Positions 1 to 64,000 of a DNA stretch of 64,000 nucleotides are shown piece after piece. The notes under the pieces were generated by a model. That model was given only the letters and a program-made list of their open reading frames with translations, was not told the origin of the DNA and ran no database searches. The stretch spans positions 674,501 to 738,500 of the forward strand of contig NZ_AP019782.1 of assembly GCF_019669985.1 (NCBI RefSeq), given 5' to 3'. The DNA is from Methylogaea oryzae. Its GTDB lineage: Bacteria > Pseudomonadota > Gammaproteobacteria > Methylococcales > Methylococcaceae. Numbering within the stretch: the first letter of the stretch is position 1; each line of letters starts with the position of its first letter. The translations under genes and the position numbers were made by a program.

Positions 1-738
1 GGCGGCATCGCCGTGGCGTCCATGCCGTCCATCGACTTCTCCGCTTTCGGGCCGGTGGAGCTGCACCAGCAGACCCGCATCCAGAAGCTGTCGGCGGCGT
101 ATTTGCAGCGCGCCTGGCAGACCATTCCCCACGTCACCCACCACGACGAGGCGGATGTCACCGATCTGGAAGCCTTCCGCGTGTCCCTCAAGGACGAAGC
201 GGCCAAGAAGGGCGTCAAGCTGACCCTGCTGCCCTTCGTGGCGGAAGCGGTGGTGGCGGCGCTGAAGGAATTCCCGCAGTTCAACGCCTCCCTGGACGGC
301 GACAACCTGGTGCTGAAGCGCTACTACAACATCGGCATGGCGGTGGATACGGAAGAAGGCCTGGTGGTCCCGGTGCTGCGCGATGCGGACAAGATGCGCA
401 CCCTGGAGATCGGCGCGGCAATGGCCGACCTTTCCGAGCGCGCCCGCAAGCGCCAGTTGAAGCGCCAGGAAATCGAAGGCGGCAGCTTCACCCTGTCCAG
501 CCTGGGCGGCGTGGGCGGACGCTTCTTCACGCCCATCATCAACGCGCCGGAAGTGGCGATCCTGGGCCTGTGCCGTACGCAGTTGACGCCGGTCTACCGC
601 AAAGGCCAGTTGGAGCCGCGTTTGCTGCTGCCCCTGTCCCTGTCCTACGACCACCGCGTCATTGATGGCGCCGTCGCCGCGCGCTTCGTCAATCACGTGA
701 AAGCGTCGCTGGCCGACATCCGCCGCCTGTTGCTGTAA
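1..738 (+). CDS. aceF: Dihydrolipoamide acetyltransferase (pyruvate dehydrogenase E2), C-terminal part
   Basis: The gene is open at the left edge, so only the catalytic end of E2 is seen. E2 moves the acetyl group from lipoyl-lysine to CoA in the pyruvate dehydrogenase complex. The 2-oxoacid dehydrogenase acyltransferase domain fills the fragment and ends with the signature SYDHRVIDGA (catalytic histidine codon at about base 652). Just upstream of the domain the reading begins in the linker (IDFSAFGPVE), where the peripheral-subunit-binding domain usually ends. The lpdA gene follows after 37 bp, the usual E2-E3 order. Lipoyl domains must lie outside the window. The downstream E3 supports pyruvate rather than 2-oxoglutarate dehydrogenase, but the distinction rests on context. 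Confidence 0.93.
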   Translation, partial: GGIAVASMPSIDFSAFGPVELHQQTRIQKLSAAYLQRAWQTIPHVTHHDEADVTDLEAFRVSLKDEAAKKGVKLTLLPFVAEAVVAALKEFPQFNASLDGDNLVLKRYYNIGMAVDTEEGLVVPVLRDADKMRTLEIGAAMADLSERARKRQLKRQEIEGGSFTLSSLGGVGGRFFTPIINAPEVAILGLCRTQLTPVYRKGQLEPRLLLPLSLSYDHRVIDGAVAARFVNHVKASLADIRRLLL

Positions 739-775
739 TCCGCCCGGGCGATCAACGAACAATAAGGGGACGAAA

Positions 776-2194
776 GTGACGGAATCCGCTTCTATCAATA
801 CCGAAGTGCTGGTGCTGGGCGGCGGGCCCGGCGGCTATACGGCCGCTTTCCGCGCCGCCGACCTGGGCAAGAAGGTCGTCATCGTGGAACGCTACGGCGT
901 ACTGGGCGGGGTGTGCAGCAACGTCGGCTGCATACCGTCCAAGGCGCTGCTGCACCTAGCCCACACCATCCACAACGCCAAAGAGGCCGCCGCTCACGGC
1001 GTCTCCTTCGGCGAGCCGCAGATCGATGTGGACAAAGTCCGCGCCTGGAAGGACAAAGTGGTGGCGGGCCTGGCCACCGGCCTGAAAGGCCTGGCCAAGC
1101 AGCGCCAAGTGCAGCATGTGCAGGGCGTGGGCCGCTTCGTCGCGCCCAATCAGATGGAAGTGCAGACCGCCGAGGGCGTGCAGCGCATCGTTTTCGAAAA
1201 CGCCATCATCGCCAGCGGTTCCAAGCCGGTGAAGCTGCCGGGCATGCCCTGGGGCGACCCGCGCCTGATGGATTCCACCGACGCCCTGGCCCTGGCCGAT
1301 ATCCCTAAGCGGCTGCTCATCGTCGGCGGCGGCGTCATCGGCATGGAAATGGCCAGCGTCTATCACGCCTTGGGGTCCAAGGTATCCGTGGTGGAGCTGG
1401 CGAGCCAGCTGATCCCCGGCTGCGACCCGGACCTGGTGCGTCCTTTGACGCTCAAGGTGAAAAAGGAATACGAGAACGTGCTGCTAAGCACCAAGGTGGC
1501 CAAGATCGAAGCCAAGCCGGAAGGTTTGGAAGTGACCTTCGAAGGCGAGGGCGCTCCAGCCCCGTCCCTGTTCGATCGGGTGTTGGTGGCGGTGGGCCGC
1601 AAGCCCAACAGCGCCGACTTGGGCCTGGAAGCCTTGGGGCTCAAGGCGGACGAGCGCGGCTTCATAGCCGTGGACAACCAGCAGCGCACCGCCGTGTCCC
1701 ACATCTTCGCCATCGGCGACGTGGTGGGCAATCCCATGCTGGCCCACAAGGCCACCCACCAGGGCAAGGTGGCGGCGGAAGTGATCGCCGGCCACAAAGT
1801 GGCGTTCCAGGCCCTGGCGATTCCGTCGGTGGCCTACACCGATCCGGAAGTGGCGTGGATGGGGCTGACGGAAACCGAGGCGCAGGCGCAGGGCGTCGAG
1901 TACGAAAAAGCCGTGTTCCCCTGGGCCGCCAGCGGCCGCGCGGCCGGCATGAACCGCAAGGAAGGCCTGACCAAGATCCTCTGCGACAAGAACACCCAGC
2001 GGGTGTTGGGCGCGGGCATCACCGGCGTCAATGCCGGCGATCTGATCTCGGAAGCCATGCTGGCCTTGGAAATGGGCGCGGACGTGGAGGACATCGGCCT
2101 CACCATCCATCCCCATCCGACCCTGTCGGAGACCTTCGCTTTCGCGGCGGAAATGGTGCACGGCTCCATCACCGATTTGTACGTCAAGAAATAG
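776..2194 (+). CDS. lpdA: Dihydrolipoyl dehydrogenase (E3)
   Basis: This is a 472-residue flavoprotein that reoxidises dihydrolipoamide with NAD+, the third enzyme of the pyruvate dehydrogenase complex. An FAD-binding GGGPGG motif lies at residues 15-20, the redox-active disulfide is Cys47/Cys52 (GGVCSNVGC), an NAD-binding GGGVIGME motif is in the middle, and the C-terminal HPHPTLSE carries the His447/Glu452 pair. The length is typical. The start is GTG, chosen because AAGGGGACGA stands just upstream. There is no N-terminal lipoyl domain, unlike some E3 proteins that carry one. It follows aceF and is probably co-transcribed with it. Confidence 0.96.
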   Translation: MTESASINTEVLVLGGGPGGYTAAFRAADLGKKVVIVERYGVLGGVCSNVGCIPSKALLHLAHTIHNAKEAAAHGVSFGEPQIDVDKVRAWKDKVVAGLATGLKGLAKQRQVQHVQGVGRFVAPNQMEVQTAEGVQRIVFENAIIASGSKPVKLPGMPWGDPRLMDSTDALALADIPKRLLIVGGGVIGMEMASVYHALGSKVSVVELASQLIPGCDPDLVRPLTLKVKKEYENVLLSTKVAKIEAKPEGLEVTFEGEGAPAPSLFDRVLVAVGRKPNSADLGLEALGLKADERGFIAVDNQQRTAVSHIFAIGDVVGNPMLAHKATHQGKVAAEVIAGHKVAFQALAIPSVAYTDPEVAWMGLTETEAQAQGVEYEKAVFPWAASGRAAGMNRKEGLTKILCDKNTQRVLGAGITGVNAGDLISEAMLALEMGADVEDIGLTIHPHPTLSETFAFAAEMVHGSITDLYVKK

Positions 2195-2201
2195 CACCGC
2201 C

Positions 2202-3305
2202 GTGCCCGGTCCCCTGACCAGGGTTAAGCCGCTCGCAGCCCCGCCGGCCGGAACCATCCGGCCCGGGGCGGGGCGGCTTTTCCTTTGCGGTTGCCTGCTG
2301 TTGTTTTCGGCGACGGCCTGGGCCGACCTGCTCGATGAATGGAGCACGGCTGACGACGCCGCGCCGTATTTATTGCAGGGCGAGCAGGTTTGGCTGCAAG
2401 CCGGCGCGGACAAGTTCTGGGCCGCGTACCGTGAGCCGGCGCGCAAGGAGCCGCGCGGCGGCGTCATTATCCTGCCCGATTCTTTTTCCCGGCCGGTATC
2501 CGCCCGCTTTGTGCGGCCTTTGGCGGACGCTTTGCGCCAAGCCGGTTGGCAGGTGTTGATATTGCAACCGCCCAGGCCGGGCGGGCTGTCCTTCTCCCGG
2601 GAGGCCGACGCCCGCGTGTCGTCGGCCGTCGCTTTCCTTGCGGGAAAAAAACAGAAACACATGGCTTTGGTGGGGATGGGCGATGGCGCCGTGGCCGCGC
2701 TGGATTACGCCGTGCGCCACGATCCGCCCGAGCCTCACACGCCGGAGGAAATCGCCGCGCTGCAACAGCGGGGAATTCCTTTGCGGCCTCCCGCGCCGGC
2801 GGTGCGGTTGGCGGCGGCGGTGGGGTTGCCCTGGGACGATCAGGGGGGCAAGGCGCCGCTGGCCGACTGGCTGCAACGGATCCGCATGCCCGTCGCCGAC
2901 TATTATTTGGCGGAAGGCGACGGCAAGCCGGATGAAGCGGCCATGCAGCGCCGCATCGCCGCCAAGGGCAACGAGGATTATCGGCAACTGCGTTTCGCCA
3001 ACCTGGATCCGTGGGCTTGGTCGGAGCCGAATATGCTGGCCAAACGCTTGACCGGATGGCTGGGCAATGCCATGGATAAGCAGCTGAAAAAGCTGGAGGA
3101 AGAGGATAAGGCCGAAGCCGAGCGCAAGGCTTCCGGTTCGACGCGTCCCGGCCCGGTTGCGCCGGAATCCGATTTGCCGCCGGCCGGGGAGAATGCGCCC
3201 GTTTCCCCGCCCATGCCGCCGGTCTCCGACCCCAAATCGGCGCCTCCCGCGCCGGTGGCCGCGCAGCCGCCGGTCGGCTCCCCTCCCGCCGCCGTACCGC
3301 GTTGA
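2202..3305 (+). CDS. DUF3530 family protein, exported, alpha/beta-hydrolase-like
   Basis: The protein has 367 residues with a hydrophobic export signal at about 24-41 ending in ATAWA, so it is probably periplasmic. The body matches the DUF3530 pattern: a GVIILPDSF strand, a segment like QAGWQVLILQPPRPG, and an ALVGMGDGAVAALDYA nucleophile-elbow-like turn in which the usual GxSxG serine is replaced (GMGDG). That makes esterase activity uncertain. The last 70 residues are a charged helix (KQLKKLEEEDKAEAERKA) followed by a Pro/Ala-rich tail. The GTG start lies 7 bp after lpdA without a clear ribosome site, so a later start before the signal is possible. The substrate is unknown. Confidence 0.75.
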   Translation: MPGPLTRVKPLAAPPAGTIRPGAGRLFLCGCLLLFSATAWADLLDEWSTADDAAPYLLQGEQVWLQAGADKFWAAYREPARKEPRGGVIILPDSFSRPVSARFVRPLADALRQAGWQVLILQPPRPGGLSFSREADARVSSAVAFLAGKKQKHMALVGMGDGAVAALDYAVRHDPPEPHTPEEIAALQQRGIPLRPPAPAVRLAAAVGLPWDDQGGKAPLADWLQRIRMPVADYYLAEGDGKPDEAAMQRRIAAKGNEDYRQLRFANLDPWAWSEPNMLAKRLTGWLGNAMDKQLKKLEEEDKAEAERKASGSTRPGPVAPESDLPPAGENAPVSPPMPPVSDPKSAPPAPVAAQPPVGSPPAAVPR

Positions 3306-3330
3306 CAGGCGCGGCGGCTCTATCTTAGAG
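3302..3330 (+). promoter_or_regulatory. Possible sigma-70 promoter upstream of hps-phi
   Basis: A perfect TTGACA at 3302-3307 overlaps the stop codon of the preceding gene. The best -10 at 17 bp spacing (TTAGAG, 3325-3330) is poor, while the better TATCTT (3321-3326) is only 13 bp away. A dedicated promoter for the formaldehyde-fixation gene is plausible in this 99 bp gap, but the match is weak. Confidence 0.3.
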
Positions 3331-3404
3331 TTGGAAAGGGCAAACGCATTGAAATGGCTGCATCGCAGGCCGGTCGGCAACCATAACAAGTTGGAGCACG
3401 CATC

Positions 3405-4574
3405 ATGACAAAACCGTTGATTCAAATGGCGCTGGATTCCCTCGACGTCGAGCAGACCCTGAGGCTGGCCGCCCTTACCGCGCATTATGTGGACATCTTC
3501 GAAATCGGTACGCCCTGCATCAAGCATAACGGCATCGGCTTGGTGACCGAATTGAAGCGGCGCTTCCCCAACAAGCTCGTCCTGGTCGATTTAAAAACCA
3601 TGGATGCCGGCGAATACGAGGCGGCGCCGTTTTACGCCGCCGGAGCCGATATCTGTACGGTGTTGGGCATGTCCGGCTCCGCCACCATTGCCGGCGTCAT
3701 CAAGGCCGCCAAAGTCCATGGCGGCGAAGTTCAGGTCGATTTGATCAACGTGCCGGACAAAGTCGCCTGCGCACGGGAAGCCGCCCGCTTGGGGGCGCAT
3801 ATCATCGGCGTGCATACCGGGTTGGACGCCCAAGCGGCGGGCCAGACGCCGTTCGCCGACTTGCAGGCCATCGCTCGCTTGGGACTGAATATGCGGTTGT
3901 CCGTTGCTGGCGGCATCAATCAATCCACGGTGCAACAGGTGGCGAAAGTCGGCGCGGATATCGTCGTCGTCGGCGCGGCCATTTACGGCGCCCCGTCCCC
4001 GGCCGAGGCGGCGCGGGAGATTCGCGATACCGTGGACGGTAAGCATCGGCAGTTGATTTTGCAGAAGATTTCCGGGGTCCTCGGCGCCACGGATCGTAGC
4101 TATAGCTCCAGATTGTCCAGGCTGCTCGACCAGTCCTCCCGCACGTTTGTCGCCGGGGCGGGCCGTTCCGGGTTGGTCGCCAAGTTCTTCGCCATGCGGT
4201 TGATGCACGGCGGCTTCGGCGCCTACGTGGTGGGCGAGGTGGTGACTCCCAGCATTCAGCGCGGCGATTTGCTGATCGTCATTTCCGGCTCCGGCGAAAC
4301 GGAGACGATTTTGGCCTATACCAAAAAAGCCAAAGAGCAGGGCGCCACCATCGCGTTGATTTGCACCAAGGCCAGTTCCACCATCGGCGACTTGGCCGAC
4401 GTGACGTTCCAGATCGGCAACGCCGATCAATACAAAAAGGTGGTGGGCATGCCCATGGGTACCACTTTTGAGTTGTCCACCCTGTTGTTCCTCGAAGGCA
4501 CTGTCGCGCATATCATCCACAACAAAGGCATCCCCGAGGAAAAAATGCGCACGCGCCACGCCAATCTGGAATAA
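3405..4574 (+). CDS. hps-phi: Fused 3-hexulose-6-phosphate synthase / 6-phospho-3-hexuloisomerase
   Basis: A bifunctional ribulose monophosphate pathway enzyme of 389 residues. Residues 1 to about 205 form the synthase half (TIM barrel of the OMP-decarboxylase family; MALDSLDVEQ, LVDLKTMDAGEYE, GVHTGLDAQ, SVAGGIN), which joins formaldehyde to ribulose 5-phosphate. Residues from about 210 form a SIS-domain isomerase (FVAGAGRSG, VISGSGETE) that gives fructose 6-phosphate. Such fusions are known in methylotrophs and archaea. The start has GGAGC upstream. It stands alone here, followed by a strong terminator, with no other RuMP-cycle gene beside it. It is the main reason for calling the organism a methylotroph. 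Confidence 0.96.
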   Translation: MTKPLIQMALDSLDVEQTLRLAALTAHYVDIFEIGTPCIKHNGIGLVTELKRRFPNKLVLVDLKTMDAGEYEAAPFYAAGADICTVLGMSGSATIAGVIKAAKVHGGEVQVDLINVPDKVACAREAARLGAHIIGVHTGLDAQAAGQTPFADLQAIARLGLNMRLSVAGGINQSTVQQVAKVGADIVVVGAAIYGAPSPAEAAREIRDTVDGKHRQLILQKISGVLGATDRSYSSRLSRLLDQSSRTFVAGAGRSGLVAKFFAMRLMHGGFGAYVVGEVVTPSIQRGDLLIVISGSGETETILAYTKKAKEQGATIALICTKASSTIGDLADVTFQIGNADQYKKVVGMPMGTTFELSTLLFLEGTVAHIIHNKGIPEEKMRTRHANLE

Positions 4575-4615
4575 GCGCGTACCGCGCCGTCGGACCGGGT
4601 CCGGCGTCGGCGTGA

Positions 4616-4650
4616 AAAAGCCGGGGGCATTGCCCCCGGCTTTTGTTTTA
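4616..4650. terminator. Rho-independent terminator, usable from both sides
   Basis: A 13 bp perfect stem (AAAAGCCGGGGGC at 4616-4628 and its complement at 4632-4644) with a 3-base loop, flanked by A-run and T-run. It lies between convergent hps-phi and nadB and can serve both. Confidence 0.92.
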
Positions 4651-4670
4651 TGGGCGTCGGTTTGGCGCGT

Positions 4671-6293
4671 TCAGGGAAGCGGGACATGGCGCTCGCCGGG
4701 CGTGAGCACCGTGTTGCGCGGAGGCTGGCTGTCGTCGGGGTGCGGATAATCCAAGGTGAAATGCAGGCCGCGGCTTTCCTTGCGCCGCATGGCGCTGCGG
4801 ATGATGAGCTCGGCTACGATAACCAGGTTGCGCAGCTCCAGCAGGTCGCTGGTCACCTTGAAATGGCCGTAGTATTCGGCGATTTCTTTTTTCAGCAGTT
4901 CGGCGCGGTGCAGGGCGCGCTCCAGCCGCTTGTCGCTGCGCACGATGCCGACGTAATCCCACATGAATTGACGGATTTCGTGCCAGTTGTGGGCGACCAC
5001 CACTTCTTCGTCCGAATCGGTCACCTGGGATTCGTCCCAATCCGGAAGTTCCGGCGGCGGCGGGGTGTCCGCCAGCCGGGCGGTAATGTCGTCGGCGGCT
5101 TGCTTGGCGAAAACCAAGCATTCCTGCAGGGAGTTGCTGGCCAGGCGGTTGGCGCCGTGCAGGCCGGTGCAGGCGGTTTCGCCGATGGCGTAGAGTCCGG
5201 GCAGGCCGGTGCGGGCTTGCCGGTCGGTCACCACGCCGCCGCAGGTGTAATGGGCCGCAGGCACCACGGGAATGGGCTGCCGGGTGATGTCGATGTTGAA
5301 GTCCAGGCAACGGCGGTAGATGGTAGGGAAGTGGCTTTGCACGAATTCAGCCGGCTTGTGGCTGATGTCCAAATACACGCAGTCGATGCCCAGGCGCTTG
5401 ATTTCGTGGTCGATGGCCCGCGCCACGATGTCGCGCGGCGCCAGTTCGCCGCGCGGGTCGAAATTCTGCATGAAGGGCGTGCCGTCCTGCAGCAGCAGAT
5501 GGCCGCCTTCGCCGCGTACCGCTTCGCTGATGAGGAAGGAGCGGGCTTGCGGGTGGTATAAGCAAGTGGGATGGAATTGGATGAATTCCATGTTCGCCAC
5601 CTGGCAGCCGGCGCGCCAGGCCAGGGCGATGCCGTCGCCGGTGGCGACGTCCGGGTTGCTGGTGTAAAGGTACACTTTGCTGGCCCCGCCGGTGGCCAGC
5701 ACCACCATTTTGGCGCGGAAGGTGGTTATCCGGTGGCTAGCCGTGTCCAGTACGTACGCTCCCAGCACCCGGTCGTTGGGAAGCCCTAGCTTGGCGGCGG
5801 TTATCAGGTCGATGACGTTGTGGTTTTCCAGCAAGTCGATGTGGGGTTGGGCCTGCACCCGATGCTGCAGGGTGGTGGACAACGCTTGACCGGTGGCGTC
5901 GGCGGCGTGCGCCACCCTTCGGTGCGAGTGGCCGCCTTCCCGCGTAAGGTGCAAGTGGCTGGCTCCCTGGGTGTCCCGTTCCTCGGTGAAGGGCATGCCT
6001 TGCTGGATCAGCCAGTCGATGCACTGGCGGCCTTGCGATACCACCAGTTTGACGGTGTCCTCGTCGCACAGGCCGGCGCCGGCGACCAGGGTATCGTGGA
6101 TGTGGGAGTCGATGGAGTCGTGCGCGTCCAGCACCGCGGAAATGCCGCCTTGGGCGTGGTAGGTATTGCTGTCTTGCAGCGACGCCTTGGCCAGCACGGC
6201 GATGCGCATGGATGGGGGTAAGCGCAGCGCCAGGCTGAGGCCCGCGGCGCCGCTGCCGATGATTAGTACATCATAATAAGGATGGGCGGACAC
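4671..6293 (-). CDS. nadB: L-aspartate oxidase
   Basis: A flavoenzyme that oxidises L-aspartate to iminoaspartate, the first step of NAD synthesis de novo. The N-terminal [18 protein letters not shown] is the FAD dinucleotide fold. [26 protein letters not shown] and AAHYTCGGV are family signatures, and the sequence aligns with E. coli NadB over its whole length. The reading frame is open to 6383, but those extra residues have no counterpart. I place the start at GTG 6293 (540 residues), 9 codons before the FAD motif. No nadA or nadC lies beside it. It diverges from rpoE across a 185 bp gap. Confidence 0.95.
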
Positions 6294-6478
6294 TCTGGGT
6301 ATATGCTGACAGTTGGGCTGGGGTGATTGCGGGTGGCGCGTTGAATGGCGCTGGCCAAACGATGATAATGTAATGTATCGCAAAAACTAATGCCGAGGAA
6401 AACGCTATTGTGCCGGTTGCGAAATAATTGCTGTTTTACTTCGGCGAGGCGTAATCGGTTGGTCGGCGCGCATTTCCA

Positions 6479-7078
6479 ATGAATCGGCCCCTGGAAGCGG
6501 AGGATGCCGGAGAGGCCCTGGACGGCGAACTGGTCGCTCGAGTTCAGGCGGGCGACAAGAAGGCCTTCGATTTGTTGGTGCTCAAATACCAGCATCGCAT
6601 CGTTCAGGTCGTCAACCGCTATATCAAGGATCCGTCCGAGTCCCTGGATGTGGCCCAGGACGCCTTTATCAAGGCCTATAGGGCGTTGCCCGGTTTTCGC
6701 GGCGAGAGCGCTTTTTTCACTTGGCTGTACCGTATCGCCATCAATACGGCCAAGAACCATCTCGCCATGCGCGGGCGTCGCCCGGCCGATGACGACGTGG
6801 GTGTGGAAGATGCGGAACAAATGGAGTCCGCCGTCCGTCTAAGAGACAACGAAACGCCCGAAGGATTGGCTCTCACAGAAGAATTGGGCGAGGCGGTGCG
6901 CTCCGCCATAGAGGATTTGCCGGAGGATTTGCGCACGGCCATCAGCCTGCGGGAGCTGGAAGGACTCAGCTACGAGGAAATCGCCGAGGTGATGCAATGC
7001 CCGGTGGGGACTGTGCGTTCGCGTATATTTCGAGCCCGCGAGTTCATCGATAAGCGGTTGCGTCCGCTGTTGGATTAG
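6479..7078 (+). CDS. rpoE: RNA polymerase sigma-E factor (RpoE/AlgU)
   Basis: An ECF sigma factor of 199 residues for the envelope-stress response. Region 2 runs from about residue 18 (VRAGDKKAFDLLV-like, VVNRYIKDPSESLDVAQDAF) and region 4 from about 135 (LPEDLRTAISLRELEGLSYEEIAEVM and PVGTVRSRIFRARE). It begins the classical rpoE-rseA-rseB-rseC-mucD array, in which RseA/RseB hold it inactive until proteolysis at the membrane. Sigma-E usually controls its own promoter, but I could not find a convincing GAACTT/TCTGA pair in the gap upstream. Confidence 0.97.
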   Translation: MNRPLEAEDAGEALDGELVARVQAGDKKAFDLLVLKYQHRIVQVVNRYIKDPSESLDVAQDAFIKAYRALPGFRGESAFFTWLYRIAINTAKNHLAMRGRRPADDDVGVEDAEQMESAVRLRDNETPEGLALTEELGEAVRSAIEDLPEDLRTAISLRELEGLSYEEIAEVMQCPVGTVRSRIFRAREFIDKRLRPLLD

Positions 7079-7103
7079 TTTGATTCATTGAACGTGGTGG
7101 AAG

Positions 7104-7649
7104 ATGGAAAACCAAGACGAAAAAGTTAGTGATCCCGCGTTGCAGCGGCTTTCCCTGTTGATGGACGACGAATTGGGATCGTTCGAGGCCGGCCAGTTGT
7201 TGTCGCGCATGGGCGACGACGAGGCGTTGCGTGCTTCCTGGCAGCGTTATCACCTGATTCGCCAGGGTTTGCGTGGCGGCACGGCGCTCTTGGCCGACGA
7301 GGATTTCGCGCAGCGGTTGAGCCAGCGCATGGCCGCGGAGCCGGTTTTCCTCGGTTCGCAACGTAAGCGGCGCGAGTGGCTCAAGCCGGCCGGCGGCCTG
7401 GCTTTGGCGGCGGCGATTTCCGCTCTGGCGGTATTGGGCATGAAGGAATACGGCGTCGGCTCCCTGCCTTATTCGTCGGATCGTTGGGTGGCGGCCGGCG
7501 GTGTCGGCGGCGTTCAGCAAGCCGGCAACGGGCTGCTCTCGCCGGAGAAGCTGAACGAGTACCTGATTATGCACAATGAGGGCGTTTATTCGGCGGGAGC
7601 GGGTGAAATGCTGCCGCAATCGCGTGTGGTGAGCATCGTAAATCCTTGA
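7104..7649 (+). CDS. rseA: Anti-sigma-E factor RseA (MucA-like)
   Basis: A 181-residue inner-membrane anti-sigma factor. The N-terminal cytoplasmic domain (LSLLMDDELGSFEA, WQRYHLIRQGLRG) matches RseA_N, which binds sigma-E. One membrane segment lies at about residues 95-113 (GGLALAAAISALAVLGM). The C-terminal periplasmic part ends LNEYLIMHNEGVYS, as in MucA/RseA, where RseB binds. GGTGGAAG precedes the ATG. It begins 25 bp after rpoE and abuts rseB, consistent with one operon. Confidence 0.93.
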   Translation: MENQDEKVSDPALQRLSLLMDDELGSFEAGQLLSRMGDDEALRASWQRYHLIRQGLRGGTALLADEDFAQRLSQRMAAEPVFLGSQRKRREWLKPAGGLALAAAISALAVLGMKEYGVGSLPYSSDRWVAAGGVGGVQQAGNGLLSPEKLNEYLIMHNEGVYSAGAGEMLPQSRVVSIVNP

Positions 7650-8635
7650 GCCCGAACGTGTCCGCCGATATGGCTTCGCCGTCCCGGAGCATCTTTTTCG
7701 TCATCCGCTTGATGCTGTTGGTCTGTTGCTCCTGCTCGGCTTTCGTTGCCGCAGCCGAGGCGCCGCAGGACGCTCTGGGCTGGTTGACGGCGATGCGCGA
7801 TGCGCGCAAAAACCTCGATTTTACCGGTAAGGCGGCTTTGCTGCGCGACAGCCAAGTGCAAATCGTCGCCGTGGAGCACGCCGTCGTCAACGGCACCGAA
7901 CGGGAGTGCATGCACTCCTTGGATCAGCCCGGCCACGAGATCGTGCGGCAGGCCGGCAGTGCCACCTACTTTCTTCCCGAGGCGCAGCGTTCCGTGGCTG
8001 GCGGCAAGCCGCTGCGGGTGGACGGTCTCGGAACGTTGCCGGAGGATTTGGCCAGTTATCAGCGCTTTTATCGTTTCAACTTGGGCGCGAGAGAGCAGTT
8101 GATCGGCCGCTCGGTGCAGGAAGTGCTTATTGAGCCGCTGGACGAATACCGCTACGGCCGGCGTTATTGGATCGACGTGGACAGCAAGCTGCCCCTTAAA
8201 TACCAAGCGCTCAATGGCGAGCGGGTGCTGGAGCAGCTGGTGTTTTCCGAGCTGAGCCTGAACAAGGCTGCGGTGGGAACGTTTCCGGAACACAAAGCGG
8301 CGCCCTATGTGCAGGAAGCCCTGCCGCTGGAGTCGCTGCAATGGCGATTGGAGCGGGTGCCGCCCGGATACCGGCTGGTTTCCTATATGCGTCACAGCGC
8401 GCCGGGCAAAAAACCGGTGGAGCATCTCTTGCTTAGCGACGGCCTGTCGGCCTTGTCCCTTTATATCGAAGAAAGTGACGGCGCCGCCGGCTTGAAAAAG
8501 CAGGTACGGCATTTCGGCGCCATGCATTTTTATTCTCGGGCCATGAACGGCTATCAGATTACGGTGATGGGCGAGGCGCCGCTGGCGGCGGTGGGCCTGG
8601 TGGGTGACGGTGTTGAACGCGCGGAGCAACGGTGA
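7646..8635 (+). CDS. rseB: Sigma-E regulator RseB (MucB-like)
   Basis: A periplasmic protein that binds RseA and, in the known family, senses off-pathway lipopolysaccharide, shielding RseA from cleavage. The frame opens with TTG at 7646, overlapping the rseA stop by four bases (TTGA). An ATG at 7670 directly before the signal sequence (residues SIFFVIRLMLLVCCSCSAFVAAAE-like) is the other candidate and gives 321 residues. The mature part carries the MucB/RseB lipid-binding domain (LGWLTAMRDARKNLDFTG) and the C-terminal domain (MNGYQITVMGEAP near the end). It is followed at once by rseC. Confidence 0.92.
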   Translation: MSPNVSADMASPSRSIFFVIRLMLLVCCSCSAFVAAAEAPQDALGWLTAMRDARKNLDFTGKAALLRDSQVQIVAVEHAVVNGTERECMHSLDQPGHEIVRQAGSATYFLPEAQRSVAGGKPLRVDGLGTLPEDLASYQRFYRFNLGAREQLIGRSVQEVLIEPLDEYRYGRRYWIDVDSKLPLKYQALNGERVLEQLVFSELSLNKAAVGTFPEHKAAPYVQEALPLESLQWRLERVPPGYRLVSYMRHSAPGKKPVEHLLLSDGLSALSLYIEESDGAAGLKKQVRHFGAMHFYSRAMNGYQITVMGEAPLAAVGLVGDGVERAEQR

Positions 8636-9069
8636 TGTTGGAAGAGCAAGTGACGGTGACCGCGGTGGACGGGGCGACGGCCTGGGTGGAAGCCGCCGTG
8701 TCCCCTTGCGGCGGATGTTCGCAGGTCTGTTCCTCCGCTTTGCTGCAAAAACATTTGGGAAAGAATCGTGCGCCGCTGGCGGTCCGTTCGCCGTTGCTGC
8801 TTAAGCCGGGCGATCGGGTGGTGATCGGTATTGACGAAAGGGCACTGTTGTGGGGCTCCTTGCTGGTCTATGTGCTACCATTGTGCGGCTTGCTGGCGGG
8901 GGCTGTCCTCGCGGAATCGCTGGCGGTCGGCTGGGGCGGCATAGCGGATTGGCCGGCGCCTTTGGGCGGCGTGTTCGGTTTCGCTGTCAGCGTGGTTGCC
9001 GTCAAAAAATTACCTAAGCTGGGGGCGGCTGCCCTGCAGCCCGTGGTTCTCCGTAAAATTTCTCTTTAG
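8635..9069 (+). CDS. rseC: RseC/MucC family membrane protein
   Basis: A 144-residue inner-membrane protein of the SoxR-reducing system/RseC family. A cysteine cluster lies at residues 25-32 (CGGCSQVC), followed by two membrane segments (about 71-92 and 107-125). The ATG at 8635 overlaps the rseB stop by one base; a GTG one codon earlier is possible. Family members modulate sigma-E in E. coli and SoxR reduction, or sit with electron-transfer proteins. Its exact role here is inferred from the operon. Confidence 0.9.
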   Translation: MLEEQVTVTAVDGATAWVEAAVSPCGGCSQVCSSALLQKHLGKNRAPLAVRSPLLLKPGDRVVIGIDERALLWGSLLVYVLPLCGLLAGAVLAESLAVGWGGIADWPAPLGGVFGFAVSVVAVKKLPKLGAAALQPVVLRKISL

Positions 9070-9127
9070 ATACTTCTTCCTGCCGGCCGGGCTCCTCGGG
9101 CAGCCGGTGCGGACTTTAGGGCTCATT

Positions 9128-10528
9128 ATGCGTAAAGGTTTCGGAATCGTTGCCGGGATACTCGTCCTGGGATTGCTGGCGGCTGGCCCGGCCCGTGCCC
9201 AATTGCCGGATTTCACCGGATTGGTGGAAAAGAACAGCGCGGCGGTGGTCAACATCAGCACCACGCAAAAGATGTCTTCGGCCGAGCGTGAGTTGCCGGA
9301 CGGCATGGAACTGCCGGATGGCATTCCCAACGACGAGCTGTTCCGTCACTTTTTCGGCGACGGCGGCGGCGAACCCAGCGAAGTGCAGTCCTTGGGCTCC
9401 GGCTTCGTCATTTCCCAGGACGGTTACGTCATCACCAACCAGCACGTGGTGAAGGACGCCGACGAAATCGTCGTGCGCCTGTCGGATCGGCGCGAGTTGG
9501 TCGCCAAATTGATCGGCGCCGACAAGCGCAGCGATATCGCCTTGCTCAAGATCGACGCCGACAACCTGCCGGTGGTGCGCATGGGGGTGTCGGAAAGCCT
9601 GAAGGTGGGGGAATGGGTGCTGGCTATCGGTTCGCCTTTCGGCTTCGACCATTCCGTCACGGCCGGTATCGTCAGCGCCAAGGGCCGCAGCCTGCCCAGC
9701 GACAATTACGTGCCCTTCATCCAAACCGACGTGGCCATCAATCCGGGCAATTCCGGCGGGCCGTTGTTCGGCCTTGACGGTCGCGTGGTGGGCGTCAATT
9801 CGCAGATTTACAGCCGCACCGGCGGTTTCATGGGACTGTCTTTCGCCATTCCCATCGAAGTGGCCATGAAAGTGGTGGACCAGCTCAAGTCCCAAGGCTA
9901 TGTCTCGCGCGGCTGGATCGGTGTGCAGATTCAAGACGTGACGCGGGAGTTGGCCGAATCATTCGGTATGAACCGCCCCAAGGGCGCGCTGGTGTCCAAG
10001 CTGTTGCCCAAGAGCCCGGCGCAAGAGGCCGGTCTGCAAATCGGCGACATCATCGTCGAGTTCAACGGCCGCGAGATCGCCACCTCGGCTTCCCTGCCGC
10101 CCCTGGTGGGCATGACCGCGGTGGGCGACACGGCGAACCTCAAAGTGATACGCCAAGGCGAAACCAAACAACTGAAGATCAAGATCGGCATGTTGCCCGA
10201 CGAGGACCACCCGGTGGTCGGCATGCACAAAGCCCCCGACGTTGTGACCAACGCCCTGGGCATGGCGGTGTCGGACTTGAGCGCGGAGCAGCGCGCGCAG
10301 CTGGAAGTGGAGAAAAACGGCGTGCTGGTGCAGTCGGTCAAGGACGGCCCGGCTTACGATGCCGGCATCCGCAAGGGCGACGTGATTCTACGCATCCAGA
10401 ACGATACGATCCGCGACATGAAGCACTTCAACCAAGTGCTCAAGGACTTGCCGAAGAAGAAATCCATCGCGGTGCTGGTGCAGCGGCGCGGCGGCTCTTT
10501 GTTCCTGGCCCTTAAACTTCCCGATTAA
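9128..10528 (+). CDS. mucD: Periplasmic HtrA-type serine protease MucD/DegP
   Basis: A 466-residue periplasmic protease-chaperone that removes misfolded envelope proteins. The start ATG at 9128 gives a clean signal peptide (GIVAGILVLGLLAAGPARA, cleaved near residue 24); the frame is open further upstream but would run into rseC. The catalytic triad is visible: His in TNQHVVKDAD, Asp in SDIALLKID, and Ser in NPGNSGGPLF. Two PDZ domains follow (SRGWIGVQIQDV and the last 90 residues). It closes the rpoE operon, where MucD lies in Pseudomonas. Confidence 0.95.
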   Translation: MRKGFGIVAGILVLGLLAAGPARAQLPDFTGLVEKNSAAVVNISTTQKMSSAERELPDGMELPDGIPNDELFRHFFGDGGGEPSEVQSLGSGFVISQDGYVITNQHVVKDADEIVVRLSDRRELVAKLIGADKRSDIALLKIDADNLPVVRMGVSESLKVGEWVLAIGSPFGFDHSVTAGIVSAKGRSLPSDNYVPFIQTDVAINPGNSGGPLFGLDGRVVGVNSQIYSRTGGFMGLSFAIPIEVAMKVVDQLKSQGYVSRGWIGVQIQDVTRELAESFGMNRPKGALVSKLLPKSPAQEAGLQIGDIIVEFNGREIATSASLPPLVGMTAVGDTANLKVIRQGETKQLKIKIGMLPDEDHPVVGMHKAPDVVTNALGMAVSDLSAEQRAQLEVEKNGVLVQSVKDGPAYDAGIRKGDVILRIQNDTIRDMKHFNQVLKDLPKKKSIAVLVQRRGGSLFLALKLPD

Positions 10529-10546
10529 TCCGCACAGGCAGGTAAC

Positions 10547-12349
<1,803 letters not shown>

Positions 12350-12365
12350 GGGGTTGGGTTTAGAG

Positions 12366-13157
12366 ATGCATGTCGACTTTTCCTTGTTTCTGGTGCTGGC
12401 CACGGCCGTGACCGGATTGGTTTGGGGGGGCTACGAGCTGATGCTCCGCTTGGGCTGGGCGCCGTCGTCCTCCGCTACGGGAGAGGAGATCGCGGAGCCG
12501 TGGCCGGTGGACTATGCCCGTTCGTTTTTCCCCGTCATTTTGATCGTGTTGTTGCTGCGCTCCTTCCTGGTGGAGCCGTTCCGCATTCCCTCCGCTTCCA
12601 TGATGCCGACCTTGTTGATCGGTGATTTCATCCTGGTGAACAAATTCGCTTACGGCATCCGCTTGCCGGTGCTGCGAACCAAGGTTTACGAGGTGGGTGA
12701 GCCGCAGCGGGGCGACATTGTGGTGTTCCGTTATCCCAAGGACCCGCGCATGGATTACATTAAGCGCGTTATCGGCTTGCCGGGCGACCGTATCGCTTAC
12801 TTCCACAAGCAACTGTACGTCAACGGCCAAGCGGTGCGGCAGACGCCCCTGGGCACCTACACCGGGGTGGGCAGCGGCCAGAGCATGACCGGCAATTTGC
12901 GCTTGGAAGAAGATTTAATCGGCGTCAGCCACGATATACTGATCCGGGAAGAGCAGCCCACGGTGGAAGGGGAGTTCGTGGTGCCGGCCGGGCGGTACTT
13001 CGTTATGGGCGATAACCGCGACAACAGCAACGACAGCCGTTATTGGGGCACGGTGCCGGAGGAGAATCTGGTGGGGAAGGCCTTCCTGATTTGGATGAAC
13101 TGGGATTGGGACAACCACGGCATCGCTTTCGAGCGCCTGGGCAATGTGCTGCACTGA
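12366..13157 (+). CDS. lepB: Signal peptidase I
   Basis: A 263-residue inner-membrane protease that removes signal peptides from exported proteins. Two membrane segments occupy about residues 4-25 and 57-73. The catalytic Ser lies in PSASMMPTL and the Lys in YIKRVIGLPGD; box E (GDNRDNSNDSR) is also present. ATG 12366 is chosen because it lies after lepA ends and starts the first membrane helix; the frame is open upstream inside lepA. It probably shares a transcript with lepA and rnc. Confidence 0.95.
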   Translation: MHVDFSLFLVLATAVTGLVWGGYELMLRLGWAPSSSATGEEIAEPWPVDYARSFFPVILIVLLLRSFLVEPFRIPSASMMPTLLIGDFILVNKFAYGIRLPVLRTKVYEVGEPQRGDIVVFRYPKDPRMDYIKRVIGLPGDRIAYFHKQLYVNGQAVRQTPLGTYTGVGSGQSMTGNLRLEEDLIGVSHDILIREEQPTVEGEFVVPAGRYFVMGDNRDNSNDSRYWGTVPEENLVGKAFLIWMNWDWDNHGIAFERLGNVLH

Positions 13158-13205
13158 ATCCGCTAGCCCCAGGGCATGTGGGGTCCATTAAACGAGGGAG
13201 GACGC

Positions 13206-13583
13206 ATGAAGAATTCACCGTATAAGCAACAAGGCATGACCTTTCCGGGCATGGTGCTGACCCTGGGCCTGGGGGTCTTCTTTCTGACGCTGGCGTTTAA
13301 GATCGGCCCGATTTATACCGAGCACGCCACCATCAAGACCGCCATGGAGTCGGTGAAAGCCCAGCCCGATCTCACCAACAATACCCGCGACATGATCATC
13401 TCGCTGCTGCAGAAGCGGCTGGAAGTCAACAACGTCAGGATACTGGTGCCGGAGAATATCTCCGTCACCAAGCACGGCGGTTACGTGAAAGTGGAAATCA
13501 CCTACGATCAAACCGTGCATTTGTTCGGCAATTTGGACGTGGTGGCGCATTTCAACGATGCCTTCGAGGTCGGCGCGGAGTAA
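13206..13583 (+). CDS. DUF4845 family membrane protein
   Basis: A 125-residue protein with one N-terminal membrane segment (about 12-31, FPGMVLTLGLGVFFLTLAFK) and a periplasmic remainder (KIGPIYTEH, then an alpha/beta portion). This matches DUF4845, which is almost always found between lepB and rnc in gammaproteobacteria and has no proven function. The start has GAGGGAGGA upstream. Nothing is unusual here. Confidence 0.88.
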   Translation: MKNSPYKQQGMTFPGMVLTLGLGVFFLTLAFKIGPIYTEHATIKTAMESVKAQPDLTNNTRDMIISLLQKRLEVNNVRILVPENISVTKHGGYVKVEITYDQTVHLFGNLDVVAHFNDAFEVGAE

Positions 13584-13587
13584 GCCC

Positions 13588-14280
13588 GTGATTCAGAGCC
13601 CGGAGCGGCTGTGCAAGCAGCTGGATCTGCGCTTTCACGACCAGCGCCTGCTGCAGCAGGCGCTCACCCACCGCAGCGCCCGCGGCGCGAATAACGAGCG
13701 CTTGGAGTTTCTGGGCGATTCCATCCTCGGCTTCCTCATCGCGGAGGCTTTGTACCAGCGTTTTCCCCAGGCCGACGAAGGCGTGCTGACGCGATTGCGC
13801 GCCGGTTTGGTCAACCAGTCGTCCCTGGCCGGCTTGGCGCGCGACTTCGACCTCGGCGATTATTTGGTCCTGGGGGCCGGCGAGCTGAAAAGCGGCGGCT
13901 ATCGCCTGGATTCCGTGTTGTCCGATGCCCTCGAGGCCATGCTGGGGGCTCTCTATTTGGATCAAGGCATGGATGCTTGCCGGCAGTGGGTGTTGCGCCT
14001 ATACGCCGACAAGCTGGCCGGCTTGTCCTTGGACAGTTGGCGCAAGGACCCGAAAACCCGCCTGCAGGAATGGCTGCAAGCACGGGCCATGGCCTTGCCG
14101 GAATACCGTCAGTTGTCCGCCGAGGGGCCGCCGCACCGGCGGGTTTTCACCGTGGAGTGCCGGGTCGCCGCCTGCAGCGAGCCGGCGGTTGCCAGCGGCC
14201 CTTCCTGCAAGAATGCCGAGCAGCAGGCGGCGCAGAAAATTCTTGATCGGTTGGCCGACGAGGCGGGAAAGCCTCTATAA
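13588..14280 (+). CDS. rnc: Ribonuclease III
   Basis: A 230-residue double-strand-specific endoribonuclease for rRNA and mRNA processing. The catalytic signature ERLEFLGDSILGFLI lies at about residues 36-50, and the second acidic site (SDALEAMLGALYLD) near 110-123. A double-stranded-RNA-binding domain fills the last 70 residues (DPKTRLQEWLQ to AEQQAAQKILD). GTG 13588 is preferred to an upstream in-frame start lying inside the DUF4845 gene. It stands in the standard lepB-rnc-era order. Confidence 0.95.
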   Translation: MIQSPERLCKQLDLRFHDQRLLQQALTHRSARGANNERLEFLGDSILGFLIAEALYQRFPQADEGVLTRLRAGLVNQSSLAGLARDFDLGDYLVLGAGELKSGGYRLDSVLSDALEAMLGALYLDQGMDACRQWVLRLYADKLAGLSLDSWRKDPKTRLQEWLQARAMALPEYRQLSAEGPPHRRVFTVECRVAACSEPAVASGPSCKNAEQQAAQKILDRLADEAGKPL

Positions 14281-14412
14281 CGTTTTCCCGGCAGGGGCCG
14301 GGGCGGTGGCCGGCCGCTCCGAAACGGCGACGGGAGCGGCGTCGATGGCGCCGCGCGTTTCCGTGCTCGACCATCACCTTCCCGGCTTTATCGACAATCA
14401 GGTTTTACAATC

Positions 14413-15294
14413 ATGAAATGCGGATACGTGGCCCTCATCGGCCAACCCAATGTGGGCAAGTCCACCTTGCTCAACCATGTGCTGGGGCAAAAGCTCAGCA
14501 TCACCTCGCGCAAGCCGCAGACCACCCGGCACCTGATCCAGGGCGTGAAAACCGTCGAGCAGGGGCAGATGATTTTCGTCGACACCCCCGGTTTGCACAG
14601 CTACGGCAAGAAGGCCATGAACCGCTATCTGAACCGGGCGGCGGCCAGCGCGTTGGCCGGCGTGGACGTGGTGGTGTGGCTGGTGGGGGCTCTGGCTTGG
14701 GGCGAGGAGGAGGATCATATCCTCGGTTTGCTCAAGGGCGTCGAAGCGCCGGTGATACTGGTGGTGAACAAGGTGGACAAACTGGCGGACAAGGCCTTGC
14801 TGCTGCCGTTCCTGGAGGAGGTGGCGTCGCGTTTCGACTTCGCCGATATCGTTCCCCTGTCCGCGCTGCAGGGCGACAACCTGGACGCTCTGGAACAGCG
14901 CCTGTTGGCCCTGCTGCCCGAACGCGAGCCGTTTTACCCGGAGGACCAAATCACCGACCGGCCGGAGCGCTTCTTCGTCGCCGAAATCATCCGCGAGAAG
15001 CTCATTCGCTGCCTGGGCCAGGAACTGCCCCACGCCGCCACGGTGGAGATCGAGCAATACAAGGTGGAGGGCAAGTTGGTGCGTATTTCCGCCCTGATCT
15101 GGGTGGAGCGCGACGGCCAGAAAGCCATCGTCATCGGCAAGGACGGCGCCATGCTGAAAAAAATCGGCGAACGCGCCCGCCACGATTTGGAGCCGTTCCT
15201 CGAGCACAAAGTGTTCCTTCAGTTGTGGGTCAAGGTACGCAAGGGCTGGGCCGACGACGAACGGGCCCTGGCCAGCCTGGGCTACCAATCCTGA
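14413..15294 (+). CDS. era: GTPase Era
   Basis: A 293-residue GTPase that binds the 3' end of 16S rRNA and helps 30S maturation. The G motifs are GQPNVGKSTLLN (residues 9-20), DTPGLH and NKVDK. The C-terminal KH domain contains VIGKDGAMLKKIGERAR. It begins 132 bp after rnc rather than overlapping it, so some rnc-era uncoupling is possible. recO follows. Confidence 0.96.
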   Translation: MKCGYVALIGQPNVGKSTLLNHVLGQKLSITSRKPQTTRHLIQGVKTVEQGQMIFVDTPGLHSYGKKAMNRYLNRAAASALAGVDVVVWLVGALAWGEEEDHILGLLKGVEAPVILVVNKVDKLADKALLLPFLEEVASRFDFADIVPLSALQGDNLDALEQRLLALLPEREPFYPEDQITDRPERFFVAEIIREKLIRCLGQELPHAATVEIEQYKVEGKLVRISALIWVERDGQKAIVIGKDGAMLKKIGERARHDLEPFLEHKVFLQLWVKVRKGWADDERALASLGYQS

Positions 15295-15310
15295 CCGACG
15301 GCGGCCGGCA

Positions 15311-16039
15311 GTGTCCGCGTTCCAGTCCAGCCGCGTTCAACTGCAACCGGCTTACGTACTGCATCGCCGCCCGTACCGGGAAACCAGCCTGATACTGGAC
15401 GCCTTCAGCAGGGACTACGGCAAAGTGTCTTTGCTGGCCAAGGGAGTGCGCGGCGGCAAGAGCGCGCGGATCGACGCCATGCCGCCGTTCCGCGCCGTGC
15501 TGTTGTCGTGGAGCGGCAAGAGCGATATGCCGTTGCTGACCGGGGTGGAATCGCCGGAACCGACCGCTCCCTTGCAAGGCATCGCGCTCTATTGCGGGTT
15601 GTACCTCAACGAGCTGCTGCAAGCCTTTTTGCATAAGCACGATCCCCACGCCCGGCTGTTCCAGTGTTATGGCGCGGCGTTGGCGGAGCTGGCCGGGGGC
15701 GACGACAAGGAATACGCTTTGCGCAGCTTCGAGCTGGAGCTGCTCCAGGAGCTGGGCTACGGGCTACAATTGCACTGCGACGCGGACCGTGGGCTCGACA
15801 TCGAGCCGGATCGCCTTTACCGCTACGATCCCGAGCAAGGGCCGCTGGCGGCGGGCGGGACCGGCGCGACCCTGAGGGGCGCTACCCTTATCGCCCTGCG
15901 CGAAGGCCGCCTGGACGACGCGGATTGCCGCCGCGAAGCCAAGGGCCTGTTGCGGCGCGTCATCCACCATCACCTGGCCGGCCGGCCGTTGAAAAGCCGA
16001 GAATTATTCCGTTACAGCCAAAAACATGAATCGACTTGA
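15311..16039 (+). CDS. recO: DNA repair protein RecO
   Basis: A 242-residue recombination mediator that, with RecR, loads RecA on SSB-coated DNA. The N-terminal OB-fold is evident ([29 protein letters not shown]). The C-terminal helical part has no zinc-binding cysteine quartet, as is usual in gammaproteobacterial RecO. The start is GTG at 15311. The end overlaps pdxJ by 14 bp, which implies translational coupling. Confidence 0.93.
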
Positions 16040-16784
16040 ACCTCGTCCCCTGATTCGCCTCGGCGTCAATATCGACCACGTCGCTACCCTGCGCCAAGCG
16101 CGCCGTACCCTCTATCCGCAAGTGCTGCAAGCGGCGCTGACGGCCGAACAGGCCGGCGCCGACGGCATCACCGCCCATTTGCGCGAAGACCGCCGCCATA
16201 TCCAGGACCGGGACATCGACCTGCTGCGGGAAACGCTGCAGACCAAGTTGAACCTGGAAATGGCGGTGACCGAAGCCATGGTGGACATCGCCTGCCGCGT
16301 CAGGCCACACGCCTGCTGCCTGGTGCCGGAAAAACGCGAGGAGCTGACCACCGAAGGCGGCTTGGACGTGGCCGGCCAGTTCGACCGGGTCAGGGCGGCG
16401 GTGGAACGGCTGGGTGGTGCCGGTATCGAGGTTTCCCTGTTCATCGACGCCGATCCCGTCCAGATCGACGCCGCCGCCAAAACCGGCGCGCCGGTGATCG
16501 AACTGCACACGGGCCATTACGCCGACGCGGCAAGCGACACCGCGCGCGGGGCGGAATTGCTGCGCATCAAGGCGGCGGCGGAGCAGGCCGAAGGTTCGGG
16601 CTTGTCGGTCAACGCCGGCCACGGCTTGAATTACGCCAACGTGGAAGCCATCGCCCGCATCCCGCAAATGGTGGAATTGAATATCGGCCACGCCATCATC
16701 GCCCAGGCGGTTTTTTCCGGCTTGGATCTCGCCGTGCGCGACATGAAGCGATTGATGCGCGGCGCGAGAATCGACAATCGTTGA
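16026..16784 (+). CDS. pdxJ: Pyridoxine 5'-phosphate synthase
   Basis: A 252-residue TIM-barrel enzyme that condenses 1-deoxyxylulose 5-phosphate with 3-amino-2-oxopropyl phosphate to pyridoxine 5'-phosphate, the last ring-forming step of vitamin B6 synthesis. Signatures: [37 protein letters not shown] and ELNIGHAII. The length and the position after recO are standard. Nothing is odd. Confidence 0.96.
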
Positions 16785-16928
16785 CCTGGGGCCGACGGTT
16801 TGTCATAGTTGGCAACCCAGCCATTAACGGCGCGTAGGGCAGGCAGAGACAGGATGCGGCGATCGGGTAACGAAAAGACGACGCAGATGGGCGGCTTAGT
16901 GCGGCGGGAGTGGATATTTTCCGTGCCC

Positions 16929-17543
16929 ATGAACAACCGCGACCAGAATACCGGCGCCACTTTGGTAGTGACGTTCCTGGTGGCGTTGGTTGTCGTTTCC
17001 GTATTGCTCGCGCTGTTCGCCCGTTTGCTGCTGTCCCATTACGAGGCGCAAGCCGCGGCTGCCGCGCCGGCGGCCAAGCCGCGCGTCGCCGTGCTCAATC
17101 AGGAAGCCGAACAGCTGCAAAAGAAAGTGGTGGACCTGGTTTCCGGTTCCATCGAAGGCAAGTTGCAGGCCATCGAAAGCAGCATCCAACACGGTCAGGT
17201 AACGGCCGCCGATTTGCAGGCGTTGGACGAATTGCGCCAGGAATTGCGCATATTGGCCAGCTACGGCGCCAATTCCCAGGCGGTGGTTGCCGATCCCATG
17301 ATGATCCGCGGCGGTATCCCCACGGCGGCTGCGGCGGCTCCGGAAGAGAGCGGCGGCTTCGATGGATTGGCTTTCGCTAAGAATCTGTTCTATTTCAGCA
17401 TCGCTTCCGTCAGCGTGGCCGGCTTGCTGGTGGGCAGTTATTGGCTCTATTGCGCTCGGCGCCAGCGCCGGTTGCCGCCGGGCTTCGTCGGTACGCGTCC
17501 CCTCATCACCCGGGGGCGTTCGTTCACGGTGGACGATCGCTAA
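16929..17543 (+). CDS. Hypothetical membrane protein with two transmembrane segments
   Basis: I do not recognise the family. From ATG 16929 the protein has 204 residues: a membrane helix at about 11-32 (ATLVVTFLVALVVVSVLLAL), a long Ala-rich and helical region with coiled-coil character (VLNQEAEQLQKKVVDLV to LRQELRIL), a flexible part, and a second helix near 157-178 (FSIASVSVAGLLVGSYW). A short basic tail follows. The frame is open upstream to 16809, but that part has no membrane or domain feature. The layout could suit a scaffold or stator-like envelope protein; no function is assigned. It converges on the AMMECR1-like gene with a 2 bp gap. Confidence 0.65.
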   Translation: MNNRDQNTGATLVVTFLVALVVVSVLLALFARLLLSHYEAQAAAAAPAAKPRVAVLNQEAEQLQKKVVDLVSGSIEGKLQAIESSIQHGQVTAADLQALDELRQELRILASYGANSQAVVADPMMIRGGIPTAAAAAPEESGGFDGLAFAKNLFYFSIASVSVAGLLVGSYWLYCARRQRRLPPGFVGTRPLITRGRSFTVDDR

Positions 17544-17545
17544 GC

Positions 17546-18100
17546 TTACGGGAATTGTTCCGTTTCGTAGCGGTACGCCTTGAACTGCGGCGACCAATAG
17601 TCCCTCGGCCATCCCCCTTTCTGCTGCAATCGCTCCACGAATTGGCGCGGGTCGGGCAATGACTCCCACACCGACGGTAGAAACGTGGCGCGTCGTCCGC
17701 CTTCCTGCAATATCAAACCGTCCACGCCGGGCCGCAACTGGGCGATCAGTTCCTGCTGCGACGCCACCGCCATGGCGCTGGGTTCGCCCAGGATGGAAAT
17801 GTGGATGTCCAGCCGGTCCAACTCGTCCGCCGCTAGCGGCGCGAAACGATGGTCGGCGAAAGCCGCCGCATAGGCGTTGTCCGCCACGTCTTCCGCCAAG
17901 GGGCGCTCCGCCTGCAGCATGCCGACGCAGCCGCGCAAATCGCCGTCTTTTTCCAGGGTGACGAAACAAGCGGCCAGCCGCCGCAATTCCGGGGGCAGGT
18001 TCGCCAAGTCCACCGGCAACGGCGTGTGGTGGGACAGGCCGTAAGCGATGGAACGGCGCGCCAGATCCAGCAGATAGCGGCGGTGCTCGTTATTCAGCAT
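17546..18100 (-). CDS. amrA: AmmeMemoRadiSam system protein A (AMMECR1 family)
   Basis: A 184-residue protein of the AMMECR1 domain family, with the signature LRGCVGMLQAERPLAEDV and the ending PDPRQFVERLQQKGGW. In many bacteria and archaea this domain is encoded with a MEMO1-like protein and a radical SAM enzyme, as here. The joint function has not been established; the conserved cysteine in RGCVG suggests catalysis or metal binding. It lies 17 bp downstream of the MEMO1-like gene on the same strand. Confidence 0.92.
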   Translation of the reverse strand: MLNNEHRRYLLDLARRSIAYGLSHHTPLPVDLANLPPELRRLAACFVTLEKDGDLRGCVGMLQAERPLAEDVADNAYAAAFADHRFAPLAADELDRLDIHISILGEPSAMAVASQQELIAQLRPGVDGLILQEGGRRATFLPSVWESLPDPRQFVERLQQKGGWPRDYWSPQFKAYRYETEQFP

Positions 18101-18117
18101 GGGGCGTTCCTTCCGTT

Positions 18118-18906
18118 TCAGTGAAAGGCATAGGCGCCGTAGCCGACCACTTGGTCGCGGGGCCCGGCGGTGTCCCCGGAGTTGCGCAAGTCCAGGACTT
18201 TACAGCGCAACCCCCGGCGTTGCGCGGCATAGAGCAAGCCGCTCACCGGCACGCGGCCGCAGGCGTCTTGGTAGTCCAGGTCTTGGTAGCGCAATTGGGC
18301 GATGGCGGCGGAGGTGGCGCTGTCCATGTGCTGTGCCTCCGTATAGCTGTGGTAATGGCTGAGATCGGAGCTGACGACGATAAGGGTTTCCTCGCCGCCC
18401 CACAGCCGTTCCAGTACCGCGGCGATTTGTTCGGGCGGGGCGTCGCCCGCGACCAGCGGCACCAGGGAAAAGCACTTCAGCACTTCCTGCAAAAACGGCA
18501 GGTGCACTTCCAGGCTGTGTTCCTGGCCGTGGGCTTGATCGAGGATGTGCACGAAGGGCAGGTCGGACAGGGTGTCCAGCGCCGCGCGATCCAGCGGCAC
18601 CGAGCCCAGCGGCGTGGCGAAATAATCGGCGCTGCTGGCGGCGATGCCGCGAAAAGCCACCCGGTGCGATGGCCCCAGCAGCACCACCCGGCTGATGCGA
18701 TCCGCGGCGGCCCTCAGCTGGGCATAAACGCTGGCGGCCACCGGGCCGGAGTAGACGTAGCCGGCGTGGGGCGCGATGATGGCTTTGGGCGGTCCCAGCG
18801 GGTCGGTCGGCGCAACGGCGAGAAAGCCTTGCAACATGCGGTGGAGTTCTGCTGCGTCGGCCGGATAAAAGCTGCCGGCGACGGCGGGATGGCGGGTGCT
18901 GGTCAT
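18118..18906 (-). CDS. amrB: AmmeMemoRadiSam system protein B (MEMO1 family)
   Basis: A 262-residue homologue of MEMO1, with a fold related to extradiol dioxygenases. The presumed metal or active-site residues His47 (APHAGYVYSG), His81 (GPSHRV) and Cys216 (DACGRVPV) are present, as are SSDLSHYHSY and HSLEVHLPFLQ. Human MEMO1 has been linked to redox and iron handling; the bacterial substrate is unknown. It starts 91 bp from the divergent radical SAM gene, with a palindrome in the gap. Confidence 0.93.
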   Translation of the reverse strand: MTSTRHPAVAGSFYPADAAELHRMLQGFLAVAPTDPLGPPKAIIAPHAGYVYSGPVAASVYAQLRAAADRISRVVLLGPSHRVAFRGIAASSADYFATPLGSVPLDRAALDTLSDLPFVHILDQAHGQEHSLEVHLPFLQEVLKCFSLVPLVAGDAPPEQIAAVLERLWGGEETLIVVSSDLSHYHSYTEAQHMDSATSAAIAQLRYQDLDYQDACGRVPVSGLLYAAQRRGLRCKVLDLRNSGDTAGPRDQVVGYGAYAFH

Positions 18907-18938
18907 GGAGGCCTCCAGGGTAAAACCGGCAAAAGCCG

Positions 18939-18961
18939 CTATGCTGTCCTACACAGCATAG
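18939..18961. promoter_or_regulatory. Perfect 9+9 bp palindrome in the divergent AmmeMemoRadiSam promoter gap
   Basis: CTATGCTGT (18939-18947), a 5-base spacer, and its exact complement ACAGCATAG (18953-18961). A further half-site CAGCATA occurs at 18969-18975. Its position midway between two divergent starts suggests a repressor or activator site controlling both arms. The regulator is unknown. Confidence 0.6.
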
Positions 18962-18997
18962 CAGTGGTCAGCATAAAACCCATCGGGGGAACCATCC

Positions 18998-20116
18998 ATG
19001 GCCGAAACGCTTTACCAACCGCCGGAAACCTTTCCTACCCATTACTGGCACGCGCTGGACGACGGCCGCGTGCAGTGCGACCTGTGCCCGCGCTATTGCA
19101 AAATGCACGAAGGCCAGCGCGGCCTGTGTTTCGTGCGCGGCAACGTGGGGGGGAAGGTGGTGTCGCTGTCCTACGGCCGCTCCAGCGGCTTTTGCGTGGA
19201 CCCGGTGGAGAAGAAGCCCCTCAACCATTTCCTGCCGGGCACGCCGATATTTTCCTTCGGCACGGCCGGCTGCAATCTGGCCTGCAAGTTTTGCCAGAAC
19301 TGGGACATCAGCAAATCGCGGGAAATGGATTCCCTCATGGACCGGGCTTCGCCCGAGGCCATCGCCCAGGCGGCCCACGACCTCGGTTGCCGCAGCGTCG
19401 CTTACACCTACAACGACCCGGTGATTTTCCACGAATACGCCATCGACGTGGCCCAAGCTTGTCGGGCGCTGGGCATCAAGTCCGTGGCGGTCACCGCCGG
19501 CTACGTCTGCCCGGAGCCGCGCCGGGAGTTTTACCGCTATATGGACGCCGCCAACGTGGACCTGAAGGCCTTCACCGAGGACTTTTACCACACCGTCTGC
19601 GGCGGTCATCTGCAAGCGGTGCTGGACACCCTCGTCTACATCAAGCGGGAAACCTCGGTCTGGTTGGAGCTGACCACCTTGCTGATTCCCGGCGAAAACG
19701 ATTCGGATGCGGAGCTGGACAACATGACCCGCTGGGTGGTCGAGCACTTGGGGCCGGACGTGCCCATGCATTTCACCGCTTTCCATCCGGACTGGAAAAT
19801 GCAGGACAAGCCGTCCACGCCTTTGTCCAGCCTGAGCCGGGCGCGGCGCATCGCCATGAACAACGGCGTGCGTTACGCCTACGTGGGGAATGTGCACGAC
19901 AAGCAGGAGGAGAGCACCTACTGCCATCATTGCGGCCAGATGCTCATCGGCCGCGACTGGTACGTGCTGTCGGAATGGAATCTCACTTCCCAGGGCACCT
20001 GCAACCGCTGCGGCACGCCCTGTGCCGGCGTGTTCGACCGCTTGCCCGGCGATTGGGGCGCTCGGCGCTTGCCTGTGGACATGCGTCGCTACGCGGTCCA
20101 TGGCGGCGCCGAATAA
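18998..20116 (+). CDS. amrS: AmmeMemoRadiSam system radical SAM enzyme
   Basis: A 372-residue radical SAM protein of the pyruvate-formate-lyase-activase-like group. The cluster-binding CxxxCxxC is CNLACKFC within FGTAGCNLACKFCQNWDIS. An N-terminal cysteine region (CDLCPRYCK, GLC) and two C-terminal CxxC pairs (CHHCGQ and CNRCGTPC) probably bind zinc, as usual in this subfamily. With the two divergent genes it forms the AmmeMemoRadiSam set; its substrate is not known. GGGGGAACC stands before the ATG. Confidence 0.93.
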   Translation: MAETLYQPPETFPTHYWHALDDGRVQCDLCPRYCKMHEGQRGLCFVRGNVGGKVVSLSYGRSSGFCVDPVEKKPLNHFLPGTPIFSFGTAGCNLACKFCQNWDISKSREMDSLMDRASPEAIAQAAHDLGCRSVAYTYNDPVIFHEYAIDVAQACRALGIKSVAVTAGYVCPEPRREFYRYMDAANVDLKAFTEDFYHTVCGGHLQAVLDTLVYIKRETSVWLELTTLLIPGENDSDAELDNMTRWVVEHLGPDVPMHFTAFHPDWKMQDKPSTPLSSLSRARRIAMNNGVRYAYVGNVHDKQEESTYCHHCGQMLIGRDWYVLSEWNLTSQGTCNRCGTPCAGVFDRLPGDWGARRLPVDMRRYAVHGGAE

Positions 20117-20135
20117 ACCGGCGCCGTGTTATTCG

Positions 20136-20254
20136 GTCCCCCTTCCCACCGGGGGGAGAGTGGAAAGGCCGTGGTTTTTGATGCCACCCTCTCCCCAATC
20201 CTCTCCCTGCCAGGGAGAGGGGGGGCCGAATTCGTTGGGGTGAGAGGGGGCTTT
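20136..20254. repeat. Intergenic repeat element with CTCTCCC/GGGAGAG arms
   Basis: A C/T-rich then G/A-rich tract with a perfect 10 bp inverted repeat around one base (CCTCTCCCTG 20200-20209, CAGGGAGAGG 20211-20220) and related copies (CCCTCTCCCC at 20188-20197, GTGAGAGGGGG near 20241-20251). It resembles the dispersed CTCTCCC-type intergenic repeats common in high-GC gammaproteobacteria. It lies between convergent genes and can form a hairpin. Confidence 0.55.
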
Positions 20255-20256
20255 AC

Positions 20257-20640
20257 TTACGCGACCTTGATTTCGATCTTGCGCGGCTGGGCGTGTTCCA
20301 CTTTCGGGATGCGCAGCTTGAGGACGCCGTGCTTGAACTCGGCGGAGACTTTTTCGCTGTCCAGTTCCTTGGACAGGGTAAACACGCGCCGATAGCGCGG
20401 CACGCCCACTTCGGCGTGGCTGGATTCCATGCTCTCCGGCGTGTTCAGCGCGACTTCGCCCTCGATGGTCAGGCTGTCCGCTTCCACGTGCAGGTTGAGC
20501 TTATCCTTGGGCACGCCGGGCAGGTCGGCGTACAGCGTGATGCCGGCGGAGTCCTCGATCACATCCACCGGCGGCAACAGCGCGGTTTCCGGCAGGGCGG
20601 CGCCGGCTTGCTTGGTCGGAGTTTTTGCCTGGTCGTTCAT
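20257..20640 (-). CDS. Small heat-shock protein (Hsp20/alpha-crystallin)
   Basis: A 127-residue ATP-independent holdase. The alpha-crystallin domain spans about residues 25-120: ADLPGVPKDKLNLHVEADSLTIEGE opens it and HGVLKLRIPK closes it. The N-terminal arm is Ala/Lys-rich and short, and the C-terminal I-x-I motif is present as RKIEIKVA. AGGAGG precedes the ATG. It lies 18 bp downstream of another hsp20 on the same strand, so the two are probably one transcript. Confidence 0.93.
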   Translation of the reverse strand: MNDQAKTPTKQAGAALPETALLPPVDVIEDSAGITLYADLPGVPKDKLNLHVEADSLTIEGEVALNTPESMESSHAEVGVPRYRRVFTLSKELDSEKVSAEFKHGVLKLRIPKVEHAQPRKIEIKVA

Positions 20641-20658
20641 GGTGGTTCCTCCTGTCGT

Positions 20659-21096
20659 TTACTGGATGGCGATGCGGCGCGGTTGGGCAGCTTCCTGGCG
20701 CTTGAGGCTGATGTGCAGCACACCGTCGCGGTACTCGGCGGAGACGCCGTCGGGGTCGATGTCGTCCGGCAGGCTCACTACGCGGCGGAAGCGGCCGGTG
20801 AAGCGCTCGTTGATGTGCACCGTGGCTTTGGCTTCCCGCGGCGGCAGGTCGGTGGTCCTCTCGCCGGCGATGGTGAGCACGCCGCGTTCCAGGTTTACTT
20901 CGATTTTGTCCGGCGCCAGCCCCGGCACGAAGGCATACACCTCCACCGCTTGCGGCGTGCTGCCGACGTTCAGCGCCGGGAAGCCCCCTCGGCCGAAGCC
21001 GCGGATATTGGGTTCGGGTTCGAACGCCTGTTGCACTTCCCGCTGCAAGCGGTCCAGTTCGGCGAAAATGTCGCGGGGGAACATGGATCGGTACAT
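20659..21096 (-). CDS. Small heat-shock protein (Hsp20/alpha-crystallin), promoter-proximal
   Basis: A 145-residue Hsp20 protein: N-terminal MYRSMFPRDIFAELDRLQREV, alpha-crystallin domain from about residue 42 (YAFVPGLAPDKIEVNLERG) to DGVLHISLKR. The C-terminus ends RRIAIQ, an I-x-I motif. I take ATG 21096 as start, not the ATG at 21111, because the GGAGGA ribosome site (21105-21110) overlaps the latter and stands correctly before the former. It begins the minus arm of the stress cluster behind a sigma-32-like promoter. Confidence 0.92.
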   Translation of the reverse strand: MYRSMFPRDIFAELDRLQREVQQAFEPEPNIRGFGRGGFPALNVGSTPQAVEVYAFVPGLAPDKIEVNLERGVLTIAGERTTDLPPREAKATVHINERFTGRFRRVVSLPDDIDPDGVSAEYRDGVLHISLKRQEAAQPRRIAIQ

Positions 21097-21161
21097 GGCT
21101 TGGTCCTCCATTTACGTTGAATGCTACTTCGGCCGATAGCCGGTCGGCCCACATCCCAGAC

Positions 21162-21187
21162 AATAGGTTCGCCCGGCGAAATTTCAA
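21162..21187 (-). promoter_or_regulatory. Sigma-32-like heat-shock promoter for the hsp20 pair
   Basis: On the minus strand TTGAAA (21187-21182) is followed after 14 bp by CCTATT (21167-21162). The -35 fits the heat-shock consensus CTTGAAA well; the -10 only partly fits CCCCATNT. Position and target genes add weight. Confidence 0.45.
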
Positions 21188-21190
21188 TGG

Positions 21191-21219
21191 CTTGACTTGC
21201 CGACCGTTCGCCACCATCT
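21191..21219 (+). promoter_or_regulatory. Sigma-32-like heat-shock promoter for cbpA
   Basis: CTTGACT (21191-21197), a 14 bp spacer, then CACCATCT (21212-21219). The -10 matches seven of eight positions of CCCCATNT, and the spacer length is typical for RpoH. It lies about 40 bp before the cbpA start and only 3 bp from the -35 of the divergent hsp20 promoter. Confidence 0.6.
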
Positions 21220-21259
21220 TTCCGGCAGACCGCAACGAACGAAGAGAAGGAGAATCCGC

Positions 21260-22207
21260 TTGGAGTTCAAGGACTATTACAAAACCCTGGGCGTCAGCCG
21301 CGACGCCAAGCCCGACGAGATCAAGAAAGCCTTCCGCAAGCTGGCGCGCAAATACCATCCGGACGTTTCCAAGGAGCCGAACGCCGAAGCGCGCATGAAA
21401 GACCTCAACGAGGCCTACGCGGTGCTGTCCGATCCGCAAAAGCGCGCCGCCTACGACAAGTTGGGGCAGGGCTTCAGCGCCGGCCAGGATTTCCGGCCGC
21501 CGCCGGACTGGGATACCGGCTTCGATTTTTCCAGCGGAGGTTTTTCCGGCGCGGAAGCCGCCGATTTCAGCGACTTCTTCGCCGAGCTGTTCGGCGGGCG
21601 CATGGGCTGGGGGCGCGGCCGGGGCGGCGCCCAGTTCCGCGCCCGCGGCGAAGACCACCACGCCAAGATCCGCCTCAGCCTGGAGGACGCCTACCACGGC
21701 GCCACCCGCAGCCTCAGCCTGAGCGCGCCGCAAGCGGACGCCCACGGCCGCGTGACGCTGGCGGAACGCAAACTCAATGTGCGTATTCCCAAGGGCGTGC
21801 ACGAGGGCCAGGTGATTCGCCTGAGCGGGCAGGGCAGCCCGGGACTGGGGGGCGGGCCGCCCGGCGACTTATACCTGGAAGTGCAGTTTGAACCGCACCC
21901 GCGTTATCGGGTCGAAGGACGGGACGTTTACGCCACGCTGCCGGTGGCGCCCTGGGAAGCGGCCCTGGGCGCCCGCGTGCAGGCGCCGCTGCCGGACGGC
22001 AAGGTGGAGGTGCGCATACCGGAAGGCTCGCAAGCGGGCCGCAAGCTGCGCCTGGCCGGCCGGGGCATTCCCGGCGCGCCGGCCGGCGACCTGTACCTGG
22101 TGCTGGAAGTGGTGCTGCCGCCGGCCACCGGCGGCAAAGCCCGCGAGCTCTACCAAACCATGGCGCGGGAGTTGGCCTTCAATCCCCGCAGCGGCCTGGG
22201 AGTCTGA
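21260..22207 (+). CDS. cbpA: DnaJ-class co-chaperone CbpA
   Basis: A 315-residue type II J-protein. The J domain (residues 1-70: DYYKTLGVSRDAKPDEIKKA, YHPDVSKEPNAE, AYAVLSDPQKRAAYDKLG) contains the HPD motif that stimulates DnaK. A Gly/Phe-rich linker follows, then two C-terminal substrate-binding beta domains, with no zinc-finger. The start is TTG 21260 (LEFKDYYK), because GAAGGAGAA lies just upstream; the frame is open to 21197. Its specific modulator cbpM follows 3 bp later. Confidence 0.94.
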   Translation: MEFKDYYKTLGVSRDAKPDEIKKAFRKLARKYHPDVSKEPNAEARMKDLNEAYAVLSDPQKRAAYDKLGQGFSAGQDFRPPPDWDTGFDFSSGGFSGAEAADFSDFFAELFGGRMGWGRGRGGAQFRARGEDHHAKIRLSLEDAYHGATRSLSLSAPQADAHGRVTLAERKLNVRIPKGVHEGQVIRLSGQGSPGLGGGPPGDLYLEVQFEPHPRYRVEGRDVYATLPVAPWEAALGARVQAPLPDGKVEVRIPEGSQAGRKLRLAGRGIPGAPAGDLYLVLEVVLPPATGGKARELYQTMARELAFNPRSGLGV

Positions 22208-22210
22208 ACC

Positions 22211-22522
22211 ATGACGCAAGAACACATCGCCCTGTCCCTGGAGGAAACGCGGCTGACCGTGGACGAACTTTCCGTGAGCTGCACCGTCAGCCGCGAGTGG
22301 ATCGTCCAGCACGTGCAAGCCGGCGTATTGCTGGCCGACCCCAGTCCCGATCCCAGCGGCTGGGGCTTCAGCGGCCGCGACCTGCTGCGCGTGCGGCGTC
22401 TGTACGCCCTGGAGCGGGATTTCGATGCCAACCCCGAGCTGGCCGGCCTGGTGGCCGACCTGTTCGACGAATTGGAGCGCCTGCGCGGCCGTTTGCGGCG
22501 CGCCGGCCTGCCCGTCGATTGA
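22211..22522 (+). CDS. cbpM: Chaperone modulator CbpM
   Basis: A 103-residue MerR-like winged-helix protein that in E. coli binds the J domain of CbpA and blocks its co-chaperone activity. The pattern TVDELSVSCTVSREWIVQHVQAGVL then GWGFSGRDLLRVRRLYALERDF matches CbpM. The gene directly follows cbpA, which supports the identification. No separate promoter is visible. Confidence 0.9.
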   Translation: MTQEHIALSLEETRLTVDELSVSCTVSREWIVQHVQAGVLLADPSPDPSGWGFSGRDLLRVRRLYALERDFDANPELAGLVADLFDELERLRGRLRRAGLPVD

Positions 22523-22531
22523 GGCGTCGCC

Positions 22532-23476
22532 ATGCGAACCGGCACCTGGCTGCGGCATGCTTGGATCAACCGCTTGCAGACCCTGCTGCTGATCCTGTTC
22601 CTGCTGGGGCTGCTGGCCGTCGTCGGTATGCTGCTGTGGGGGACGGACGGCGTGTGGATGCTGCTGGCGGCGGGCGCCGCCGCCCTGTTGCTGCAACTCG
22701 CCGTGGCCCCCTGGCTGGTGTTGCGACTGTACGGCGCCCGCCGGTTGGACTATGGGCAGGCGCCGGCATTGTTCGACCTGGTGCGCGAGCTGTCCCGGCG
22801 GGCGCAGCTACCCGTTCCGCCGGCTTTGTATTGGGTGGACAGCGCCATGAGCAACGCCTTTGCCGTGGGCAATCGCGGCAGCGCGGCGATTGCTTTGAGC
22901 AGCGGCTTGCTGGGCCAATTGAATCTGCGGGAATTGGCCGGGGTGCTGGCCCACGAAGTGGCCCATATCAAGAACGGCGATATCCGCGTGATGGGGTTGG
23001 CCGACAGCCTGTCCCGCATGACCGGATTGCTCTCCCTCATCGGCCAGGTGTTGCTGCTGGTCAACTTGCCGCTGCTGTTGCTGGGGGAGTTGGGCCTCAA
23101 CTGGTTGGCCTTGCTGCTGCTGATGTTCGCGCCGCAGCTGGCCATGCTGGCCCAACTGGGCTTGTCGCGGGTGCGGGAGTTCCACGCCGATCTGGACGCG
23201 GCGGCGCTGACCGGCGACCCGCAAGGCTTGGCCCTGGGGCTGGCCAAAATCGAAGTCGCCCAGCGCGGCTGGCGGCGCTGGCTGTTGCCGGGCTGGGGTT
23301 CGCCGGAACCGTCCTGGCTGCGCACCCATCCTTCCACCGAGGAGCGCATCCAGCGCCTGGCGTCCCTGGTGCAGGAGGAATACGAGCCCTGGCACGAGCG
23401 CTTCGACCCGCCGCGCTTCGCATTCGCCGTGCCGGTGCGGCGGCCCCGCTACCGCATCGGCGGCGTTTGGTATTAG
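22532..23476 (+). CDS. Zinc metalloprotease of family M48 (HtpX-like)
   Basis: A 314-residue membrane protease. Membrane helices lie at about residues 16-36, 42-63, and 168-200. The HEVAH zinc site is at residues 141-145, followed by the GLU-helix REFHADLDAAAL (about 212-223) that supplies the third ligand. HtpX-type enzymes cut misfolded membrane proteins at the cytoplasmic side. It lies 9 bp after cbpM in the stress cluster. The closest relative is HtpX, but the shorter N-terminus and flanks make the subfamily uncertain. Confidence 0.88.
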   Translation: MRTGTWLRHAWINRLQTLLLILFLLGLLAVVGMLLWGTDGVWMLLAAGAAALLLQLAVAPWLVLRLYGARRLDYGQAPALFDLVRELSRRAQLPVPPALYWVDSAMSNAFAVGNRGSAAIALSSGLLGQLNLRELAGVLAHEVAHIKNGDIRVMGLADSLSRMTGLLSLIGQVLLLVNLPLLLLGELGLNWLALLLLMFAPQLAMLAQLGLSRVREFHADLDAAALTGDPQGLALGLAKIEVAQRGWRRWLLPGWGSPEPSWLRTHPSTEERIQRLASLVQEEYEPWHERFDPPRFAFAVPVRRPRYRIGGVWY

Positions 23477-23606
23477 CAGGCCTAGGCAAAGCCTCCGGTT
23501 TCTCAGGCCTGTGCGCCGCGCAGGGAGGTGCGGCCCCGAGTTGAACTACGCCAAGGAGGGGCTTTCAGCAGCCCGTTAGGACGATTCGTTCGAGGAGCTA
23601 TCGGCC

Positions 23607-24035
23607 ATGTCCCTGCACATCGTTTGTCCCCATTGCCGCACCGTCATCCGCGTGCCGTCCCAGCGCCTGGGCGAATCGCCCCGCTGCGCCAATTGCCGCA
23701 AGGCGTTATTCGACGGCCACCCGGTGGCGCTGTCCCTCGCCGATTTCGACCGCCATTTGCAGCGCAACGACATTCCTCTGCTGGTGGATTTTTGGGCGCC
23801 CTGGTGCGGTCCCTGCCGGGCCATGGCGCCGGCTTTCGAGCAGGCGGCGGCGCAGCTGGAGCCGCGGATCCGGTTGGCCAAGGTGAATACGGAGGAGGAA
23901 CAGGCCCTGGCCGCCCGTTTCGGCATCCGCAGCATTCCCACTTTGATCCTGTTCCGCCAGGGGCATGAGCTGGCGCGCCAGTCCGGCGCCATGGGGGCGC
24001 CGGATATCGTGCGCTGGGCCGGGCAGGCGGTTTGA
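23607..24035 (+). CDS. trxC: Thioredoxin TrxC (thioredoxin 2)
   Basis: A 142-residue thioredoxin with an N-terminal zinc finger: Cys7/Cys10 (CPHC) and Cys27/Cys30 (CANC) bind zinc, and the redox site is WCGPC (Cys67/Cys70). The cis-proline is present in SIPTL. TrxC resists oxidative stress and heat in the cytoplasm. It follows the protease gene after 130 bp and precedes the psiE-like gene, as the thioredoxin of tLST islands does. GGAGC precedes the start. Confidence 0.94.
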   Translation: MSLHIVCPHCRTVIRVPSQRLGESPRCANCRKALFDGHPVALSLADFDRHLQRNDIPLLVDFWAPWCGPCRAMAPAFEQAAAQLEPRIRLAKVNTEEEQALAARFGIRSIPTLILFRQGHELARQSGAMGAPDIVRWAGQAV

Positions 24036-24049
24036 TCGCGGACGCCGCC

Positions 24050-24526
24050 ATGAGCAAGCCGTCCGAAAACTACTGGCAGGTGATGACGTTTTACGAGCGT
24101 TTCGAGCAGGTGGTGGCGCTCATCCTCAGCTCGGTGATTGCCGTCATCATCGTCGTGGCGCTGCTGCAGTTGATCCGAACCGTATTCGTCCTGTTGCTGT
24201 CCAATTCGTGGAATCCGCTGGACCACCAAGCGTTCCAGAGCGTGTTCGGCATGATCATGACGCTGCTTATCGCCATGGAATTCAAGCACTCCATCGTCAA
24301 GGTGGTGTTGCGGCGCGACAGCATCATCCAGGTGAAGACCGTCGTGCTCATCGCCTTGATCGCCCTGGCGCGCAAGTTCGTCATTCTGGATTTGGAAACC
24401 AGCCCCGGCAAAATCGCCGCGCTGGCCGGCGCTTTGCTGGCGCTGGGCGTGGTGTACTGGCTGCTGCGCGAGCGCGACGACCGCGAGGTCGCCCTGCAAG
24501 CCGAAAAACAATCCCGTCAACGCTAA
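24050..24526 (+). CDS. PsiE family membrane protein
   Basis: A 158-residue protein with four predicted membrane helices (about residues 19-45, 64-82, 99-112 and 124-140), with the pattern ALLQLIRTVFVLL, DHQAFQSVFGMIMTLLIAMEFKHSI and RDSIIQVKTVVLIALIALARKFVI, which marks the phosphate-starvation-inducible PsiE family. The function is unknown. ATG 24050 is taken as start; a TTG at 24032 overlapping the trxC stop is possible. It lies between trxC and an htrA-type protease gene. Confidence 0.85.
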   Translation: MSKPSENYWQVMTFYERFEQVVALILSSVIAVIIVVALLQLIRTVFVLLLSNSWNPLDHQAFQSVFGMIMTLLIAMEFKHSIVKVVLRRDSIIQVKTVVLIALIALARKFVILDLETSPGKIAALAGALLALGVVYWLLRERDDREVALQAEKQSRQR

Positions 24527-24537
24527 GGAGCAATCCC

Positions 24538-25677
24538 ATGACCGAGCCCAGGCAAGACCCTTTCTTTCCCCGCCTGATTTGGATCACCCTGGCCGCGGCC
24601 GTGCTGATCCTGCTATGGCGCAACAGCGGCAATGCGCCCTTCGTGCCCGCCGGGGGCGGCGGCGAGCCGGCCTCGGCGCGCATCGTCACGCCGAGGGGCG
24701 ATCTGGCCGCCGACGAAAAAAGCACCATCGAATTGTTCGAAAAATCCAAGGATTCGGTGGTTTACATCACCACCAAGCAGCAGGTGATGGACGTGTGGAC
24801 GCGCAATGTGTTTACCGTGCCGCGCGGCACCGGCTCCGGCTTCATTTGGGACGACGCCGGCCACGTGGTCACCAATATGCACGTTATCGAAGGCTCTAAC
24901 GAAGCCCAGGTGCGGCTGTCCGACGGCCGCGACTACAAGGCCGCCCTGGTGGGCGTGAGCCCCGCCCACGACATCGCCGTGCTGAAGATCGGCGTGGGCT
25001 TCAAGCGCCCGCCGGCCGTGCCCATCGGCAGCAGCCGCGACCTGAAAGTGGGGCAGAAAGCCTTCGCCATCGGCAACCCGTTTGGCCTGGACTGGTCGCT
25101 GACCACCGGCATCGTCTCCGCCTTGGACCGCTCCCTCACCGAGGAAAACGGCGTCACCATCGAACATTTGATCCAGACCGACGCGCCCATCAATCCGGGC
25201 AATTCCGGCGGCCCGCTGCTGGACTCCGCCGGCCGGCTGATCGGCATCAACACGGCGATTTACAGTCCGAGCGGCGCCAACGCCGGCATCGGTTTCGCCG
25301 TGCCGGTGGACACCGTCAACCGCGTGGTGCCGCAGATCATCCGCCAGGGCCGCTATGTGCGGCCAGCCTTGGGGATCGAAGTGGACGAAGGCTTGAACCA
25401 GCGCTTGACTGCGCAAATGCAGCTGGAGGGCGTGGTAGTGCTGCGCGTTACGCCCGGTTCGGCCGCCGCCGCCGCCGGCCTGCAAGGGGCGGTCATGTCC
25501 CGCGAAGGCATCAAAACCGGCGACGTCATCGTCGCCCTGGAAGGCCGCCCGGTGGATTCCGTCGGCAAGCTGCTGGCGCGGCTGGACGATTACAAAGTGG
25601 GCGATACGGTACGCATGAGCGTCCTGCGGGACGGCGATAAGCGGGACGTGTCGGTCACCTTGCAGCCGGGAAGCTGA
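24538..25677 (+). CDS. HtrA/DegP-type serine protease with membrane anchor, second copy
   Basis: A 379-residue trypsin-like protease of family S1C. An uncleaved-looking N-terminal helix (about residues 14-30, IWITLAAAVLILLW) anchors it to the inner membrane. The triad is His in TNMHVIEGSN, Asp in HDIAVLKIG, and Ser in NPGNSGGPLL. One PDZ domain follows, as in DegS-like enzymes. AAGGAG precedes the ATG. It closes the stress cluster and is clearly distinct from mucD (one PDZ, not two). Confidence 0.92.
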   Translation: MTEPRQDPFFPRLIWITLAAAVLILLWRNSGNAPFVPAGGGGEPASARIVTPRGDLAADEKSTIELFEKSKDSVVYITTKQQVMDVWTRNVFTVPRGTGSGFIWDDAGHVVTNMHVIEGSNEAQVRLSDGRDYKAALVGVSPAHDIAVLKIGVGFKRPPAVPIGSSRDLKVGQKAFAIGNPFGLDWSLTTGIVSALDRSLTEENGVTIEHLIQTDAPINPGNSGGPLLDSAGRLIGINTAIYSPSGANAGIGFAVPVDTVNRVVPQIIRQGRYVRPALGIEVDEGLNQRLTAQMQLEGVVVLRVTPGSAAAAAGLQGAVMSREGIKTGDVIVALEGRPVDSVGKLLARLDDYKVGDTVRMSVLRDGDKRDVSVTLQPGS

Positions 25678-25739
25678 GCCCTCGCCGCGCCGCCTCGGCA
25701 AGGAGGACGGGGCGGCGCCAAGCAGCGAAGCGGCGGGCT

Positions 25740-26699
25740 CTAGTAGCCTCTTTCTTGGCAGATTTGGGTGAATATGGCTTGATGCTTGGCGAACGCCTCC
25801 ATTTGCTCGGCCAAGTCGGGCACCATGGCGGCGAGACGTTGCTCGAACAGGGACGCCGCCATGACATAAAGTTGCAGGTCCACGGCGTTGCGACGGCGCA
25901 GCAGCGCCTCGTGGCTTGGTTCGAAACGCAGGCGTTGATGGGGGGCCGCGGCGTTCAAGCGGCGGTAAACCGGCCACATGGTCCAGCCGAGGCGGCGCCG
26001 GAACAGCATCAAGCTCTGTTCGAAGCGTTCCGTCAGGCCGAACGCGGTCAGGTCCGCCAATATTTCCAGGGCGTGATAGACGGCGGCTGGATCGTCCGGG
26101 TCCTCCGCGAGCCCGCCTATTCCCAATAACTGGCGGGTTTGCAGGTTATCCAGCTCGCTTCCGGCATCGCTTTGCAGCAATTCGTTCAAGTCGAAGTCGT
26201 CGGGCGGAAAGCGCGTCAGCAGGCTGGCGATTTTGCCTTCGCTGACGTGCTGGCAATAGGAGCGCACGCGCGCGATCGGGTCGCGCAGCAGCGTGATCGC
26301 GGGCACGGTGTCGATTTCCGCCTCGTTGGTGATATAAGGCGCGTGGCCCGAGATCAGGCGGATGTCGAGCCGCTGCTCCGCCGACAACGCCCGCCAGCGT
26401 TCCAGGTCCTCCGTCAGGTCGCCGGTGAATTGGAATTCGCCGCCGGGATAGAGTCGTTGCAGACAGTCATGGAAGCTGGTGCCGGCGGTCTTCGGAATAT
26501 GCAGGAAGCGAAGCCGCGCCGGGACGGATTGCTGGGATCCGGCTTGATCGCCGACCCTGGACAGTTCGCGCAAGCTGAGGTCCAACGCTTGTTCGTAATA
26601 CCCTACGGCGTTTTCCATGTCGCCCGCGTTTTTCGACTCCAAGGCCTGGAGGAAAATCGCTTCCAATTGATTGAGAAAAGAACCTCTGATGTTGGACAT
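25740..26699 (-). CDS. Sulfotransferase family 2 protein
   Basis: A 319-residue putative sulfotransferase that would use PAPS as donor. The 5'-phosphosulfate loop HIPKTAGTSF is at residues 67-76, and the 3'-phosphate site LRDPIARVRSY at about 138-148. The N-terminal 50 residues look like a single tetratricopeptide-type helix pair (ALESKNAGDMENAVGYYEQALDL). The acceptor is unknown; relatives modify surface glycans. ATG 26699 is chosen at the N-terminal MSNIRGSF; the frame is open to 26774 without features. It does not belong to the flanking operons. Confidence 0.78.
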   Translation of the reverse strand: MSNIRGSFLNQLEAIFLQALESKNAGDMENAVGYYEQALDLSLRELSRVGDQAGSQQSVPARLRFLHIPKTAGTSFHDCLQRLYPGGEFQFTGDLTEDLERWRALSAEQRLDIRLISGHAPYITNEAEIDTVPAITLLRDPIARVRSYCQHVSEGKIASLLTRFPPDDFDLNELLQSDAGSELDNLQTRQLLGIGGLAEDPDDPAAVYHALEILADLTAFGLTERFEQSLMLFRRRLGWTMWPVYRRLNAAAPHQRLRFEPSHEALLRRRNAVDLQLYVMAASLFEQRLAAMVPDLAEQMEAFAKHQAIFTQICQERGY

Positions 26700-27046
26700 G
26701 TCCGTGTAATGGCCGGTGTTCGCTCCGCGTGTCGATGCCGTCGGGTGTCGAGCACCCGCTGACCGCCGCTGCACGGGGTTGTGCTGATGACGCGCGGTGA
26801 GCGATGCGTTGCAAGGATCGCCGCGAGTCTCCGGCGGCCATTGTCGCGGGTCTTACTTACCGGATTATGAGGCGGGGCTTAGGAAACCCTGAGCGCTGCC
26901 GCCGCGAGGCGCGCGCCGTCGCCGGGCCGAGAGGATTCGTCCTGGGGCAGGGTTGGGGGAGGGGGCTCAAGGCCGCGCTCGGGGCGTCGGGCTAGCGCCG
27001 TCCGGGCGGCTTGAGCCTGGGGGTGGTTGAGTCTCGCGGGTCGGGC
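26700..27046. other. Gap of 347 bp without a recognisable gene
   Basis: No coding sequence, tRNA or convincing terminator was seen. The interval lies upstream of the sulfotransferase gene and downstream of the ABC permease gene. Its right end is G-rich (runs such as GGGGGAGGGGG near 26954). Confidence 0.6.
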
Positions 27047-27856
27047 TCAGCCCGGGCCGCCGCCCTTCTTCGGCATCATGCCTTTGGACGGGTTGTAGCC
27101 CCACACCGCCAGCGCCAGGAACAGCAGCAGCGCAACCGCCGTATAAGCCGTGGCGTAGGCGTTGAACTGGCCGTACAGGGCGAAGCGCAGCATTTCGATG
27201 GCCTGGGAAAACGGGTTGTATTCGGCCAGGCGGTACAGCAGCAGGTTGGCTTCCTTCAGGCGCCACAGGGGATAGAGGGCGGTGGACATGAAGAACATGG
27301 GGAAGATGACGAAATTCATCACCCCGGCGAAGTTCTCCAGCTGCTTGATGAAGGTGGACAGCACCATCCCCAAGGCGCCCAGCATCATGCCGGACAGGAT
27401 CAGCGCCGGGAATATGGCCGCATAGCCTTGCCAGGGCGGCTGGATGTCGTAGAACCAGGCGATGGCCAGGAAGAGATAAGCCTGCACCGCCGACACCAGG
27501 GTGCTGGCCATGAGTTTGGAGGCCAGCAAAAACCAGCGGGGCAGGGGCGCGACCAACAGCGTGCGCATGCTGCCCATCTCGCGGTCGTAGACCATGGACA
27601 GGGAGCTTTGCGTGCCGTTGAACAGCTGGATCACGCCGATCAGGCCGGGCGTGATGTAGACCTCGTACAGGATATAGGTTTCGTAGGGCGGAATGATGGC
27701 TAGCCCGAGTGTCGAGCGGAACCCCGCCGCGAACACGAACAGCCAGATCAACGGCCGCACCAGGGCCGAGGCGAAGCGGCCGCGCTGCTGGACGAAGCGC
27801 AGCAGCTCGCGGCCGACGATGCCGTTGAAGGCGCGCAGGTAATGCATGGAGGCCAT
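27047..27856 (-). CDS. ABC-2 type permease, PQQ-alcohol-dehydrogenase-associated type
   Basis: A 269-residue integral membrane protein with six helices, of the ABC-2 family (GRELLRFVQQRGRFASALVR at the N-terminus, then MVYDREMGSMRTLLVAPLPR, a family signature). It resembles PedC-type permeases found with PQQ-dependent alcohol oxidation genes. It overlaps the ATPase gene stop by one base (TAATG), so the two are translated together. The transported substance is unknown. Confidence 0.85.
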   Translation of the reverse strand: MASMHYLRAFNGIVGRELLRFVQQRGRFASALVRPLIWLFVFAAGFRSTLGLAIIPPYETYILYEVYITPGLIGVIQLFNGTQSSLSMVYDREMGSMRTLLVAPLPRWFLLASKLMASTLVSAVQAYLFLAIAWFYDIQPPWQGYAAIFPALILSGMMLGALGMVLSTFIKQLENFAGVMNFVIFPMFFMSTALYPLWRLKEANLLLYRLAEYNPFSQAIEMLRFALYGQFNAYATAYTAVALLLFLALAVWGYNPSKGMMPKKGGGPG

Positions 27857-28587
27857 TAGGCTGCCTCCCCGGTGTAGTAACGGAAGGCGGCGGCGATGTC
27901 GGCCGCATTGGCCGCTTGCAGCACGTCGGGCACGGCGCCCTGGGCGCGCACTTTGCCCTGGTGCAGCACGATGAGGCGATCGGAAGGGTAAATTTCGTCG
28001 ATGAGGTGGCTGGCCCACAGCACGGCGATGCCCTGTTCGGCGGCCAGATGGTGCACGTAATCGACGATGGCCTTGCGGCTGGGCACGTCCAGGCCCACGG
28101 TGGGCTCGTCCAGCAGCAGCAGGGAAGGCTTGTGTAGCAGGGCACGGGCGATTTCCACCCGCCTTCTGTGGCCGCCGTTGAGCTGGCGGACTTTTTCGAA
28201 ACGCCGCTCGTACATGCCCTGGCGCTCCAGTTCCTCTTGGATGCGCGCATCGGCCTCTTTGCGGCCGATGCCGTGCAGGGCGGCGTGGTAGCGCAGGTTT
28301 TGCGTCACGCTCAAGTCCATGTCCAAAGTCGGCTGCTGGAACACGACCCCCAGGCGGGCCAGGGCTGGTCGCGATTGGCTCTTCACATCAAAACCGGCGA
28401 TGGCGATGCGGCCGTCGCGGCTGTCGTAGAGGTGGGTGATGAGGGCGAACAGCGTGCTCTTGCCGGCGCCGTTGGGCCCCAGCAGGATGCAGCACTGGCC
28501 GGCTTCCACGGCGAAGCCGACGCCGTCCAGGGCGGCTTTCTTGCCGTAGGCGTAGGAGAGGTGGTCGATTTTCAGGGCGGTGGTCAT
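27856..28587 (-). CDS. ABC transporter ATP-binding protein, PQQ-alcohol-dehydrogenase-associated type
   Basis: A 243-residue nucleotide-binding subunit: Walker A LLGPNGAGKSTL (residues about 36-47), Q-loop VVFQQPTLD, Walker B LLLLDEPTVGLD and a switch histidine in WASHLIDE. The signature loop is LNGGHRRRVEIARALLH instead of LSGGQ, which is characteristic of the subfamily linked to PQQ-dependent alcohol dehydrogenases. It forms a two-gene exporter with the next gene. In a methylotroph it could serve methanol dehydrogenase biogenesis or product export, but this is inference. Confidence 0.88.
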   Translation of the reverse strand: MTTALKIDHLSYAYGKKAALDGVGFAVEAGQCCILLGPNGAGKSTLFALITHLYDSRDGRIAIAGFDVKSQSRPALARLGVVFQQPTLDMDLSVTQNLRYHAALHGIGRKEADARIQEELERQGMYERRFEKVRQLNGGHRRRVEIARALLHKPSLLLLDEPTVGLDVPSRKAIVDYVHHLAAEQGIAVLWASHLIDEIYPSDRLIVLHQGKVRAQGAVPDVLQAANAADIAAAFRYYTGEAA

Positions 28588-28636
28588 GGGCGCGTTATCG
28601 ATTTCGAATAGCGAGCTAGGGCGCCGTAGGCGTGTT

Positions 28637-28966
28637 TCATTTGGTTAGAGGGTATTGGTTGTCCCAGCCGAACAAAACCAGCATGAGCTCAGGTTGGGCG
28701 AGCATTGCAGCACCTGCCAACCCCATGAGCAGGCTTAGCACGACGGCAGGAACCCCGGTGATGTAGCCAGCTGGATCTAATCCTTCCCAACCATATGGGA
28801 TGCGGCGCGTTGCCAATTGTACTCCAGCCCCTACGAGCATAAGGAGACCGGCACCACGCATGCCCGCCGTGGAGCTGACGAATAGAAATAGCGCGACGAC
28901 TACTGCGAATGCGCTGAATCTGGCTATGGTCCAGCGAGTTGACCTTTCTGGTGGAGGCAATCTCAT
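28637..28966 (-). CDS. Hypothetical small membrane protein
   Basis: A 109-residue protein with a basic N-terminus and three hydrophobic segments (about 14-31, 38-52, 71-90). I recognise no family. It starts 7 bp after holC on the same strand, so it may be carried on the pepA-holC transcript. The base composition is somewhat lower in GC than its neighbours, which hints at later acquisition. Confidence 0.6.
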   Translation of the reverse strand: MRLPPPERSTRWTIARFSAFAVVVALFLFVSSTAGMRGAGLLMLVGAGVQLATRRIPYGWEGLDPAGYITGVPAVVLSLLMGLAGAAMLAQPELMLVLFGWDNQYPLTK

Positions 28967-28973
28967 GGATGGG

Positions 28974-29426
28974 TTAGCCGTTCATCGGCGGCGCCGTTTC
29001 CAGATCGTGGGTTTCAAGCTGGTAGCCCAGCGCCTTGTACTGGCGAAAATGCTCGCGGCTCATGTGCCGTTCCTCGTCGCCTTGCGGCACCAGTTCGGCG
29101 ATGCGCTGGAAACGGCCGTTCCATTCGGGAATGGCAGGAGCGAGGTTGATGAGCACATCGCAGTCTTCGGGCCGCTGGTCGCCTTGGCCGAGGGTGACCG
29201 GCGTGAATTCGTCCGGCTCCGCCGCGCCCAGCCGCAGGTGGGGCACGAAGCTGGAGGCGCGGAAGCTCCACAGCAGGTCGTCCAGGACTTGGGCTTCCGC
29301 CCCGTCGCGGCTGTGGATGTGGATGCGGTGGCCGCCCCGGTAGGCTTTTTCCGCCAGGCGGCACACCCATACCAGCCGCTCACGGGCGTCGCTCGTGGGC
29401 AGCAGGTAAAAATCCACTCGGGTCAT
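28974..29426 (-). CDS. holC: DNA polymerase III chi subunit
   Basis: A 150-residue subunit of the clamp-loader complex that binds SSB. Signatures: [19 protein letters not shown] at the N-terminus, [32 protein letters not shown], and ending [16 protein letters not shown]. Its ATG overlaps the pepA stop by four bases (ATGA), the usual pepA-holC arrangement. Confidence 0.94.
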
Positions 29427-30907
29427 TTGGCCCGGTTCAACAGAAACTGCGCGATCAGCGGCACCGGCCGTCCGGTGGCACCCTTGTCGGCGCCGGTTTT
29501 CCAGGCGGTGCCGGCGATGTCCAAGTGGGCCCAGCGGAATTTCTTGGCGAAGCGGGACAGGAAGCAGGCGGCAGTGATGGAGCCGCCGTCCGGGCCGCCG
29601 ATATTGGCCACGTCGGCGAAGTTGGACTTGAGCTGCTCCTGGTATTCGTCCCAGATGGGCATGCGCCAGGCTCTGTCGCCGGCTTCATCGCCCGCCTTCA
29701 GCAGTTCGTCGCAGAGGGCGTCGTCGTTGCCCATGAGGCCGCTGGGCTGGCGGCCCAAGGCGACGATGCAGGCGCCGGTCAGGGTTGCCATGTCCACCAC
29801 CAGCTCCGGGTTGTAGCGCTCGGCGTAGGTGAGGGTGTCGCACAGGATCAGGCGGCCTTCGGCATCGGTGTTGAGGATTTCGATGGTGATGCCGGCCATG
29901 CTGGTGACGATGTCGCCGGGCTTGTTGGCATTGCCGCCGGGCAGGTTTTCCGTAGCCGGGACCAGGCCCACCAGGTTCATGGGCAGGGCCAGTTCCGCCG
30001 CCATCTGCATCAGCCCCAGCACGCTGGCGCCGCCGCACATGTCGTATTTCATCTCGTCCATGCCGGCGGCGGGCTTGAGGGAGATGCCGCCGGCGTCGAA
30101 GGTGAGGCCCTTGCCCACCAGTACCACCGGCTTGGCTTTGGCGTCGCCGCCCTTGTATTCCAGCACGATGAGCTTGGCCGGCTGGCGGCTGCCCTTGGAC
30201 ACGGACAGCAGCGCGCCCATGCGCAGCTCTTCCATGTCGGCTTCGTTGAGGATTTTTGCCTTGAGCTTTTTGTGTTGTTTCGCCAAGCGCTCGGCTTGTT
30301 CCGCCAGATAAGCGGGGGTGCAAAGGTTGCCCGGCAGGTTGGCCAGGTCTTTGGCGAGTTCCATGCCGCGGGCGATGGCCAGGCCTTGGGCCAGGCCGGT
30401 CGCCGCCGCATCTCGGTCGGCGCAGAGGAAAGCGGTTTTCTTCAGCTTGGGCGGTTTGTTGCTGTCGTTGCCGCTTTTGCACTGGGTGAACTGGTATAGC
30501 CCTTCTTCGAAGGCGATAGCCGCTTGGCGCGTTTTCCACCGGCTGTCGCGCTGGGCCACTTCCAGGTCGGTCAGGGCGCACAGGGCGTCGTTGGCGCCGC
30601 AGTCCTTGACGGCTTTTATGGCGGCGGACAGGGCCTTGCGGTAGTCTTTATCCGTCGTGTCGCCTTCCTTGCCTAGGCCGACCAGCAGCAGGCGTTCCGC
30701 TTTGCCGTGGGGCAAATGGTTGACGAGCAGGGTTTCGCCCGGTTTCCCGGCGGGGTCGTCGCGCTTGAGCAGGCGCGAGATCAGCCCGTCCAAGGCGTCA
30801 TCCATGGCTTGCGTGGCGGCGGGCAATTTGCGTTTTTCGAAATAGCCCAGAATCAGGCAACCGCAGGCGTGTTTTTCTGGAAAACCGGTTTCTATAGAAT
30901 AATCCAT
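29423..30907 (-). CDS. pepA: Leucyl aminopeptidase (PepA)
   Basis: A 494-residue M17 metalloaminopeptidase that releases N-terminal residues; in E. coli it also binds DNA at Xer sites. Two-metal and catalytic motifs are visible: [26 protein letters not shown], and [10 protein letters not shown]. The N-terminal macro-like domain is present and the length is usual. It diverges from lptF across 63 bp and is followed by holC. Confidence 0.95.
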
Positions 30908-30970
30908 GGGTATCTCATCAACAGGCGAAGGAACGGTCCGGGCGTGGCGCGACGAGCGCGGGCGTGACGG

Positions 30971-32152
30971 ATGGCGTTAAAGTCTACCGGACTCACCATG
31001 AATTTCCATCCCGCCGGCGCGCTGTGGCGCCGGGTTAAGCGATCGATCGCCGTGTTTGACTGCATGGTCGCCGTCGAGGCGGCCGCCACCATGACGGCAG
31101 CGCTCAGCGTGCTGGTGCTGATCATCGTCAGCAAGCGTTTTTTGCGCATTTTGGCCAAGGCCATCGAAGGCGAAGTCAGCGGCCAGGCGATTTTCCTGTT
31201 GCTGGGCCTGAAGATCGTCGCCGCCACCATCAGCCTGCTGCCCTCGGCGGCGTTCCTGGCGGTGCTGATGACTTTGGGGCGCATGTACCGCGACAACGAA
31301 ATGTCGGTGCTGGCGTCGGCGGGCGCCGGCTTGGCCAGGCTTTACCGGGCGGTGCTGGTGTTCGTCCTGCCGCTGGTTGTGGTGGGGTGGTATCTGGCCC
31401 TGAACGTGCTGCCCTGGACCGAGCAGCAAACCCGCAAACTCTACGAAATCGAGGAAAAAACCGCCGATATCCGCGGCATCAAAGAAGGCAAATTCTCCGA
31501 GTCCAGCGACGGCGCCACGGTGTTCTACGTGGAGGAGTACAAAGAACGGGAGAGCATGCGCAATATCTTTGTGCAGAGCGACGAGCACAACAAGCTGGGC
31601 ATCGTGTCCTCCGATACCGGCTACTTGAAAGTCATGGACAACGGCGACCAGTTTATCGTGCTGCAAAACGGCACCCGCTACGACGGCATCCCCGGCACGG
31701 CTAACTTCATCATCACCGAATTCAAAGAGTATGGCGTCAAGATCAAGGGGAAATCCTCCAAGGACAAGGAGGAGGGCAAGCCTCCGGAGCAAAGCATTAA
31801 AAGCAGCCAGGAGCTGGTGCAGTCGGCCCAGCCGCGGGACATCGCCGAGTATCAAAAACGGTTGGCCGTGCCTTTCGGCGTGCTGATGCTGGGGCTGCTG
31901 GCCGTGCCGCTGTCGCGCCTGGCGCCCCGCGCCGGCGTTTACGGCAATTTGTTCGCCGCGTTCTTCATTTACATCGCCTACGAAAACATGCAGCGCATCA
32001 TGCAGGGCATGGTGATCGCGTCGAAAGTCCCCGCCTGGCTGGGATATAGCGGCGTATACCTGCTCATGGCCGTCGTCACCACGGCGCTGGTGGTGCGGTC
32101 CGTCGGCCCGCGCTGGGTGGCGCAGTTGATCAGGGGGTGGGTGGGCCGATGA
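30971..32152 (+). CDS. lptF: LPS export permease LptF
   Basis: A 393-residue inner-membrane subunit of the LptB2FGC lipopolysaccharide extractor. There are six membrane helices, with a periplasmic beta-jellyroll between helices 3 and 4 (about residues 140-290). [20 protein letters not shown] is the coupling-helix signature and [21 protein letters not shown] begins helix 4. It overlaps lptG by ATGA. The pepA|lptF-lptG layout is standard. Confidence 0.95.
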
Positions 32153-33216
32153 AAGTCTTAAACCGTTACATCGGCGCCGAGGTGGTGAAGGGCTCGGCCG
32201 TGGCCGAGCTGGTGCTGTTGTCTTTGCTGACGTTCTTCTCGTTTACCGACGAGATGGGCGACTTGGACAAGGGCGATTACCATCTGCGGCAAGTGTTCCA
32301 ATACTTGCTGTTGATGTCGCCGCGCAACTTCTACGAGTTGATGCCGTCGGCGGCGCTGATCGGCAGCTTGTTCACCCTGGGCGGCTTGGCGAACCACCAG
32401 GAGCTGGTGGCCATGCGCGCAGGCGGCGCCTCCATCCGCGCCATCATTTGGGCGGTGCTGCGGGCCGGCTTGCTGCTGGTGGCCGTGGCGGTGCTGATCG
32501 GCGAGTTCATCGCGCCCAAGGCCGAGCAGGAGGCGCAGATGTTCCGCTCCGCCGCCCAGCAGAAGCGCGTGGTGACCCGCACCGAGCACGGTTTCTGGCT
32601 GCGCGACCAAAATACCTACATCAACATCGGCCAGTTAGGCACTTTGGACGAGCTGTCCAACATCAACCTTTACGAAGTGGACGACAAGCACCACCTCAAG
32701 CGGTCCATGCACGCCGATAAGGCTTATTACGACGACGAGGGCAAGTGGCACTTGCAGCACATCAGCCGCAGCGAATTCGAAGCGGAGCGGGTGAACGTGT
32801 CGACGACGGACGAGGTGGCGTGGAGCTCCGTGTTGGACCCGGCCCTGTTGAGCGTGGTGGTGATCAACCCGGAAAACCTTTCCATGTACGATCTGGCCCG
32901 CTACATCGCGCACATGCGCAACAACAGCCAGAACAGCCAGCCCTACGAATTGGCGTTTTGGGGAAGGCTGGTGACGCCGCTGTCCACTTTGGTGATGTTG
33001 TTCGTGGCCGTGCCGTTCATCCTCAACATCCGCGCCCGGGCCGGCGTCGGCCAGCGCATCGTGCTGGGCACCATCATCGGCTTGGGCTTCAATCTGTTCG
33101 ACAAGATCTTTTCCCACTTGGCGCTGATCTACGAACTCAATCCCTTCTTCGCGGCGGTATTCCCCACCAGCGTGGTGTTCGTCATCGCCTGGTGGTATTT
33201 CCGCAAGGTGTTCTAG
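32149..33216 (+). CDS. lptG: LPS export permease LptG
   Basis: A 355-residue partner of LptF. The start ATG 32149 overlaps the lptF stop (ATGA). The motifs are RYIGAEVVKG at the N-terminus, AALIGSLFTLGGLANHQELVAMRAGG (coupling helix) and FWGRLVTPLSTLVMLFVAVPF in the C-terminal membrane part. The periplasmic jellyroll lies in the middle. The gene ends overlapping the convergent RDD gene by four bases. Confidence 0.95.
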   Translation: MKVLNRYIGAEVVKGSAVAELVLLSLLTFFSFTDEMGDLDKGDYHLRQVFQYLLLMSPRNFYELMPSAALIGSLFTLGGLANHQELVAMRAGGASIRAIIWAVLRAGLLLVAVAVLIGEFIAPKAEQEAQMFRSAAQQKRVVTRTEHGFWLRDQNTYINIGQLGTLDELSNINLYEVDDKHHLKRSMHADKAYYDDEGKWHLQHISRSEFEAERVNVSTTDEVAWSSVLDPALLSVVVINPENLSMYDLARYIAHMRNNSQNSQPYELAFWGRLVTPLSTLVMLFVAVPFILNIRARAGVGQRIVLGTIIGLGFNLFDKIFSHLALIYELNPFFAAVFPTSVVFVIAWWYFRKVF

Positions 33217-33650
33217 GGGCGGCCCTCGGTCCGCTCCCGCACCACCGCCGTGCCGCTCAGCCGGTCGTGCCAAGCGCGCCGCGCCGGGTCGGCCAGCATC
33301 CACAAAAATCCCAATCCCAGCGCGGCGCCTCCCAACAGGGCGGCGCCGAAGCGCAGATAGACCTGTCGCCGGGACGGCGCTCCGCCGCCGCCGTCGACCA
33401 GGCGCAGCCGCCACGAGCGCATGCCGATGGTCTGGCCGCCGTGGGTCCAGCTCCAACCGTTGTAGATCAGGCTGATAGCGATCAGGTAGGCGCCGTACCA
33501 GGGATTGCCCGGCGCCAGCGCCTGGCCGCCGGTCAGCGGCAGCAGCAGGGCGGTGCCGATAAAAAACAGCGCCAGTTGAATCAGCGCGTCGTAGGCCAAG
33601 GCGGCCAAGCGGCGCCAGAAACCGGCCGGTTCCGTGGAGGGGCTATCCAC
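33213..33650 (-). CDS. RDD family membrane protein
   Basis: A 145-residue protein of the RDD family, with the eponymous Arg and Asp residues in WRRLAALAYDALI and a second motif GQTIGMRSWRLRLVD. Three membrane helices are predicted. Its function is unknown; relatives have been linked to ion transport. Its tail overlaps the lptG stop, a conserved neighbourhood in this group. Confidence 0.88.
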   Translation of the reverse strand: MDSPSTEPAGFWRRLAALAYDALIQLALFFIGTALLLPLTGGQALAPGNPWYGAYLIAISLIYNGWSWTHGGQTIGMRSWRLRLVDGGGGAPSRRQVYLRFGAALLGGAALGLGFLWMLADPARRAWHDRLSGTAVVRERTEGRP

Positions 33651-33662
33651 GCGCGGCCTGGA

Positions 33663-33884
33663 TCAGGAAACGGCGGAGTCTTGTTCGCCGCGGGCGTGCG
33701 GGAAGCAGTCGGCGAATTTGGCGCCGAAGAACATGGATAGGTAAACCAGCAGGCCTACCATCACCAGGGACAGGAAAAACGGGAAATGGGAATGGACGAA
33801 TAACACCAAGGCGAAGTCCGTAACGAACAGGCTGGTTTGCACCGGGTGATCCAGGAAATGTTTGAGTTGGAATTTGGACGCCAC
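33663..33884 (-). CDS. Small predicted membrane protein
   Basis: A 73-residue protein starting at GTG 33884, with GAGGAG nine bases upstream; the longer frame to 34445 has no features and runs into the divergent gene. It has two hydrophobic stretches (about 18-31 and 35-54, TDFALVLFVHSHF and FFLSLVMVGLLVYLSMFF). I recognise no family. It lies 12 bp downstream-side of the RDD gene and may be co-transcribed with it. Confidence 0.6.
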   Translation of the reverse strand: MASKFQLKHFLDHPVQTSLFVTDFALVLFVHSHFPFFLSLVMVGLLVYLSMFFGAKFADCFPHARGEQDSAVS

Positions 33885-33940
33885 GGCTCGATCGCTCCTC
33901 GTCGTATAAAAAGGCTTTATGGGGTGGTATGGATGAGTTC

Positions 33941-33955
33941 CCGTATAGTATACGG
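33941..33955. promoter_or_regulatory. Palindrome CCGTATA-G-TATACGG before the signalling cluster
   Basis: A 7+7 bp perfect palindrome with one central base, in the gap between the small membrane gene and the solute-binding gene, about 110 bp before the latter. It could be an operator; the TATA-rich core could also be part of a promoter. Confidence 0.45.
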
Positions 33956-34065
33956 TGGCTGGAAATAGCCGCGCCACTGCGCCAAATCCCGCCGAGGGAT
34001 GCCCGCTGCGGCGGCCCGATCCTGTCGTATGGACACGTTCCCTGAAAACATTGGTCGCTTTTTCC

Positions 34066-35328
34066 ATGCCCATGCGTAGGCCGCTATCCAATCCGTTCGC
34101 TTTCCCGCGCTGGGCGGTCTGGTCCGCGGCGGCGGTTGTAGCGGGATTGCTGGTCGTGGCGGCGCTCGGCCGCAGCCGGCCGCCGGACCCCATCCGCATC
34201 GGCGTGTTGCATTCCCTGACCGGCACCATGGCGGTGAGCGAAGCGCCCCTGGTGGACGCGGTGCAACTGGCGGTGGACGAAATCAACGCCGAGGGCGGCG
34301 TCTTGGGGCGTCCCTTGGCGATGGTGGTGGCGGACGGCCGCTCCGACGAACGCGTTTTCGCCGCCGAGGCCGAACGGTTGATTGTGGACGAAAAAGTCAG
34401 CGCGCTCTTCGCCTGCTGGACCTCGGCTTGCCGCAAGGCGGTCAAGCCGGTGGTGGAACGCCACCGCCATCTGATGTTCTACCCCGTGCAATACGAAGGG
34501 CTGGAACAGTCCCCCAACATTCTCTACGCCGGAGCGGCCCCCAACCAGCAAATCGTCCCCGGCGTGCGCTGGGCCATGGAGCAATTCGGGCCGCGCATTT
34601 ATCTGGTGGGGTCCGACTACATCTTTCCCCTGATCGCCAACCTCATCATTCGCGACTTGAGCGCCGCCAACGGCGGCGAAATCGTGGGCGAGCGCTATGT
34701 GCCCCTGGGAACGCAGGACTTCGCCGAAGTCGCCGCCGATATCCAGTCGAAAAAGCCGGACGTGGTGCTGAACACCCTCAACGGCGACAGCAACGCCGGC
34801 TTCTTCGCCGCTTTGGAGAAGGCCGGCCTGGCCGACGCGCCGCTGGTGTCCTTCAGCGTCGCCGAAGTGGAAATAGGGGCCTGGGGCGGCGCGCGACTGA
34901 CGCATCATTACGGCATTTGGAACTATTTCCAGTCGTTGCCGGGGGAGGCGAACCGGGTTTTCGTCGCCAACTTCAAATCCCGCTTCGGCGCCGATCGGGT
35001 GACCAGCGATCCCATGGAGGCCGCCCACATTGCCGTGCATTTATGGGCGCAGGCGGCGCAAGAAGGCGGCTCGCCCGATCCCGACCGCGTCAATTCCGCG
35101 ACGTTGTTGCGGCAAACCTTGTCGGGGCCTTCCGGCACGGTGGCGGTGGACCCTTCCACCCGGCATTTGTGGAAAATGGTGCGGGTGGGGCGGGTGCGGC
35201 CGGACGGCCAGTTCGAGCAGGTCGCCGCCGCCGGCGCGCCGCTGCGCCCCGCGCCCTGGCCGCTGTACCGGGTGCGCGAGGATTGGCAGTTGCTGGTGGA
35301 TAGATTGTCGGCGGGAGGGGCGCCATGA
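34066..35328 (+). CDS. Urea/amide-type solute-binding protein, membrane-anchored
   Basis: A type I periplasmic binding protein of the UrtA/FmdD/AmiC group, about 420 residues from ATG 34066. An N-terminal helix (about 18-38, AVWSAAAVVAGLLVVAAL) exports or anchors it. The binding lobes begin IRIGVLHSLTGTMAVSE and include INAEGGVLGRPL, ACWTSACRKAVKPVVE, MFYPVQYEGLEQSPNILY and GSDYIFP, all typical of urea/short-amide receptors. No permease or ATPase gene follows. Instead it overlaps a hybrid kinase gene by four bases, which suggests a role as a sensor subunit. The start could also be ATG 34072 or further upstream; the ligand is unproven. Confidence 0.85.
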   Translation: MPMRRPLSNPFAFPRWAVWSAAAVVAGLLVVAALGRSRPPDPIRIGVLHSLTGTMAVSEAPLVDAVQLAVDEINAEGGVLGRPLAMVVADGRSDERVFAAEAERLIVDEKVSALFACWTSACRKAVKPVVERHRHLMFYPVQYEGLEQSPNILYAGAAPNQQIVPGVRWAMEQFGPRIYLVGSDYIFPLIANLIIRDLSAANGGEIVGERYVPLGTQDFAEVAADIQSKKPDVVLNTLNGDSNAGFFAALEKAGLADAPLVSFSVAEVEIGAWGGARLTHHYGIWNYFQSLPGEANRVFVANFKSRFGADRVTSDPMEAAHIAVHLWAQAAQEGGSPDPDRVNSATLLRQTLSGPSGTVAVDPSTRHLWKMVRVGRVRPDGQFEQVAAAGAPLRPAPWPLYRVREDWQLLVDRLSAGGAP

Positions 35329-38300
35329 GCTTCGACGGCATTCTGCCGCGGCTGCTGCTGGCGTTCCTGTTGCTGTCGCCGCTGCCTCTGGCCGGCCTGG
35401 CCTGGTTTTACAGCGGGGTGTTCGAACAGACCTTGATCGATGCGGCGCAGCGCAATCTGGCCGCCGTCGCCGACAAGAAATACGACCAGATCAACGCCTA
35501 TTTCGACGAGCGGCTGGCCAACGGGCTGTGGTTGGCGAGGACGACGAAAATCCAGGAAGCCCTGCCGATGTTATCCGCCTTGGCGGCCCGCGGAGGGCTG
35601 CGGTCGGAGCGCTTCCAGGAGATGCTGCGCCATTACGGCAAATACTATCGCACCACCTACGACAGCATGGGGTATTACGACCTGCTGCTCATCGACGAGG
35701 CCGGCAACGTGGTGTTTTCCATTCGGCGGGAGGCCGATTTGGGCAGCAATCTCAACAGCGGCCCCTATCGCGACAGCGCCCTGGCCGTGGCGCACCGCGA
35801 CGCGTTGGCGCTGTTCGAGGTCCAGACCTCGGTGGATCGCGCTTATGCGCCGTCGGGTGGGGAGCCGGCCATCTTCATCGTCACGCCGGTATTCAGGGAC
35901 GGCAAGGCCATGGGCAGCCTCGTCCTGCAAATGGATATGCGCAAACTCGCCGCCGTTCTCGGCGACAACACCGGCTTGGGCGAAAGCGGCGAAACGGTCC
36001 TGGCGCAATCCATGGAAGGCGGCGCGCGTTATGTCAGCGCCTTGAGACACGTGGACAACGGCGCTTATCGCCAGCTGGTGCCCACGGACGGCCGGCGGGC
36101 CCGGGCGATGTGGTTCGCCTTGGAGGGAAAACGGGGTTACGGCATCGCTACCGATTATGCCGGCACGGAAGTCATCGCCGCTTGGCGGTATTTGCCCGCG
36201 TTGAACTGGGGCATGGTGGTGAAGATCGACACCGCCGAGGCGTTCGCCCCGGTTTACCGCCTGCGCGCGCAAGTCTGGGGCATCCTAGGCCTGCTGCTGC
36301 TGTTCTCCGTCGCCACGGCCTTGGCGATGGGGCGCGGGCTGGTCGCGCCGCTGCAGCATTTGATCTCGGCCACCGGCCGCATCGCCGAAGGCGATTTGCG
36401 GCAGCGCGCCGCGGTGCGCGGCTGGCACGAGTTGCGCGAGCTGGCCGTCAGCTTCAACCGCATGGCGGATCGCGTCAGCGCCGACCAGGCCATGCTGGAG
36501 CGGCGGGTGGAGGCGCGGGTGAGCGAGGTGCAGCGCGCCAAGGCGTTGTACGATGCGCTGGTGGCCAGTATCTCGGCCGGCGTTTACACCTTCCGCAAGC
36601 GGCCGTACGGCGGCATGGGCTTCGAATACGTCAGCCCCCGGTTTTGCGAGCTGCTGGGCGTGGCCCAGGAGGATATTCGGCGCGATCCCGTGCTGCCTTT
36701 CGCGCTGGTGCACCCGGACGACCGGGACGAAATGGCGCGCCGCAATCAGGAGGCCATCGACCGGCTGGCGCCGTTTCGCTTCGAATGCCGCTTCCTGGTG
36801 CGCGGCGAAACCCGCTGGTTTCACATCGAGTCGGACCCGCTGCGCACGGAGGAAGGCGCCAGCGTGTGGAACGGCGTGCTCATCGACATCACCGAACGCA
36901 AGCTGGCGGACGCGGCCCTGGCCGCGGCGGCGGAGCAGACCCGCACGATCGTCGACAATATCCTCGACGGCATTATCGCCATCGACGGGCTCGGCATCAT
37001 TCAGCGCTTCAACCGGGCGGCGGAGCGCATTTTCGGTTATACGGCCGACGAAGTGGTCGGCCGCAATATCAACATGTTGATGCCGGAGCCGCACCATAGC
37101 CTGCACGACAGTTATCTCACCAATTATCGCGCCGGCGGCGTGGGCCTCATTATCGGCCAAGCCAGGGAGGTGGAGGCGTTGCGCAAGAACGGCGAACGGT
37201 TCGCCATGGATTTGCTGGTTTCCGAGGTGCGCCGCTACGGCGGCCCCATGCTGATCGGCATCGTGCGCGACATCACCGAGCGCAAGCGGCTGGAGGCGGC
37301 CCAGTTGGAGTCGGAAGCGCGCTTCCGTTCCACTTTCGACGAGGCCGCGATCGGCATGGCCCTGGTGAGCCCGGAGGGCCGATTCCTGCAGGCCAACGAC
37401 GCCTTGTGCCGTATCGTCGGTTATGCGGAGGACGAGCTGCGGCAAAAGCGCTTCCAGGACATCACCCATCCGGACGACTTGTCCGGCGATTTGGCGCTGG
37501 CGGCGGAGCTGGCCGCCGGCGCCCGCGCCGGTTACCAGCTGGAAAAGCGCTATTTCCACAAGGACGGCCACGTCGTTTGGGTGCAGCTCAACGGCTCGTC
37601 GGTGCGCGACGCGGAGGGGGGGCTGCTGTATTTCATCGCCCAGATTCAAGATATCACCGAGCGCCGGCAAGCCGACGCCGTCTTGCGCGAGGCCTTGTCC
37701 AAAGCCCAGCGCTACAGCGACGCTTTGGACAGCGTGCCGGCCTTCATCTACATCAAGGACAAGCGCTGCCGTTACGTCCACGCCAACCGCGCCGTGCTGG
37801 AATTGTTCGGTTGTTCCGCCGAAGACCTGCCGGGCAGCGACGACAGCCGGTTTTTTCCGCCGGAAGCGGCGGCCAGGCTGCGCGCCGTGGACGAACGGGT
37901 GCTCAACCTGGGCGAGGCGACCCAGGCGGAAATCGACGTGCCGGCGGCGGACGGGCAGCGGCGGCGCGTTTACTGGGAGATCAAGCATCCCATTTACGAC
38001 GGCAACGGCGAAATCTGGGGGCTGTGCGGCGTGTCCACCGACATCACCGAGCGCAAGCTGACGGAGGAGGCGCTGCAAGCGGCCAAGCAGGTGGCCGAAG
38101 CCGCCAGCCGTGCCAAGTCGGAATTTTTGGCCAATATGAGCCATGAAATCCGTACCCCCATGAACGCCATCCTCGGCTTGACCCAGCTGGTGCTGGAAGA
38201 CGAGCTGAGCGCCCGACAAGCGGATTATTTGCGCAAGGTGCACGCGTCGTCCCGGGCGCTGCTCGGCATCCTCAACGATGTCCTGGACTACTCCAAAATC

Positions 38301-40286
38301 GAAGCCGGCCGGCTGGAGCTGGAGTGGTTGCCCCTGCGGCCGGAGCAAGCGTTGCGGGAAGTGGCCGATTTGTTCGGCGCGCGCGTCGAGGAAAAAGGCC
38401 TGGAGTTGCTGGTGGATATCGCCCCCCAGGTGCCGGCGGAAGTGGTGGGGGACTCCCTGCGGTTGACCCAGGTGCTCAACAACCTGCTGGGCAACGCTGT
38501 CAAATTCACCGAGCGGGGCGAAATTTGCCTGTCTTTGGACGTCGCATCCGAGGACGGCGACGACATCCTCCTGCGTTTCGCCGTGCGGGATACCGGCATC
38601 GGCATGACCAAAGCTCAGGCCGGGCAATTATTCGAGGTGTTCGCCCAGGGCGACGGCTCCATCACCCGCAAATACGGCGGCACCGGCTTGGGGTTGGCCA
38701 TTTGCCGCAAGCTAGTGGCGTTGATGGGCGGCGAGATCAGCGTCGCCAGTGTGCAAGGACAAGGTTCCACCTTCACGTTCACCGTCCGGACCCGGCGTTC
38801 GCCCAACAGCCCGGAGTCGCAAAAATTGCAGCGGCTGGGGCCGCGCAAAGTGCTGGTGGTGGACGACCAGGACAGCGCGCGGCGCATTTTGTTCCGTTGC
38901 CTGGACGCATGGGGGCTGGAGTCCGGTGTCGCGGCTTCGGGCGAAGAGGCGCTGGCCTGCGTTCGGGAGGCCGCCGCCGCCGGCGCGCCTTTCGATGCGC
39001 TGTTGTTGGACTGGCGCATGCCCGGTATCGATGGGCTCGAGGTGCTGCGCCGACTGGAGGCGGAGGCCGCCGAGGGGCACCAGCCTCATGCGCTGTCGAT
39101 CATCATGGTTACCGCCCACGATCGCGCGGCGCTGCTGGCGGAAGCCGGCGCCTTGCGCATCGATCGCATCCTGGCCAAGCCGGTGACGCCTTCCGGCTTG
39201 TTCGACGCCTTGGCCCTGCGCGGCCAAGCATCCAGGCAAAACCCGCCGGCCAATGGCGGCGCGCTCGAGGGGAATCTGGAAGGGATGCGGGTGTTGCTGG
39301 TGGAAGACAACGCCTTGAACCAGATGGTGGCGGCGGAATTCCTTAAAAAGCGCGGCGTTCGGGTTACCTTGGCCAACCATGGCGGCGAAGCCTTGGAATG
39401 GGTCGAACGCCAGGCGTTCGACGCCGTGCTGATGGATTTGCACATGCCGGTGATGGACGGTTACGAGACCACCCGCCGCATTCGCGCTTTGCCCAAGACC
39501 GCCGGGTTGCCCATTATCGCCATGACGGCGGCGGTGTTGAAAGAAGACCGGGAGCATTGCGCCGCCGCCGGTATGGTCGATTTCGTCGCCAAACCCATCG
39601 TGCCGGCGGAGCTGGCCCGCGTTTTGGCTCGTTGGGTCAACGCCCCCGGCCAATCCGCCGGCGGCGCGGCCGCCGAGGCCGAAACGACGGCCGCGCCATC
39701 GGATAACCTGCCCGGGTTCGATTTGGCTCAAGCCCTGGGGCGCTTGGACGGCGATCGCGAGTTGCTCCGGCATCTGTTGCGGGGATTCGCCGAGGATCAG
39801 GGGGACGTCATGATACGGTTGGATGCGCTGCTGCGGGAGGGCGACCTCCCCCAGGCGGCGGAGCTGCTGCATACGCTCAAGGGCGTGGCGGCCAATGTGG
39901 GCGCGGTGGAAGTGGCCGATGCGGCACGGCGGTTGGAACGGGAGATCGCGTCCGGCGATCAACCGATTTCCCTGCGGGAGTGCGCCGATGCGATGACCCG
40001 AGCCTTGGCCGCCATCGGTAGCGCGCTGACGGCGGCCAATGGGGAAAGCGTCGCCATCGACTTGCGGCGCCTGGCGGCGTTGCTGGCCGAACTCAGGCCC
40101 TATCTGGAAGAGCGGGAATTGGTGCCGGACGAGTTGCTGCACGATTTGCAGCAATTGGCCCGGCACGAGCCGCCCGGCGCGCCGCTGGGGCGGTTGTTGC
40201 GGCAAATCGACCGGTTCGACCACGACGGCGCCTTGGGCAGCGTGGAGCAAATAACGGCCATGTGGCGACTGGAGACGCGACCGTGA
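35325..40286 (+). CDS. Hybrid sensor histidine kinase with Cache, HAMP, four PAS, two receivers and HPt
   Basis: A 1653-residue phosphorelay kinase. Order: membrane helix about 8-28; periplasmic dCache-like sensor to about 310; second helix about 317-337; HAMP to about 395; PAS domains near 405-527, 533-655, 660-785 and 795-915; HisKA with phosphorylatable His940 ([10 protein letters not shown]); HATPase ([26 protein letters not shown]); REC1 with Asp1229 (LLLDWRMPG); REC2 with Asp1371 ([11 protein letters not shown]); HPt with His1516 ([14 protein letters not shown]). All phosphotransfer residues are intact. It overlaps both neighbours, so it is translated with them. The target is probably the REC-GGDEF-EAL protein encoded two genes later. 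Confidence 0.93.
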
Positions 40287-43200
40287 GCGACGCGACGAGT
40301 CAATCGAGTCAGTCCATCAGGCTGGGGCTGATGCCGCCGCTCACGGGGCTGGTGTCGCTCTACGGCCAGGAGATCGTTTGGGCGGCCCGCATCGCTTGCG
40401 ACGAAATCAACGAGCAAGGCGGCGTGCTCGGCCGACCGCTGGAATTGATCGTCGAGGACGACGGCAGCCTGCCGCAGACCGCCGTGCCGGCCGCTTTGCG
40501 GCTGGTGGAAGAGCATCGCTGCGCCGCCATCATCGGCAACCTGCTGTCCAATTCCCGCATCGCCGTCGCCGGCCAGGTGGCGGAAACCAAGCGTATCCCC
40601 TACCTGAATTTCTCGTTTTACGAGGGCAGCATCTCCGGCCGCTATTTTTTCCATTTCGCGGCGTTGCCCAACCAGCAGATCGACAAGATGATCCCCTGGA
40701 TGGGGCGGCAGTACGGCTTCAAAATGTTTTTCGCCGGCAACAACTACGAGTGGCCGCGCGGCTCCATCGACGCCGCCAAACGGGTGCTGAACGGGCTCGG
40801 CGGCGACGTGGTCGGGGAGGAGTATTTGCCCATCGGCGCGTCGCCGGAGGAAATCGATGTTTTGCTGCGGCAGGTGGCGCGCTCCGGCGCCGATGTGTTC
40901 GTGCCTTATTTCGCCGGCAGCGACCAATTGACCCTGCTGACCCATTTCACCGAGATGGGCTTGAAAAACCATATGGCGGTGGTGATGGGCCATTACGACG
41001 AGGCCATGGTGAGCCGGTTGCCGGCCTCGGTGCGGGAAGGCTTTTATTCCAGCAACACCTACTTCATGTCGGTGCCGACCCAGGAAAACCGCCGTTACCT
41101 CGCCCGCTTGGCGGCCCTGCCGGGCATCGACGGCATCTGGCCCAAGGGTAACGGCGTGGTGACCAATTTCGGCGAAGGCGCCTATTTGTGCGTGCACGCT
41201 TTCGCCCAGGCGGCGCGGGCCGCCGGCAGCGTCGAGGCGGAAGCGCTGGCGGACGCTCTGGAGCGGATTCGCCTGCGCGGTCCCCAGGGCGATGTGGTCA
41301 TGGACGCGGCCACCCACCATGCTGCCGTCAATACCTACCTGGCGCGCTGCGAGGCCGACGGCGGTTTTCGCATTATCGAAAGCTTCGGCCAAAATCCGCC
41401 GCGTATTCCCGAACGTTACCGGGAGCAGGCGCAGGCGGCCAAGCTGCACGAATCGCCCGCCTCGCCACAGGTGGCGGCGCGCCTGGCGGCGGATTTGAGC
41501 GCGGCCAGGCAAAAAGTCGGCAAGGCGCAGAACATCCTGGCCCACGCCGATATGGCGATCGTGGCCACCGACGCGCGGGGCCGCATCAGCGAAGCCAACC
41601 GCAGCGCCTGCCTGATGTTCGGTTACGCGGCGGACGAGCTGGAGGGCATGTTGGTGCACGATTTGTTGCCGCCGCATTTTCGCCGTAAGCATGCCGAATT
41701 GTTCCAGCGTTTCGTCGACGGCGAGGAGACCGAGCGGCGCATGGCCTCCCGCGGCGAAGTGACCGGCTATCGCAAGGACGGCACGTTTTTCCCCCTGGAG
41801 GCCTCCATCGCCAAGTTCCGCGAGGAAGGGAACTGGTCGCTGGTGGTGACCATGCGCGACATCACCGACCGCAAGAAGGCCGAGGACGAGCTGTTGTGGC
41901 GCGCCACCCACGATCCCTTGACCGGCCTGCCCAACCGGGCGCTGATCCGCGAGCGGTTGGCCAGCGCCTTGCAGCGTTCACGCCGGCAAAAACTCAGCGT
42001 GGCGCTGCTGTTCGTCGATCTGGACGGCTTCAAGCTGGTCAACGACACCCACGGGCACGAAGCCGGCGACGTCTTGCTAAAAGGCGTGGCGCAACGGCTG
42101 ATGGAGCAGGTGCGGCCCGGCGACACGGTGGCGCGGCTGGCGGGCGACGAGTTCGTGGTGTTGTGCGAGCAGGTGGAGCATGCCGCTGCGGTGTCCAGCC
42201 TGGCGCAGCGCATCAACGCGGCCTTGCGCGATCCCATCGATTTCGGCGATCTGCCGTTGACCGTCACCGCCAGCATCGGCATCGCCGTGGGCCACGGCAC
42301 CACCCATTCCGCCGACGACCTGTTGCGTTCCGCCGACACGGCCATGTACGCGGTGAAGGAAAAAGGCCGCGACGGCTGGCAGTTTTTCAGCGACAGCCTG
42401 CAGGACCAGGCGCGCCAGCGGCTGGTGATTACCCAGGGGTTGCGGCTGGCCATTGCCAACAACGAGTTGTCGCCCCGTTTCCAACCCATCGTCGCCGCCG
42501 GCAGCGGCCGCATCGTCGGCGCGGAGTTGCTGCTGCGCTGGCACCCGCCGGAAGGCGAGGTGTCGCCGGCGGCGTTCATTCCCATCGCCGAAATCACCGG
42601 GGTCATCGTGCCCATCGGCGCCTGGGTGTTTCGCGAGGCTTGCCGGGCCGAGGCCGATTGGCGGCGGCGCTGGGGCGAGGCGGCTCCCTATGTGTCGGTG
42701 AACGTGTCGGCGCGGCAGCTGGGCGAGGAGTCTCTGGCCCAGGATTTCGCCGCCGTGCTGAGCGAGACCGGCGCCGATCCGGCGCGGCTGTTGCTGGAAG
42801 TGACCGAGACCTCCCTGATGGCGGACGTGGAGGCCAATCTGCGCGTGTTGAACCGCTTGGCGGATTTGGGCCTGCGGGTGGCGGTGGACGATTTCGGCAC
42901 CGGTTATTCGTCCCTGGCCCAATTGACGCGTTTGCCGGTCAACGTGCTGAAAATCGACCGGGCCTTCGTCAACGGCATCGAGCAGCAGCGGGAAAGCCGC
43001 ACGGTCACCCGCGCGGTCATCGGCTTGGGCAAGGCGCTGGGGCTGAAGCTGGTGGCCGAGGGGGTGGAAACCGAGGCGCAGTTGCTGGAGTTGCGCAGCA
43101 ACGGCTGCGATTTCATCCAGGGCTATTTTTTCCATCGCCCGTTGGAGGAGGCGGCATTCGTCGCCGCGGTGGACCGGGAGGCCGGCGTCGCGGAAGAGGG

Positions 43201-43639
43201 CGGCGAGGCCGACCTGTTTTTCCTGATCTATGTCAGCCAGGCGACGCAGCCGATGGACGAGGCGCAGTTGGCGGCGCTGTTGAAAAAAGCCCAGGTGAGC
43301 AACGGCGGCCGCGGCATTACCGGTTGCCTGATTTATCAGGACGGTTATTTCATGCAAATGCTGGAAGGCCGGCGCGACACGGTGCTGGAGTTGCTGGTCA
43401 GCATCGAGCGCGATCCGCGCCACCGCGGGCTGCGCATCGTGATGCAGGGGGAGGAAAGCCATCGGGTCTTCCTGGAATGGAGCATGGGGTTCCGCGACAT
43501 GGCCGAGTTGCCGGGCGAGCGGGATTTCGCCCAATGGAGCCGCCGCACGATCAATTTCATGGAATTGTCGGAGGACGCCCGCACCTGCTACGGGTATATT
43601 ACGGCTTTGGCCGGTTCCCGCCAGGTAAAGCTTCCCTAA
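40283..43639 (+). CDS. Solute-binding-PAS-GGDEF-EAL-BLUF fusion, light- and ligand-responsive c-di-GMP enzyme
   Basis: A protein of 1118 residues from GTG 40283 (overlap GTGA with the kinase stop, GGAG eight bases upstream; ATG 40262 is an alternative). Residues 1-390 are an AmiC/UrtA-like binding fold without signal peptide, so cytoplasmic. PAS is at about 416-535, GGDEF at about 540-703 with AGDEF (620-624) and an RxxD inhibition site (RPGD) five residues before it, EAL at about 723-956 with ELL in place of EAL but DDFGTGYSSL intact, and BLUF from about 978. BLUF residues Tyr983, Asn1007, Gln1025, Trp1066 and Met1068 correspond to AppA Tyr21, Asn45, Gln63, Trp104 and Met106 at one constant offset. 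It likely makes and/or degrades cyclic-di-GMP under blue light and an unknown ligand. Confidence 0.92.
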   Translation: MSDATSQSSQSIRLGLMPPLTGLVSLYGQEIVWAARIACDEINEQGGVLGRPLELIVEDDGSLPQTAVPAALRLVEEHRCAAIIGNLLSNSRIAVAGQVAETKRIPYLNFSFYEGSISGRYFFHFAALPNQQIDKMIPWMGRQYGFKMFFAGNNYEWPRGSIDAAKRVLNGLGGDVVGEEYLPIGASPEEIDVLLRQVARSGADVFVPYFAGSDQLTLLTHFTEMGLKNHMAVVMGHYDEAMVSRLPASVREGFYSSNTYFMSVPTQENRRYLARLAALPGIDGIWPKGNGVVTNFGEGAYLCVHAFAQAARAAGSVEAEALADALERIRLRGPQGDVVMDAATHHAAVNTYLARCEADGGFRIIESFGQNPPRIPERYREQAQAAKLHESPASPQVAARLAADLSAARQKVGKAQNILAHADMAIVATDARGRISEANRSACLMFGYAADELEGMLVHDLLPPHFRRKHAELFQRFVDGEETERRMASRGEVTGYRKDGTFFPLEASIAKFREEGNWSLVVTMRDITDRKKAEDELLWRATHDPLTGLPNRALIRERLASALQRSRRQKLSVALLFVDLDGFKLVNDTHGHEAGDVLLKGVAQRLMEQVRPGDTVARLAGDEFVVLCEQVEHAAAVSSLAQRINAALRDPIDFGDLPLTVTASIGIAVGHGTTHSADDLLRSADTAMYAVKEKGRDGWQFFSDSLQDQARQRLVITQGLRLAIANNELSPRFQPIVAAGSGRIVGAELLLRWHPPEGEVSPAAFIPIAEITGVIVPIGAWVFREACRAEADWRRRWGEAAPYVSVNVSARQLGEESLAQDFAAVLSETGADPARLLLEVTETSLMADVEANLRVLNRLADLGLRVAVDDFGTGYSSLAQLTRLPVNVLKIDRAFVNGIEQQRESRTVTRAVIGLGKALGLKLVAEGVETEAQLLELRSNGCDFIQGYFFHRPLEEAAFVAAVDREAGVAEEGGEADLFFLIYVSQATQPMDEAQLAALLKKAQVSNGGRGITGCLIYQDGYFMQMLEGRRDTVLELLVSIERDPRHRGLRIVMQGEESHRVFLEWSMGFRDMAELPGERDFAQWSRRTINFMELSEDARTCYGYITALAGSRQVKLP

Positions 43640-43657
43640 AATTCGCGCCCTACAGCC

Positions 43658-45799
43658 ATGCAGCCGTTCGATTCCGCTTTTTTCCGCAGTCGACCCCTGG
43701 GAGGAATCGCAGGGGTATCCTCCTTGGAAGACAAGCCGCTGATCCTGTTGGTGGACGATGTGCCCGTCAATTTGCACGTATTGGCGGCGGCGCTGAAGTC
43801 CTCCTATCGCATCAAAACCGCCACCAGCGGCGCGGCGGCTTTGGAACTGGTGCAGCGGGAAGACCGGCCGCAGCTGATCCTGTTGGACGTGATGATGCCC
43901 GGCATGAGCGGCATCGAGGTGTTGCGGCGGCTGCGGGAAAATCCGGATACCCGCGACATTCCGGTGATCTTCGTCAGCGCCGACACCTCCGAACAAAGCC
44001 AGCTCGACGGTTTGGACCTGGGCGCCGAGGATTATTTGACCAAGCCGGTGGTGACTTCCGTGTTGCTGGCGCGGGTGCGCAACCTGATCCAGCGCAAACA
44101 GGCGGAAACCCAGTTGCGCCTGGCCGCCCACGTGTTCGAGCACAGCGGCGAGGCCATCATGATCACCGACCGGGACAACCGCATCATAGAGGTCAACCCG
44201 GCGTTCACCCGGCTCACCGGCTACGCCCTCGCGGACGTGGTTGGCCAGGATCCCCGCCTGCTCGCCTCCGGCCGCACCACCCGGGAAGACTACCTGGGCA
44301 TGTGGCGATCCATCCGCGAGCGCAACTTCTGGCAGGGGGAAATCTGGGACCGCAACAAGGACGGCGGCATCTATCCCAAGCTGCTCACCATCACGGTGGT
44401 GCGCAACGCTCGCGGCGACATCGACTACCACATCGCCAGCTTTGCCGACATCAGCGAGCAGAAGGCCGCCGAGGAGCGCATCCGCTATGTGGCCCACCAC
44501 GATCCGCTCACCGGATTGCCCAATCGATTGCATTTGCAGATCGTTCTGGAGCAGGTGGTTGCCGTCGCCCGGCGGGAACGGACCGAAGTGGCCTTGATGT
44601 TTATCGACCTGGACCGTTTCAAGGTCATCAACGATACGTTGGGCCACAATATCGGCGACGGGCTGCTGGTGGAGGTGGCGCGGCGCCTCAAGTCTTGCGT
44701 GCGGGAAAGCGACGTGGTGGCGCGCTTGGGCGGCGACGAGTTCGTGGTGGTGCTGAACGGCGATCGAGTGATCCAGGCCGCCGCCAACGTGGCGGAAAAA
44801 ATCCTTAATGGCTTTTCCCCGTCCTTCCAGGTGGAAGGGCACGCCCTGCACACCACTCCCAGTATCGGCATCAGCCTGTATCCCCAGGACGGCAACGACA
44901 TCGACACGCTGATGAAGCGCGCGGACACCGCCATGTACCATGCCAAGGAAGCGGGGCGCGGCCAGTTCCATTTCTACACCGAGGCGATGAACCGCCACAC
45001 CCAGGCGAAACTGGCTTTGGAAAACAGCCTGCACAACGCCCTGGAAAGGGACGAGTTCGTCGTTTACTACCAGCCCCAGGCCAGTTTGCTCAGCGGCCGC
45101 TTGGTGGGGGCCGAGGCGTTGATACGCTGGCGCCACCCGGAGCGGGGGTTGGTGATGCCCGACGAATTCATCCCCATCGCCGAGGAGAACGGCTTGATCC
45201 TGCCCATCGGCGAATGGGTGCTGCGGCAGGTGTGCCGACAGATCCGCGCTTGGCTTGGCGACGGCCTGCCGCCGCTCACCATCGCCGTCAACTTGTCGGC
45301 TCGGCAGTTTCGCCAAGAGGACTTGGTGGAGCGTATTCGCGGCATCGTCGAGGAATTCGCCGTGGACCCGGCGTGCATCGAGCTGGAAATCACCGAAAGC
45401 ACCGCCATGGAGCAGGCCGATATCACGGTGGAATTGTTCCGCGCTTTGCGCGCCGCCGGATTCTGCATCGCTATCGACGATTTCGGCACCGGTTATTCGT
45501 CCCTGAGCTACTTGCGGCGCTTCCCCGTCGATCGATTGAAAATCGACCGCTCGTTCGTGCTGGATATCGCCGACGATCCCAACGACGCGGCCATCGCCCA
45601 CGCCGTCATCAAGATGGCCGCCAGCCTGGGGTTGAAGGTAGTGGCGGAAGGGGTGGAAACCGATGCCCAGCGACAGTTCTTGCAGGAGCGCGGCTGCGAT
45701 TATCTGCAGGGATACTGGTACGGCAAACCCATGGACGCGGAGGCTTTCGCCGCTTTCGTGCGGACGGCCTTGGGGAAAGGGGAGATGCCGGAGGCTTGA
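43658..45799 (+). CDS. Response regulator with REC-PAS-GGDEF-EAL
   Basis: A 713-residue cytoplasmic output protein. REC at about residues 27-145 with Asp77 (LILLDVMMPG); PAS at about 155-275 (HSGEAIMITDRDNRIIEVNP); GGDEF at about 285-445 with canonical GGDEF 358-362 and an RxxD I-site (RESD) five residues upstream; EAL at about 455-700 with Glu486-Ala-Leu, NLSARQF and DDFGTGYSSLSYL. Both cyclase and phosphodiesterase motifs look complete. The gene lies 18 bp after the BLUF gene and is the natural phosphate acceptor for the hybrid kinase. A later start before residue 20 is possible. Confidence 0.93.
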   Translation: MQPFDSAFFRSRPLGGIAGVSSLEDKPLILLVDDVPVNLHVLAAALKSSYRIKTATSGAAALELVQREDRPQLILLDVMMPGMSGIEVLRRLRENPDTRDIPVIFVSADTSEQSQLDGLDLGAEDYLTKPVVTSVLLARVRNLIQRKQAETQLRLAAHVFEHSGEAIMITDRDNRIIEVNPAFTRLTGYALADVVGQDPRLLASGRTTREDYLGMWRSIRERNFWQGEIWDRNKDGGIYPKLLTITVVRNARGDIDYHIASFADISEQKAAEERIRYVAHHDPLTGLPNRLHLQIVLEQVVAVARRERTEVALMFIDLDRFKVINDTLGHNIGDGLLVEVARRLKSCVRESDVVARLGGDEFVVVLNGDRVIQAAANVAEKILNGFSPSFQVEGHALHTTPSIGISLYPQDGNDIDTLMKRADTAMYHAKEAGRGQFHFYTEAMNRHTQAKLALENSLHNALERDEFVVYYQPQASLLSGRLVGAEALIRWRHPERGLVMPDEFIPIAEENGLILPIGEWVLRQVCRQIRAWLGDGLPPLTIAVNLSARQFRQEDLVERIRGIVEEFAVDPACIELEITESTAMEQADITVELFRALRAAGFCIAIDDFGTGYSSLSYLRRFPVDRLKIDRSFVLDIADDPNDAAIAHAVIKMAASLGLKVVAEGVETDAQRQFLQERGCDYLQGYWYGKPMDAEAFAAFVRTALGKGEMPEA

Positions 45800-45801
45800 C
45801 C

Positions 45802-45830
45802 CCAGCCCCGGCGGTTCGCCGCGGGGCTGG
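45802..45830. terminator. Hairpin between convergent GGDEF-EAL and pqqE genes
   Basis: A 9 bp stem (CCAGCCCCG 45802-45810, CGGGGCTGG 45822-45830) whose loop can itself fold through CGG-TTCG-CCG. There is no T-run, so it may be only a weak bidirectional terminator. Confidence 0.5.
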
Positions 45831-45841
45831 AATCCGCGCCG

Positions 45842-46948
45842 CTAACGCGGACCGCCGTGCTGCTTGGAGGTGCGGGAGTTGCGGAACACCAGCGGCTTTT
45901 CCTGCGGTTGCGCCGCATAGGCGGCGGCAATGGCCTCGTCCACCACCTTGCGCTTGGGCGACAGGCCGCATACCGGATCGGTGGCGGTGGCGTCGCCCGT
46001 CATCAAATAAGCCTGGCAGCGGCAGCCGCCGAAATCCTTGGCTTTTTCCGGGCAACTGCGGCAGGGTTCCTCCATCCAGTCGAAGCCGCGGAAACGGTTG
46101 AAGGCCGGCGAGTCTTCCCAGATTTCCTTGACGCTGAAATCCCGCACGTTGGGGCACTCCAGGCCCGGCAGTACGCGCGCTTCGTGGCAGGGCAGGGCGG
46201 CGCCGTCCGGGGCGATGGTGAGGAAGGTGGTGCCCCAGCCGTTCATGCAGGCCTTGGGCCGGTCTTCGTAGTAATCCGGCACCACGTAGTAGATCTTCAT
46301 CTTGCCGGCCAGCTTGGCCTTGTATTCCTGGGCGATGGCTTCGGCCTCGGCGAATTGCTCGCGGGTGGGCAGCAACTGATCGCGGTTGAGCAGGGCCCAG
46401 CCGTAGTACTGGCAATTGGCCAGTTCCAGGTAGTCGGCACCCAGTTCCACCGCCATGTCGAGGATTTCCCGCATCTGATGGATGTTCTGCCGGTGGATCA
46501 CCACGCACAGCACCATGGGGTAGCCGTGTTTTTTGATAAGGTGCGCGACTTCTTTCTTGTGCTCGTAGCTTTCCGTGCCGGCCAGGAAGTCGTTGAGGGT
46601 TTTGTCCGGCGACTGGATGCTGATCTGGATGTGGTCCAGGCCTGCGGCTTTCAGCGAGGCGATTTTCTCTTCCGTAAGGCCATAGCCGGAACTGATGAGA
46701 TTGGTGTAATAGCCCAGGCCGCGGGCATGGGCCACCAGCTCCGCCAAGTCCTGCCGGATCAGCGGCTCGCCGCCGGACAGGCCCAGCTGCACGGCGCCCA
46801 TGGCGCGGGCTTCGGAGAACACCCGCTTCCATTCCTCGGTGGATAACTCCTGGCTGTGGGCGGCGTAATCCAGCGGATTGGAGCAGTAGGGGCACTGCAA
46901 GGGGCAGCGGTAGGTCAGCTCCGCCAGCAGCCAGCGCGGTTTAGTCAT
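45842..46948 (-). CDS. pqqE: PqqA peptide cyclase (radical SAM PqqE)
   Basis: A 368-residue radical SAM enzyme that joins Glu and Tyr side chains of PqqA in the first step of PQQ synthesis. The cluster motif is Cys15-x3-Cys19-x2-Cys22 (CPLQCPYC). The C-terminal SPASM domain has further cysteines ([33 protein letters not shown]). It overlaps pqqD by eight bases. The PQQ product is the cofactor of methanol dehydrogenase. pqqA, pqqB and pqqC are not nearby. Confidence 0.96.
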
Positions 46949-47225
46949 GGTTTTGCTGGATCCAGCCGTTGGCCAGGGCCACTTCCAGGAATTCGGAAAC
47001 GTCGCCCTTCAGCCCGGTGGTGTCGAACTGGGCTTCCAGCGTCGCCACCAGATCGTCCAGGTTGCGGCCGTCGCACAGCTTGAGGATTTCCGCCGCGCTG
47101 GGGTTCAGCTCCACCATACCTTCCGGGTAGAGAATCACGTATTTTTGCTGGGCTTCTTCCCATTGCAGGCGGTGCAGGGGAGAGAAGCGCAGCGCCGCGT
47201 CGGCGCGCAGGGTATTGTCGTTCAT
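46941..47225 (-). CDS. pqqD: PQQ biosynthesis chaperone PqqD
   Basis: A 94-residue winged-helix peptide carrier that presents PqqA to PqqE. The family pattern [23 protein letters not shown] and the ending [12 protein letters not shown] are present. It is translated before and overlapping with pqqE. It follows moxR by 103 bp on the same strand, so the three may form one transcription unit. Confidence 0.94.
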
Positions 47226-47328
47226 GGGCGTGTCGTCGTTGCTCGTCGGTGGATGGCGCAGGTGGGTGGGCGGAGGCGGAATCCTAGCATATTGGCCGGG
47301 GTTTGCCCCAGTGCCCGGGAGGCTTCGA

Positions 47329-48276
47329 TCAAGCCGGCACCGGCGTCTCCCGCAAAATTTTCTCCACCACCGTCTCGGCCCGGAGGCCGGCGAACTGAGC
47401 CTGCGGGTCCAGGGCGATGCGGTGCGCCAGGGCGGGCACGGCGATTTCCTGGATGGCGTCGGGGGTGACGAAGTCGAAGCCGTCCAGCAGGGCCAGGGCC
47501 TGGGCGCATTTCATCAAGGTTAGCGCGGCGCGGGGACTGGCGCCCAGGCGCAGCCCTTCCGCTCGGCGGGTGGCGCGGACCAGTTCGACGATATAACGCT
47601 TCAATTCGTCGCTCACCGCCACCTCGCGCGTTTGCGCTTGCAGTTGCAGGATTTGCGCAAGATCGACGCAGGGTTGCAGCCGCTGCAAGGGATGTTCGCG
47701 TTGCTGGGCGGAGAGAATGGCCGTTTCCTGCTCGGCGTCGACATAACCCAGGCCGAAACGCAGGGCGAAGCGGTCCAGCTGCGCTTCCGGCAGGGGATAG
47801 GTGCCGTGGAATTCCACCGGGTTTTGCGTGGCGACGACGAAAAACGGCGGCTCCAATCGATGGAGTTGCCGTTCCACGCTGATTTGCGCTTCGGCCATGG
47901 CTTCCAGCAGGGCCGACTGGGTGCGCGGCGAGGCGCGGTTGATTTCGTCGGCCAGCAGGATGTGGCAAAAAATCGGTCCCGGCGTAAAGCGGAACTCCCG
48001 GCTGGCCGGGTCCAGCACGGAAACCCCGAGAATGTCGGCCGGCAGCAGGTCGGGCGTGAATTGCACCCGCTGGAATTCCGCTCGGCAGGATTGCGCGAGG
48101 GCCTTGGCCAAGGTGGTTTTGCCGGTGCCGGGCACGTCTTCCAGCAGCACGTGCCCGCCGCCGGCGAAAGCGGCCAACAGCAGGCGGATGGCGGCTTCTT
48201 GGCCTTGCATGACGCGGCTCAGGTTGTCGGCCAGGTGCTGCAGGGTGGTTCGGGCCTGGTTATGCGCTTGGTTCAT
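47329..48276 (-). CDS. moxR: MoxR-family AAA+ ATPase
   Basis: A 315-residue AAA+ ATPase of the MoxR group. Walker A lies in EDVPGTGKTTLAKAL (about residues 46-60), Walker B in ILLADEINRASPRTQSALLEAM, sensor 1 in VVATQNPVEFHGTYPLPEAQLDRF. Members of this group act as chaperones for metal enzymes; MoxR itself is needed for methanol dehydrogenase activity in methylotrophs. The usual DUF58 and VWA partner genes are absent here, and pqqD-pqqE follow instead. Confidence 0.93.
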   Translation of the reverse strand: MNQAHNQARTTLQHLADNLSRVMQGQEAAIRLLLAAFAGGGHVLLEDVPGTGKTTLAKALAQSCRAEFQRVQFTPDLLPADILGVSVLDPASREFRFTPGPIFCHILLADEINRASPRTQSALLEAMAEAQISVERQLHRLEPPFFVVATQNPVEFHGTYPLPEAQLDRFALRFGLGYVDAEQETAILSAQQREHPLQRLQPCVDLAQILQLQAQTREVAVSDELKRYIVELVRATRRAEGLRLGASPRAALTLMKCAQALALLDGFDFVTPDAIQEIAVPALAHRIALDPQAQFAGLRAETVVEKILRETPVPA

Positions 48277-48597
48277 GGTGGATGGGCCTGGGTGTTGTCG
48301 GCGGCAACACTAAAGGCATGGGGCGGGGGTTGTAAATGGCGGCAGCGCGTCTTTTGCGCGGATCTTTTGCCGCGCGGTTCGGCGGTTGGGGAACTTGGCC
48401 GGTTTTTAGAAACAAAATATCTGGAACCCCGGCGGTCTATAGACGTTTTATTTCTGAAGCGAATTTCACCGCGAACCCGGCCGCGTGGCCCGCCGTCACT
48501 GGCCTGCCGGCGTTTGGCACGGAGGTTGGAGGGAAGGCTGAAAACGCGCGCCGACATAGCGCCGAAAAGGCGCGAAGTCGAAGCTAAGTGTTTGATT
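48277..48597. other. Gap between tRNA-Ser and moxR
   Basis: About 320 bp without a gene I can support. It includes a short inverted repeat GTGTTG/CAACAC (48292-48310) 16 bp upstream of moxR and an AT-richer patch at 48408-48463. Because it lies at the 3' side of a tRNA gene I looked for integrase or attachment repeats and saw none. Confidence 0.55.
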
Positions 48598-48690
48598 TGG
48601 CGGAGAGGGTGGGATTCGAACCCACGTGCCGGATTTCTCCGGCCATCCGATTTCGAGTCGGCGCTGTTATGGCCACTTCAGTACCTCTCC
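48598..48690 (-). tRNA. serU-like: tRNA-Ser (anticodon CGA)
   Basis: A cloverleaf of 93 bases including an encoded CCA. The acceptor stem GGAGAGG pairs with CCTCTCC, the discriminator is G, there is a long variable arm typical of serine tRNA, GTTCGAATCCC forms the T loop, and the anticodon loop CTCGAAA gives CGA (template bases 48653-48655). It reads UCG codons. Confidence 0.95.
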
Positions 48691-48710
48691 GGGGGAAACC
48701 ATGCTAGACT

Positions 48711-48726
48711 TGTGACTGAGGTCACA
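48711..48726. promoter_or_regulatory. CRP-type palindrome TGTGA-N6-TCACA
   Basis: TGTGA (48711-48715), six bases, TCACA (48722-48726), an exact match to the CRP/Vfr core. It stands between the divergent tRNA-Ser and mltF genes, 21 bp from the tRNA 5' end. Whether a CRP-like protein acts here is unknown. Confidence 0.5.
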
Positions 48727-48730
48727 CGAC

Positions 48731-50269
48731 ATGATATGGGTACGAGTTATGTATTCTACACCAGTCATGGCCGGAGAACCATTGGTTGTTTGGTCATTTC
48801 GCAAGGCGCCGGGCTGTTTGGGCCTGGATTCCTCTAAACTCCGCAACCGCGTCGGCCGTTCGCTGTTCCGCATGGCGAGTTGGCTGCTGGTGATCGGAAC
48901 TCTGTGCGGGTGCACGGACAGTTCGACATCGACGCAACTGGAGAAAATCAAGCACAAAGGCACGCTCACCGTCGCCACCCGCATAGGTCCCGCTACCTAT
49001 CACCCCAGTCCCAACGGACTTTCCGGAATTGAACACGATCTCGCCCAGTTGTTCGCCCAGCGTTTGGGCGTCGAGGTGAAGTTCGTCGTTTACGATTCCA
49101 TCGCCGAAATTTTCGAAGCCGTGGAGAAAGGCCGGGCCGATGTGGCCGCCGCCGGCTTGGCGATCACCGACCAGCGCAAGCAGCAGGTGCGCTTCACCCC
49201 GGCCTATCGCACGGTCACCGAGCAAGTGGTTTATCGAGACGGCACGCCCAAGCCGCGCTCGTTCGCCGATTTGTCCGACGGGATCTTCGAAGTGTCCGAA
49301 GGCGGCAGCCACCTATCCACCCTGGAGCGGCTGCGCGATCAGCATCCCGAGCTGCAATGGCGCGTCAGCGACGGCCATAGCACCACCCAGTTGATGTATC
49401 TGGTTCACGCCGGCCTCATCGATTACACCACCGCTACTTCCGACCAGACGCAATTGATCCGCCGCTATTTGCCGCAGTTGCGCGTCGCTTTCGATTTGGG
49501 CGTACGCCGCTCCTTGGCCTGGGCGTTCCGCCAGTCCACCACCGACAGCAGCTTGTACGACGAGGCGGTGGCGTTTTTCAACGAAAGCCAGCACAACAAG
49601 ACGCTGGACGAATTGAACGAACGTTACTATGGCAACGCGCGCGTTCTGGCGCAGGCCGACGATCAGGCATTCCGCCAGCACGTGCACGAGCGCTTGCCGC
49701 AGTATCGCCGCCTGTTCCATCAGGCCGCCAACCGGTACGGCCTGGATTGGCGCTTGCTGGCCGCCATCGCCTACCAGGAGTCCAAGTGGGATCCCGGCGC
49801 CACGTCGCCTACCGGCGTGCGCGGCATGATGATGCTGACCGAGGAAACCGCGAAGGAGTTGAACGTGAAAAACCGCCTCAACCCGCGCGACAGCATCATG
49901 GGCGGCGCTTATTACGTGTCCCAGGAGCGCGCCGATATGCCGGTGCACATCGCCGAGCCGGATCGTACCTGGATGGCGCTGGTGGCGTACAACGCCGGGC
50001 CGGGGATGCTGGAAAAAGCCCGCCACACGGCCCAGCGCAAAGGCCAGAATCCGGACCGCTGGCTGAGCGTGAAGAAGGTGCTGGCCGCCACCAAGGGCTA
50101 TTACCGCGACATCAAGGCCAAAAACGTGCCTTTGCCGGCGCGGCAGTCGGTGGAGTTCGTCGAATCGGTGCGCCGCTATTACGATTTGCTGGTGTACTTG
50201 ACCGACGAAGAGAATTTCCGCCTGACCATGTTCCCAAACGCGCCCGCCGAGGCCGGCCACAGCAGCTGA
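48731..50269 (+). CDS. mltF: Membrane-bound lytic transglycosylase F
   Basis: A peptidoglycan-cleaving lipoprotein of up to 512 residues. The N-terminal part is an amino-acid-binding-like module (KHKGTLTVATRIGPATY, GIEHDLAQLFAQRLGV, VEKGRADVAAAGLAIT) and the C-terminal part is a soluble-lytic-transglycosylase domain with catalytic Glu in AIAYQESKWDPGATSPTG and VAYNAGPG. A lipobox (IGTLCGC) follows a hydrophobic segment, so the real start probably lies between 48731 and ATG 48872; the long N-terminus before the signal is doubtful. It acts at the inner face of the outer membrane. Confidence 0.93.
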   Translation: MIWVRVMYSTPVMAGEPLVVWSFRKAPGCLGLDSSKLRNRVGRSLFRMASWLLVIGTLCGCTDSSTSTQLEKIKHKGTLTVATRIGPATYHPSPNGLSGIEHDLAQLFAQRLGVEVKFVVYDSIAEIFEAVEKGRADVAAAGLAITDQRKQQVRFTPAYRTVTEQVVYRDGTPKPRSFADLSDGIFEVSEGGSHLSTLERLRDQHPELQWRVSDGHSTTQLMYLVHAGLIDYTTATSDQTQLIRRYLPQLRVAFDLGVRRSLAWAFRQSTTDSSLYDEAVAFFNESQHNKTLDELNERYYGNARVLAQADDQAFRQHVHERLPQYRRLFHQAANRYGLDWRLLAAIAYQESKWDPGATSPTGVRGMMMLTEETAKELNVKNRLNPRDSIMGGAYYVSQERADMPVHIAEPDRTWMALVAYNAGPGMLEKARHTAQRKGQNPDRWLSVKKVLAATKGYYRDIKAKNVPLPARQSVEFVESVRRYYDLLVYLTDEENFRLTMFPNAPAEAGHSS

Positions 50270-50277
50270 CCGGGCGG

Positions 50278-50302
50278 GAAGCGCCGGTTTGGCCGGCGCT
50301 TC
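50278..50302. terminator. Hairpin between convergent mltF and tadA
   Basis: A perfect 10 bp stem (GAAGCGCCGG 50278-50287, CCGGCGCTTC 50293-50302) with loop TTTGG. It overlaps the tadA stop codon and lacks a T-run. Confidence 0.55.
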
Positions 50303-50774
50303 AACGGCGGCGGCGGAAGAAGTCCCGCAACAGCGCGGCGGCTTCGTCCGCCAACAGCCCGCTGCGGCATTGCAATCGGTGGTTCAACAGCTGCGCTTCG
50401 GCCATTTGCAGCACGCCGGCGGCGGAACTGCGCTGGGCATCCGCCGGCGCGCCGTATACCAGATTCGCCACCCGGGCGTGGATAATGCCCCCCATGCACA
50501 TGATGCAGGGTTCCAGCGTCACGTACAGCGTGGTGTCGACCAGCCGGTAATTGTCCAGCGCCAAGCCCGCCGCCCGTAGGGCGACGATTTCCGCGTGGGC
50601 GGTGGGATCGTTGGAGGAAATGGGACGGTTCCAGCCTTCGGCGATCACCGTGTCGTCCTTCACCACGACCGCTCCGATGGGGACTTCTCCCGCCGCTTCC
50701 GCCTGCCGCGCCAGTTCCAGGGCGCGACGCATCCAGATCATGTCCGTTTCGGTGAATTCGGGGGCGGGCTGCAT
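50301..50774 (-). CDS. tadA: tRNA-specific adenosine deaminase (TadA)
   Basis: A 157-residue zinc deaminase that converts A34 of tRNA-Arg(ACG) to inosine. The active site His-Ala-Glu is in PTAHAEIVALRAAG, and the zinc cysteines in EPCIMCMG. ATG 50774 (MQPAPEFTETD) is preferred; the frame extends upstream to 50966 without similarity to the family. The typical GAAxDxKTGA segment reads GAPADAQRSSAAG, a slight departure. Confidence 0.93.
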   Translation of the reverse strand: MQPAPEFTETDMIWMRRALELARQAEAAGEVPIGAVVVKDDTVIAEGWNRPISSNDPTAHAEIVALRAAGLALDNYRLVDTTLYVTLEPCIMCMGGIIHARVANLVYGAPADAQRSSAAGVLQMAEAQLLNHRLQCRSGLLADEAAALLRDFFRRRR

Positions 50775-50829
50775 GTTCCGTTCAAAATGATTCGAAGAGT
50801 GTTGGTATGGCCGGAGCGGCATTCCGGCG

Positions 50830-51939
50830 CTAACCGGCTGCGCGCCGACCGGGCGCGTCGGCGCTCGGCGCGATGTCGGCGAGGCCGTCTCCGGAGGGCG
50901 CCGCCGTGGCGACGTAATGGCTGCTGCGAAGCAGAAACCTCTTTTCAACCCAATGCCACATCGCAACGGCGCCCGTTAAGGTGATGGCGACGACCGCGCC
51001 CAGGAATATCCAAGGGTTTTCTCGAAACCAGCCGCCGTGCAGCAGCAACTGAATGGTAGGAAAGTGCAGGATATATACGCCGTATGAAAAATCGCCGTAT
51101 TTTCCGAAGTTGCCGGCGTAAAAAAATAGACCGAAGAAGACGACCAGCGTGGCGAGCGCGAAAGGCTCAAGCAACGGCAGCGGATAAAACCCATTGGCGA
51201 CCAGCGCTATAACGGCCGCGAAAACAAAGCGCTCCACGTGTCGTTCGAATACCGGAAGATAATAATAAAAGAAAGCGCCGGCCATGAAATAAGACAGTTG
51301 TCCGGGGAGCTGGCGGCTGAGTTCGGCATAAATCCCCGAGCCGCTGCGTTCCGCCATCAGCGCGCACAGCAGCGCATAAACCGTCGATAAACCGTAAACG
51401 GAGGCGAGCACGGGAAGTCGGCCGAATCGTCGCGCTAAAAACGCGAGTAAAGGCACTGCGACGTAGAACATGACTTCGATTTTCAGGGTCCAAAGCGCCC
51501 CGTTGACGACAGCCAGCTTATTCGCCTCGAACACCCCCGGCAGCGTGGGCTGGATGAAATTCAGGAAGGTAAGGTTCGCGAGAACGTACTTCAGCCATGC
51601 GAGGGTGAAATAGTCCGCAATACCCTTGTCGCTGGCCCACAGCAGCCCTATCGCGCATAGCATGACGACCGTGAAATAGGCGGGATAAATTCGCCGGGCG
51701 CGCTTGCCGGCGTAGGAGGACAAGGACGAGGAGCGTTCGAAGCTCATGAAAATCAAGAAGCCGCTGACGACGAAAAACGCTTTTACCGCAACCGCCGACG
51801 ACAAATAGCCAACGACCGCTGCAAGCGCTTGGTATCCGGACAGTTCGTAGGCGTGAACCAGGCAAACGGTGCCGGCGAACAGGAGGCGCAGCAAATCGAA
51901 GTTGTTTTTTGCCAGCCGTTGGCTGTTTTGCGGAAGCAA
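50830..51939 (-). CDS. Acyltransferase 3 family membrane protein
   Basis: A 369-residue protein with about ten membrane helices, of the OafA/NodX acyltransferase group. The N-terminal segment FDLLRLLFAGTVCLVHAYEL carries the conserved Arg and His, and VVSGFLIFMSFERSS follows. The start is TTG 51939, with AGGAG upstream. It probably transfers an acyl group onto a surface polysaccharide or lipid; the substrate is unknown. It stands alone between tadA and yjdM, and its codons look lower in GC than those of its neighbours. Confidence 0.88.
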   Translation of the reverse strand: MLPQNSQRLAKNNFDLLRLLFAGTVCLVHAYELSGYQALAAVVGYLSSAVAVKAFFVVSGFLIFMSFERSSSLSSYAGKRARRIYPAYFTVVMLCAIGLLWASDKGIADYFTLAWLKYVLANLTFLNFIQPTLPGVFEANKLAVVNGALWTLKIEVMFYVAVPLLAFLARRFGRLPVLASVYGLSTVYALLCALMAERSGSGIYAELSRQLPGQLSYFMAGAFFYYYLPVFERHVERFVFAAVIALVANGFYPLPLLEPFALATLVVFFGLFFYAGNFGKYGDFSYGVYILHFPTIQLLLHGGWFRENPWIFLGAVVAITLTGAVAMWHWVEKRFLLRSSHYVATAAPSGDGLADIAPSADAPGRRAAG

Positions 51940-52163
51940 GTCAGGCTCCTAACCGTTGATTAAACCGGCGCCGTGTCGAACTTAAGGGCGGTGGCGCGTC
52001 GGCGCTGGTTTGCCGGCCATAGTGTCCCATACGGCGCGGTATTCATCAGTCGGAATCGTCCCGGCGATGGGAATAGGCGTTCGGCTTGCGCTTTTCAGGC
52101 GACGCCGATTGGACCCCGCGAAGCGGCAGGGCGTCCGCCCTCCCGCCGGCCACGAACTTGCCG

Positions 52164-52505
52164 CTAGGCTTTCTTGACGAATTCCGACTTCAACTGCATG
52201 GCGCCGATGCCGTCGATTTTGCAATCGATGTCGTGGTCGCCATCCACCAGGCGGATGTTTTTCACCTTGGTGCCCACTTTCACCACCAAGGACGATCCTT
52301 TCACCTTCAAGTCCTTGATGACGGTGACGCTGTCGCCGTCGCTGAGCGGGGTGCCGTAGGCGTCCTTGATCACCAAACCTTCCTCGGCAGTTTCCGCCGC
52401 CGCGTCTTTGCTCCATTCGTGGCCGCACTCGGGGCAGGCGTAGAAATCGCCGGATTCGTAGGTGTATTCGGAATTGCACTGCGGGCAACGGGGTAAATCG
52501 CTCAT
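52164..52505 (-). CDS. yjdM: YjdM/PhnA zinc-ribbon protein
   Basis: A 113-residue protein with a zinc ribbon (Cys7, Cys10, Cys24, Cys27) and the C-terminal PhnA domain ([43 protein letters not shown]). The name PhnA is historical; no phosphonate hydrolase activity is implied, and the function is unknown. AGGAGAC precedes the ATG. Confidence 0.93.
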
Positions 52506-52564
52506 GGGGTCTCCTGTGGTTGAGCTAGTGGATGGTGGGTTTGGGCGGGGAGTCGTTCCCTCGG

Positions 52565-53920
52565 TTATGGTTGTTGCATTGGTTGGTCAAGGTCGCCGAG
52601 GAGTTCGGCCAGTCGCCCGGTGATTTCGGCGAAAAAAGGCCGGCGTTCCGCTTTTTCGGACAGGCAAGCCGACTTCAAAGCGTCGAGAGCCTCCAACGTT
52701 TCCGGGTATTCGGGGAGTGCGTCGCAGCGGTCGAGCAATTCTTCCAATAGGCAGCCGAACGCCCGCACTTCCAGCCGCTCCAGCCCCTGGGCCAGCGCGC
52801 CGCCATCGGCGTGGTAAAAAGACGCCGCGCCGAAATCGCCGAGCAAAGCCCGGCCCCGGCCGCAATGGAGGATGTTATGGCCGTAAAGGTCGCCGTGCAT
52901 GATCCCCCGCTCGTGCAAATGCCGGGCGGCGGCAGCGATGTTGTGCGCGATATGCAGCGCCGTCGCCATATCGAAGCGGGTATCCGCGGGGTAAATATCC
53001 CTTGTGCAGGAATCGAAACTGGGCGGTCCGGCCAGGCGTTTGAAGTCCGGGCTTATCAGCTCCATGACCAAACCGCTGACGCCGGCCGGATGGCCGCTCA
53101 CCCTCCCGACAACGCCGATGAGACTCGGATGGCGGTCGGCGCCGATGGCGGCGGCCATTTCAGAGCACGGCAAGCCGTCGCTGGTGACCGCCCCCTTGAA
53201 CAATTTGACCGCGACGGGTTCCGCGGGCCCGTCGGCAGGCTGGTAGCTGGCGTGGTGGATAAAGCCCGAAGCGCCTTCGCCCAAGCGATGCTCCAACTCC
53301 AGGCTGTTCCAGGGAATATCGTCGATGGACAAAGCCGTCAGCGCCTGGGCTTCCGCTGCGGCGGCGCAGGGATTGCCGGAATAGGCCAGCCACGACAACC
53401 GCGGCAGCGCCAGCAGCCAGGCCGGCAATTCGGCGAGCCGATTGGCGGAAATGCGCAGCAATTCCAGGCGCTTGCAACGGGCCAGCGACCCCGGCAGCGC
53501 CTGCAGCCGATTGCCGGCCAGCATCAGCTTTTGCAGTTGGCTGCAGTGCCCGATCTCTTCAGGCAGCGCTTCGATTTCGTTGTCGGTCAGGATCAGCCAC
53601 CGTAACCGGCGTGGCAACGCCTGGGCCGTTATCGTGCGTATGCGGTTGGCTTTGAAGCCGACCATGCTCAGCTGCGGGCAACTGCCCAGCACTTCCGGCA
53701 GCTCCGTAAAGCGATTATCCGAGAAAAAAGCGATGCGCAGCTTGCCCAGGCGCGGCAGATCGTCGGGGAGCTCGGCCAGGGCATTGCCGGACAGATCCAA
53801 AATCTCCAGCGTATCCGCCAGATCGAAAATCTCCCGTGGAAAACTGGTCAAGCCGCAAGAGAGTTTCAGGCGGCGAACGCCGGCTAATTCCCCGGCACGG
53901 AGCTGGTCGAGTGTTTGCAT
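52565..53920 (-). CDS. Leucine-rich-repeat protein kinase
   Basis: A 451-residue protein. About seven leucine-rich repeats of 22-23 residues occupy residues 35-195 ([36 protein letters not shown] and others). A kinase-like domain follows from about 205: glycine loop [18 protein letters not shown] lysine, catalytic loop [11 protein letters not shown] and DFG in [10 protein letters not shown]. The catalytic-loop Arg is replaced by Gly (HGD), while Asp, Asn and DFG are retained. There is no signal peptide or membrane helix, so it is cytoplasmic. It resembles eukaryotic-type kinases sporadic in bacteria; the target is unknown. Confidence 0.88.
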
Positions 53921-54318
53921 CGGTCGAACTTACTCAGACGGCGCAGCGCGTTCCAATGGAAACTAGGCTGCGGGGGCCGGAACCGGCGGGATCGGCTTTT
54001 GGCAAAAAGCGCGGCGGCGATGGATAGGGCGCTATTTTAGCATGGTCGCGCCAGGAGCTGGCATGGACCGTCGTGGTCCGTCGGGAAAGCCGCCCCAGCG
54101 GTCGCCGGAATGCGGGGATTTCGCCGTGGTTCCTCGGACGATGGTTCAGTGAATCGCCGCGTTTAACCGATTCCATGCGAGGTGAGGGCGGGGTAGTGTG
54201 TTCGCGTCACCCGCCGTTTCGCGGATTCCGGCGGGTGACGGCTTCGGCCTATTCCCCCCTGCGTCCCTGGGGGCTATGCTTGATGGCGTTGGACCAATAC
54301 TCAAACAGGAGGAGTGCC
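53921..54318. other. Gap of about 400 bp upstream of the YkuD-like gene
   Basis: No supported gene. An 11 bp perfect inverted repeat (CGTCACCCGCC 54205-54215, GGCGGGTGACG 54230-54240) with a 14-base loop lies about 80 bp before the next start. It could be a hairpin in the leader. Confidence 0.5.
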
Positions 54319-55056
54319 ATGTCAGAGCAAGCCAACCATTCCGATAGCACCGCTTCCGGTACGGCGGCGGTGCTCCCGCCGCCGGTGGTTATTCACGTGA
54401 GCCTGCCCAGCGATCGCACCAGTACCGGCTTCATTATGCTGGTGGCCGGCGGCAAGACGCTGGCTGGGCCTTTCCGCGTGTTGGGCAAGGCGGACAACGC
54501 CATGGCCGCAAAAAAAGGCAATGCCACGCGCGATCCGAAGCAACCCTATGGCGATACTCCCACGGGGGAATATGCCGGAACGTTGGCGACACGGGGCAAG
54601 TCCTACGGTCCGCACGGCGTCATCGAAATGAGCCCGTCCTCCGGCGATGCGCTTACCGCCCAGAGCAACGGCAGGACGGGGTTGCTCATTCATAGCGGCG
54701 ACCTCAACAGCGAAGGCAAGCTGCGTCCCACTTACGGTTGCCTGCGGGTGTCCGACGACCACATGGAAGTCATCATGAACGTCTTGCGCGGTCGGACCAT
54801 AGACAAGATCAAGGTGCTGGAGAACGAGCCTCCGCCCATAAACGATCTGTCTCCATTGCCCGAGGCCGAATCCGCGGCCGTGGATGTGTGCGACCGGGAG
54901 GGCGGCGGCGAGTACATCGCCAATCTGCATACCGGCGAAGTGCATAACGCCAGCGATCCGTGCGCCTGGGTGCACTTGATTACGGACGAGCATCGCCAAT
55001 ACGTTTCCGGCCTGCCGGAAGGCTTCGACTGGTGCGGCCATTGCCGTATCGGTTGA
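54319..55056 (+). CDS. L,D-transpeptidase (YkuD-like) domain protein with cysteine-rich C-terminus
   Basis: A 245-residue protein with AGGAGG before the ATG. The motif LLIHSGDLNSEGKLRPTYGCLRVSDD holds the YkuD-type His and Cys (H..SYGCxR), and GDTPTGEYAGTL fits the same fold. No signal peptide is visible. The last 50 residues form a separate region (EYIANLHTGEVHNASDPCAWV, then FDWCGHCRIG), which resembles a small metal-binding tail of the kind found at the end of some effector proteins. Cell-wall cross-linking would need export by another route. I am sure of the YkuD-like motif, not of the role. Confidence 0.7.
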   Translation: MSEQANHSDSTASGTAAVLPPPVVIHVSLPSDRTSTGFIMLVAGGKTLAGPFRVLGKADNAMAAKKGNATRDPKQPYGDTPTGEYAGTLATRGKSYGPHGVIEMSPSSGDALTAQSNGRTGLLIHSGDLNSEGKLRPTYGCLRVSDDHMEVIMNVLRGRTIDKIKVLENEPPPINDLSPLPEAESAAVDVCDREGGGEYIANLHTGEVHNASDPCAWVHLITDEHRQYVSGLPEGFDWCGHCRIG

Positions 55057-55120
55057 CGGTTGGGGGCGCTGGCCGCCGTTAGGCTATCCCTTCGCCAACC
55101 GCAGCTCAGGTGGCTGCATG

Positions 55121-55152
55121 GCCCCTGGCATCGGATTTCCGATGCCAGGGGC
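55121..55152. terminator. Strong hairpin, possible terminator of the YkuD-like gene
   Basis: A perfect 14 bp stem (GCCCCTGGCATCGG 55121-55134 and complement 55139-55152) with loop ATTT. The following AAGTGTTTGTG is only weakly T-rich. Confidence 0.6.
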
Positions 55153-55444
55153 AAGTGTTTGTGAGTAGCCGAAGCTGCCCTCTAGGTCAGTTCGCCCGGT
55201 GTGGATCGGACCTCACCGGTCACTTCTTTGTGTCGGCCAGGCACTGAGCCCGCTTCCCCGCTTCCTTTAACGAAAAAGCCCCAGCGGACTGCCTTTCAGG
55301 GCGCTGCTATGCAGACCCTGGAGAAAAGGCAAACCCGTCGGGGCGATTGGTCGGACTCTTAACCTGTAACGGAGAAGGGGCGGGGGAGGGAAGAAAAAGC
55401 CGCCGGCGGCGGGCCGCGGACGGGCTTTTCAGGCTGTCGGTAGG

Positions 55445-55474
55445 AATTACGCGCATACGCGTATGCGCGTAATT
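55445..55474. repeat. Perfect 30 bp palindrome
   Basis: AATTACGCGCATACG joined directly to its exact complement (15+15 bp, no spacer). Such CG/TA-rich palindromes are found as operators of toxin-antitoxin or phage regulators and at recombination sites. It lies 60-100 bp before a decayed recombinase gene. Confidence 0.75.
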
Positions 55475-55484
55475 GAGAAGCCAT

Positions 55485-55507
55485 CTATCCACAGAAACTG
55501 TGGATAA
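55485..55507. repeat. Inverted pair of DnaA-box-like sites
   Basis: TATCCACAG (55486-55494), AAA, CTGTGGATA (55498-55506). TGTGGATAA at 55499-55507 is a perfect DnaA box on the minus strand; CTATCCACA at 55485-55493 differs by one base. Confidence 0.55.
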
Positions 55508-55549
55508 CGTCGGGGAAGGTCATGTGGAAAGGCACGGCTGACGCGGGGT

Positions 55550-55902
55550 TGAGGTGGTGGCTAGATGGTGGGCGGTGGTGGCGCTACGGGCCTGGCTGGA
55601 CGCTGCCGGCATCGTGGAGGGGCCGGTGTTCCGCGCCATCGGCAAAGGCGGCCGGGGGGCGACACCCTGTCGGACAAGTCAGTGGGGGAACTGGTGAAGG
55701 CCTACGCCGGCAGGGCCGGACTGAATCCGGCCGAGTTCGGCGGCCATAGCCTACGGGCCGGGTTCGTTACCTCGGCGGCTGAGGCTGGCGCGTCGATTTT
55801 CAAAATGGCGGATTGAGCCGCCACAAATCGACGGATGTGCTGGCCGGCTATGTGCGGTCGGCCAACCTGTTCAAAGACCATGCGGGGGCTGGATTGCTGT
55901 AG
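55550..55902 (+). pseudogene. Tyrosine recombinase/integrase remnant, C-terminal part
   Basis: Pieces of one integrase are spread over three frames. First: ALRAWLDAAGIVEGPVFRAI (about 55578-55640). Second, after a shift near 55660: LSDKSVGELVKAYAGRAG and GGHSLRAGFVTSAAEAGASI (to about 55813), containing the HxLR motif. Third, after another shift near 55815: RHKSTDVLAGYVRSANLF (with the HKS histidine and the catalytic-tyrosine GYVR), ending at a TAG at 55900-55902. At least two frameshifts, a stop at 55814, and loss of the N-terminus make it non-functional. Confidence 0.85.
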
Positions 55903-55923
55903 CCCTCGGCTAGTTAGCTAGCG

Positions 55924-56712
55924 TCACCCAGGGCGCAAAAGCTGCTGCATGGCGTCCTGGCTAATTGGGGCGAGAGCAGCAATGGCATTCGCAGTGTTCA
56001 CGGTCAACCCGCTTAGCGACGGCCGCTCTTCTGTAGCCGCTAAGTCTACTTTGTTCTGGTTGGTATTGGCCCCACCTTCTGTGGGTTCTTGCCCGGTTTG
56101 CCCTGCGCCGGCATTTGCACCAGTAAAATCACCAATATTCAAGGACATCCCTGCGCCGGCAAGCATGTTTGCAGTGCCGGCTCCCGTCGTTTGTTGGGAT
56201 CGTTGGGTAATATTGGGATCAGACGACCGATCAATTGAACCACTCGGGGTTTGCCCAAGCTGGGCTGTACTAGCAAAGGTTTTGGCAAACCGTGTGATTT
56301 CAGATGAGTAATCGAAATCCCGAACGTTTGCACCCTCTACCCCTCTTTGGTCCGTTCCACCGGCAGCCAGAGCCGCGCCAGTCGCCGAAATAGTGGCGGT
56401 CACTCCATTGTCACCAAACGTCGTGCCAACCGCGTCTCCGACCTTGGTTTCTTCGGCATTGGTCGTCGTTATGGATTGGCCTGAGCCGATCAGCTGCAGC
56501 CTTTGCTGCCCCGAGCCTAGCTGCTGAAGTCCGTCCTGCGCCGTTGTTCCAGTCGTTGCGTCATCGGCCGCCTTGTTGAGCTTGCTGCCTGAGCTGAGCC
56601 GTTCCATCTGTTGCCCCGAGCCTAGCTGCTGCTGAAGCCTGGCCTGCATCTGGTAGGCAGCGTAATTGCGTATAGCGGCATTGTTGAGCTGGACACTGGA
56701 CATGGCGTTCAC
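55924..56712 (-). CDS. Hypothetical low-complexity protein with flagellin-like N-terminal segment
   Basis: A 262-residue protein rich in Gln, Gly, Ser, Thr and Ala. Residues 36-52 (MERLSSGSKLNKAADDA) resemble the flagellin N-terminal motif RLSSGxRINxAxDDA, but the C-terminal flagellin domain is not evident and Cys/aromatic residues are scarce. LGSGQQ occurs twice and is encoded by an exact 20 bp DNA repeat. No signal peptide is present. Base composition is lower in GC than the surroundings and it adjoins a recombinase remnant. I do not assign a function. Confidence 0.5.
   Translation of the reverse strand: MNAMSSVQLNNAAIRNYAAYQMQARLQQQLGSGQQMERLSSGSKLNKAADDATTGTTAQDGLQQLGSGQQRLQLIGSGQSITTTNAEETKVGDAVGTTFGDNGVTATISATGAALAAGGTDQRGVEGANVRDFDYSSEITRFAKTFASTAQLGQTPSGSIDRSSDPNITQRSQQTTGAGTANMLAGAGMSLNIGDFTGANAGAGQTGQEPTEGGANTNQNKVDLAATEERPSLSGLTVNTANAIAALAPISQDAMQQLLRPG
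56507..56526. repeat. 20 bp direct repeat, copy 1
   Basis: TGCCCCGAGCCTAGCTGCTG, repeated exactly at 56612-56631, inside the low-complexity gene. It encodes the repeated QLGSGQ peptide. Confidence 0.85.
56612..56631. repeat. 20 bp direct repeat, copy 2
   Basis: The second exact copy of the repeat at 56507-56526, 105 bp apart start to start, a multiple of three, so the frame is kept. Confidence 0.85.
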
Positions 56713-56830
56713 CCCTGCTTTTTTTATTGGATTTTCTCTATCCTGCCATAAATGGCAGTAAAAGCCACAAGAAATTTGCGAAGCGTGTCACTGTTGTTGG
56801 TGGTGTTTGCCAATAAGCAGGCGGTCCAGG

Positions 56831-56850
56831 GCCTGCACTTGAGTGCAGGC
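56831..56850. repeat. Palindrome GCCTGCACT-TG-AGTGCAGGC
   Basis: A perfect 9 bp inverted repeat with a 2-base centre in the 266 bp gap between guaA and the low-complexity gene. It could be a protein-binding site or part of a decayed terminator; no T-run follows. Confidence 0.5.
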
Positions 56851-56978
56851 ATCGCCGAATGATGGGTTTGGCGCCGGTGTGAGCCTATGCACGCTCGTTG
56901 ATTCTCCCAAGACGAGCGGCAATTGTTCCCAGAGTGCGGCCCTTGATACAGTTTGACGCGGCGTGAGACTAGGCCAAT

Positions 56979-58553
<1,575 letters not shown>

Positions 58554-58560
58554 GGAATTC

Positions 58561-59043
58561 TTAAATTTGCGTGGGGGCGTCGGGGATCAGGCGGCTGTGT
58601 TCCAGCGGCGTATTGCCGGGGGCGAAGAAGGCGACTTTGCCGCCGGTATCGACGATCCAAACCTCCTGCGCGCCTACTTCGAAATACAAAGGCATTTTGC
58701 TGTGCATTTCTTGCCAAGTGTTGGAAGGGGACATGACTTCTACGCAGACTTCCGGGGCTTCTGCAACATAGCCCAAGCCACCTTCGTGGCGGGATACATA
58801 AGCCGCGCTGGCTAAGTAAACATCGGGAGCTTTGACTCCGTCGGAAGTGATAACGCCGAGTTCCGAGCCGCTTTCCCATTGCGGCGCGATGGCGGCGATG
58901 CGGCGGATCAAATGGCCGACGTAGCGACTATGTCCGAAATTGACCGGCGTCATGATGATCTGTCCTTGTGCGTTGGTTTCCCAAGGAAACGGCAGGTTCA
59001 ACTGCTCCACCAGGCGCAAGGTATCGGCAAGCTGGGTGGTCAT
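58561..59043 (-). CDS. Uma2 family endonuclease-like protein (DUF820)
   Basis: A 160-residue protein of the Uma2/DUF820 family, which has a PD-(D/E)xK nuclease fold. Recognisable parts: [61 protein letters not shown]. Start ATG 59043 has AGGAGAG upstream. Such proteins are expanded in cyanobacteria and mobile DNA; the function is poorly known. It lies between guaB and guaA, probably co-transcribed with them. Confidence 0.88.
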
Positions 59044-59123
59044 GGCGGCTCTCCTGGTTTGTTGCGTTGCTGAGCGGGGGCTCGCTGCGCTTCCTTGCGC
59101 GGCCAGTTCCAATGAAAAGGCGA

Positions 59124-60590
59124 TCAATCCAAGCGGTAGTTGGGCGCTTCCTTGGTGATCGCCACGTCGTGCACGTGGCTTTCGCGGATGCCGGCGCTGG
59201 TGATGCGCACGAAGCGGGCTTTGGTGCGCATTTCGTCGATGGTGGCGCAGCCGGTATAGCCCATGGCGGCGCGGATGCCGCCCACCAGTTGGTGGACGAT
59301 GGCCACCAGGGTGCCTTTGTAGGGCACGCGGCCTTCGATGCCTTCCGGCACCAGCTTTTCCGCCAGGTCGGTTTCTTCCTGGAAGTAGCGGTCGGAGGAG
59401 CCGTGCTGCTGGGCCATGGCGCCCAGGGATCCCATGCCGCGGTAGGACTTGTAGGAGCGGCCCTGGTACAGCTCCACTTCGCCGGGCGCTTCCTCGGTGC
59501 CGGCGAACAGGCCGCCAAGCATGATGCAGTGGGCGCCGGCGGCCAAAGCCTTGGCGATGTCGCCGGAATAGCGGATGCCGCCGTCGGCGATGACCGGGAT
59601 GCCGGTGTCTTTCAGCGCGTCGGCCACGTTGGACACGGCGGTGATCTGCGGCACGCCCACGCCGGCGACGATGCGGGTGGTGCAGATGGAGCCGGGGCCG
59701 ATGCCCACTTTCACCGCGTCGGCGCCGGCCGCGGCCAAGGCGCGCGCCGCGTCGGCGGTGGCGATGTTGCCGCCGATCACTTGCAGGTGCGGGAAGTGCT
59801 TTTTCACCCAGCGCACCCGCTCCAGCACGCCTTCGGAATGGCCGTGGGCGGTGTCCACCACCACCACGTCCACGCCGGCGGCTACCAAGGCCGCCACGCG
59901 CTCGTCGGTGCCGGCGCCGGTGCCGACGGCCGCGCCGACCCGCAGGCGTTCCTGCTCGTCCTTGCAGGCGTTGGGGTAGTCCTTGGATTTTTGGATGTCC
60001 TTGACGGTGATCATGCCGCGCAACTGGAACTGCTTATTCACCACCAGCACTTTTTCGATGCGGTGCTTGTGCAGGAGGTGAATGACTTCTTCCTTGCCGG
60101 CGCCTTCCTGAACCGTGATCAGGCGCTCTTTGGGGGTCATCACTTGCGACACCGGCGCGTCGAAACGGGTTTCGAAGCGCAGGTCGCGGCTGGTGACGAT
60201 CCCCACCAGTTCGTCGCCGTCCACCACCGGCACGCCAGAGATGTTTTTCGCGCGGGTCAGCGCCAGCACTTCGCGGATGCTGATATGGGGCGATACGGTG
60301 ATGGGCTCCTTGATGACGCCGCTTTCGTATTTCTTGACCCGGCTCACTTCGGCGGCCTGTTGTTCGGCCGTCATGTTCTTGTGCATGATGCCGATGCCGC
60401 CTTCCTGGGCCAGGGTGATGGCCAGCCGGGCTTCGGTGACGGTGTCCATAGCGGCGGACACCAAGGGAATGTGCAGATCGATGGTGCGCGTCAGCCGCGT
60501 TTTCAGGCTGACGTCGCGCGGCAGCACTGAAGAATGGGCCGGTATCAACAGCACATCGTCAAAGGTAAGGGCTTCTTGTTCGATACGCAT
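59124..60590 (-). CDS. guaB: IMP dehydrogenase
   Basis: A 488-residue enzyme oxidising IMP to XMP with NAD+, the controlling step of guanine nucleotide synthesis. The catalytic Cys is in [18 protein letters not shown], the flap in SSDRYFQE, and two CBS domains interrupt the barrel (about residues 90-205). The ending [15 protein letters not shown] is typical. A TATACT (plus-strand AGTATA, 60626-60631) about 40 bp upstream may be the -10. The guaB-guaA order is kept apart from the Uma2 insertion. Confidence 0.96.
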
Positions 60591-60750
60591 TTAGAGCTAC
60601 CCCAGCCGTCGGTAAAAATGGGGATAGTATACCTTGTCGGGAGGGGGTTCGGCTAAGCCCGCCGTCGGGGCGGGGAGGGTCGGGCGGCGCAAGATCGCGG
60701 CGAGAGACTAAACTGCAACTGTTGTCAATCGAGAAACAAGGAGCATTCCC

Positions 60751-61254
60751 ATGGCAAAGAAAGAAGCCCAAGCACCCGCCGGCAAAGCATTGCAGCCGCA
60801 GCGTCCCGTCGCTCTGAGCCCTTTCGACGAGATGGATCGCTGGTTCGACGAGGCTTTTTCTCGGGGTTGGTTGTCGCCGATGTTGCGCCGCCACTGGCCG
60901 GCTTGGCCGGAACTGGAATCTCCCTTTGGCGGGCGCGTGCCCAAGGTCGACGTGATCGACCGGCCGCAGGAGGTGGTGGTGCGGGCCGAGCTGCCCGGCG
61001 TTGCGAAGGACGATCTGGACGTTTCCCTCAGCGACCGCACGCTGACCATCCGTGCCGCCGTCCAGCAGGAGAAGAAGCAGGACGACGAGCACTACCATCG
61101 CCGCGAGCTTAGCCGGGGCGAGTTTATGCGCGCTATCGCGCTGCCCGGCGACATGGACGGCGACAAGGTCAAGAGCAGTTTCAAGGACGGCGTGCTGGAA
61201 CTGGTCCTGCCCAAGGTCGAGGGCGCTAAGCGCAAGTCCATCAAAGTGGGCTAG
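60751..61254 (+). CDS. Small heat-shock protein (Hsp20), third copy
   Basis: A 167-residue Hsp20 with a long N-terminal arm (FDEMDRWFDEAFSRGW) and a full alpha-crystallin domain (VDVIDRPQEVVVRAELPGV to FKDGVLELVLPK). The C-terminus ends RKSIKVG. AAGGAG precedes the ATG. It is distinct from the two hsp20 genes at 20.3-21.1 kb. It is followed by a DUF1614 gene on the same strand. Confidence 0.93.
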   Translation: MAKKEAQAPAGKALQPQRPVALSPFDEMDRWFDEAFSRGWLSPMLRRHWPAWPELESPFGGRVPKVDVIDRPQEVVVRAELPGVAKDDLDVSLSDRTLTIRAAVQQEKKQDDEHYHRRELSRGEFMRAIALPGDMDGDKVKSSFKDGVLELVLPKVEGAKRKSIKVG

Positions 61255-61345
61255 CGAGCCCCGGCGGCTATGCGTCGGCGCTCTTCCGTTTTCCCGGCGC
61301 GGCGGTTTGCAGCCGCCGCGCTTTCTTGCCCAAAGGGGGCCGTCC

Positions 61346-62011
61346 ATGCGCGGTAGTTTTTCGCCTTTTCACCTGTTTTTGCTGGGATTCCTCATCCTCG
61401 GCCTGATCGTCAGCCTGCAATTCGGTCTGATGACGTTGAGTTTCGAGAAGCTGGGGTTGTCGTCCGATTCCGCCACCTTGCTGTTGTTCACCTCGTTGCT
61501 GGGGAGCCTGCTCAACCTGCCGCTGATGAGCATGGAGAGCGAGGCGCCGGCACAGCCGTTGGAGCCTTTCCAGTTCGGCTTGCTGCGCGGCGCGCCCGAG
61601 CCTTTCACCGGCCGCACGGTCATCGCTGTGAACGTGGGGGGCTGTCTGGTTCCGCTGTTTTTCTGCGCGTATTTGCTGCGCCATCACTCGCTCGATCCGA
61701 TGGCCGTGGCGCTGGGCGTCGCCGCCGTGAGCGCGGTCAGCTATGCCTTCAGCCGGCCGATTCCCGGCTTGGGCATCGGCATGCCGATCTTCATCGCGCC
61801 GGTTACCGCCGCGCTGGTATCGCTGATGCTGGACGGCGAGTTACGCGCGCCCCTGGCCTACATCAGCGGTTCCTTGGGCGTGTTGCTGGGCGCCGACGTG
61901 TTGCGCTTGAAGGACATTCGCGCCATGGGCGTTCCCGTGGCCGCCATCGGCGGCGCCGGCACGTTCGACGGCATTTTTATGACCGGCATCGTGGCGGTGC
62001 TGCTGAGCTGA
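61346..62011 (+). CDS. DUF1614 family membrane protein
   Basis: A 221-residue protein with about seven hydrophobic segments. The central RTVIAVNVGGCLVPLFF, the segment LGIGMPIFIAPVTAAL and the ending AIGGAGTFDGIFMTGIVAVLLS match DUF1614. The function is unknown. ATG 61346 is taken because it opens the first helix and follows GGGGG; the frame is open upstream inside hsp20. Confidence 0.85.
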   Translation: MRGSFSPFHLFLLGFLILGLIVSLQFGLMTLSFEKLGLSSDSATLLLFTSLLGSLLNLPLMSMESEAPAQPLEPFQFGLLRGAPEPFTGRTVIAVNVGGCLVPLFFCAYLLRHHSLDPMAVALGVAAVSAVSYAFSRPIPGLGIGMPIFIAPVTAALVSLMLDGELRAPLAYISGSLGVLLGADVLRLKDIRAMGVPVAAIGGAGTFDGIFMTGIVAVLLS

Positions 62012-62042
62012 TGGAAAAACGCCGGCAAGGCGTTGCGCGTCT

Positions 62043-63419
<1,377 letters not shown>

Positions 63420-63423
63420 GGTG

Positions 63424-64000
63424 TCAGGATGGCTGGTTGGACGTTGGAACGGGATCGCGCGGCAGGAGCACCAGGAATAGCGCCCCGCCCAAGGCGGAGC
63501 GGTCCACTTGGATGCGGCCTTGGTGGGCGGCGACGATTTGTTGCACCACCGCCAAGCCCAGGCCGATACCGCCTTCGCGGCGAGTGTAGAACGGGTCGAA
63601 TATTTGCGCGCGGCTTTCTTCCGGGATGCCGGGGCCGCTGTCGTTCACCGCCATGGCCAGGCCGCCGCCCTCGTCGCGGCAGTCGATTTGCACCGTGCCG
63701 CCGTCCGGCGTGTGCTGGATGGCGTTGAGCACCAGGTTGAGCAGCACCTGCACCATTTGCTCGTCGTCGCAAGCCAGGAAAGGATCTGCGGCGTGGAGTC
63801 GGGTGTCCAGGCGGATGCGTTTTTTTTGCGCCTGGTGGCCGAGCAGGCCGGCGACCCGCTGGACGATGGCGTGCAGGTCGTGGCGGCGGAATTGCGGCGC
63901 GCGGGGGCGGGCCGCGTCCAGCAGGGTGGATACCAGCTTGTTGAGGCGATCCGACTCGTCGACGATGAAGTCCAGCATTTCGCGGCCTTCGCCGCTGAGA
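63424..64000 (-). CDS. Sensor histidine kinase, C-terminal part (cut by window edge)
   Basis: The gene runs off the right edge, so the sensor and the HisKA histidine lie outside. Visible are the end of the dimerisation helix (LDFIVDESDRLNKLVSTLLD) and a full HATPase domain (LLNLVLNAIQHTPDGG, VNDSGPGIPEESR, GLGLAVVQQIVAAHQG). It precedes the NtrC-type regulator by 4 bp and is its likely partner. Confidence 0.92.
   Translation of the reverse strand, partial: LSGEGREMLDFIVDESDRLNKLVSTLLDAARPRAPQFRRHDLHAIVQRVAGLLGHQAQKKRIRLDTRLHAADPFLACDDEQMVQVLLNLVLNAIQHTPDGGTVQIDCRDEGGGLAMAVNDSGPGIPEESRAQIFDPFYTRREGGIGLGLAVVQQIVAAHQGRIQVDRSALGGALFLVLLPRDPVPTSNQPS

Follow-up and report, generated by a model that had tools for sequence, protein, structure and literature searches.

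BLRK is one of the 20 protein-kinase-like families distinguished by Kannan et al. 2007 (PMC1821047) and counts fewer than 100 members; it is to ePK, pknB and HRK that the authors ascribe an extended activation loop. By that scheme (PMC1821047), RIO, Bud32 and Kdo kinases are kinase folds outside the families with the extended loop, as is the kinase described here. A bacterial kinase with leucine-rich repeats (LRRs), gi|9948555 of Pseudomonas aeruginosa, is reported by Krupa and Srinivasan 2005 (PMC1262709), and ours can be likened to it by description. LRRs are likewise joined to a kinase in plant LRR receptor-like kinases and in LRRK/ROCO proteins. RefSeq also carries a 'leucine-rich repeat-containing protein kinase family protein', for instance WP_089418300.1 from plasmid pVF1 of Vitreoscilla filiformis. 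No functional paper on the bacterial LRR-kinase family was among those listed in searches of the open-access literature, which mostly excludes subscription papers.

Here we analyze a gene of this kind from Methylogaea oryzae, contained in a window of 64,000 nt (the whole stretch of DNA studied). Its features are collected in Table 1. Pfam matches on the ORF include LRR_8 (1.1e-17), PK_Tyr_Ser-Thr (1.1e-13) and Pkinase (37.8 bits, cut-off 31.7). When Pkinase matches were ranked across the 4.02-Mb genome, this kinase was the lowest of eight at 36.1 bits, above the cut-off, with the top match at 193.6 bits. Read by eye, the LRR register resolves seven complete repeats (residues 15-174), followed by a final half repeat (residues 175-185); the repeats span 22-23 residues each and belong to the 23-residue class, their variable half containing LP. 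No membrane helix was detected, the 19-residue Kyte-Doolittle maximum being 1.16 at residue 267, within the kinase domain, and the initial annotation of an LRR kinase lacking such a helix is thus borne out. A sigma-70-like promoter for the gene was searched for and not found. Across the best 80 of 299 matching stretches, homologues were 61-74% identical over some 430-450 residues, nearly the whole length, and comparison with the Methylovulum copy over 445 codons gave dN 0.18 and dS 1.22. Because of these near-full-length homologues and substitution rates, the ORF is more than a product of chance. The gene is real and intact, and it encodes a soluble kinase joined to a repeat domain.

Table 1. 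Features of the LRR-kinase locus (positions in the window; residues of the LRR kinase)
Feature	Position	Strand	Evidence
Accessory-gene stretch between tadA and guaA, holding the kinase	50787..56978		guaA and tadA adjacent (<200 bp) in 7/14 related stretches
LRR-kinase gene (P0001)	52565..53920	-	open ORF, ATG start, 451 aa; Pfam and homologues
LRR domain, residues 15-185	53366..53878	-	Pfam LRR_8/LRR_4/LRR_14, register by eye, concave-face conservation, AlphaFold model
Kinase domain, residues 204-445	52586..53311	-	Pfam, AlphaFold model, PDB matches
Glycine-rich loop GEGASG, residues 214-219	53264..53281	-	G214, G216 and G219 in 120/120
Beta-3 Lys, K239	53204..53206	-	120/120 sequences
Helix-C Glu, E254, after family-specific TSDGxP block (residues 246-251)	53159..53161	-	E254 in 120/120; block from alignment
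Catalytic loop HGDLYGHN, residues 342-349	52874..52897	-	H342, G343, Y346, H348 and N349 in 120/120; D344 in 119/120
DFG, residues 362-364	52829..52837	-	D362 and G364 in 120/120
Shortened segment straight into helix F, residues 365-397, without APE at its end	52730..52828	-	20-24 residues from D362 to helix-F acid in 120/120; model helix 375-397
Tyrosine recombinase remnant (weak)	55565..55816	+	Pfam Phage_integrase E 0.024, below cut-off

Set against the described systems, the Methylogaea kinase differs from plant LRR receptor-like kinases in having neither a membrane helix between LRR and kinase domains nor a hydrophobic N-terminus, and from LRRK/ROCO in giving no Pfam match to Roc or COR. 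Both of these groups also have the activation segment that it lacks. Unlike RIO, Bud32 and Kdo kinases, it keeps R427 (116/120 sequences) and a helix-F RA[FY]G motif, and its best matches are of the Tyr/Raf type. From WP_089418300.1, which is 50% identical over 96% of the query and across both domains, it differs by sequence divergence only, with no difference of kind seen. Since homology spans the LRR and kinase domains together, and relatives already carry a public family name, the protein is, as judged from sequence, a member of a known, little-studied family of soluble bacterial LRR kinases. We take the acronym BLRK to mean 'bacterial leucine-rich kinase'. The family studied here may be the BLRK of Kannan et al. 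2007.

The gene is thinly scattered among close relatives and more frequent in the phylum. Counting its own genome each time, it was present in 3 of 61 near-relative genomes (and missing from the single genome of the same genus), in 9 of the 201 representing its order, Methylococcales, in 5 of 369 in the class sample and in 50 of 398 in the phylum sample. Within the order, identity among homologues went down to 45%. Relatives with names, among the best 80 of 299 stretches, include those from Burkholderia, Paraburkholderia, Massilia and Tolumonas, and also, at 62-63% identity, from Hymenobacter and Solirubrum. All full-length relatives found were bacterial; the collections searched comprised prokaryotes, phages, plasmids and viral contigs, with eukaryotes present only as PDB chains. 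Plasmid matches came from 15 records, of which 13 were called non-mobilizable and 13 exceeded 1.8 Mb. Phage records held no full-length relative (two matched the LRRs only), and none was found in viral contigs by a scan that reaches close relatives only. In three of the 50 phylum-sample genomes the gene looks broken, with a stop within the match in G870 and G902 (one TGA, one TAG) and split frames in G701, as expected of a dispensable gene. The match in G700 falls in two pieces within a single open frame.

To see which catalytic residues the family keeps, we aligned 120 sequences, namely that of the window and 119 further distinct homologues (124 loci, L010-L133, minus five exact duplicates). 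G214, G216, G219, K239, E254, H342, G343, Y346, H348, N349, D362 and G364 were invariant, and the catalytic Asp, D344, was kept in all but one sequence. The canonical ePK/PknB set of Gly loop, beta-3 Lys, helix-C Glu, catalytic Asp, Asn and DFG is therefore present. The canonical HRD Arg is absent, with Gly at its position in every sequence. Some plant receptor kinases are also non-RD. Where Ser/Thr kinases carry a Lys in the catalytic loop (K168 in PKA), the family has Tyr346, likewise in 120/120. In a PDB profile match, the catalytic loop aligned with that of FGFR1, with His348 opposite an Arg. These data agree with the initial annotation that the catalytic Arg is Gly while Asp, Asn and DFG are retained, and the residues kept fit its suggestion that the kinase may be active. 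Its claim of a retained Lys holds for beta-3 Lys K239 and fails for the catalytic-loop Lys, which is Tyr. Nor is HGD a special feature of this protein, being a trait of the whole family, one that is common in the phylum. Since the residues of the ATP site and of catalysis are conserved, the protein is predicted to be most likely active; a pseudokinase, too, might show the changes seen at HGD and at the catalytic-loop Lys.

What sets the family apart more clearly is the stretch after DFG, which the first reading overlooked. By an alignment-based count, only 20-24 residues separate the DFG Asp from the acid that starts helix F in 120/120 sequences. For comparison, the seven other kinases of the same genome were searched by pattern: L001-L003 had a distance of 39 and an APE-type motif; in L004-L006 the pattern did not reach helix F, an APE-type motif being seen in two of them and not in L006; and L007 was missed by the pattern search. 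An extended activation loop with APE was absent from all 120 family members, the APE strings of three sequences lying directly after DFG and not at a segment end. Thus the earlier claim that the kinase is not regulated through its activation loop is supported, yet the Gly is the lesser reason for it and the missing segment the better one. A catalytic loop HGDLY[AG]HN together with the short DFG-to-helix-F segment serves here as a family signature, as seen in our alignment and not as a published definition. Invariant family-specific loops, TSDGxP and one resembling PPSxxSCTRD, also lie inside the kinase domain.

The predicted structure agrees with this shortening. An AlphaFold model built from a 43-sequence alignment (pLDDT 94, pTM 0.92) starts helix F at residue 375, soon after DFG, and has two helices only beyond it, so helix G is probably absent. 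In the model, the LRR and kinase domains probably keep a fixed arrangement. A structural search returned the kinase fold, with a best row of Z 18.6 over 228 aligned residues at 3.2 A; all 50 rows examined fell on the kinase part, and the LRR part was barely probed. The best profile and fold matches were mostly Tyr- and Raf-type protein kinases. No PknB chain was among the best 60 PDB profile matches; the kinase may nonetheless be kin to PknB. At the sites where ePKs carry R280 and W-[SA]-X-G (PMC1821047), the family has R427, an Arg that precedes the last helix, and the helix-F motif R-A-[FY]-G, while the APE that is bound there in ePKs is missing. This is a hint that the segment was lost in descent from an ePK-like ancestor and was not absent from the start.

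We then asked whether the LRR domain is conserved in a manner that points to a binding surface. Concave positions were defined as repeat positions 3, 5, 7 and 8 (32 positions) and compared with 50 positions taken as otherwise exposed, using 62 sequences of <75% identity, all from within the family. The mean frequency of the commonest residue was 0.85 and the entropy 0.66 on the concave face, versus 0.58 and 1.81 elsewhere, and 0 of 20000 permutations were as extreme. F65, W108, T112, K131, L154, R156 and W177 reached a frequency of 1.00 and K90 reached 0.95, while repeat 1 was less conserved (0.40-0.66). Such a pattern would be expected if the face bound a conserved ligand, or if it made a conserved contact to the kinase domain; the concave positions may be conserved for packing on the kinase domain in cis.

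Genomic context offered little on function, as the initial annotation had found when it called the neighbours uninformative about a target. In the window, guaA and tadA are 6.2 kb apart and enclose a flagellin-N-like ORF, the recombinase remnant, a YkuD-like ORF, the kinase, yjdM and an acyltransferase. We located tadA in 21 genomes and compared the region in 14, where the two genes were adjacent in 7 and about 5 kb apart in 1, with guaA outside the compared stretch in 6. No conserved operon partner emerged: when neighbours from 81 regions were clustered, the window belonged, among the 25 largest clusters, to the kinase cluster only, and shared neighbours were seen solely among related Burkholderiales. 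yjdM, the YkuD-like ORF and the acyltransferase were near other kinases at 0 of 126 loci (34 of them ~4 kb, with short flanks). guaA or tadA lay near the kinase at only one of these 126 loci, many of which have short flanks. That locus is L016, a contig of a MAG that bears a betaproteobacterial name; its kinase sits immediately between the two genes (4329-8412), at the same junction as in the window, and the contig also has a Phage_integrase ORF at 11588-12664. In another genome (locus L144, genome G004, ~4440-9750), the junction holds three ORFs, by eye like sensor-kinase and response-regulator genes, and for this reason the guaA-tadA junction may be an insertion spot. No second copy of the recombinase remnant was found in the genome at E 1e-4, and a search for direct repeats at the ends of the insert found none that were convincing. 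Side features of the stretch include a 262-aa ORF at 55924-56712 (-), whose Flagellin_N match is weak (E 0.0021, below cut-off) and whose DNA contains internal repeats spaced by 105-108 bases; a 327-aa ORF at 54073-55056 (+) with a sub-threshold match to YkuD (L,D-transpeptidase); and two perfect inverted repeats at 55121-55152 and 55445-55474, with 15-base arms and 0-2 bases between.

The distribution of the gene is patchy, and its tree does not fit one inheritance within Methylococcales. A quick tree built from 82 of the 120 sequences, in which long branches call for caution, placed the window in a set of 12 together with Methylovulum and Tolumonas (SH-aLRT 100), whereas sequences from the same family (L011) and the same order (L097) were placed elsewhere. 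A single Methylococcales clade was rejected with p-AU 0.0098, or 0.039 without L097, a grouping chosen after the tree was seen. The initial annotation had named a wide vertical distribution in the order as evidence against its reading; carriage by 9/201 genomes is no such distribution. Base composition gave nothing foreign and no sign of recent transfer (GC 0.637 for the gene, 0.636 for the window). One further kinase, on a contig binned as Tardiphaga (Alphaproteobacteria; L015), falls inside the methanotroph and Tolumonas set, reflecting either recent transfer or misbinning.

On balance, we favour the explanation that the protein is a kinase active despite lacking the loop, that the conserved concave face of its LRRs is the docking site of a conserved partner, and that its gene was acquired by transfer. 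The kinase would bind Mg-ATP and transfer phosphate with no need of activation-loop phosphorylation. The partner, either a protein or a ligand, would dock on the basic and aromatic face formed by F65, K90, W108, K131, R156 and W177, and would supply the recognition that the P+1 loop and helix G give ordinary kinases. Horizontal arrival of the gene, into the guaA-tadA junction, is part of this reading and shares its somewhat better than even standing. A more specific version is possible but doubtful: the kinase would derive from an ePK, having secondarily lost activation segment and helix G, and an LRR-held partner would provide both substrate recognition and switching, making it a loop-less cytoplasmic receptor kinase transferred across phyla.

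Could the substrate instead be a small molecule? Without a P+1 loop and helix G, the enzyme might phosphorylate a metabolite, as the loop-less Kdo, aminoglycoside and choline kinases do, with the LRRs as regulator. Its missing activation segment speaks for this, as do the invariant TSDGxP and PPSxxSCTRD-like loops, the occurrence of the gene at guaA-tadA in two genomes, and a Kdo-kinase match (23.3 bits, cut-off 21.3) found in 35 of 43 members, although that match covers residues 318-351 only. We consider it unlikely, given that profile and fold searches both match Tyr- and Raf-type protein kinases best for the most part, that no metabolic neighbour recurs and that LRRs are known as protein-interaction domains (PMC1262709). 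Rather less plausible still is a pseudokinase that binds nucleotide without transferring phosphate, the kinase fold and LRRs together forming a nucleotide-gated scaffold. HGD for HRD, Tyr for the catalytic-loop Lys and the lack of an activation segment or APE would accord with it; yet K239, E254, N349 and D362 stand in 120/120 sequences and the catalytic Asp in 119/120. Pseudokinases are classed by the loss of at least one conserved motif (PMC4718504).

Two further proposals fare worse. A role as an anti-phage defence kinase is suggested by the patchy distribution, by PADLOC models (MADS6 at 52 bits and PD-T4-6 at 38.5 bits, with no printed cut-off), by a relative (L013, 7394-9274) beside RloB and an AAA_21 ATPase, and by one plasmid copy that has, no more than 5 kb away, a DEAD/DEAH helicase and an AAA ATPase. 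But the PADLOC matches fall on kinase-core residues only, as those of any kinase might, the NCBIfam MAD6 model scores 30.5 bits against a cut-off of 460, RloB occurs at 1 of 14 loci examined, and neither a full-length relative in phage records nor a close one in viral contigs was found; we regard this role as very improbable. Least credible, and barely worth entertaining, is an injected effector acting on eukaryotic hosts. The LRRs do match effector families such as XopAC, yet at 81.7 bits against an NCBIfam cut-off of 450 and with the best stretch in the LRRs, and no type III secretin exceeded its cut-off in the genome, nor in 14 control genomes, so that this search had no positive control. 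The gene is also present in Hymenobacter and methanotrophs, which are free-living.

The family itself was known; what merits attention is its missing activation segment and its invariant LRR face. The LRR-kinase family is widespread and conserved, and the invariant face gives a specific place to seek a ligand. If this kinase does function with no activation segment, it would offer a useful test of why other kinases need one.
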